Source: a virus. Taken from it: 27,595 nt of DNA. The position numbers and the translations under genes were made by a program. The stretch lies in IMG/VR virus record IMGVR_UViG_3300022223_000019, positions 1-27,595 of that record; one strand, 5' to 3'. This document shows positions 1 through 27,595 of this stretch, in pieces (the stretch's first letter is position 1; every line of letters starts with the position of its first letter). The notes below the pieces were generated by a model. The model was not told where the DNA came from, made no database searches, and saw only the letters and a program-made list of their open reading frames with translations.

Positions 1-64
1 ACCCGGGTGCCATAGTTCCATCCGGTAGTTTTGTAGCCGTCCATTCAATCGTTGTTTGAGCCAT
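1..64 (-). CDS. DUF5131 (phage Gp37/Gp68) family protein, N-terminal fragment
   Basis: Only the first 21 residues are in the window; the gene runs off the left edge. The visible start, MAQTTIEWT followed by LPDGTMAPG, matches the usual opening of the DUF5131 family (phage Gp37/Gp68). In that family an IEWT motif precedes a Cys-rich radical-SAM-like region, which lies outside this window. A GGAGGT ribosome binding site sits 8 nt upstream of the ATG, and the gene begins 2 nt after the stop of the HigA-like gene, so it is the next gene of the leftward operon. The family call rests on a short stretch; the cellular role of DUF5131 proteins is poorly defined. Confidence 0.65.
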   Translation of the reverse strand, partial: MAQTTIEWTATKLPDGTMAPG

Positions 65-65
65 T

Positions 66-341
66 TTATTTTACCTCCGCCTCACGGTCGTTTTTACTTT
101 CTTCCAGCACGTCATATGCGCGCTGTAGATTGAGCCACAATTTCGCACTTGTACCAAAGGCGTTGGCTATTCTCCATGCATTATGGTTAGTGATTGGGGA
201 CCTGCCATCAATAATGGCGCTTGCATGATCATAATCAAGGCCAGTTTTATTAACGAATTGGTAAAATGACCAATTTCGTTGTTCTATTTCAGCTTTAATA
301 AATTCTCCGGGATGTGAATATACAGTGTTTGGTTCAGTCAT
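66..341 (-). CDS. HigA-like antitoxin / Xre-family HTH protein (orphan)
   Basis: This 91-residue protein has the HigA/VapI antitoxin layout: HPGEFIKAEIEQRNWS at the start, a Cro/C1-type helix-turn-helix over about residues 18-65 with IIDGRSPIT in the recognition region, and the signature FGTSAKLWLNLQRAYD at about 62-77. HigA proteins bind their own operator and neutralise HigB, an mRNA-cleaving toxin. No HigB-like gene (usually about 90-110 residues, directly upstream) is present: the upstream neighbour is a Cys-rich unknown. It may therefore act as a free-standing antitoxin against a host toxin or simply as a regulator; both are inference. AGGAGA lies 7 nt before the ATG. Confidence 0.85.
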   Translation of the reverse strand: MTEPNTVYSHPGEFIKAEIEQRNWSFYQFVNKTGLDYDHASAIIDGRSPITNHNAWRIANAFGTSAKLWLNLQRAYDVLEESKNDREAEVK

Positions 342-352
342 TGGTCATTCTC

Positions 353-661
353 CTATTCGTGTAAATAATCCGGTAATTCTTTATCCGGCTTGATATCCGC
401 CTGGGTTGGCGCCGGCGTCTTTTTGCTAGGGCAGACGGCGGTGCGCTGCGCCTGGTATTCGCTCCCGTCCCAATCCGTTTCCGTGACCGTCACAGGGACC
501 AGGCCCGTGCCGCCGCAATACTCGCAGGCGGGGTCACACTTTGGCCGATCTATAACCTCAAATTCAAAGTTAGTAGACGTGATCGGATTCTCCCGCATCT
601 TGGCGCGCAGTTCATCGCGTAGCCGTTCGATGCGTTCGTCGGGGGACAGGTCGCCGGTCAT
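353..661 (-). CDS. Small Cys-rich (zinc-finger-like) phage protein
   Basis: Unrecognised 102-residue protein. The N-terminus is charged and helical (SPDERIERLRDELRAKMREN). The middle carries CDPACEYCGGTG, a CxxxCxxC-GG pattern like half of a zinc ribbon or DnaJ-type Cys repeat, and another Cys (AVCPSK) about 30 residues later could complete a metal site. The C-terminus is Pro/Lys rich and probably disordered. It lies 6 nt after the upstream gene in the leftward operon and 11 nt before the HigA-like gene. No strong Shine-Dalgarno sequence is visible, so translation may be coupled to the upstream gene. A role in nucleic-acid binding would be a guess from the Cys pattern. Confidence 0.6.
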   Translation of the reverse strand: MTGDLSPDERIERLRDELRAKMRENPITSTNFEFEVIDRPKCDPACEYCGGTGLVPVTVTETDWDGSEYQAQRTAVCPSKKTPAPTQADIKPDKELPDYLHE

Positions 662-667
662 GGGTGT

Positions 668-886
668 TTACTCTTTTGGCAATAATCTGAGCCGTAATTC
701 GGTTGGCTTCACGCTTTTCACCCTAAAACGACTGCCGCGGATAACGATGATTTCGTCCTCCCGAAACCATCCGCCGTGATCAGGATGTTTGACCTCTAAC
801 AATTCCTTAGCCCTATCGATGTCCTCTTGAGACATTTCTGCGATCCCTGTGTCTGCTTGTACAAATTCACCTTTTCCTGTGTCCAT
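668..886 (-). CDS. Conserved-looking small phage protein, unknown function
   Basis: A 72-residue protein with an acidic helical N-terminal half (about residues 15-35) and a C-terminal half, IIVIRGSRFRVKSVKPTELRL, that looks like a small beta-barrel: alternating hydrophobic residues around a basic RGSRFRVKSV core. Short proteins with a GSRFRV-type core occur in phage accessory operons, but no function is established that I can name. The ATG has a good AGGAGA site 5 nt upstream, and the gene sits between other leftward small genes with 6-10 nt gaps. It is almost certainly a real gene. Confidence 0.65.
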   Translation of the reverse strand: MDTGKGEFVQADTGIAEMSQEDIDRAKELLEVKHPDHGGWFREDEIIVIRGSRFRVKSVKPTELRLRLLPKE

Positions 887-896
887 TTTGTTCTCC

Positions 897-1103
897 TTAA
901 TTTGCTTTTGCCGTCATCTTGGCAGCGGTTTCTACAAGCAACCTTATACCGTCGCCGCGGCTGACGTTTGTCATCCAGTGTACTTGATGGTGATCTTGAT
1001 CTGCCGTGAACGCCACGGCTACGGCAGGGTTTGTGAAGCCGTGTTTCTCAAAGACTGCGAGAATGTCCTTTATCACCGGTCTTAGATCTTTTACGTCATC
1101 CAT
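897..1103 (-). CDS. Small hypothetical phage protein
   Basis: I choose the ATG that gives MDDVKDLRPVIKDIL (68 residues) rather than the longer reading that begins at 1235. That longer reading lies inside the upstream gene, has a low-quality Arg/Cys/Ser-rich composition, and its excess portion is explained by the other frame. The chosen start overlaps the stop of the upstream gene by 8 nt (ATGGATGA), the usual arrangement for translational coupling. The protein looks like one small alpha/beta domain: a helix, a strand (AVAVAFTAD), then a C-terminal helix rich in Ala/Lys. Function unknown. Confidence 0.6.
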   Translation of the reverse strand: MDDVKDLRPVIKDILAVFEKHGFTNPAVAVAFTADQDHHQVHWMTNVSRGDGIRLLVETAAKMTAKAN

Positions 1104-1329
1104 TTGCGACTTCCTTGATCGCTTCGATCGCGGTGTCATCCTTATTGAGGTTGAACACCTGCAGCTGAGCGCCAATACCAAATATCCAAACGTGAGCCAA
1201 AACGTAATAGTCAAACGACAAAGACAGCCCGACAATTTGTTTTAGATTGATTGGCCAGTAGGTTATATGTATCATAATCAAATAGCCTTTGATATTTTTT
1301 TCGAACACGAGTTGCTTGTACTCTGACAT
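1096..1329 (-). CDS. Small hypothetical phage protein with hydrophobic centre
   Basis: A 77-residue protein, preceded by an AAGGAGA ribosome binding site. The central third (about residues 15-55) is rich in Ile, Leu, Tyr and Trp, for example YLIMIHITYWPINL and YYVLAHVWIFGIG. It could associate with the membrane, although no clean 20-residue transmembrane segment stands out. The C-terminus is a short charged helix. It begins 2 nt after the replication gene stops and overlaps the next gene by 8 nt, so it belongs to the same leftward transcript. No function is recognised. Confidence 0.55.
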   Translation of the reverse strand: MSEYKQLVFEKNIKGYLIMIHITYWPINLKQIVGLSLSFDYYVLAHVWIFGIGAQLQVFNLNKDDTAIEAIKEVANG

Positions 1330-1331
1330 AG

Positions 1332-1997
1332 CTAAATCTCCTTTTCCAATACTACAAAATCAATTGATATTTCTCGGTTGGTGCAGCCGCGTGCGATGTT
1401 GCGCACGGTGGTTTTTGTGCGGTCTTCCAACCACTGGCGGTTATAATCATCAGAACATGCCAAAACCAACCTATCACCATCCAGCGATACGGGTACAACG
1501 GGCAACACAAATTGGTCAAAGGATACCTTGGCCATTTCTGATTTTAGCTGATTCCTTATGAGTTCCCAAAGTTTTAAAGAACCTTCTTTTGGTTCATAAT
1601 GATTAAAAGCGTTTAAAACGGTTAGGGGGACATCTATGTCCTCTATCGTGCCCTGGATGTCCTCTATTGTGCCGGAAATGTCCGGCATCGCGCCCTGGAC
1701 GTCCTCATCATCAAAGTCATAGGACATAATGTCCGGTATCGTTAGGGCGTATAGATTTATCTGGTAACGGTTATTTTTATGGTTTCTGTCCACGGACAGC
1801 TCCCCGGATTCCTCGAGTGATTGAATAATGCGCCTTACCTGGCGTTCTGATAGGCGTGATTTGCGTGCCAGGTATTCGATACCCGGGTATGCATAACCGC
1901 TATCATTGGCATTGTCGGCAATCGCCAGCAGCAAGAGCAATTCGCTGCCTTTGCGGCGGGAGGACTGCCAGATTTTGGACATTACTTTTATGCTCAT
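1332..1997 (-). CDS. Phage replication initiator: winged-helix domain plus DnaA domain I-like C-terminus
   Basis: 221 residues in three parts. Residues 1-85 form a winged helix of the phage replication-initiator type (KGSELLLLLAIADNAND, then YLARKSRLSERQVRRIIQSLEESGEL), predicted to bind origin DNA. Residues 86-140 are an acidic linker with four heptads at 99-126 starting DVQG, DISG, DIQG and DIDV. Residues 141-215 resemble DnaA domain I (LWELIRNQLKSEM, SFDQFVLPVVPV, and YNRQWLEDR), the part that contacts DnaB helicase and other partners in DnaA. The likely role is to open the phage origin and recruit the host helicase; no phage helicase is seen in this window. The ATG overlaps the upstream stop (ATGA). 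The linker DNA holds iteron-like repeats. Confidence 0.85.
   Translation of the reverse strand: MSIKVMSKIWQSSRRKGSELLLLLAIADNANDSGYAYPGIEYLARKSRLSERQVRRIIQSLEESGELSVDRNHKNNRYQINLYALTIPDIMSYDFDDEDVQGAMPDISGTIEDIQGTIEDIDVPLTVLNAFNHYEPKEGSLKLWELIRNQLKSEMAKVSFDQFVLPVVPVSLDGDRLVLACSDDYNRQWLEDRTKTTVRNIARGCTNREISIDFVVLEKEI
1628..1799. other. Putative phage replication origin inside the initiator gene
   Basis: The DNA coding for the initiator's linker and wing contains a dense set of ATGTCC / GGACAT words. Direct copies start at 1636, 1657, 1678 and 1729, with a variant (ACGTCC) at 1699, and inverse copies start at 1628 and 1722. Inverted repeats bound it: GGACAT-2nt-ATGTCC at 1628-1641, GGACAT-1nt-ATGTCC at 1722-1734 and CTGTCC-2nt-GGACAG at 1786-1799. 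Between the last two lies an A/T-rich stretch (about 1750-1785) that could serve as an unwinding element. This layout, iterons and an AT-rich tract inside the initiator gene, is the one known from the lambda O gene. Origin function is inference. Confidence 0.55.
1636..1719. repeat. Tandem 21-bp iteron-like repeats
   Basis: There are three clear tandem units of exactly 21 bp (1636-1656, 1657-1677, 1678-1698) and one degenerate unit (1699-1719). The consensus starts ATGTCC(T/G)(C/G)(T/C)AT(C/T)G and ends mostly in GCCCTGG. The period equals two DNA helical turns and seven codons, so the same repeat appears as heptads in the protein. A further copy of the core at 1729 is out of register. Confidence 0.75.
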
Positions 1998-2095
1998 ATT
2001 ATTTTTTTGATAAACAACAGATAGCCGGCGATCAGCACCGGGATAGCTTTTATCAAATATGCCAGGGCGTCGATCAGGGGTTGATAGTCACGCAT
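1994..2095 (-). CDS. 33-residue single-span membrane peptide
   Basis: The small reading frame encodes MRDYQPLIDALAYLIKAI followed by a hydrophobic stretch ending LIAGYLLFIKKII. It has one predicted transmembrane helix with a basic C-terminal end. The ATG has an AGGAGA site 8 nt upstream and lies 2 nt after the stop of the preceding regulator gene; its own stop overlaps the initiator ATG (ATGA). That tight spacing on both sides argues that it is translated. The function is unknown; a membrane anchor or small host-targeting peptide is possible but unsupported. A longer in-frame reading begins within the regulator gene and is less likely. Confidence 0.55.
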   Translation of the reverse strand: MRDYQPLIDALAYLIKAIPVLIAGYLLFIKKII

Positions 2096-2097
2096 GA

Positions 2098-2493
2098 TTA
2101 TTTTCTCCTTTCCCGCTTGCACTGCGGGCATTGCCCCTGGTTGGGGCTGGTTTTGATAAACGGCCTGCCGCAGTCTGACCACCTGCAGACTGCCGATGCG
2201 CCGTCAAATAGCGCGCCGGGCTTGACCTGCCCGGGGTGCGCTTTGATACTGGCTTCGACAAACGGCGGCGCATCATCCGAGTTGGATTGTGCGTATAGAG
2301 CCAGTACCGCGCCGTGGATCTCCGGGGAGATTGGATGCCGTCCGGATTCAAGGCTTGATATATAGCTGCGGGAATATGGCTGGCCCTTCCCGGCGGCAAT
2401 GGACAGCCTACTGCCGAAATCGGCCTGCGAGAGGTTCAGCGCATTACGCAACCATCTTATATCGTGTGGATTGATTCCATTCGAATTCAACAC
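2098..2493 (-). CDS. Xre-family HTH regulator with C-terminal zinc ribbon
   Basis: 131 residues, starting at GTG (2493): no in-frame ATG lies near, and GGGGGTG is about 8 nt upstream. Residues 7-65 form a Cro/C1-type helix-turn-helix (IRWLRNALNLSQADFGSRL, then SRSYISSLESGRHPISPEI). Residues about 103-131 carry CRWSDCG and CPQCK, two Cys pairs that look like a zinc ribbon. HTH-plus-ribbon proteins are DNA-binding regulators. Its place just before the initiator gene suggests control of the replication operon, which is inference. Confidence 0.75.
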   Translation of the reverse strand: MLNSNGINPHDIRWLRNALNLSQADFGSRLSIAAGKGQPYSRSYISSLESGRHPISPEIHGAVLALYAQSNSDDAPPFVEASIKAHPGQVKPGALFDGASAVCRWSDCGRPFIKTSPNQGQCPQCKRERRK

Positions 2494-2496
2494 CGA

Positions 2497-2805
2497 CTAA
2501 ACACCCCCACGGGCTTTTTGGCGTAGGTAATACAAAACATCATCAGCGGAGTATACCCAACTTCCACCCAATAACTGAATCCCGCGAGCGAGTCTCTTTT
2601 CGCGGGACAAAATCAGGCCCTTGGCCTCTAATCGCTCGAGATAATATCTAGCTACTGAGCTAGAGGTGGTATCGGTGTTGTTTATTATTTCATTTATTGT
2701 GGGTGATGTCCCCCCTGATTGTGCCATGTGCCTGACAATAAACTCAAATACCTGAAATTCACGGACGGTTAAATATTGCTTGAATTCGTCCAGGTTATAT
2801 TGCAT
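2497..2805 (-). CDS. LexA-like winged-helix DNA-binding protein without protease domain
   Basis: 102 residues. Residues 12-80 follow the LexA N-terminal DNA-binding domain closely: LTVREFQVFEFIVRH, then GTSPTINEIINNT and SSVARYYLERLEAKGLI, then a wing ending RGIQLLG. The Ser/Lys peptidase half of LexA is absent, so self-cleavage in an SOS response cannot occur in this polypeptide. The C-terminus (about 81-102) is a short helical tail. A strong AGGAGG lies 5 nt before the ATG, and the start overlaps the end of the upstream gene by 11 nt. It is probably a transcriptional regulator of the phage, possibly acting at host LexA-type operators; the target is unknown. Confidence 0.75.
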   Translation of the reverse strand: MQYNLDEFKQYLTVREFQVFEFIVRHMAQSGGTSPTINEIINNTDTTSSSVARYYLERLEAKGLILSREKRLARGIQLLGGSWVYSADDVLYYLRQKARGGV

Positions 2806-3217
2806 TTTGTCCTCCTGTCCCCAACGGTAAATCTAACTTTAACTGCGGGCTGATATCAGACTTAGCGTGCCGTAGTTGCGCGTTGATCCTTTGATTGGTG
2901 CTGATCGCCCGGTTGATATCCGATTTTAGGTGCGCTTCAAGCTCTGCCAGGTTGCGGGCCTTAAAATACCCGCCAGGGTTGTTTTTGCTGGGGAATACGT
3001 GGCAGATATCAAAGCCAAGGGTCGAGCAACGCAGATGGTATATCGCATTGCGCATATCGCGGTCATTGACCAGTAAAGTTTCACCGCGCACGCCTAAGCT
3101 GTGATTTGCCTGGGCAAATAGGGATTTCCGAGAAATTGTGTTTTCGGCGCCTGTGTGATCAAGCAATATTTTCTTGATCGTATACATTTGCGCCTTTGTG
3201 GGTTTCATCTTGGACAT
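2795..3217 (-). CDS. Phage protein with winged-helix-like core
   Basis: First gene of the leftward replication operon, 140 residues, with an excellent AGGAGGT site 5 nt upstream. The centre reads LLVNDRDMRNAIYHLRCS, then LGFDICHVFPSKNNPGGYFKARNLAELEAHL. That is the pattern of a compact winged helix: a helix, a short beta hairpin whose strand contains GGYF, and a following helix. Similar (D)RxxRxxIxxLR...GGY cores occur in small phage regulatory or replication-associated proteins. The C-terminal 45 residues are Gln/Asn/Arg-rich and helical, then disordered. Exact function unknown. Confidence 0.6.
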   Translation of the reverse strand: MSKMKPTKAQMYTIKKILLDHTGAENTISRKSLFAQANHSLGVRGETLLVNDRDMRNAIYHLRCSTLGFDICHVFPSKNNPGGYFKARNLAELEAHLKSDINRAISTNQRINAQLRHAKSDISPQLKLDLPLGTGGQNAI

Positions 3218-3247
3218 TTGTACCTCCTGTGTAAAGGTATAAAAGGT

Positions 3248-3288
3248 GGCCGGGGTAGGAAATTGAGAAGATCGTTACTACCCCGGCC
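3248..3288. repeat. Perfect 11-bp inverted repeat in leader of the leftward operon
   Basis: GGCCGGGGTAG at 3248-3258 pairs perfectly with CTACCCCGGCC at 3278-3288 around a 19-nt loop. It lies 30 nt upstream of the first replication-operon gene and downstream of tRNA-Met on the same strand. On the minus strand it is followed by ACCTTTTATACC, a poor U-tract, so it could be a weak terminator for the tRNA transcript, an RNA processing hairpin or an operator. Confidence 0.6.
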
Positions 3289-3315
3289 GGTTGATAAGAT
3301 GCCGGGCAACCTTGC

Positions 3316-3348
3316 GCCGCGCTCCGAACATTCACCATGCTGCGCGGC
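3316..3348. repeat. Second inverted repeat, 7-bp arms
   Basis: GCCGCGC at 3316-3322 and GCGCGGC at 3342-3348 flank a 19-nt loop, the same loop length as in the neighbouring inverted repeat. It lies between tRNA-Met and the 11-bp repeat. No gene is seen here. Confidence 0.45.
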
Positions 3349-3369
3349 ACAAATTTACTAAACGGCCTG

Positions 3370-3442
3370 TAGCGGGGGCGGGAATCGAACCCGCTGTTTC
3401 CGGATTATGAGACCGGCGAGCGCACCAGCGCTCATCCCCGCG
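3370..3442 (-). tRNA. tRNA-Met (CAT), with initiator-like features
   Basis: The minus strand folds as a 73-nt tRNA: acceptor CGCGGGG/CCCCGCT, D stem GAGC/GCTC, anticodon loop CTCATAA (anticodon CAT), variable loop AAACA, T arm GCGGG-TTCGATT-CCCGC, discriminator A, no encoded CCA. The first pair is an open C1.U72, and the D stem has A11-U24; both are marks of bacterial initiator tRNA. The three consecutive G-C pairs expected next to an initiator anticodon are incomplete (G29-C41, G30-C40, U31.U39). Position 8 is A instead of the near-universal U. A lysidine-modified Ile tRNA with the same anticodon is the main alternative identity. Confidence 0.85.
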
Positions 3443-3629
3443 TCGTTGGGCAACACATTATGGCCCAAAGTCACCAATTGATTTTGACCGTATCTGCCAA
3501 CCATTAAGGCACGTTCCATGCGCGGGCAGATCGTTTTTGGGTGTCTTGTGATCGGGGCTTACCAGGTACCCGATCTGCATCGCCTTCCTGGAGGGGGAAC
3601 AGAAAAGATATTCCCAAAAATTGAACCTG
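3443..3629. other. Structured spacer between the two tRNA genes
   Basis: No gene or third tRNA is recognisable here. Overlapping inverted repeats are present: ATCTGCC 3492-3498 with GGCAGAT 3525-3531, GCAGATCG 3526-3533 with CGATCTGC 3571-3578, and GATCGGG 3550-3556 with CCCGATC 3569-3575. The arms share bases, so the first and second pairings exclude each other, as do the second and third. Confidence 0.45.
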
Positions 3630-3702
3630 AGCCGGGCGCCGGACTCGAACCGGCTACCTTTTGATTACAAGACAAACGCTCGACCAGTTGAGCTTGCCCG
3701 GC
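3630..3702 (-). tRNA. tRNA-Thr (TGT)
   Basis: A 73-nt tRNA on the minus strand: acceptor GCCGGGC/GCCCGGC fully paired, D stem GCTC/GAGC with GG in the loop, anticodon loop CTTGTAA (anticodon TGT, reads ACA), variable loop AGGTA, T arm GCCGG-TTCGAGT-CCGGC, discriminator U, no encoded CCA. Like its Met neighbour it has A at position 8 and a U31.U39 mismatch closing the anticodon stem. It lies in the leader of the leftward transcript, between the repressor-like gene and tRNA-Met. Confidence 0.9.
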
Positions 3703-3765
3703 TTGCCCCACTGCCATCACACAGCGGGGATCTAGCAAACTAATAAGCTACAGGAGGTATGTTAT
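3703..3765. other. Short spacer with a hairpin 5' of tRNA-Thr
   Basis: On the minus strand CCCCGCTG and CAGTGGGG form an 8-bp stem with one G.U pair directly before the 5' end of tRNA-Thr. It may be a tRNA leader hairpin. There is no U-tract and no gene. Confidence 0.35.
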
Positions 3766-3996
3766 TTATGATGGCGTGACGATCTCAATAATGCCCGTGA
3801 TGGGGCATTGGAAATAGTTACACAACGAAATCAATACTTTTGTGCTTATGTACCCTGGCGCAAAAGTGTTTTTTGCCCACGCCTTGGCGGTGGTGGGGGA
3901 TATCCGGGCGCCGTAGTGAAGATCTTCGGCAGTCTCGCCGCGTGCTTTTAGCAAGGCGGGGACTTTATTAATCAATAATCCTTTGTTTTTGTCCAT
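3766..3996 (-). CDS. Small Cro/C1-type HTH repressor-like protein
   Basis: I take the ATG at 3996 (76 residues, MDKNKGLLINKVPALL). The longer reading adds a hydrophobic run that overlaps the promoter. GGAG lies about 10 nt upstream. The protein fits the short HTH_26/Cro type: LLINKVPALLKARGETAEDL, then ARISPTTAKAWA as the turn and recognition region, and LISLCNYFQCPITGIIE as the closing helix and dimer region. It is transcribed leftward from a consensus promoter that faces the rightward early promoter. The simplest reading is a repressor or Cro-like switch protein acting at operators between the two promoters. It is the first gene of the leftward unit ahead of the tRNAs. Confidence 0.75.
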   Translation of the reverse strand: MDKNKGLLINKVPALLKARGETAEDLHYGARISPTTAKAWAKNTFAPGYISTKVLISLCNYFQCPITGIIEIVTPS

Positions 3997-4018
3997 TTGA
4001 GATTTGCTCCTGCTGAAA

Positions 4019-4047
4019 ATCATACACGAAATAAATATATCTGTCAA
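4019..4047 (-). promoter_or_regulatory. Leftward sigma70-type promoter
   Basis: On the minus strand TTGACA (4047-4042), a 17-nt spacer and TATGAT (4024-4019): a perfect -35 and a 5/6 match -10. It points at the repressor-like gene and, beyond it, the tRNAs. Predicted start of transcription is near 4012. Confidence 0.75.
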
Positions 4048-4067
4048 GTAGATTATAAAACTGACTA

Positions 4068-4096
4068 TTGACATGTTGACCGGAATGTTATAAAAT
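4068..4096 (+). promoter_or_regulatory. Rightward early promoter and likely operator region
   Basis: TTGACA at 4068-4073, a 17-nt spacer and TAAAAT at 4091-4096 drive the rightward early operon starting at 4127. Its -35 and that of the leftward promoter form an inverted repeat (TGTCAA ... TTGACA, 4042-4073). TTATAAAA occurs at both 4053-4060 and 4088-4095. These are candidate operator sites for the HTH protein encoded next door. Confidence 0.65.
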
Positions 4097-4126
4097 AAAG
4101 CATATCAAAAACACAGGAGGCACGAA

Positions 4127-4462
4127 ATGAAAACAAATAAAGTCTTGGTAAGAGGTAATGAGGCGATCGAGCTGGTGCGCACCGATAAAGCACTGGCAAT
4201 ATTCCGCCACTTTATCGAGGGTGGCCGGATCGTCGGACGGGAAACCGTTGACACTGCAGTATTCAAGACTGCAATCGAAGCCGAGAAACGATTTCACGAG
4301 CAGGTCGGGTCATTGATCGCCCGCGGGTATCGTGAAGCGATTATGACGGTAATGGCATATTACCCCGGCGGATTACGGCAGCCTGATAGGCTGCCGCGTG
4401 AAGAGTTACAATTCCGGCAAGAGTGGGAAGATCATAACCAGGAAAGGACGATGCCGAGATGA
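4127..4462 (+). CDS. Hypothetical early phage protein
   Basis: First gene of the rightward early operon, 111 residues, with AGGAGG at about 8 nt before the ATG. It is largely alpha-helical by eye: residues 8-35 (GNEAIELVRTDKALAIFRHF), 45-75 (VFKTAIEAEKRFHEQVGSL and on) and a charged C-terminus rich in Glu, Arg and Gln. No catalytic motif, Cys pair or membrane span is visible. Its stop overlaps the next ATG (ATGA), so the two are translationally coupled. Position suggests an early accessory or recombination-related role, but I do not recognise the family. Confidence 0.6.
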   Translation: MKTNKVLVRGNEAIELVRTDKALAIFRHFIEGGRIVGRETVDTAVFKTAIEAEKRFHEQVGSLIARGYREAIMTVMAYYPGGLRQPDRLPREELQFRQEWEDHNQERTMPR

Positions 4463-5082
4463 GCGCCAAAACAGATTTCACCCTTGAGGAACTTGTCGAG
4501 ATCCGCCAGGCGTGGAATAACTACGCCACGGCAAACACGATCCCCAGCCAGGCATACCACGCCGTCAAGATATTGGGTCGGGCGGTTCATAATCGGGGAC
4601 ACGCCCGCCTACGGTTGGCCCAGGTCGACGGCGAATTTGCTTATAAATTCGATGTCAACGAAAAATACGCCGGATGGGATTTTGAGAATTTATATTCCTG
4701 GGAGATCACCGTCACCCGGCATCTTTACACACCGGGCATTGAAGATGAAATGATGGGGGTGGCATTGATTGGATCGCCTCAAAAGGATTGGGAGAAAAAA
4801 CAAGACTGTTTGATGAACTGGACTGAGGTTGTCGATTCCCACGGCCAGGTAATGCCAGGATATTATAAATATATTGCCGAGCGCAAAGCAAAAGATAATT
4901 TTGTAATTCCGGGTGACTGGTGGAAAGTTGTTGCAATGGTTGGCGAAAAAGCCGACCGGGTAAAAAATGAAGCCGCACTGAAGGATGAGAAAGTCACGGC
5001 GGCGGAACTTGCCCGCACGTTGATGATCGACCGGGTACCGGCTGAATATCTAAAAATCAAAAAGAACATGGAGAATAAATAA
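4459..5082 (+). CDS. Hypothetical protein upstream of the annealing protein
   Basis: 207 residues, coupled by 4-nt overlap to the gene before and by 1 nt to the RecT/Bet-like gene after. N-terminal residues 8-50 are helical; the middle is rich in Trp, Tyr and Asp (YAGWDFENLYSWEITVTRHL, then KDWEKKQDCLMNWTEVV); the C-terminal 70 residues are charged and helical. In phage recombination operons the partner of a single-strand annealing protein is often an exonuclease, but I see no Asp/Glu/Lys nuclease motif here, so that role is not claimed. Unrecognised family. Confidence 0.6.
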   Translation: MSAKTDFTLEELVEIRQAWNNYATANTIPSQAYHAVKILGRAVHNRGHARLRLAQVDGEFAYKFDVNEKYAGWDFENLYSWEITVTRHLYTPGIEDEMMGVALIGSPQKDWEKKQDCLMNWTEVVDSHGQVMPGYYKYIAERKAKDNFVIPGDWWKVVAMVGEKADRVKNEAALKDEKVTAAELARTLMIDRVPAEYLKIKKNMENK

Positions 5083-5984
5083 TGAGTGAAGGCACAGGCA
5101 AGGCAATAGCGATGTACGGCGAAAAGGCCGTACTGCATGACATGACCAACCGCATCCTTAAGATGATGGTCGGCACGCGTAAATTATCAAATTCTGAGGC
5201 GGCAACGCTGGCACAGATTAGCGTAATGCATGGCCTGGATCCATTCAACGGCGAAGCTTGGTATATTCCCGGTTCTGGCGTCATGGTCGGAATAAAGGGG
5301 TTGCGCAAGTCTGCCAAGAAGCAGCTGAAGAAAACCGCTGGCCCGGATGCGGCGTTCTGGGTGGAATTTGAAATGGAAGCCAGGCCGGAAGAGGTCGGCG
5401 CCGGCCCGAATGATATTGTATACCGCGCGTACTTGCGGGACAGCGAAACGCTGGAAGCGCACGCGGCCCGCCTCGAGAGGTATATCAAATTAGGGTATGC
5501 ACGGGATGAGGCAAGAGCCGAGGTCGGCCCCTCACCCAAGACGATCGGCACTGGAATTTACCGCCAGGGTGAAAAAACCAAGATGAACCCGCACGAATGT
5601 GCAATGAAGCGGGCGGAAGCCCATGCAATCAAACAGAGGTTCGACGTTGAATTCCTGGTATCAGACAATGATGATGTGCGGATCGATTTTGGCCCTGAGA
5701 TCGCCGCCGGCGATGATCATCCAGCGGACCAGGATGATTACATCGAAGCCGAATTCCACGATCAGGAACCGGCGCCTGCAGCGCCACCGGCAGCACCGCC
5801 ACCAGCCAAGGAAAAAAAGCCAGCGCCGGGAGTGGATCGCCAGGAGATTGATGATTTTTGGTCGGCGCAGCGAAAGACGGCGCTGAGCATTGGAGAGGCC
5901 AAAGAACTATTGTCCGAGTGTGGCCAGGATTACAAAGTGGCGCTTGAGGCGCTGAAAAAGAACCATATACCCCCGGAGGTGTAA
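5082..5984 (+). CDS. RecT/Bet-like single-strand DNA annealing protein
   Basis: 300 residues. Residues 35-85 carry the motif typical of RecT/Redbeta-superfamily recombinases: AATLAQISVMHGLDPFNGEAW followed by an IPG turn and MVGIKGLRKSAKK. The middle contains TKMNPHECAMKRAEAHAIKQRF, the second conserved block. After about residue 205 comes an acidic segment, a Pro/Ala linker (about 232-250) and a 45-residue helical C-terminal module (DDFWSAQRKTALSIGEAKELL). Such proteins coat resected single strands and anneal them to complementary DNA. The C-terminal module may be a protein-interaction piece, as in Redbeta (inference). No obvious exonuclease partner is adjacent. Confidence 0.7.
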   Translation: MSEGTGKAIAMYGEKAVLHDMTNRILKMMVGTRKLSNSEAATLAQISVMHGLDPFNGEAWYIPGSGVMVGIKGLRKSAKKQLKKTAGPDAAFWVEFEMEARPEEVGAGPNDIVYRAYLRDSETLEAHAARLERYIKLGYARDEARAEVGPSPKTIGTGIYRQGEKTKMNPHECAMKRAEAHAIKQRFDVEFLVSDNDDVRIDFGPEIAAGDDHPADQDDYIEAEFHDQEPAPAAPPAAPPPAKEKKPAPGVDRQEIDDFWSAQRKTALSIGEAKELLSECGQDYKVALEALKKNHIPPEV

Positions 5985-5986
5985 CG

Positions 5987-6217
5987 ATGGAAGATCTTTA
6001 TAAGGTGACTGAGTTTTTATTTGGCGATGCGTTTGTATTCCGGTCCGCGGTGAAATCGCCGCGGGCTGGCGCGGTCTGGTCAAGCTGCTTTGAATGCCCG
6101 AAGGGGAAATGGGTGATAAATAGGGCGGGTGTGTATTGCGAGCTTGACCCCGACAAGATCCATGACGGCGCAAGCGTGCCAAGCTGGTGCAGGTTGATCA
6201 TTGGGGGCGGGCGATGA
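5987..6217 (+). CDS. Small hypothetical protein with Cys residues
   Basis: A 76-residue protein starting 2 nt after the annealing protein ends. GGAGGTGTAACG just before the ATG gives a usable ribosome binding site. Visible features are WSSCFECPKGKW (a CxxC pair) and two later Cys (YCEL, WCRL), enough for a metal site. The C-terminal GASVPSWC is reminiscent of short phage motifs but not diagnostic. The stop overlaps the next gene's ATG. Function unknown. Confidence 0.55.
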   Translation: MEDLYKVTEFLFGDAFVFRSAVKSPRAGAVWSSCFECPKGKWVINRAGVYCELDPDKIHDGASVPSWCRLIIGGGR

Positions 6218-6456
6218 ACTATCGAGACGCGTATATAAGAGATTCACGGGCCAGGGCGCGCCGCATGATTGCCTACTTTGAGGCGGACGGCGTTTATTAT
6301 CAGCGTAAAAACGGGATCGTGATATGCTTAGAATGCATGAAAGAGCAAACCGCCAAGACAGCGGCGGAAGCGCAGGAACGGGGCGGCAACCATTTCCCCC
6401 GGTGTAAGTACCAGATTGAAAAACAAATAGAGGCTGGCGCGATGCTGGCGTGGTGA
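6214..6456 (+). CDS. Small Cys-containing hypothetical protein
   Basis: I choose the ATG at 6214 (80 residues, MNYRDAYIRDSRARARR), which overlaps the previous stop as ATGA. The longer reading from 6187 lies inside the neighbour. A basic helix (residues 5-20) is followed by GIVICLECMKEQ, a CxxC pair, and HFPRCKYQ, so a Cys/His metal site of the small zinc-finger kind is possible. The C-terminus is a short helix. The role is unknown. Confidence 0.55.
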   Translation: MNYRDAYIRDSRARARRMIAYFEADGVYYQRKNGIVICLECMKEQTAKTAAEAQERGGNHFPRCKYQIEKQIEAGAMLAW

Positions 6457-6465
6457 GGTGTGATT

Positions 6466-6675
6466 GTGGCAGAAAATAAAAAGTTTGAAAAGGGTGACCC
6501 CTTGGTCGTAATTGGGCGCTACAAAATGTCAGAAAACGGTGCTGATATTGTTGTTTTTGGCGAGTGGATCGGTGGCGGTAGAGTATTTACACCCGCGGAG
6601 GCCCTGGCGAAGCTGCAAGGGCTTGAATTCAAGCAGGATTGGATTGATGGGAAGCCTAAGGTGGTGAACTCATGA
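6466..6675 (+). CDS. Small hypothetical protein, GTG start
   Basis: I use the GTG at 6466 (MAENKKFEKGDPLVVIG, 69 residues), because GAGGTG at 6455-6460 is then correctly spaced. A GTG at 6460 is also in frame but overlaps that site. The protein has a beta-rich start (DPLVVIGRYKMSENGADIVVFG) and a short C-terminal helix with PAEALAKLQGLEF. Its stop overlaps the next ATG (ATGA). No family recognised. Confidence 0.5.
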   Translation: MAENKKFEKGDPLVVIGRYKMSENGADIVVFGEWIGGGRVFTPAEALAKLQGLEFKQDWIDGKPKVVNS

Positions 6676-6842
6676 CATACAAAATTACACGCGAGTTTCT
6701 TGGATCGTGGTCAGTCTTGGGGGTCGAGCGTGACAGCGCCGGCGAGGTTGTCAGATTCAGCCTGGCAACCGGATTTGATGACGAGGTGGAAGCCGAGAGG
6801 TATTTGGATATGGTGCAGCGGTGGAAGGGGGTGAGAGGATGA
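6672..6842 (+). CDS. 56-residue hypothetical protein
   Basis: The frame opens at ATGACATAC and encodes MTYKITREFLGSWSVLGVER and continues to WKGVRG, ending in TGA at 6840-6842. It is coupled at both ends by ATGA overlaps, which supports it as a real gene despite its size. It looks like a small beta sheet (GSWSVLGVERD, GEVVRFSLATGF) with a C-terminal helix (EAERYLDMVQRW). Function unknown. Confidence 0.5.
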   Translation: MTYKITREFLGSWSVLGVERDSAGEVVRFSLATGFDDEVEAERYLDMVQRWKGVRG

Positions 6843-7060
6843 AAATCAGAAAGATGGAAAACGATGTAGTCTTGCGCTTTATATTTAGAGGCGTATATTA
6901 TGAGGGTGTGTTTGGGGTTGATGTGAATAACTTTAAGCTGATTGAGTTCTCATTTGCTGGGAAGTGGGAGAACGGGCTTGTGTTTAGTATCACCATCTTG
7001 ATATTTTATGGCGTTTTTAGAATACAGTGGAAATTCCCGGAGCTAAGAAAGGTTAAGTAA
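6839..7060 (+). CDS. Small hypothetical protein with hydrophobic segment
   Basis: The ATG at 6839 (73 residues, MKIRKMENDVVLRFIF) overlaps the previous stop, and GGGGGTGAGAGG precedes it as ribosome binding site. About residues 45-60, GLVFSITILIFYGVF, are strongly hydrophobic and may be one membrane span or a buried strand-rich core. Codon use is more A/T-rich than its neighbours, a possible sign of separate acquisition. Unrecognised. Confidence 0.5.
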   Translation: MKIRKMENDVVLRFIFRGVYYEGVFGVDVNNFKLIEFSFAGKWENGLVFSITILIFYGVFRIQWKFPELRKVK

Positions 7061-7281
7061 TGAGCGAACCGACAAAGACAATTATTAAAGCGTTATATGC
7101 AATCATGCTGAAGATTGCGCCAGTATTTTCAAAGATGTATCAACCGTATCGGTGCGAATGGTGCTACCGAGAAGCGGAAGAGCGCACAAGCGGCGCGGGT
7201 GATCGTGAATGGTATTTCACTCGCGAAATGCACTCGGAAAAATGTATCTTTGCAGCGATTGAGGATTTGGCCGATGGATAA
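7060..7281 (+). CDS. Small Cys/His-containing hypothetical protein
   Basis: 73 residues. The ATG shares one base with the preceding TAA. The first 25 residues form a hydrophobic/basic helix (TKTIIKALYAIMLKIAPVF). Then come CEWCYREAEE, HSEKC and a C-terminal acidic helix. The CxxC plus HxxxC spacing (CEWC ... HSEKC) would suit a zinc site. It overlaps the next gene by 8 nt. Function unknown. Confidence 0.55.
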   Translation: MSEPTKTIIKALYAIMLKIAPVFSKMYQPYRCEWCYREAEERTSGAGDREWYFTREMHSEKCIFAAIEDLADG

Positions 7282-7459
7282 GCCAATAAGAACGAAGCCC
7301 GAACCGTATTGCCCGGAATGCGGCGGCAGGATGAAACTGCGTAGGCCCAAACTCGGCCAGAAATGGAGCACGTTTTGGGGATGCGTTGATTATCCGAATT
7401 GTGAGGGCACGCGCCAGATTATGAGCGACGGACGCCCGGAAGATGACAGGATAAATTAA
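7274..7459 (+). CDS. Topoisomerase-type C4 zinc-finger protein
   Basis: The ATG at 7274 gives MDKPIRTKPEPYCPECGG (61 residues); the longer reading is out of context. CPECGGRMKLRR, then STFWGCVDYPNCEGTR, is the pattern of the C4 zinc finger found at the C-terminus of bacterial topoisomerase I (CPxCGG...FxGCxxYPxCxxTR). Here it stands alone, so it is probably a single-stranded-DNA or RNA-binding mini-protein. It may work beside the annealing protein encoded upstream, but this is inference from context. Coupled to the gene before by 8-nt overlap. Confidence 0.75.
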   Translation: MDKPIRTKPEPYCPECGGRMKLRRPKLGQKWSTFWGCVDYPNCEGTRQIMSDGRPEDDRIN

Positions 7460-7744
7460 ATGAATATGTTTGTAGACCCTATGGAATGCGCACAGATGAT
7501 TATAGAAATTTCACTTGGAAAGCAATGCAACCCCTGGGCAGCTGCGGACGAAATGAAAGCGCTTGGTATATTTCCCTTGCGCGTTTTATTACCACACGAG
7601 GCGGAATATCTGAGTAGGATCACAATATACCGCTCATCGCAATGGTCGGATGTGATTGGGAGATTATACAGACATGGAGAAGAAGCGGGCCACGAATTGA
7701 CGCAGTTGACGCTAAAAGAACTCGCGAAGCAAGCCATGAATTGA
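7460..7744 (+). CDS. Hypothetical protein closing the early operon
   Basis: 94 residues, starting immediately after the preceding TAA; an in-frame ATG two codons later is an alternative start. The sequence is helical with no obvious motif (MECAQMIIEISLGKQ, AAADEMKALGIFPL, then HELTQLTLKELAKQAM). One Cys pair is widely spaced (positions 10 and 23). It is the last gene before the promoter/terminator block, and its final codons overlap the -35 box there. Function unknown. Confidence 0.55.
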   Translation: MNMFVDPMECAQMIIEISLGKQCNPWAAADEMKALGIFPLRVLLPHEAEYLSRITIYRSSQWSDVIGRLYRHGEEAGHELTQLTLKELAKQAMN

Positions 7745-7769
7745 CACCCGTCGATAAATAAGCTAAGAT
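7741..7769 (+). promoter_or_regulatory. Consensus promoter at the end of the early operon
   Basis: TTGACA at 7741-7746, 17-nt spacer, TAAGAT at 7764-7769. The predicted transcription start near 7776 is only a few bases before a strong terminator hairpin, so its own product would be a short RNA. Confidence 0.55.
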
Positions 7770-7775
7770 CAAGCT

Positions 7776-7836
7776 AATATACCCGCCAAGCCTCTATCCC
7801 CTTTGTAGGATATGCTGCAATGTGGCGGGTTTTTTG
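7776..7836 (+). terminator. Intrinsic terminator, possibly the body of a ~60-nt small RNA
   Basis: ACCCGCCA 7781-7788 pairs with TGGCGGGT 7823-7830, followed by TTTTT. Within the loop TATCC 7795-7799 pairs with GGATA 7808-7812, so the structure is two stacked stems. It ends the early operon. Because a consensus promoter lies immediately upstream, it may also be a free-standing structured RNA. Confidence 0.75.
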
Positions 7837-7858
7837 TTTAAGTCGACCGCAAAACCGT

Positions 7859-7887
7859 TTGATTATGCGCGGTATACATGCTAATAT
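7859..7887 (+). promoter_or_regulatory. Extended -10 promoter for the methyltransferase/terminase operon
   Basis: TTGATT 7859-7864, 17-nt spacer, TAATAT 7882-7887 with TG at the extended -10 position (TGCTAATAT). It lies just after the terminator and about 50 nt before the ParB-methyltransferase gene. The same GCTAATAT core recurs at 13562-13569. Confidence 0.7.
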
Positions 7888-7939
7888 CTATTTATTATGA
7901 GAAATATTACCAAAAGGTTGACATATAGCAGGTTGATAA

Positions 7940-9259
7940 ATGGCAGAAAATAAAGCAGGCAATAATCAGGTTGGCCAGAAGTGGCGAAACAGAATCATTG
8001 ACGTGGGCGAAATTGACCCTGAGCAGATATTGGCTAACCCGCTAAACTTCCGCATCCATCCCAAGAACCAGCAAGATGCTTTATTGGGTGTGCTGGATGA
8101 GGTCGGTTGGGTTCAAGATGTGATTGTAAACGCCAGAACCAATACCCTGATTGATGGGCATTTGCGCGTGAAACTAGCATTGAGGCGGGGGGAGAAAACA
8201 GTACCGGCCAAGTTCGTGGATTTGTCCCCGGAAGAAGAGGCCCTGATACTTTCCACATTTGACCCCATAAGCGCACTGGCGGCCACGGACAAAGAGAAAC
8301 TAGATGAGCTATTGCAAAATGTAGACACAACGAATGAAGAACTTACCCAATTCCTGAGTGATTTTGCGGAGGACAATAATCTCTATTTTGGCGATCAACC
8401 TGAGGAATTAGAAGATCCCGGAGCAAGCATAGACAAAGCCGAAGAGCTAAGAGAGAAATGGGGCGTTGAAAGCGGGCAACTGTGGCAGCTTGGAAATCAT
8501 CGGGTGATATGCGGCGACTGCACGGATGCGGCGGTGGTTGATAGGTTGATGGATAAAGAAAAGGTTGACTGCTTATTTACATCCCCCCCATATGGTGTTG
8601 GTGTTGATTATGGGATATATGAGGATAATATAGATAACCTCAGAGAATTAATACCTGCGGTAGTTAGGATTGCCAATAAATATATAATCCGTGGGGGGTA
8701 TTGCGTGTTAAATTTCGGCGATATTATTACCGGGCGCACTGTAACCAATGGTAAATATCCGGAGGAATACCCAATGGCATTGGAGTATTACGGCCCATTT
8801 TCGGCGGGCGGGTTCAGATTGTGGTCAAGGAGGATTTGGGTAAAGCCGCACGCACGCGTTGCTGCGCCCTGGACGGCATCATCTAGCAGGGCCGCGAGTG
8901 ACTTTGAGCATATATGGACGTTTGTTAATAGTGACGATCAGATAACAGGTAGGACGGCGGGCGAATATAACAGCTATTTGGGATGGGTAGATACGTCAAA
9001 ACTAGATGGTGTAGACGTTGGGAAAGAAACGCATGGCGCGGGGATGCCGGTGTCGTTGGCCGTATGGATGATAAATATACATACGCTGCACGGGGGCGGC
9101 GTCGTTGAGCCATTTATAGGGACGGGCACAACCCTAATCGCCTGTGAGAAGCTATCCCGCAAGTGCTACGGGGTAGAGATTGAACCAAAATACGTGGCCG
9201 TAACACTGGAGCGCTGGCACGAGATGACCGGGAAAATGCCGGAATTGGTAAACGCATAA
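7940..9259 (+). CDS. ParB-like domain fused to a DNA methyltransferase (N6-A/N4-C type)
   Basis: 439 residues. Residues 18-125 are a ParB/Srx-like domain (VGEIDPEQILANPLNFRIHP, then LIDGHLRVKLALRRG). Residues 175-435 are an SAM-dependent DNA methyltransferase. The catalytic motif IV TSPPYG is at 214-219, and the SAM-binding motif I FIGTGTT is at about 392-398. Motif IV before motif I is the beta-class order. SPPY enzymes methylate the exocyclic amino group of adenine or cytosine. In phages such fusions usually protect phage DNA from restriction or tune packaging and transcription. It heads the late operon, directly before terminase; no matching restriction enzyme is seen. Confidence 0.9.
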   Translation: MAENKAGNNQVGQKWRNRIIDVGEIDPEQILANPLNFRIHPKNQQDALLGVLDEVGWVQDVIVNARTNTLIDGHLRVKLALRRGEKTVPAKFVDLSPEEEALILSTFDPISALAATDKEKLDELLQNVDTTNEELTQFLSDFAEDNNLYFGDQPEELEDPGASIDKAEELREKWGVESGQLWQLGNHRVICGDCTDAAVVDRLMDKEKVDCLFTSPPYGVGVDYGIYEDNIDNLRELIPAVVRIANKYIIRGGYCVLNFGDIITGRTVTNGKYPEEYPMALEYYGPFSAGGFRLWSRRIWVKPHARVAAPWTASSSRAASDFEHIWTFVNSDDQITGRTAGEYNSYLGWVDTSKLDGVDVGKETHGAGMPVSLAVWMINIHTLHGGGVVEPFIGTGTTLIACEKLSRKCYGVEIEPKYVAVTLERWHEMTGKMPELVNA

Positions 9260-9688
9260 ATGGTAGACAAAACATCTAGTCGTAAGATAACGGCAGCAGA
9301 GCGCAGGGTAAAGGCGACGCATTTGCGCAAGGCCGGCGCGACCTACCAGGAAATAGGCGACGCCTTGGGTGTGACGCCGCAGGCGGCCTATAAGATGGTA
9401 TCGCGTGCGATATCGATCAACGATAAAAAGACGAGCGAAAATGTAGAGGAAATGCGGGAGCTTGAGCTACAAAGGCTTGATAAGTTGTTTTTTTTGATGT
9501 ATCAAAAGGCAATGGCCGGCACAATGGGCGCGGTTGATCGATGTATAAAGATCATGGAGCGACGCGCCAAACTGCAAGGACTTGATGCGCCCGCCGCGAT
9601 TGACATGACAACCAAGGGTAAGGGGCTGGACGAGGCGATAATCCGGGGACTACAAAAGGCTTATGGAAGCGACAGCCCAGAAGATTGA
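9260..9688 (+). CDS. terS: Terminase small subunit (probable)
   Basis: 142 residues starting directly after the methyltransferase stop. Residues 15-55 form a helix-turn-helix (HLRKAGATYQEIGDALGVTP then AAYKMVSRA). Residues 60-110 are long helices with conserved-looking RLDKLFFLMYQKAM and VDRCIKIMERRAKLQGLDAP, the oligomerisation part seen in many small terminase subunits. It overlaps the large subunit gene by 26 nt. Small subunits recognise the packaging site on phage DNA and load the motor. The call rests on domain layout and position. Confidence 0.85.
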   Translation: MVDKTSSRKITAAERRVKATHLRKAGATYQEIGDALGVTPQAAYKMVSRAISINDKKTSENVEEMRELELQRLDKLFFLMYQKAMAGTMGAVDRCIKIMERRAKLQGLDAPAAIDMTTKGKGLDEAIIRGLQKAYGSDSPED

Positions 9689-11165
9689 CGCCGGAGCGGT
9701 GTATAAATATGCTATAGCAGCCAGGGAAACGGGTTGCCCGCGTGATCAACTTGAGAACTTTTACCGCGGCGGGTACATTGCCCAGCCTAAGCAGCTGTTA
9801 TTCCATGCGCTGGCCAGGCAGGCCGACCACCCTAATGGGCCGGACCAGATTGGATTTGGGGGATCCCGCGGGCCTGGTAAATCGCATGCAATCTTTGCAC
9901 AGGTTGCGCTTGATGACTGTCAGCGGTACCCGGGGCTAAAAGCCCTATATCTGCGCAAGGTCGGAAAGCAGGCACGGGAGCAGATAGATGACCTGCGCCG
10001 CAAGGTCCTCTATCATGTACCCCACAAGTACAACCGAAACAGCGGGGTTATTGAGTTCGGGAACGGGTCCAGAATTATTGTTGGGCACTTTCGGAACGAA
10101 TCGGACATTGATAATTACCTGGGGATTGAGTACGATATCATCGCGATTGAGGAAACGACCACCCTGACGGTGACGAAATATAAAGCGCTGAGGGATAGTA
10201 ACCGGTCAAGCATGCCCGGATTCCGGGAAAGGATGTACAACAGCACGAACCCGGGCGGGGTTGGCCATGCCTGGTATAAAGATCGATTCATAGATCCCTA
10301 TCGAACCAAGACCGAAACCTTTACACGGTTCATACCCGCGACCGTTGACGATAACGCCTATATAAAGCCGGGTTATAAGCGCAAGCTGGAAGAGAACACC
10401 GGCTGGCGGCTGCGGGCATACCGGTTCGGTGATTGGGACATTGCGGCCGGGCAATTTTTCTCGACCTTCCGCAACGATATCCATGTGATCAAGCCCTTCC
10501 GGATCCCCAAGGATTGGCGGGTTTGGCTATCGATGGATTATGGATTCGTGCATTATACCGTGGTGCATTTGTGGGCAATGGATGGGGATGGAAACGTTTA
10601 TACACTTGATGAGTACTACGGAAGCCGCACGCAGGTATCACAGCATGCGGCGTCAATACAGGCAATGATAGCGCGTTGGGGGATAGACGCGGATCGCATT
10701 TATAAATTCGTGGCCGGCAGTGATGTATTCGCCCGAAAAGATGAAGGGCCTACAATCGCTGACCAATATAAGCGGCAGGGGATCCGGTTGCGTCCCGCCA
10801 AGATGGACCGGGTCAATGGATGGGCCGAAATGCTTGGAAGGCTGGGAGATGTCGAAGCAAAGATACCGCCGCGGTGGCGAATATTCGATACCTGTATCGG
10901 GCTGGCTAGGACCTTGCCAATGATGGAGCATAACCCGAATCGCCCGGAAGATGTCCTGAAAGTCGATGTAGATGAGGACGGGAACGGCGGCGATGACTTT
11001 GTAGATTGTGCGAGATACGGTATCATGGAAGCGGCCGCAAAATCTAAAGCCGTTTCAGCTGAGGTAGATTGGCGTGGAAAACGGCCGGTTGATTCCTATG
11101 AGCCGGATTATAGAACGCAAGCAGAAATAGACAAGTTACTAAGAGAGGCTGAACACAATGACTGA
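9663..11165 (+). CDS. terL: Terminase large subunit (packaging ATPase-nuclease)
   Basis: 500 residues. ATPase domain: Walker A GGSRGPGKS at 66-74, Walker B IIAIEE at 159-164 with the catalytic Glu, and coupling motif NSTNPGG at 193-199. Nuclease domain (RNase H-like): SMDYG around Asp292, GSDVF around Asp354 and GGDDFVDCARYG around 443-453, giving the acidic metal-binding triad. The enzyme cuts concatemeric DNA and drives it through the portal. The ATG at 9663 lies inside the small subunit gene; AAAGG precedes it. Its end overlaps the portal gene by 8 nt. The full length is intact. Confidence 0.95.
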   Translation: MEATAQKIDAGAVYKYAIAARETGCPRDQLENFYRGGYIAQPKQLLFHALARQADHPNGPDQIGFGGSRGPGKSHAIFAQVALDDCQRYPGLKALYLRKVGKQAREQIDDLRRKVLYHVPHKYNRNSGVIEFGNGSRIIVGHFRNESDIDNYLGIEYDIIAIEETTTLTVTKYKALRDSNRSSMPGFRERMYNSTNPGGVGHAWYKDRFIDPYRTKTETFTRFIPATVDDNAYIKPGYKRKLEENTGWRLRAYRFGDWDIAAGQFFSTFRNDIHVIKPFRIPKDWRVWLSMDYGFVHYTVVHLWAMDGDGNVYTLDEYYGSRTQVSQHAASIQAMIARWGIDADRIYKFVAGSDVFARKDEGPTIADQYKRQGIRLRPAKMDRVNGWAEMLGRLGDVEAKIPPRWRIFDTCIGLARTLPMMEHNPNRPEDVLKVDVDEDGNGGDDFVDCARYGIMEAAAKSKAVSAEVDWRGKRPVDSYEPDYRTQAEIDKLLREAEHND

Positions 11166-12432
11166 CGAAAGAAAATCTGTATATGATTTACCCGCTTACA
11201 AGCCATACAAACCGCTTTGGGAAGCGCGTGTTAAGGAACTGACCCGCCGGTCGAGCTATTACGACGGGAGCAGGTACGGCCGCAACGAAAGCGGCATAAA
11301 CGTGCTGCGGTCGTTTTATCGAGCGATCCCGCAGGTCGCCGGGCAGATCAAGTCATTATATAACCCGCTGTCCCGTGCGGTCGATGTCGATGCCGGTATT
11401 ATTCCGGGCGGGTGGGCGTTCCCAGACGGTGCGCCGGACACATGGGCGCCGGCAAGGGACAAACTGTTTTCCTGGTCAAAGTGGAAAACCGAAGGTGTTT
11501 TATACGTGCATTATGGAGCGCAATACGGCATCACTGGCCTGAGGGTGGCAGATCTGCGTCAAGAGGGAAAAATCATTCTGCAGCCGGTAGATCCGACCAC
11601 CTTTTTATTGATACCTAAAAGCCAATATGACGCCGGGCCGGCTATGTCAATCATGGTGCAGGTAAAGATGGACGACGAAGGGGCCGAATACGAATACGCG
11701 GAAGTGATCACCGATTCAACGATATTGACCTATAAAAACGGGGAGCCGCAAGGCTTTGATTTGAGAGATCCAGAATATACCAACGAAAACGGCTTCGTGC
11801 CGTTTGTCGAGGCCGTCCATATGAAAACCGGCAAGCGTTGGGGTGAAGCCACCTACGAGAAAGCAATGGCAATTCTTGACGAAGCCAATGAGCTCGCAAC
11901 CGACCTTGCAGATGTGATCAAGGATAACAAGGACCCGCAGGTCGTTATCTTTGGTGCAGAACCGGGGGAATTGTCAAAGGGGAAAGATACGGTTTGGTTT
12001 GTGCCAGATCCACGGGGGCGGGTTGAAATGCTTGTACCTGGTATCAATATCGAGGGCATTTTGGCCTTTGTGAAGGACGTCAAAAAGGATCTAAAGGACA
12101 GCCTGCCGGAATTGGCGTTTGATGAACTGCGAGAAAAAACACAGATTGCAACGGCTACATTACAGATCCAGTTGATGGAACTGACGCTAAAGATCATGAG
12201 GGTGCGCCCGAATTATGACGCCGGGTTGGTCGACGCCTTGCGCATGGCCGGAAAAATGGCCGTTGAAATGGGTATACCTGAGATATCCGTACTGGATGAT
12301 GATGAATTATCCCTGAACGACGAGCGGCCGGTATTACCCCTTGACCCCAAAACCATGATGGAGTTGGAAATGCAGGAAATAGCGCTTGAACGTGAGCGCG
12401 GCATGGGAATAAGCGAGGGCGTTAATGCCTGA
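11158..12432 (+). CDS. Portal protein
   Basis: 424 residues, SPP1 gp6-like. It sits right after the large terminase and before a MuF-type protein, the standard portal position. The N-terminus has KPLWEARVKELTRRSSYYDG, typical of the portal clip/wing start. The centre is beta-rich (QPVDPTTFLLIP, AEYEYAEVITD), and residues 225-345 are a helical stem and crown (ATYEKAMAILDEANELATDLADVI, FDELREKTQIATATLQIQLMEL). It should form a dodecameric ring at one vertex through which DNA passes. Acidic C-terminus. Overlaps the next gene by 8 nt. Confidence 0.85.
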   Translation: MTDERKSVYDLPAYKPYKPLWEARVKELTRRSSYYDGSRYGRNESGINVLRSFYRAIPQVAGQIKSLYNPLSRAVDVDAGIIPGGWAFPDGAPDTWAPARDKLFSWSKWKTEGVLYVHYGAQYGITGLRVADLRQEGKIILQPVDPTTFLLIPKSQYDAGPAMSIMVQVKMDDEGAEYEYAEVITDSTILTYKNGEPQGFDLRDPEYTNENGFVPFVEAVHMKTGKRWGEATYEKAMAILDEANELATDLADVIKDNKDPQVVIFGAEPGELSKGKDTVWFVPDPRGRVEMLVPGINIEGILAFVKDVKKDLKDSLPELAFDELREKTQIATATLQIQLMELTLKIMRVRPNYDAGLVDALRMAGKMAVEMGIPEISVLDDDELSLNDERPVLPLDPKTMMELEMQEIALERERGMGISEGVNA

Positions 12433-13345
12433 TATCGGTCCAGCCCTGACGTTTTCGAACAAAATCGGGGCGGTCGAAGATCAATACACGGCGGAGGTCA
12501 GGCGGGTACACAAGGACGCCCGGCGGGAGCTGCTTGATATTGTCACATTTTACGGCATTAAATCGCCGATGCTCAAAAGCCAAATAAAGCGGGTGGTTGA
12601 TCAGATGGGCGTGGAATTGCAGAATGTAGGCCGTGATCAACAGCGTAAAGTGATCACCTACACCAAGAAATACGGGCAGATTGAATTTGACAAGATGCGG
12701 GCTTATATCAAGACCGTCCCACAGTTCGGAATGGTGCATAACCGCACCGAACCGGAGCGGCGCAAGAAGCTGGCCGTGCTGGAAGAAACGCCCGTTTGGT
12801 TGGGCGCCTATTATGCCGCCCTGATTGGGGAGCTAAACCGCCTGCAGAATTCCGATGAAGAAGAGGCCGCGGCGGTCAATAGGTTACTTTCAACCAAAAT
12901 CACGGACGGCAGAGCGTCCACCTGGCGCAAGGCCAAGAATAACGGGGAATTGCAGTCAGGGCTTGACCTGTGGTCGGTGGCGGCTGGGTTGATGGGAATG
13001 TACTTTGTAACTGGTCAGGAAACCAGCGGCACGCCTTGGAGCCGCCAGGTGATAGCCGCGATTGATGAAAACACAACCGATTGCTGTTTGAGGGCGCATG
13101 GGCAGATCCAGCCCGTGGGAAAGCCGTTTCAGTTATTCGGCACCCCCCGATTTGCGGATCGCATGATGCATACCCCCTTCCACTGGCGGTGCAGGACCTC
13201 CATTGCCCTGTACCATGAAGCGATGGAGGGGATTGGCGTAACTACCCCGCAGATGCGGGAAGCGGCGAGGGCCGAAATAAACGCCAGGGCCAAGACGGGA
13301 TTCAGAGTTGAAATACACCCGGCGGATTCAACCAGTGGAAGGTGA
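12425..13345 (+). CDS. MuF-type head morphogenesis / minor head protein
   Basis: 306 residues. The C-terminal half holds the MuF/SPP1 gp7 signature: AAIDENTTDCCLRAHGQI, then a stretch ending in HTPFHWRCRTSIALY (Cys, His and HWRCRT motif). The N-terminal 200 residues are helical (EVRRVHKDARRELLD). MuF-type proteins bind the portal and help early head assembly or DNA delivery, and some are ejected with DNA. There is no toxin extension: the protein ends about 50 residues after the motif. The gene overlaps the portal gene by 8 nt. Confidence 0.85.
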   Translation: MPDIGPALTFSNKIGAVEDQYTAEVRRVHKDARRELLDIVTFYGIKSPMLKSQIKRVVDQMGVELQNVGRDQQRKVITYTKKYGQIEFDKMRAYIKTVPQFGMVHNRTEPERRKKLAVLEETPVWLGAYYAALIGELNRLQNSDEEEAAAVNRLLSTKITDGRASTWRKAKNNGELQSGLDLWSVAAGLMGMYFVTGQETSGTPWSRQVIAAIDENTTDCCLRAHGQIQPVGKPFQLFGTPRFADRMMHTPFHWRCRTSIALYHEAMEGIGVTTPQMREAARAEINARAKTGFRVEIHPADSTSGR

Positions 13346-13348
13346 AAC

Positions 13349-13537
13349 ATGTATATTTTGATTGGTAAGCTGAAGCACCCAAACCCGCATGTGAAATCAA
13401 AGGTATATGTCCCGATGGTAAAGGATGCCGGCAAGCGGTCCAGGCCGTTACGCCTATCATTTCGTAGAAAGCGGGACGCCGAGGGATACGGTAAACGGGT
13501 AATTGACCGCTATAATAGTGTGTTTCAACTAAATTAA
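13349..13537 (+). CDS. Small basic hypothetical protein
   Basis: 62 residues, strongly basic (HVKSKVYVP, KRSRPLRLSFRRKRDAEGYG), preceded by GGAAGGTG as ribosome binding site 3 nt after the MuF stop. It looks like a small beta-hairpin plus helix (RDAEGYGKRVIDRYNSVF). Its composition suits nucleic-acid binding, but no family is recognised. It is the last gene before the promoter-leader-terminator block ahead of scaffold and coat. Confidence 0.55.
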   Translation: MYILIGKLKHPNPHVKSKVYVPMVKDAGKRSRPLRLSFRRKRDAEGYGKRVIDRYNSVFQLN

Positions 13538-13540
13538 CAC

Positions 13541-13569
13541 TTGCGCACAAAATTTACTTGTGCTAATAT
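13541..13569 (+). promoter_or_regulatory. Extended -10 promoter upstream of the scaffold/coat leader
   Basis: TTGCGC 13541-13546, 17-nt spacer, TAATAT 13564-13569 preceded by TGTGC (extended -10). It shares GCTAATAT with the promoter at 7859-7887. The expected start is near 13576, about 50 nt before a strong terminator hairpin and about 150 nt before the scaffold ATG. Confidence 0.65.
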
Positions 13570-13626
13570 GGCAATGACAACTCAATAATAACGTTGGGGT
13601 GCCGCGTGACCGGAAACAAGAACCGG

Positions 13627-13682
13627 CCGGGGTCCTGAGAAATCAATTTCAACGATTGATGTATCAGGATCCCGGTTTTTTT
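13627..13682 (+). terminator. Strong terminator / attenuator before scaffold and coat
   Basis: CCGGGGTCCTGA 13627-13638 pairs with TCAGGATCCCGG 13664-13675 (one G.U), followed by seven T (13676-13682). The loop holds a second inverted repeat, ATCAAT 13642-13647 with ATTGAT 13655-13660. Upstream, CCGG at 13610-13613 could compete with the base of the stem. Placed between its promoter and the scaffold gene, it would end most transcripts unless read through. Confidence 0.75.
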
Positions 13683-13686
13683 ATCC

Positions 13687-13712
13687 TCGTGGCGTTGCAC
13701 GATAAAAACGAA
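13687..13712 (+). repeat. Leader hairpin element, copy A (before scaffold)
   Basis: This 26-nt element matches 14295-14320 at 25 of 26 positions. It begins with TCGTG-GCGTTG-CACGA, a 5-bp hairpin with 6-nt loop, followed by an A-rich tail ending ACGAA. Copy A lies 10 nt before the scaffold ATG, and its tail runs into the AGGAG ribosome binding site. Confidence 0.8.
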
Positions 13713-13722
13713 AGGAGAAAGG

Positions 13723-14280
13723 ATGTCTTTCAAAGCACCACTGTTTTATTCACAAGGGGACCCGGGGGGCGGCGCACAACCGCCAGCCCCGCAAGCTGCG
13801 CCACCCGAACCGCCCGCCGCCGCCCCGCCCAAGCCTGGCAACGATGATGTGATGATACCGAAAGCCAGGTTTGACGAGGCCAACACAAAGCTGAAGGAAA
13901 CGCAGGACAGATTGGCCCAGCTGGAAGCCGCCGAAAATGAGCGGAAGAAAAAGAAAATGGAAGAGGACGGCAAGATTAATGAATTGCTGGCCCAAACCCA
14001 AAAAGAGCTGGATAATCTCAAAATGGAAAATACCCGGCTGCAGGTCGCACAGGCAAAGAATTTGCCGGCCGAATTGGTTGATCGCTTAAAGGGCACAACC
14101 AAAGAAGAACTGGAAGCGGACGCTGATAAATTACTGGCGTTTGTAAAAGCGCCGGGAAAGGTGCCGGGGGTGCCTCCGGTAGGTGCTGGGGGAGCGCCGG
14201 TGCCATTTGACGTAAGCAAGGCGACGCCTGAGGAAATTCGGAAGGCGCGCCAGGATGGAAAGGTAACATTTCACAATTAA
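13723..14280 (+). CDS. Scaffolding protein
   Basis: 185 residues immediately upstream of the coat gene. Residues 10-40 are Pro/Ala/Gly-rich and disordered. Residues about 48-125 are one long charged coiled coil (ARFDEANTKLKETQDRLAQL, then NERKKKKMEEDGKI and ELDNLKMENTRLQVAQ). The C-terminus has a Gly/Pro/Val linker and a short helical tip (KATPEEIRKARQDGKVTF), which in scaffolds of this type binds the coat protein. It would template procapsid assembly and then leave. AGGAG is 7-8 nt before the ATG, and a copy of a repeated hairpin sits just in front. Confidence 0.85.
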   Translation: MSFKAPLFYSQGDPGGGAQPPAPQAAPPEPPAAAPPKPGNDDVMIPKARFDEANTKLKETQDRLAQLEAAENERKKKKMEEDGKINELLAQTQKELDNLKMENTRLQVAQAKNLPAELVDRLKGTTKEELEADADKLLAFVKAPGKVPGVPPVGAGGAPVPFDVSKATPEEIRKARQDGKVTFHN

Positions 14281-14294
14281 TCAAGCACGGCGGA

Positions 14295-14320
14295 TCGTGG
14301 CGTTGCACGAAAAAAACGAA
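14295..14320 (+). repeat. Leader hairpin element, copy B (before coat)
   Basis: Second copy of the 26-nt element (single mismatch at its 17th base, T in copy A and A here). It starts 14 nt after the scaffold stop and ends 40 nt before the coat ATG. The 80-nt scaffold-coat spacer otherwise holds only the coat ribosome binding site (AGGAG at about 14348). Confidence 0.8.
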
Positions 14321-14360
14321 GAGGCCAGACAGCCAATACAAAAAATAGGAGAAATAAATC

Positions 14361-15257
14361 ATGGTTAATATTGGAACTGGCGAACTTAGCAACTCTATCG
14401 CAACGATTGTCGCCGCCGAAGCATTGGGATATCTCAAAGCAAATACTGTAATGTCACGCCTGGTCAATCGAGACTGGGACAATGAAGTCGCAACCCACGG
14501 GCAAACGATTAAGATCCCTTATGGTGGTGCGTTGAGCGCCAACGATAAGGCCGCCGACACTGTCATCACCCTGCAGACCCCGTCCGATGCCGCTTATACC
14601 GTGACCCTCAACAAACACAAGGAAGTTTCTTTCCTGATTGAGGATATCGGTAAGGCCCTTGCACGGCCCGACTGGATCGAGCGCTATTTGCTGGACGGCA
14701 TGGGGGTGCTGGCCGAGCAGATTGACGGAGATCTCACCGCCCTGTATTCTGGTCTTTCCCAGACCATTGATGCAACCCTTGGGCTGGGAGAAGATGATTT
14801 CCGGGAAGCCCGCCGGTTGCTGAACGCTGCAAAGGCGCCTATGGCCAACCGCCGGGCAGTATTGCATGAGGATGCTGAATTCGAGGCCCTGGGGATCGAC
14901 CGCATTATCAACCGTGATTATGCTGAAAGCCTGGGTAGCATGGCTGCAGATTCCTATGTGAATCGGGCATACGGATTTGATATCTTCCTGGATCAAAAAG
15001 TCACCGTTGCCGCAACCCAGGCTAAAAACCTGTTCTTTCATCGTGACGCGTTCGTGATCGCTACCCGCCCGTTGCCGAGCGCACCGGAAGGGGCTGGCGT
15101 GATCCAGCGTGTTATGGATGAGGACGGCATGGGCCTCCGGGTAACTGTGTCCTACGACCATGATCACCTGGGCGTAAAAGTGACCATTGACGTGCTTTAC
15201 GGTGTCGCAGAGCTGCGCGATAACCACGGCGTCGTAGTCAGCACCACCGAGATCTAA
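14361..15257 (+). CDS. Major capsid protein, P22 coat-like HK97 fold
   Basis: 298 residues. N-terminal ELSNSIATIVAAEALGYLKANTVMSRLVNRDW, then GQTIKIPYGG and HKEVSFLIEDIG, is the pattern of the P22 gene 5 coat family (the HK97 fold). The middle contains AEQIDGDLTALYSGL on the spine-helix region and RRAVLHEDAEFEAL; the C-terminus is beta-rich. It is shorter than P22 coat (about 430 residues), so an inserted domain is probably small or absent. It has its own AGGAG site, a hairpin element 40 nt upstream and a terminator 15 nt downstream, as suits the most abundant protein. Confidence 0.9.
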   Translation: MVNIGTGELSNSIATIVAAEALGYLKANTVMSRLVNRDWDNEVATHGQTIKIPYGGALSANDKAADTVITLQTPSDAAYTVTLNKHKEVSFLIEDIGKALARPDWIERYLLDGMGVLAEQIDGDLTALYSGLSQTIDATLGLGEDDFREARRLLNAAKAPMANRRAVLHEDAEFEALGIDRIINRDYAESLGSMAADSYVNRAYGFDIFLDQKVTVAATQAKNLFFHRDAFVIATRPLPSAPEGAGVIQRVMDEDGMGLRVTVSYDHDHLGVKVTIDVLYGVAELRDNHGVVVSTTEI

Positions 15258-15272
15258 ACCGAACCATAGCCA

Positions 15273-15298
15273 GGGCGGGGAGTGATCCCCGCCCTTTT
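15273..15298 (+). terminator. Intrinsic terminator after the coat gene
   Basis: GGGCGGGG 15273-15280, loop AGTGAT, CCCCGCCC 15287-15294, then TTTT. The next gene's ribosome binding site begins immediately after, so it must be partly read through. It probably lowers expression of downstream genes relative to coat. Confidence 0.85.
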
Positions 15299-15311
15299 AG
15301 GAGCTACCAAA

Positions 15312-15701
15312 ATGGGAAGTAAATTCAACTCACACCCTGATTTAAAAATTGATGCCAATTTTACGGTCGGCGCCGAAGCTACCAACGCAATCAACGTTGC
15401 AATTCAACTGCTTGACCGTGAAAATGGAAACGAAATTGCAGAACGTGTATCTCTTGCATGGTATCTTGCAAACGATGCCAACGGGGATACGCCTTCTTCA
15501 GTTGCCCCGACCGGGGGCGCAGCTATTGGGACAGATGGCGCGCTGATTGAGTGGACCGCCAACCTGTCCGGGCTGGTAATATCCGAAATCGATGGTGATA
15601 TTGATATCACCCTCACCGATACCGGTACCCCGACCTTTTACCTGGTCTTGGTTATGCCAGACGGCAAATTGCAGGTATCAGGCGCAATCACGTTCGCCTA
15701 A
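15312..15701 (+). CDS. Capsid accessory or decoration-like protein (hypothetical)
   Basis: 129 residues from the ATG at 15312, with AGGAG 8-9 nt upstream. A GTG at 15282 in the same frame lies in the terminator loop and is rejected. The protein is almost all beta: VAIQLLDRENGNEIAERVSL, GGAAIGTDGALIEW, EIDGDIDITLTDTGTPTFYL and a closing VMPDGKLQVSGAITFA. This is an immunoglobulin-like sandwich pattern common in phage structural regions. Its position after the coat gene suggests a capsid decoration or surface protein, but the family is not one I can name with certainty. Confidence 0.6.
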   Translation: MGSKFNSHPDLKIDANFTVGAEATNAINVAIQLLDRENGNEIAERVSLAWYLANDANGDTPSSVAPTGGAAIGTDGALIEWTANLSGLVISEIDGDIDITLTDTGTPTFYLVLVMPDGKLQVSGAITFA

Positions 15702-15715
15702 TCGAAAGGAAAATT

Positions 15716-16093
15716 ATGTCTGACGAAAAGCATTATTTTATCCAGAACCCAGCCGGAGCGATCCACGAGGTAACCAAAGCGCACGCCGCCGAATTACTCA
15801 AACGGCCCGGCTACCGTCCAGCGACCAAAGAGCAGGTCAAAGCGTATAAGACGCCTAATATGACCCGCAAGGTTAGGGACAAAGATGGAAATATTGAACT
15901 TAAAAAGGTTGCCGTCCAGCGGTTTGACCGTCCGATTGGGGAACCCTGGATGCCGTCCCCCGAAGGGTTTGACATGGATGAGCTATTCGCAGATGTGAAC
16001 GATCCCGAACCAAAGCGCAATCCCGAACCCGATCCTGAACCGCAGGACGATCCCGGGGATGAATACCCCGACGACGACGAACCGCAGGAGTAA
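15716..16093 (+). CDS. Hypothetical head-region protein with acidic Pro-rich tail
   Basis: 125 residues, AAAGGAAAATT before the ATG. Residues 1-80 form a small alpha/beta domain (HYFIQNPAGAIHEVTKAHAAELL, then RPGYRPATKEQVKAY). Residues 85-125 are acidic and Pro-rich (EPDPEPQDDPGDEYPDDDEP) and disordered. Proteins with this layout often lie between coat and connector genes in siphoviruses. Function unknown; a head-tail joining accessory role is a guess from position. Confidence 0.55.
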   Translation: MSDEKHYFIQNPAGAIHEVTKAHAAELLKRPGYRPATKEQVKAYKTPNMTRKVRDKDGNIELKKVAVQRFDRPIGEPWMPSPEGFDMDELFADVNDPEPKRNPEPDPEPQDDPGDEYPDDDEPQE

Positions 16094-16096
16094 TCC

Positions 16097-16912
16097 TTGG
16101 CAGAGCGTAACCGGCTGATCAATGGCCGATTTTTACACAATTTGAACGGCTGGACCATCTCCGGCGCTGCGTATAGCGCCGGAGATGGTGACGAGCATTA
16201 TGGCGTGGCCGTGCTTGCGGATACAGAATACATCCAGCAGGCTTTTGCGGTACTGGATACCCGCCTGCACACCTTGCATGTATCGGCCTATGCAGCCTCC
16301 GGTTTTGCCAGCACCGAGGTCCAGATTATTATCACGGACGGCGACGGTAACACAGTCGCGACAAAGAACATCGCAATCACGGCGGCCACCTGGACAGAAA
16401 ACTCTTACACACTTGGGCTTGCTCCTGGCACCACCTACAATATCAAGATTATCAATAATTCAGCGGGTGAGGATATCAAGATTGATGATGTCTGGCTTTG
16501 GTATGTCCCCCTCACAAGGGCAGAAATAGCGTCACGCGTCAATACCAACCTTGGCCGGTTATCCACTGATCGAAGTCTTAGCACGGTTGCCTCCGGTGCA
16601 CAGACGGAAGGCGATTTCACATATGCAATTGATGCCGGCTTGCGGTCGCTGGGCGCAATCAACCCGGAGACGGGTACCCCCGACGTGCGATACATTGACC
16701 CGCAAGACGTCAACGGCACGCTTGATGCTGTACTCACCGAGATGCTCCAATTCCTGCAGCGTGATTATGCAACTGAGGTTGATCTGTCAGTTGGTCCGCG
16801 CCGTGAGAGTTTATCCCAGATCGGGAAATCAATCGGTGAAATGTTACCAGGCAGCGGCGGCGGACAAAGCGGCGGCGGGCAGATTGTGATGAGGAAGCTC
16901 AACCGTGGCTGA
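16097..16912 (+). CDS. Fusion of a carbohydrate-binding-like jelly roll with a head-tail adaptor-like domain
   Basis: 271 residues from a TTG start, with GGAG correctly spaced. Residues 1-135 resemble CBM4/9-type jelly rolls: LINGRFLHNLNGWTISGAAY, a strand with QQAFAV, TLHVSAYA, and a closing strand GEDIKIDDVWLWYV. Residues 138-250 are helical and look like a connector adaptor (TRAEIASRVNTNLGRLSTD, then VNGTLDAVLTEMLQFLQRDY). The tail is Gly/Ser-rich, ending IVMRKLNRG. It lies where the head-tail adaptor belongs. The jelly roll would sit at the neck, perhaps as a whisker- or decoration-like surface. Fusion and position are seen; sugar binding is inference. Confidence 0.6.
   Translation: MAERNRLINGRFLHNLNGWTISGAAYSAGDGDEHYGVAVLADTEYIQQAFAVLDTRLHTLHVSAYAASGFASTEVQIIITDGDGNTVATKNIAITAATWTENSYTLGLAPGTTYNIKIINNSAGEDIKIDDVWLWYVPLTRAEIASRVNTNLGRLSTDRSLSTVASGAQTEGDFTYAIDAGLRSLGAINPETGTPDVRYIDPQDVNGTLDAVLTEMLQFLQRDYATEVDLSVGPRRESLSQIGKSIGEMLPGSGGGQSGGGQIVMRKLNRG
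16154..16189 (+). other. Perfect 15-bp hairpin inside a coding sequence
   Basis: ACCATCTCCGGCGCT 16154-16168 pairs perfectly with AGCGCCGGAGATGGT 16175-16189 around the 6-nt loop GCGTAT. It begins 58 nt after the TTG start of the fusion gene. No T-tract follows, so it is not a standard terminator. A translation-slowing structure or double-strand processing site is possible. Confidence 0.8.
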
Positions 16913-17237
16913 TAGCTTTGCAAAAATGGCGACCGTCACGGCCAGCACAAAGCGGGTACCTGCGATTGGGGAAGACGGTACCCGGGGTGTAGCAACAACC
17001 AGTATTGCGAGCCTTGCCTGCACCCCGCTGGACCCAGTCGATCCGGAACTGAAAGAAACATTGCGGCTTGAGACGGCGCATACCGTGCTCGAAACCTACG
17101 TTGATGGGAGTATTGATATCGTGATCGGTGATATTCTTGTCGTAGGTTCAACCGAGTATTTGATCCGGGCCGCTGAGGACTGGACCTATAGATCAAGCAA
17201 GTATTTACATCTAATCTTAGAGGCGCTGAAACGATGA
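16905..17237 (+). CDS. Head-tail stopper / head closure protein (probable)
   Basis: 110 residues starting at GTG (16905), with GAGGAAG upstream, overlapping the preceding gene by 8 nt. It is beta-rich: LRLETAHTVLETYVDG, then IVIGDILVVGSTEYLIRAA and the C-terminal YLHLILEAL. This is the usual SH3-like barrel layout of SPP1 gp16-type head-closure proteins, which plug the connector after packaging. It lies between the adaptor-like and gp10-like genes, which supports the call. It overlaps the next gene by 4 nt (ATGA). Confidence 0.7.
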   Translation: MADSFAKMATVTASTKRVPAIGEDGTRGVATTSIASLACTPLDPVDPELKETLRLETAHTVLETYVDGSIDIVIGDILVVGSTEYLIRAAEDWTYRSSKYLHLILEALKR

Positions 17238-17560
17238 GCCAGGATACAATGACCATCCGGGGATTACAGAAGGCGCAAGAATGGAACCTGCGAGCGCAGG
17301 CAGCCCTAAAGCCCAAAGGCGCCCTGGGGCGGGCGGTTCAGTTTGTCACAGTCGGACTGCACCGGCTTGCGGTTGCTTATGCTCACGTTGACACCGGAGC
17401 GATGAAAGCGTCAATCAGGCTTGAGGTCAATTTAAGCAAGATGTTTGGCAAGGTATACATAGACCCCCGCGCAGTGAATAGGAGCGGGAAACGCCCTGCC
17501 GAATATGGCGTATATGAGCATGAGCGCGGGGATCGCATGCGTTTTTTGACCGTGCCATGA
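17234..17560 (+). CDS. HK97 gp10-like neck / tail-completion protein, possibly shortened
   Basis: 108 residues. HVDTGAMKASIRLEV is the conserved VDTGxLRxSI motif of the HK97 gp10/minor-tail family, and AEYGVYEHERG corresponds to the motif usually written YAxYVExGT. Family members normally continue with a C-terminal helix after the FL-P motif. Here the frame ends at RMRFLTVP, and an overlapping 20-codon frame supplies a helix-like segment instead. AACG-ATG overlaps the previous stop. The role is head-tail joining or tail completion. Confidence 0.75.
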   Translation: MSQDTMTIRGLQKAQEWNLRAQAALKPKGALGRAVQFVTVGLHRLAVAYAHVDTGAMKASIRLEVNLSKMFGKVYIDPRAVNRSGKRPAEYGVYEHERGDRMRFLTVP

Positions 17561-17619
17561 ATGATATAGATCCCCTGTTATCCCGTGCGGTTGATTTCAT
17601 CCTTGTGGAGGTGTCCTAA
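17557..17619 (+). CDS. 20-residue coupled ORF, probable detached C-terminal helix of the gp10-like protein
   Basis: The frame from ATG at 17557 encodes MNDIDPLLSRAVDFILVEVS. It overlaps the gp10-like stop by 4 nt (ATGA) and its own TAA overlaps the next ATG by one base (TAATG). The peptide is an amphipathic helix like the one that closes gp10-like proteins. It may be an old or assembly frameshift, a stop-restart peptide, or a frameshift product. Confidence 0.4.
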   Translation: MNDIDPLLSRAVDFILVEVS

Positions 17620-18074
17620 TGGCCGCAGATGCCAAGAATCGGGAAACTGTCCGGGACGCCCTGACGGCGCTGTTTTCAGCGGCGTTCACGGCCGGAACGG
17701 TGGTGCAAGCCGTTTACGGCTACAAAAAAGGGACGTTCACCGAGTCGCCGGTATTGCTGGTGACGAGCGCGGGCAGTGATCGCAAGCGTAGAGGGCTAAG
17801 CGATACGAAATATCGCAACCCGTTTTATTTCGATCTTATGACCTTTGTTGCTGAGGCAGACGCCGCCGCCGGATGGACCGAACAAGAGGTGGAAGATCGA
17901 CTTGACCTTATTGATAAAATGATTGCCGATGTCATTGCGGACAATCGCAATACTGCCAATTGGCACTCATTGGATTTTGATGATACACCCACGCAGATAT
18001 TACCGGCAGTCGTAGGTGGAAACCCGTATCAACTAGAAATAACGCGCATTGTCGCGGAGGTGTTTGATGTCTAA
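17619..18074 (+). CDS. Tail terminator / tail-completion protein (probable)
   Basis: 151 residues; the ribosome binding site GGAGGTG lies 8 nt before the ATG, inside the preceding 20-codon frame. Sequence: an N-terminal helix (VRDALTALFSAAFTAG), a beta sheet (VQAVYGYKKGTFTESPVLLVTSAGS, YFDLMTFV), a long acidic helix (TEQEVEDRLDLIDKMIADVI) and a closing strand (NPYQLEITRIVAEVF). This layout and its place before the tail-tube gene fit tail terminators of the SPP1 gp17 / lambda gpU type, which cap the tail tube. Assignment is by position and fold pattern. Confidence 0.65.
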   Translation: MAADAKNRETVRDALTALFSAAFTAGTVVQAVYGYKKGTFTESPVLLVTSAGSDRKRRGLSDTKYRNPFYFDLMTFVAEADAAAGWTEQEVEDRLDLIDKMIADVIADNRNTANWHSLDFDDTPTQILPAVVGGNPYQLEITRIVAEVFDV

Positions 18075-18246
18075 TGTTTATGTAGAATATACCGGGCCTG
18101 GTTATGTGCAGGGAGTACCCGCACGTGATTTGACCAGGGAAGATTGGGATGCGCTCACCGATGAGCAGAAAAAGGCGGCGGTGAATAGCTCCGGCGTTTA
18201 TAAGTTTATCAAGGCGGTAAAGCCGAAGGAGACTGACGAGAAATGA
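18067..18246 (+). CDS. Small hypothetical protein before the tail tube
   Basis: 59 residues from the ATG at 18067 (MSNVYVEYTGPGYVQG), with GGAGGTG 5 nt upstream, overlapping the previous gene by 8 nt. The longer reading from 18049 swallows that site and is rejected. A short beta stretch followed by ARDLTREDWDALTDEQKKAA and a basic tail resembles the FIG/TxxDW-type small proteins found between connector and tail-tube genes in some siphoviruses. Function unknown. Confidence 0.6.
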   Translation: MSNVYVEYTGPGYVQGVPARDLTREDWDALTDEQKKAAVNSSGVYKFIKAVKPKETDEK

Positions 18247-19217
18247 GCGAAAAACAACTATTAGAAATCCAGGTCGGTAAAGAAACCACCTGGGGTACAC
18301 CTGTAACCCCGACCGCTAAGTTGATGGGGGTGGTCGAGCCTGCCAAACTCACGGCGGGTGTAAAGACCCTGAACCTGCCAGAGCAACGCGGCAGCCATGC
18401 GATACACTATAATTCCGTATTGTCAGAGGTGCGAGGATCCGGCAGCCTGCCGAATATGTACGTGACCTACGAGGACGTTTGTTACCTGCTAGATTGTCTA
18501 TTCGGCCAGGCGACACCCTCCGGCGTTGGTCCCTACGTGTATGATTACGCGGCACCGCTTACGAGCAACCCATCCCCCCGGATTTTGACGCTTATGAGCG
18601 GCGGCCCGGATGGTGTATACCAACTGGCCGGCGGGTTGATCAACCAGCTGGTGATCAGCGGCGAGAGCGGCCAACCGCTAAAGATGAGCGCCGATTTTAT
18701 CGGCCAGGATGTCGCTACTGGAACGCTGGCGGGCCTGTCAGATCGTACAGTAAATATTGCAATGGGCGACCACGTTGTATTATATATTGATGCTTTTGGC
18801 GGGACCATCGGCACGACCGCAATCAGCACGATCTTTTATTCGTTCGAATTGGCGATCAAAAACGAGAGATCGACAAAATTGGGGCTTGGCGCATTGACCC
18901 CCAGCGGATACCGTGAGCATGGGTGGTCTGGCACTCTCAAAATGACGTTGGAATTCGACGCCACATCCAAGGCTTACCTGGATGCAATCGTTGGCGCATC
19001 TGCCGTATTCCAGAAGCTGGTAAGAATTAAGTCAACCCTGGACGCTAATCACGTCCTGCAGTTAGATTTTGCGGGTACTATGCTTGATTCCCCGGAGATC
19101 TTCACGGACAAGGACGGCACAATTACAGTCGATATCAACCTGGAAGATACCTACGAATCGACCTTCGCCAATTGGTGCAAAGCGCAGGTTACCAATCAAG
19201 TGAGCGCATTGGCATGA
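18243..19217 (+). CDS. Major tail tube protein
   Basis: 324 residues. The start EIQVGKETTWGTPVTPTAKLMGVV is typical of phage tail tube proteins (an early GxExxxGT block). Further features are strands such as SEVRGSGSLPNMYVTYED, the central INQLVISGESGQPLKMSADF and FYSFELAIKNERSTK, and a C-terminal part GTITVDINLEDTYESTFANW. It polymerises around the tape measure to form the tail tube, so it should be made in large amounts. It overlaps neighbours by 4 nt on both sides. The first bases of the next gene contain a terminator-like hairpin. Confidence 0.85.
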   Translation: MSEKQLLEIQVGKETTWGTPVTPTAKLMGVVEPAKLTAGVKTLNLPEQRGSHAIHYNSVLSEVRGSGSLPNMYVTYEDVCYLLDCLFGQATPSGVGPYVYDYAAPLTSNPSPRILTLMSGGPDGVYQLAGGLINQLVISGESGQPLKMSADFIGQDVATGTLAGLSDRTVNIAMGDHVVLYIDAFGGTIGTTAISTIFYSFELAIKNERSTKLGLGALTPSGYREHGWSGTLKMTLEFDATSKAYLDAIVGASAVFQKLVRIKSTLDANHVLQLDFAGTMLDSPEIFTDKDGTITVDINLEDTYESTFANWCKAQVTNQVSALA

Positions 19218-19516
19218 GCGAAGAAGCACAGACGCCAAAAGATGAACTGGAAATGGAAGGGGTCAGGATTGTTTTTCCTGACCCCTTTTTACAGCGCGAC
19301 CTTGAGGGATACCAGGTACACCTTAACGACTTGATAGGTGATATCAATGTTTTGTCAGTTATACGCGGCGCTATTGTGCGCACCGGGATCCATCTTGGGT
19401 GGATTAAGGGCTTATCCGAAAAAGAGGTAGGCGAAAAAGATCCCGCATTGATTGCGTGGGCGGCTACTGAAACGGATTCCTTTGTGCGTAAGGCGCAGAT
19501 TTTCCCAAAAGCCTGA
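19214..19516 (+). CDS. Tail assembly chaperone, short form (gpG-like)
   Basis: 100 residues from the ATG at 19214 (MSEEAQTPKDELEMEG), overlapping the tail tube stop as ATGA. The upstream in-frame start at 19172 lies inside the tail tube gene and is rejected. The protein is acidic at the N-terminus and then helical (RDLEGYQVHLNDLIGDINVL). It lies directly before the tape measure and ends just after a CCCAAAA slippery sequence, which is the conserved arrangement of lambda gpG. Such chaperones coat the tape measure during tail assembly and are not in the virion. Confidence 0.8.
   Translation: MSEEAQTPKDELEMEGVRIVFPDPFLQRDLEGYQVHLNDLIGDINVLSVIRGAIVRTGIHLGWIKGLSEKEVGEKDPALIAWAATETDSFVRKAQIFPKA
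19257..19290 (+). terminator. Terminator-like hairpin inside the tail chaperone gene
   Basis: AAGGGGTCAGGA 19257-19268 pairs with TCCTGACCCCTT 19276-19287 (12 bp, 7-nt T-rich loop), with T at 19286-19290 as U-tract. It lies about 45 nt into the chaperone coding sequence and directly after the tail tube gene. Active translation could mask it, so it may attenuate tape measure and later genes relative to tail tube. Confidence 0.7.
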
Positions 19517-19561
19517 CGCTGGCGGCGGTTGCATATGCGGAGAAAAAGGGACCGCCTCCGC
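19504..19561 (+). promoter_or_regulatory. Programmed -1 frameshift signal with possible pseudoknot
   Basis: The heptamer CCCAAAA at 19504-19510 lies in the 0 frame as C|CCA|AAA, the exact X XXY YYZ form. The 0 frame stops two codons later (19514), and the -1 frame is open to 19809. Downstream, GCGGT 19525-19529 can pair with ACCGC 19551-19555, and GCGGAG 19537-19542 with CTCCGC 19556-19561. The order a-b-a'-b' is that of an H-type pseudoknot with adjoining stems. Confidence 0.75.
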
Positions 19562-19809
19562 AGGAATTGATTTGGTATAGGAATTTGCAGGCGTACGGTT
19601 TGCCGTATGCTGGCGGATGGATGGAGCAACCCGCCGGGCTTGTGCGCCGGATGGAAACTACATATCAGATTGTAGCTGCTTACCAGTCATATATAAAAGA
19701 CGGATTGAAAACAGGCAAGCGCAGCAAGTGGAAAATAGATCATCCAGAACATTGGGAGATCGTAAAGTCAATAGACGAGATGCGAAAAAATGACAACGAA
19801 AGAAATTGA
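19510..19809 (+). CDS. Frameshift extension of the tail chaperone (gpGT-like, T part)
   Basis: After a -1 slip at CCCAAAA, reading resumes at base 19510 (AGC, CTG, ACG...). It adds 99 residues to 99 from the short form, making about 198 residues, join(19214..19510,19510..19809). The added part has SLTLAAVAYAEKKGPPPQEL, then YRNLQAYGLPYAGGWMEQPAG, typical of T-domains that bind the tape measure. The only independent starts in this frame are non-AUG (for example TTG at 19567) with no good ribosome binding site, which supports frameshifting over separate initiation. It overlaps the tape measure by 20 nt. Confidence 0.8.
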   Translation, partial: SLTLAAVAYAEKKGPPPQELIWYRNLQAYGLPYAGGWMEQPAGLVRRMETTYQIVAAYQSYIKDGLKTGKRSKWKIDHPEHWEIVKSIDEMRKNDNERN

Positions 19810-22153
19810 TATCATCGTCCGCGGGCGATACGAGGACAAAAAAGCCTTAAAGGATGTTCAGCAGGATCTAAAAGGCGTCGGAACGTCCAGCGTATCTTCC
19901 ATGAAGGGTACCAATACCTTTACAACCGCATTATCATCTTTGGGAAAAATGGCCGGCGGATTGCTGGCTGCTGGTTTTTTTCTAAAACTTGGTCAGCGGC
20001 TAGTAGACTTTACGCAAAAAAGCATTGATACCGCCTCCGATCTGAACGAAAGTTTGTCAAAATTCCGGGAAGTATTCAAAGATCAAGCCGACAAAACAGA
20101 GGAAATATTAGGCAGAGAAGCGGAAGCGGTCGGGCGGTCAAAATATGAATGGATGCAGTACGCCGCGGAAATCCAAGCCACATTGATACCCCTTGGGTTT
20201 ACCCGCGAGGAAGCCGCCGATCTTTCTGTGGAACTGGTGAAGCTGACAACTGACCTGGCATCATTCAATAACGAGGCCGATTCTGAGGTACTCGCAAAAC
20301 TAATTTCAACGATTGTCGGCAACCATGAAGCGGCCCGCAGCTGGGGCGTTGTTATCTCCGAAAATCGACTAAAAGCCGAACTTGCAAAGCAGGGCATGCA
20401 GGATCTTACCGGCGCCGAATTGGAATATGCCAAGGTGTTGGGACGGCTTGAAATTATCATGGACAGTACGGCAGACGCGCAAGGCGACCTTGCCCGCACA
20501 ATGGATAGTCATTCCAACGTCACAAAGTCGGTAGAGGCGGCCACACTAGATCTTGAAAAAGCCTGGGGGGATCGCTTGTTACCGACGTCGGTAAAGCTGA
20601 AGCTGGAATGGATTGAATTGCTGGAAACCCTTACTGACCTGGTGGATGATAACAGTATCAATAATGGATGGAAAGAAACTAACAGGGTGATCGCCGAGCA
20701 ATCAAAGCTTATATTGGTAAACAGCCAATCTTATGAAGATTATGTAGAAAAAGTGATAGCCTTGCGAGAAGAGCAAGGACGGCTTACAGGCGAATCGCAG
20801 AAAACAAGTATTATGACCGGTGAGCTGACCAGCAGCATGAAGGCGGCCGGTATGACCCTGGAGGGGCTCGAAAAACGATACGTTGGCGTAACCCGGGCAC
20901 AGTACGAAGGCGCGCAGCAAGCAATATCATTCGATCAAGCATTGCTGAATAATGCCGCGTCAGGAACCGCATTTAAGACAACCCTGGCCGAAGTGACCGA
21001 CGAGTTGGATATTTGGAGCCAGACCGTAGCCGATGGGAAAGCGCAGGTTGATGCGCTCAAGCAATCTATTGATATCGGGCTAACCAAAGGATTCCAGGAA
21101 ACAAAAACAAAAGTCGCTGATCTGAGGGTAGAAGAAGCCCTATTGATGGACCAGCTTGAGAACCTCAAACCAGGTACTAAAAAATACGATGAGGTCAACG
21201 GCAAGCTGATAGAGGTACAGACCGAAATCGCAGACACACAAGCCGCCTGGGATGAGTATACCAAGCGTATGATATTTGACCTGGCACAGGCTGCCCTTGC
21301 GGCAGACGGCTACACAAACGAAGAAATCCAGGCGTTGGCTAATCTGGCAGGTCCCGAAGGTATGGGGTTGGTAGACGAGGCCGGACAGGCGCTAATTTCA
21401 ACGATTGGAATAGCTGCCGAGCAGCTAGGCCAGGCCGGTGATCAGTCGGACATATTTACCGGGACATTATTAACAGCACAGGGTGCAATCTCAAACACAG
21501 ATCAAAATATTGGCGACGTTGAGCAATCATTAGGAGATATGACAGGGAAGGTCAGCGACGCCACTGGATCAATATCTGATGAAGGTGGGTTCGTTACGTC
21601 GGTTTATGCCATGAAAGAGGGGATCACGGTAACAAAGGATGCGATTGTTGGGGGTGAGGGGATGGTTACCGCATTGACCGAAGCGCAGGGCAGCATGGTC
21701 AAGACAACCGAAAAAGTCGAGGGGTTAAAAGGTAATGTGGAACGGCTGAGGGGTGAAATCGAGGACGTTGCCGGTGATTACGAAATCAATTTCACAATTA
21801 ACGTTGACGGTGAGTTACCCAAAACCGGCGGGGGTGGCAGCGGGACGGGTGGCGGCGGTGGAACTGGCGGTGGCGGCAGTGGCACAAAATATGGCAGCAC
21901 CCATCCAGGCCACGCACGCGGTGGATTTGTTCGGGGCGGGCGTGCAATTCTTGTCGGTGAGGAAGGGCCTGAGATTTTTGTACCCCCATCTAATGGTAAC
22001 ATCATCCCCAATGATGAGATCTACGGCGGTGGTCAATCGTTTGCACGCGGCGCAGGATCGCCAATCACCATAAATATATATGATGCCCAGAACCCCGATG
22101 CCGTATCACGTGAGGTAATTCGCAAGTTGAAACAACAGGGAGTTTTCGCATGA
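19790..22153 (+). CDS. Tail tape measure protein
   Basis: 787 residues. An N-terminal hydrophobic helix pair (LGKMAGGLLAAGFFLKLGQRL, about 50-70) is followed by a tape-measure conserved domain (KFREVFKDQADKTEEILG, then YAAEIQATLIPLGFTREEAADLS and a GVVISENRLKAELAKQG block). Long helical repeats run to about residue 660, then a Gly-rich linker (about 680-705) and a typical C-terminal block RGGFVRGGRAILVGEEGPEIF with VPPSNGNIIPN. It sets tail length and is ejected at infection. Using the usual rule of about 0.15 nm per residue, a tail of roughly 115-120 nm is expected. No muramidase domain is seen. The ATG lies inside the chaperone extension. Confidence 0.9.
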   Translation: MTTKEIDIIVRGRYEDKKALKDVQQDLKGVGTSSVSSMKGTNTFTTALSSLGKMAGGLLAAGFFLKLGQRLVDFTQKSIDTASDLNESLSKFREVFKDQADKTEEILGREAEAVGRSKYEWMQYAAEIQATLIPLGFTREEAADLSVELVKLTTDLASFNNEADSEVLAKLISTIVGNHEAARSWGVVISENRLKAELAKQGMQDLTGAELEYAKVLGRLEIIMDSTADAQGDLARTMDSHSNVTKSVEAATLDLEKAWGDRLLPTSVKLKLEWIELLETLTDLVDDNSINNGWKETNRVIAEQSKLILVNSQSYEDYVEKVIALREEQGRLTGESQKTSIMTGELTSSMKAAGMTLEGLEKRYVGVTRAQYEGAQQAISFDQALLNNAASGTAFKTTLAEVTDELDIWSQTVADGKAQVDALKQSIDIGLTKGFQETKTKVADLRVEEALLMDQLENLKPGTKKYDEVNGKLIEVQTEIADTQAAWDEYTKRMIFDLAQAALAADGYTNEEIQALANLAGPEGMGLVDEAGQALISTIGIAAEQLGQAGDQSDIFTGTLLTAQGAISNTDQNIGDVEQSLGDMTGKVSDATGSISDEGGFVTSVYAMKEGITVTKDAIVGGEGMVTALTEAQGSMVKTTEKVEGLKGNVERLRGEIEDVAGDYEINFTINVDGELPKTGGGGSGTGGGGGTGGGGSGTKYGSTHPGHARGGFVRGGRAILVGEEGPEIFVPPSNGNIIPNDEIYGGGQSFARGAGSPITINIYDAQNPDAVSREVIRKLKQQGVFA

Positions 22154-23628
22154 CATATCCAGACACCCTAACCCTGGCCGTCACGGTCGGAGGTACCACA
22201 TTCACGACCAAGATTATCCCGGGGTCATTGAATATCACGAACGTACTGACCAGGCAGATCGATACCTGCACATTTACGATTGAGGGGGCAAGCGCAACAC
22301 CTCCCAGCGATTGGGACGAAATCATAATCACGGATGCCGGCACGCGCATATTTGCCGGGTATGTGGTCAACGTGGAAGAGGTCCTGGGGGCAGACCTTGA
22401 CATTGATTACCGAATATCAGGATCCGATTATGCTATTCTTCTTGAAAAGGCGTTCGTCCGGGAAGAGTTCACAAACCAGACGGATGCCCAGATATTAAAC
22501 TCTTTGTTTACTGATTACCTGAGCGAGATCAACGCGACCACCTACGTTTCAACCACGAATACGATCCCCAAGATACGATTCAACCGGGTGTCGCTGCGCC
22601 AGGCGCTGGATCTGCTTGCAGATCTGGGTAATGCCGACTGGTATATCGACTATAACAAGAATCTGCACTTTTTTGTCAATGAAGAAAATTTTGCATCGTT
22701 TTCGTTGAGTGATGCCCCGGATTTGTCCGCGTCGTTTCCCTATGATGGGCTTATGATCACCCGTGACGGTTCCGGGGTGATTAACCGGATTGAAATAGTA
22801 GGGGGCGATTACCTATCAGAGGACCAGACATTTTACCTGGAGGGGACTGGACAGGATAACCGCATCATCATGCCGTTTAACATGTATGAGCCGGAAGCAG
22901 GCGGCGGGCTGAAGGTGTACCGCAATGACAATACGGAAGCCTCGCCAACCTGGACACAGTTGACCGTAAAGGTGGGATATATTGATACAATCAGCTTGAC
23001 CACGGAAGTACTGCACTACTTCCAGGAACGGGTGATTGAGCAGGTCAATAATTGGCCCAACCTGCCCAACGCGGTAAAAGTTGTCGGGCGGTATGATGTG
23101 CCGTTGCGGTCACGCGTGCGGGATGAAGCCAGTTATACACACTATGGCCGCTGGATGGATGGTGTCATAGTAGACGCCGAGATCGTTGATAAATCGGTTG
23201 CCAAGATGCGGGGGCGGGTGCAGTTGGCGCAGTCTGCAATGGCCAAGACGGCGATTGAGCTTATCTGCCAGCAGCCGGGATTGAGGTCTGGTGAGAAGAT
23301 CCGGCTGGTAAACAGCCTGCACGGCATTGATGAAGATTACCTGATCCAGAAAGTAACGACCACGGTATCAGCTGGCGGATTGACGGTTAATAATGTATCC
23401 TTAGGTGTGTATTCTGGCGACCTGGTTGACCTTATAGTCAGCCTGGCGCGCAATGCCAGACCGAAATCAATCTGGCGTGATGATGAAGTATTGGACGAAA
23501 TATTTAATCAAGCCGAAACTATGGCGCTAACCGAAGGAACCCCGACCGTAGCAAATACGGCCGCGCCCTATACCTGGGGCGTTGGCGGATCCAATGATTT
23601 TAATTGGGGCTTTGGGAAATGGAGTTGA
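22150..23628 (+). CDS. Tail hub / baseplate protein (probable)
   Basis: 492 residues, coupled to the tape measure by ATGA. The first 100 residues form a beta domain (LAVTVGGTTFTTKIIPGSLN, then RQIDTCTFTIEGAS and GTRIFAGYVVNVEEV). This is the hub barrel start common to tail proteins that assemble beneath the tape measure (gp27/gpD-like). Residues 110-165 read EFTNQTDAQILNSLFTDYL, then LRQALDLLADLGNADWYIDY, a conserved helical insert of this group. The C-terminal 100 residues are beta strands plus a helix (IVSLARNARP) and a Trp/Gly-rich end. It is likely the hub at the tail tip; the exact family is not certain. Confidence 0.7.
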   Translation: MTYPDTLTLAVTVGGTTFTTKIIPGSLNITNVLTRQIDTCTFTIEGASATPPSDWDEIIITDAGTRIFAGYVVNVEEVLGADLDIDYRISGSDYAILLEKAFVREEFTNQTDAQILNSLFTDYLSEINATTYVSTTNTIPKIRFNRVSLRQALDLLADLGNADWYIDYNKNLHFFVNEENFASFSLSDAPDLSASFPYDGLMITRDGSGVINRIEIVGGDYLSEDQTFYLEGTGQDNRIIMPFNMYEPEAGGGLKVYRNDNTEASPTWTQLTVKVGYIDTISLTTEVLHYFQERVIEQVNNWPNLPNAVKVVGRYDVPLRSRVRDEASYTHYGRWMDGVIVDAEIVDKSVAKMRGRVQLAQSAMAKTAIELICQQPGLRSGEKIRLVNSLHGIDEDYLIQKVTTTVSAGGLTVNNVSLGVYSGDLVDLIVSLARNARPKSIWRDDEVLDEIFNQAETMALTEGTPTVANTAAPYTWGVGGSNDFNWGFGKWS

Positions 23629-23629
23629 T

Positions 23630-24178
23630 ATGGATGATGTAGTAGTAAGGATATTTGGGGATACGCCGCTAGAGTTGAGCGGCCGTTCGATTCTGCGGGT
23701 ATGGGAGCCGGGAGCGATCCAGGCTTTTATGCTGCGGGGTATGACAATGGCGCAGGCCCAGAAAGCGGCATTTGACCGCGGTTATCTACTCGAAGAACAT
23801 CACGTTGAAAACTTGGTAGTCACGGTTGGTAAAGGGATGGTTGCAGCTTGGGCCATTGACGACGAAACCACCGGCCTGACTTATCATGCTATCGGCACGA
23901 GCGCGACCGCGCCGGTGATAGGCAATACGGCGCTTGGTACGGAATCGGCGCGTAAAATCTTTACCTATCGCGGCTACACCGGGAATATAGTCACGTTGTC
24001 GGTATTTTACACGGCGGCCGAATCGACCTATAATATCAAAGAAGCCGGCGTATTTGGCGGGGCGGCTGCATCTGCTACAGCCGGCAGCGGTACGCTGTTC
24101 TCTCATTATTTGCAGTCTTATGACAACAGCGGCGGGTTGAAAGATCTTACCTTTGATTATGAACTTACGATTGGTTAA
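23630..24178 (+). CDS. Tail tip / fibre-associated structural protein
   Basis: 182 residues from the ATG at 23630 (MDDVVVRIFGDTPLEL), with GGAG 6 nt upstream; the frame is open earlier inside the hub gene but lacks a site. The C-terminal two thirds (residues 75-182) hold LTYHAIGTSATAPVIGNTAL, then FTYRGYTGNIVTLSVFYTAAE, NIKEAGVFGG and LTFDYELTIG, a beta-sandwich pattern seen in many phage tail-tip and fibre-base proteins. It probably links hub and receptor-binding fibre. Function not proven. Confidence 0.6.
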   Translation: MDDVVVRIFGDTPLELSGRSILRVWEPGAIQAFMLRGMTMAQAQKAAFDRGYLLEEHHVENLVVTVGKGMVAAWAIDDETTGLTYHAIGTSATAPVIGNTALGTESARKIFTYRGYTGNIVTLSVFYTAAESTYNIKEAGVFGGAAASATAGSGTLFSHYLQSYDNSGGLKDLTFDYELTIG

Positions 24179-24192
24179 AGGAGTGATTTGAA

Positions 24193-25200
24193 ATGGCTAT
24201 AGTTGATAATACAGTTGTTGCAAATGCTTCAGAAGTAGCGGTAAACGATCAAGCCTCTGCAGCCCAATACAATAACCTGCTTGAGGACGCATTGAGCGCC
24301 AGGGTGAGGGATATTTATAGGGGCGGGAATCTAGTCAAAAACTTTCCGCAGTATGATTCTTGGAAAACGGCTGCGAATATTAACTGGTGGGCAGTCTCAA
24401 CGGATGGGTCGTTAGCAACATATTACCGCAGCGGTGGATTTACCGACAGCGGAGCCCCGTTGTCAATAAATGATGAGGGATTCGAGTTGACTCTATCTCC
24501 CGGCGGCGTTTCTATGTATGGTGATCTATCACAGGAGTTTGTGCATACCGATGAACCATTATTGCTTGACAGTGATACTGTTGTATCGGGGGGAGTATGG
24601 GTATACCTTGAATCTGGAATCGATAGCGCCACCTTACAAATTAAAAATGGCGCTGGAACGGTAATAGGTTCATCGGCCACATCTGTCACCGGGTCGTGGG
24701 TTTACCTTGAGGTCAAAAATGTGACCGTTGGGACCACCAAAACAACATTTGCAATAGTGGCGGTGTCGGCGTCCGCAAGTGCCGTGAGTGTTGCTATTAC
24801 AAACCCCGTTTTTAACGTAGGCCCAACCCCAATCCCATTTGAGCCAAGGCGTAAGCGGTATGTAGCTTTGGGAACCCCGGTCGAATTGCTGGCGGACGGT
24901 TCCCTTGCCGGGTGGACCGATATAGATGTGACTACCAATACTCACGCATTGGCGTTTGCTGCGGATATCATGATACACGTCCGATATAATGCAGCGACGT
25001 CGAATTTTGCGGTAAGGCCGAACGGTTCAGCATGGACAGTTGCGGCGGCAAAAAAAATAACCATTGTATCGGCCACAGAATCGGCGGAAATCAGTACTAT
25101 AATTCCCCTAGACAGCGGGCAAGTTTTCGAATACACAGTTGATTTAGCAAGCCTGCAAAATGCGGTAATATATTTACAGGGGTACGAAAGATGGATATAA
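24193..25200 (+). CDS. Putative receptor-binding / tail fibre protein
   Basis: 335 residues, AAAGGAG 9-10 nt before the ATG. The N-terminal 45 residues (VVANASEVAVNDQASAAQYNNL, then DALSARVRDI) resemble a trimeric fibre base helix. Residues 46-215 form a jelly-roll-like beta domain (GGVWVYLESGIDSATLQIKNG, GSWVYLEVKN). Residues 220-335 form a second beta domain with AADIMIHVRYNAATSN and a closing VIYLQGYERW. Two-domain, beta-rich layout at the end of the tail module is typical of host-binding proteins. No enzyme motif is visible. Confidence 0.6.
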   Translation: MAIVDNTVVANASEVAVNDQASAAQYNNLLEDALSARVRDIYRGGNLVKNFPQYDSWKTAANINWWAVSTDGSLATYYRSGGFTDSGAPLSINDEGFELTLSPGGVSMYGDLSQEFVHTDEPLLLDSDTVVSGGVWVYLESGIDSATLQIKNGAGTVIGSSATSVTGSWVYLEVKNVTVGTTKTTFAIVAVSASASAVSVAITNPVFNVGPTPIPFEPRRKRYVALGTPVELLADGSLAGWTDIDVTTNTHALAFAADIMIHVRYNAATSNFAVRPNGSAWTVAAAKKITIVSATESAEISTIIPLDSGQVFEYTVDLASLQNAVIYLQGYERWI

Positions 25201-25214
25201 AAAGGAGCAGTGAA

Positions 25215-25838
25215 ATGAAAGCAATAAAGATCTTGATAATTATGTTTTTGTTGGTGGGCAGTGTACCGATTACAATGGCGGCGCCGCAACCAGCCCCGGC
25301 CGAAACGGTGCAAGATGACATAAATGCGACAATGGCCTATGTTACCAAAATATCAACTGCCTTGAGTGATGGTGAGATGAATTACGGTGTAATGACCTAT
25401 ATGACGTTGACGAGGTTTATTGGCGTTGGGGCGCGTGAACCGATATTTATAGCGCTGGCCGCGAAACTATCGGGGGGCAGCCGATACTTAATGAATGGCA
25501 ACTATATAGGCTTGTTCCAGATTTGTGGTTTTCGGCCCTGGGCATTGTACAACGATTCATATGGCGACCCGATAGACAATCGTTATTACCTGACCGGCCC
25601 CACCCGAAACACAAAATTTGCGGTGATGAAAATGGACCGGATAATGGAGGAGATTTGGGAGCCTGTTGCTTTCTATCATTCTGATTTGGAATTAGTGGCC
25701 GAAAGATTTTATTGTACGCCTAACCACTTTGAGCCAATCGTGTATTCATGCAATGGGAGCGCAGCCTGGGCCGCTGACTGGTATGATAATTATCTCCCGG
25801 CTGCAAATGCGGCTTGGTCGGCATACGTCGCACCCTAG
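25215..25838 (+). CDS. Exported SLT/lysozyme-like protein (possibly non-catalytic)
   Basis: 207 residues from the ATG at 25215 (AGGAG 7-8 nt upstream; an in-frame ATG at 25191 lacks a site). Residues 1-22 are a signal peptide: MKAIK, a hydrophobic core, then ITMA before APQP. The mature part has SGGSRYLMNGNYIGLFQICG (87-105), matching the SGG...GLMQI block of soluble lytic transglycosylase (SLT)-like enzymes. In those enzymes a catalytic Glu sits directly before SGG; here the site reads AKLSGG, with Leu. Four Cys could form disulfides. It lies just before the GH25 endolysin, so a peptidoglycan-linked role outside the membrane is likely. Confidence 0.55.
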   Translation: MKAIKILIIMFLLVGSVPITMAAPQPAPAETVQDDINATMAYVTKISTALSDGEMNYGVMTYMTLTRFIGVGAREPIFIALAAKLSGGSRYLMNGNYIGLFQICGFRPWALYNDSYGDPIDNRYYLTGPTRNTKFAVMKMDRIMEEIWEPVAFYHSDLELVAERFYCTPNHFEPIVYSCNGSAAWAADWYDNYLPAANAAWSAYVAP

Positions 25839-25855
25839 CAAAGGACGCAAACCCA

Positions 25856-26620
25856 ATGATTAGAGCGCACGGTATCGATCTAAGCAAGTGGAACGTGAGT
25901 TTCAATAAGCCGAAGGAAACCCCCTTACCGGTTGACTTTGCAATTCAGCGGCTGAGTTATGGCCTAATGCCAGATGAACGCCTCATGGAGCTACATACCC
26001 AGATCAAAGAAATCCCTATCCGGGGGGCATATCATTATTTCAGTTCGGCGGCCAATTGGCAGCAGCAGGCCGCGCACTTTTTATCCCTGGTTGACCGGCT
26101 TGGCGAGTTTGATTTTTATGCCCTGGATATTGAGAAATATTATAATAAAAAGTCGGCTGGGTTTGCGAGCGGCGCCAGGCTGTGGATCGAGGAGATCGCC
26201 AGGCAAACCGGGAAGCGGGTCATGCTGTACACAAACCCGGATGTGTATGTTAACTGGCTTTTGCCTTACGGCGTTTGGATGTCTGATCTCCCCCTTTGGA
26301 TCGCTCAATACTGGTGGTTACCTTCCCCGGAGAAAAACCCTGGCATGGCAAAGATGAAACGGTCTGAATGGAGAATATACCAGTATACTAAAAATGGCGA
26401 TGGGGACGCCTACGGGGTCGGCAGTGACTATGTCGATCTAAACGTTTACAACGGCACGGTCGAGGAAATGCGGGACTGGCTTGGTATGGATGAAACCACC
26501 GGCCCGGACGATCCCGACGAAGGCAAAGAGTACTTTTACATGGGGTTTGATGCCGGCGTTGCACGCGCCGAAGAAATTATCGCGCAGGCAAAAACAGATA
26601 TAAGCAACCTGAGAAGCTAA
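25856..26620 (+). CDS. Endolysin, GH25 muramidase
   Basis: 254 residues from the ATG at 25856 (AAAGGACG upstream). It is a full GH25 lysozyme: HGIDLSKWN with Asp8, DFAIQRLSYG, GAYHYF at 57-62, ALDIEKYYN with Asp91 and Glu93 as the catalytic DxE pair, KRVMLYTN, LWIAQY, WRIYQYT and DLNVYNG near the end. It cleaves the beta-1,4 bond between MurNAc and GlcNAc in peptidoglycan. There is no recognised wall-binding domain; after residue 215 there is only an acidic linker and a C-terminal helix (AGVARAEEIIAQAKTDIS). No signal peptide, so a holin should release it. Confidence 0.9.
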   Translation: MIRAHGIDLSKWNVSFNKPKETPLPVDFAIQRLSYGLMPDERLMELHTQIKEIPIRGAYHYFSSAANWQQQAAHFLSLVDRLGEFDFYALDIEKYYNKKSAGFASGARLWIEEIARQTGKRVMLYTNPDVYVNWLLPYGVWMSDLPLWIAQYWWLPSPEKNPGMAKMKRSEWRIYQYTKNGDGDAYGVGSDYVDLNVYNGTVEEMRDWLGMDETTGPDDPDEGKEYFYMGFDAGVARAEEIIAQAKTDISNLRS

Positions 26621-26652
26621 ATTATCCATATCATTACAACAGGACGGCAGCA

Positions 26653-26928
26653 ATGGCAGACGACAGCGGAAGAGTAACCCAGCGACAACTTTACGAAACA
26701 CTGGTAGGCATCGAGGAAAGATTGGTTCGCAAGATCGACGACAACGGCAAGGCGATTGGGGAACTGAGAACGGATATCAGGGGTATTGCAACAAAACAAG
26801 AAGAGGACAGCAAGGAAATTGAGAACCTTCGCGGGCAGTTCCGGTTATCCGATATCATCGTAACCATTATATCAGCGGCGTTTGCTGGTATCGGTACGAT
26901 GATCGGCGTTGCAATTAATAAAAAATAA
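26653..26928 (+). CDS. XhlA-like holin-associated membrane protein
   Basis: 91 residues: an N-terminal coiled coil (about 8-65, RQLYETLVGIEERLVRKID, then EDSKEIENLRGQF) and one C-terminal transmembrane helix (IIVTIISAAFAGIGTMIGVAI) with a basic end KK. This is the hemolysin XhlA / phage accessory-holin layout. Right after the endolysin it is the best holin candidate in the window, though a separate multi-span holin may lie outside. GGACGG is upstream, 10-11 nt from the ATG. Confidence 0.75.
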   Translation: MADDSGRVTQRQLYETLVGIEERLVRKIDDNGKAIGELRTDIRGIATKQEEDSKEIENLRGQFRLSDIIVTIISAAFAGIGTMIGVAINKK

Positions 26929-26931
26929 CCA

Positions 26932-27595
26932 ATGGCTGCTAAAGATCAATACGACTGGCCTGCCGTAGTCGAAAAATGCCTGGACCTGGTCAGAACAAAG
27001 CAATGCGCGCCGATGCTATCAGAACTGGCGCCGATGATTGGCATACCGCCTACATCGTTGTCGCGTGGTTTTGCAAAGATGGGGATATCAATCGCCGACC
27101 TGCGCAAAGCGGCGCTAGAGATTGAATACATCATAGACGATGAAGCGGCAAACACCAGGGAGGTAAGCACAAAGCACCCCCGGATAAAAACGCTTGATCA
27201 GCTGCTCGAGGCGGCACATGTCGACCTTGAAACCTGGGAGGTGGAGCGGTACGTGGTGAACAAGTGGGAAGTCGGGGCAAAGGACTCACAGAATGAAATA
27301 AAAATCCATCCACTATACCAAGTCAAAGCCTGGCTGAGGCGCAAAGAACTGCAGGCGCTATTCCCGACCATCCAGCCGATAAGTATATCCCCAGCCATAC
27401 CGCGACCGGTGAAACGCACCCGCAAGGGCGTCCAACGGTCGTTATTTATTGCCGATCCGCAGACTGGATTCAGGCGCAAGGTTCACACCGGGGAGATTGT
27501 TCCGTTCCACGACCGCCGCGTTTTGGATCTTGCGCTGCAGATCGCAGAATACCAGGGCTTCGACGATATCACCTGGGGCGGGGACATCCTTGATC
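26932..27595 (+). CDS. Calcineurin-like metallophosphoesterase with N-terminal HTH-like region, partial
   Basis: The frame is open from the ATG at 26932 to the window edge (221 residues seen, no stop). It starts 3 nt after the XhlA-like stop with no clear ribosome binding site. Residues 1-65 look like an HTH (LSELAPMIGIPPTSLSRGFAKM). Residues 80-125 carry TWEVERYVVNKWEVGAK, then HPLYQVKAWLRRK. From about 165 the metallophosphoesterase fold begins: SLFIADPQTGFRRKV (the DxH position reads DPQ) and WGGDILD (motif GDxxD). Such phage proteins are thought to act on nucleic acids; the rest of the active site (GNHE, His motifs) is outside the window. Confidence 0.75.
   Translation, partial: MAAKDQYDWPAVVEKCLDLVRTKQCAPMLSELAPMIGIPPTSLSRGFAKMGISIADLRKAALEIEYIIDDEAANTREVSTKHPRIKTLDQLLEAAHVDLETWEVERYVVNKWEVGAKDSQNEIKIHPLYQVKAWLRRKELQALFPTIQPISISPAIPRPVKRTRKGVQRSLFIADPQTGFRRKVHTGEIVPFHDRRVLDLALQIAEYQGFDDITWGGDILD

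Follow-up and report, generated by a model that had tools for sequence, protein, structure and literature searches.

A probable replication origin in the linker-coding region of an HTH_36-type initiator gene of a tailed phage

The origin of bacteriophage lambda lies within a coding sequence, its iterons and AT-rich tract being placed midway along the initiator gene O (PMC7466680). Lambda O belongs to the Pfam family Phage_rep_O (PF04492); there are four 18-bp iterons at a spacing of 20–24 bp, and the partner replication protein P is encoded by the next gene. By analogy with lambda, an origin within repA has been suggested in work on mycobacteriophages, without repeats having been found (PMC7157519). 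Besides in-gene iteron origins, it is already known that a family of phage proteins is grouped as O-like in PHROGs, and that HTH_36 is combined with DnaA_N in a named phage, Brevibacillus phage Jenst. The locus described here resembles the lambda origin (and those of Stx phages P27 and 933W) in having mid-gene iterons behind an N-terminal DNA-binding domain and then an AT-rich tract, whereas it has GGACAT words, dyads and, in place of a partner such as P, a DnaA domain I within the initiator itself.

The window (the whole stretch of DNA analysed, 27,595 nucleotides) is a 27.6-kb virus record from a tailed phage, in which a PHROG scan identified a terminase of 500 amino acids. Its initiator gene (1332–1997, minus strand) encodes 221 amino acids, assigned by Pfam and PHROG to a winged helix (HTH_36), a linker whose coding sequence carries the iterons, and a DnaA domain I. 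The Pfam matches are to HTH_36 (E = 1.4e-11, above the Pfam cut-off) and DnaA_N (E = 2.2e-5), and the protein matches PHROG 391 (E = 6.6e-19), one of the replication initiation O-like families (PHROG 391, 1032 and 8540). The winged-helix DNA-binding domain (residues 1–82; 1752–1997, minus strand) was modelled by AlphaFold2 with pLDDT block means of 92–98 across residues 1–80, and the model matched winged-helix proteins in Foldseek (best E = 8.5e-4). The winged helix extends to about residue 80 and the DnaA-like domain begins at about residue 140, with the linker between them. Residues 50–59 (SERQVRRIIQ; 1821–1850, minus strand) form the recognition helix region.

PF04492 was absent from the phage initiator in the Pfam scan, and lambda O likewise gave no match to the HTH_36 profile. 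The C-terminal half of lambda O, however, matches phrog_391, a PHROG that in its own N-terminal half is similar to the window protein, indicating that the lambda O and HTH_36 families are mosaics. The preliminary description of the locus had called the initiator unrelated to that of lambda, which holds for the Pfam family of the N-terminal domain and fails for the C-terminal half of lambda O.

In viral and cellular genomes no relative above about 62% was found for the winged helix. Searching with short patterns from the complete protein gave no close relative, and the contig of the terminase relative L002 (59%) contained no match to the initiator. The nearest cellular relatives of the winged helix are from Chloroflexota/Anaerolineae. 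Since both these relatives and the alignment of the C-terminal module point to the same group, the phage probably has a host among the Chloroflexota/Anaerolineae, as judged from sequence. Elsewhere, the early region carries a tRNA-Thr gene (3629–3702, minus strand), and the window also has a gene (5082–5984, plus strand) with a weak match to a RecT-like ssDNA annealing protein (PHROG 2780, E = 3e-6), and a DNA methylase gene (7940–9259, plus strand) with N6_N4_Mtase at residues 209–422 and about 200 residues without assignment ahead of it. Further small HTH proteins are encoded near the initiator gene.

The C-terminal module (residues 140–220; 1338–1580, minus strand) is a candidate recruiter of host DnaB. 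Modelled together with Anaerolineae sequences, it gave a mean pLDDT of 88, and Foldseek matched the model to DnaA domain I of B. subtilis (4tps; E = 5.7e-9, TM 0.82/0.89), with a weaker structural match to the DnaB loader DciA. The suspicion that this part of the protein was DnaA domain I-like is thus confirmed by the predicted fold. The module shares this fold with DnaA domain I and is 24–33% identical to the domains of Anaerolineae DnaA, but the window protein, unlike DnaA, is without an AAA+ or DnaA DNA-binding domain and has domain I fused behind a winged helix. In E. coli, DnaA domain I touches DnaB via E21 and F46 (PMC5448010). By our own residue match-up the equivalents in the module are S and Y, respectively, as in most of the aligned Anaerolineae DnaAs. 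Neither Pfam nor PHROG recognised a helicase, loader or primase among the early genes, and direct recruitment of host DnaB by the module would be the simplest reading.

The same architecture, HTH_36 with DnaA domain I, was found in an Anaerolineae MAG (L168) and in the Jenst initiator (PHROG 26369). The latter also has a 22-bp in-gene repeat (p = 0.015), yet differs from the window in its distant sequence, longer linker, other word and repeat placed further back (nt 692). The HTH_36 O-like phage proteins of PHROG 391, 1032 and 8540 share with the window the N-terminal winged helix and in-gene linker repeats, whereas nearly all of them have other C-terminal modules. In Anaerolineae, L094 (4001–4777) encodes the same winged helix with a C-terminal DnaD-type DnaB_2 module instead. 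The helicase-recruiting C-terminal end therefore appears to be exchangeable in the HTH_36 family. Separately, five Anaerolineae loci (L185, L186, L192, L199 and L201, about nt 1430–3234) encode proteins of 580–600 amino acids with an N-terminal DnaA domain I, the DnaA AAA+ sequence being absent from the part read; these are possibly mobile-element initiators. A Leptolinea plasmid (L004, 2941–3828) encodes a protein that shares this N-terminal DnaA domain I and is shorter.

The top-scoring tandem array of the window (TRF) is a 21-bp unit present in 3.4 copies at 1636–1706. Iterons 1 (beginning ATGTCC; 1636–1656), 2 (1657–1677) and 3 (1678–1698) agree with one another at 12–17 of 21 positions, and a degenerate fourth (ACGTCC; 1699–1719) has 7–9 of 21 positions in common with the others. 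Six ATGTCC/GGACAT words fall within 107 bp, at 1628 (minus), 1636, 1657, 1678, 1722 (minus) and 1729, and the region contains three dyads: GGACAT-AG-ATGTCC (1628–1641), near-identical in the relative L193, GGACGTCC (1697–1704), and GGACAT-T-ATGTCC (1722–1734). None of 5000 shuffles of 1620–1745 reached the 21-bp self-match score. Across the whole window the word shows no excess (19 seen, 15 expected), so that its enrichment is local. Downstream of the iterons in the sense direction lies an A/T-rich tract (1568–1617), a candidate unwinding element; by 50-bp duplex stability, the 50 bp from 1568 rank within the weakest 0.4% of the contig, a level shared with about nine other places. The repeats, the extra copies of the word and the three dyads had all been reported in the preliminary description and proved to be present by TRF, shuffling and recoding, and the A/T-rich tract is likewise real, though not unique. 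The array had been placed in the coding region of both linker and wing; it occupies the linker part (residues 88–123), beyond the end of the winged helix.

Relatives were collected with a winged-helix profile (80 viral loci, 61 more, 14 genomic loci and further Anaerolineae genomes). After near-duplicates were dropped, 88 HTH_36 genes remained. Each was scored by its best self-match without gaps, and the score was set against those of 100 synonymous shuffles of the gene. Linker repeats exceeded codon chance in 76 of the 88 relatives at p ≤ 0.05 (59 at p ≤ 0.01), these genes being kin and the counts therefore not independent events; among 79 control genes taken from those loci, 4 did so (1 at p ≤ 0.01). 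The repeats start directly after the winged helix (median residue 100; 5–95% range, residues 80–128). As a positive control, the same test on lambda O recovered the annotated iterons (gene nt 348, p = 0.013). The in-gene iteron plan of lambda, originally proposed for this locus from its own sequence, is thereby supported, and the window has the linker-repeat trait of HTH_36 initiators, as defined in the present analysis and not by a published criterion. The commonest spacings in the relatives are 22, 21, 17, 33 and 23 bp, and the suggestion that a two-turn period reflects co-operative binding on one face of the DNA does not hold as a family rule.

We consider it probable that the segment is the replication origin of the phage, arranged as in lambda and contained in the stretch of the initiator gene that encodes the linker. 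The winged helix of the initiator would bind the GGACAT/ATGTCC words of its own gene, both the direct 21-bp repeats and the dyads; the assembled complex would strain and open the A/T-rich tract just downstream (1568–1617); and the C-terminal DnaA domain I module would then bring in the DnaB helicase of the host, a task for which lambda O depends on a separate partner. We infer binding, melting, helicase loading and a replication start at this site, the origin role being suggested by the lambda precedent, the position of the array and the neighbouring elements. Counting against this account are the serine and tyrosine at the E21 and F46 positions of domain I, the lack of a significant AACCRTCA array (described below) in the window, and the other places that are as unstable as the tract. 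The sign of the GC skew changes near 1.5–3 kb, which is also where gene orientation reverses; the skew is hence confounded and carries no weight as evidence.

The main rival to an origin is that the initiator-bound sites only regulate their own gene, as an in-gene operator or roadblock, with replication starting elsewhere. A winged-helix protein bound to its own gene could indeed repress it, and the co-variation of helix and word described below points to likely binding, not to function. Nevertheless, nearly all relatives have the sites in the linker, halfway along the gene (median residue 100), rather than near the promoter; an unstable tract adjoins them, as does, in many relatives, a second repeat array that is specific to one strand; and in the lambda family the same position serves as an origin. 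Purely regulatory sites are accordingly an unlikely reading.

Far less probable is a second account, by which the repeats mirror only the repeated linker peptide (disordered heptads, ED/PDI-G-TI) and the DNA words are a by-product. The linker peptide of the window is repetitive and the 21-bp spacing is a multiple of three. With the protein held fixed, the linker codons were reshuffled 3000 times and 6-mers were counted on both strands: the commonest linker 6-mer is present in 6 copies, compared with 2.57 ± 0.60 in the synonymous recodings (p = 3e-4 with the gene's own codons, 7e-4 with phage codon usage), so synonymous versions of the same protein fail to yield the words. The linker self-alignment (p = 0.017–0.026) and the dyads (p = 0.026–0.033) were less extreme under the same recoding. 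Moreover, the words are present in either orientation and are translated as xDI, MS and DVP, so that no single peptide accounts for them. Among the relatives, 40 of 76 repeat spacings are not multiples of three (36/23/17 by remainder); the reading frame is ignored, which makes their repeats a DNA-level property. Likewise, the near-identical dyad of L193, GGACATCTATGTCCCC, encodes GTSMSPE, while its window counterpart, GGACATAGATGTCCCC, encodes EDIDVPL in another frame. Retention of the heptads with loss of the words in relatives had been set out beforehand as the pattern that would indicate constraint on the protein alone; the opposite was found, relatives losing the heptads and keeping DNA repeats in any frame. 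In the two ATGTCC-bearing relatives the recognition helices are closely alike, and the peptides encoded at the words differ. A repeat at the protein level alone was rejected on the synonymous shuffles, the out-of-frame repeats and the control gene set, and there is a DNA-level constraint beyond the protein.

The recognition helix and the DNA word vary together. Over 111 initiators, similarity in the recognition helix (residues 50–59) predicts common repeated 6-mers when the rest of the domain is controlled for (partial Mantel r = 0.287, p = 0.002). Only three of the 111 have at least two linker copies of ATGTCC/GGACAT, namely the window (SERQVRRIIQ), L208 (SERQIRRIIY) and L193 (SERQVKRAIA), and both L208 and L193 are within the three helices nearest to that of the window, out of 110; by our own arithmetic, chance would put two ATGTCC genes among the first three roughly once in 2000. 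The SERQ helices of L096 and L202 go with GGGTGACA-type words instead, hence a helix matches a neighbourhood of words rather than a single one. L202 shows the family plan in compact form, its helix being of the SERQ type and its iteron word a different one: its gene has GGGGTGACA direct repeats and then a CATGTCACCC arm and AACCATCA words at nt 235–480. On sequence grounds there is a strong case for the words as DNA sites, and a good one that the initiator reads them, very probably by binding. That the array is a site for another protein (a repressor, partition or packaging factor) in the gene by chance is the least probable account, for although genes of other small HTH proteins lie close by, the word follows the initiator's own recognition helix among relatives.

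Many HTH_36 O-like genes, unlike the window, carry a second array downstream of the iterons. The element AACCRTCA was found in 57 of 88 genes, 38 of which have more than one copy, mostly 10–12 bp apart, at about gene nt 330–490 (initiators L010–L104, from phages of many hosts). It is markedly strand-specific, with 114 sense copies against 5 on the other strand and a synonymous-shuffle expectation of 15.6 (maximum 26), and it falls in each of the three frames; translated, the array yields the recurrent peptide KPSxNHQEPS. Tandem AACCRTCA pairs occur at 80 or more loci of the viral collection; among the matches listed, 42 are in recognisable family initiators and a few more resemble truncated ones. 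The array was expected in the window too, where only an unconvincing degenerate run was seen (3–4 copies, p = 0.06–0.09; chain score −2.0, family median 11). AACCRTCA may be a common unwinding or helicase-loading element. Open-access papers, the literature covered by our search, contained no description of this element or of in-gene iterons in the HTH_36 family.

To our knowledge, therefore, the family-wide in-gene iterons as a DNA feature, the helix–word co-variation and the AACCRTCA array are new within open-access papers, and the swapped DnaA module together with the family-wide array is less familiar than the lambda plan itself. A wider proposition, on which we are evenly balanced, is that the genes of HTH_36 initiators are self-contained origins and make up a large class, for the most part undescribed. 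In this class, in-gene iterons would co-evolve with the recognition helix, so that helix and word form a code that can be read; in many phages whose hosts are unrelated, an AACCRTCA array, strand-specific and with one-turn spacing, would follow the iterons and serve as a shared element for opening or helicase loading; and the C-terminal recruiter could be swapped between a lambda O-type, a DnaD-type and, as here, a DnaA domain I borrowed from the host initiator. The present findings give a means, from sequence only, of placing replication origins in many uncultured phages, and a natural series in which a winged-helix recognition helix and its DNA word vary together and from which a recognition code could be deduced. 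The AACCRTCA array, in whichever frame it is read, is a candidate common origin-opening element, and the C-terminal swap for host DnaA domain I suggests how a phage may dispense with a helicase loader of its own.
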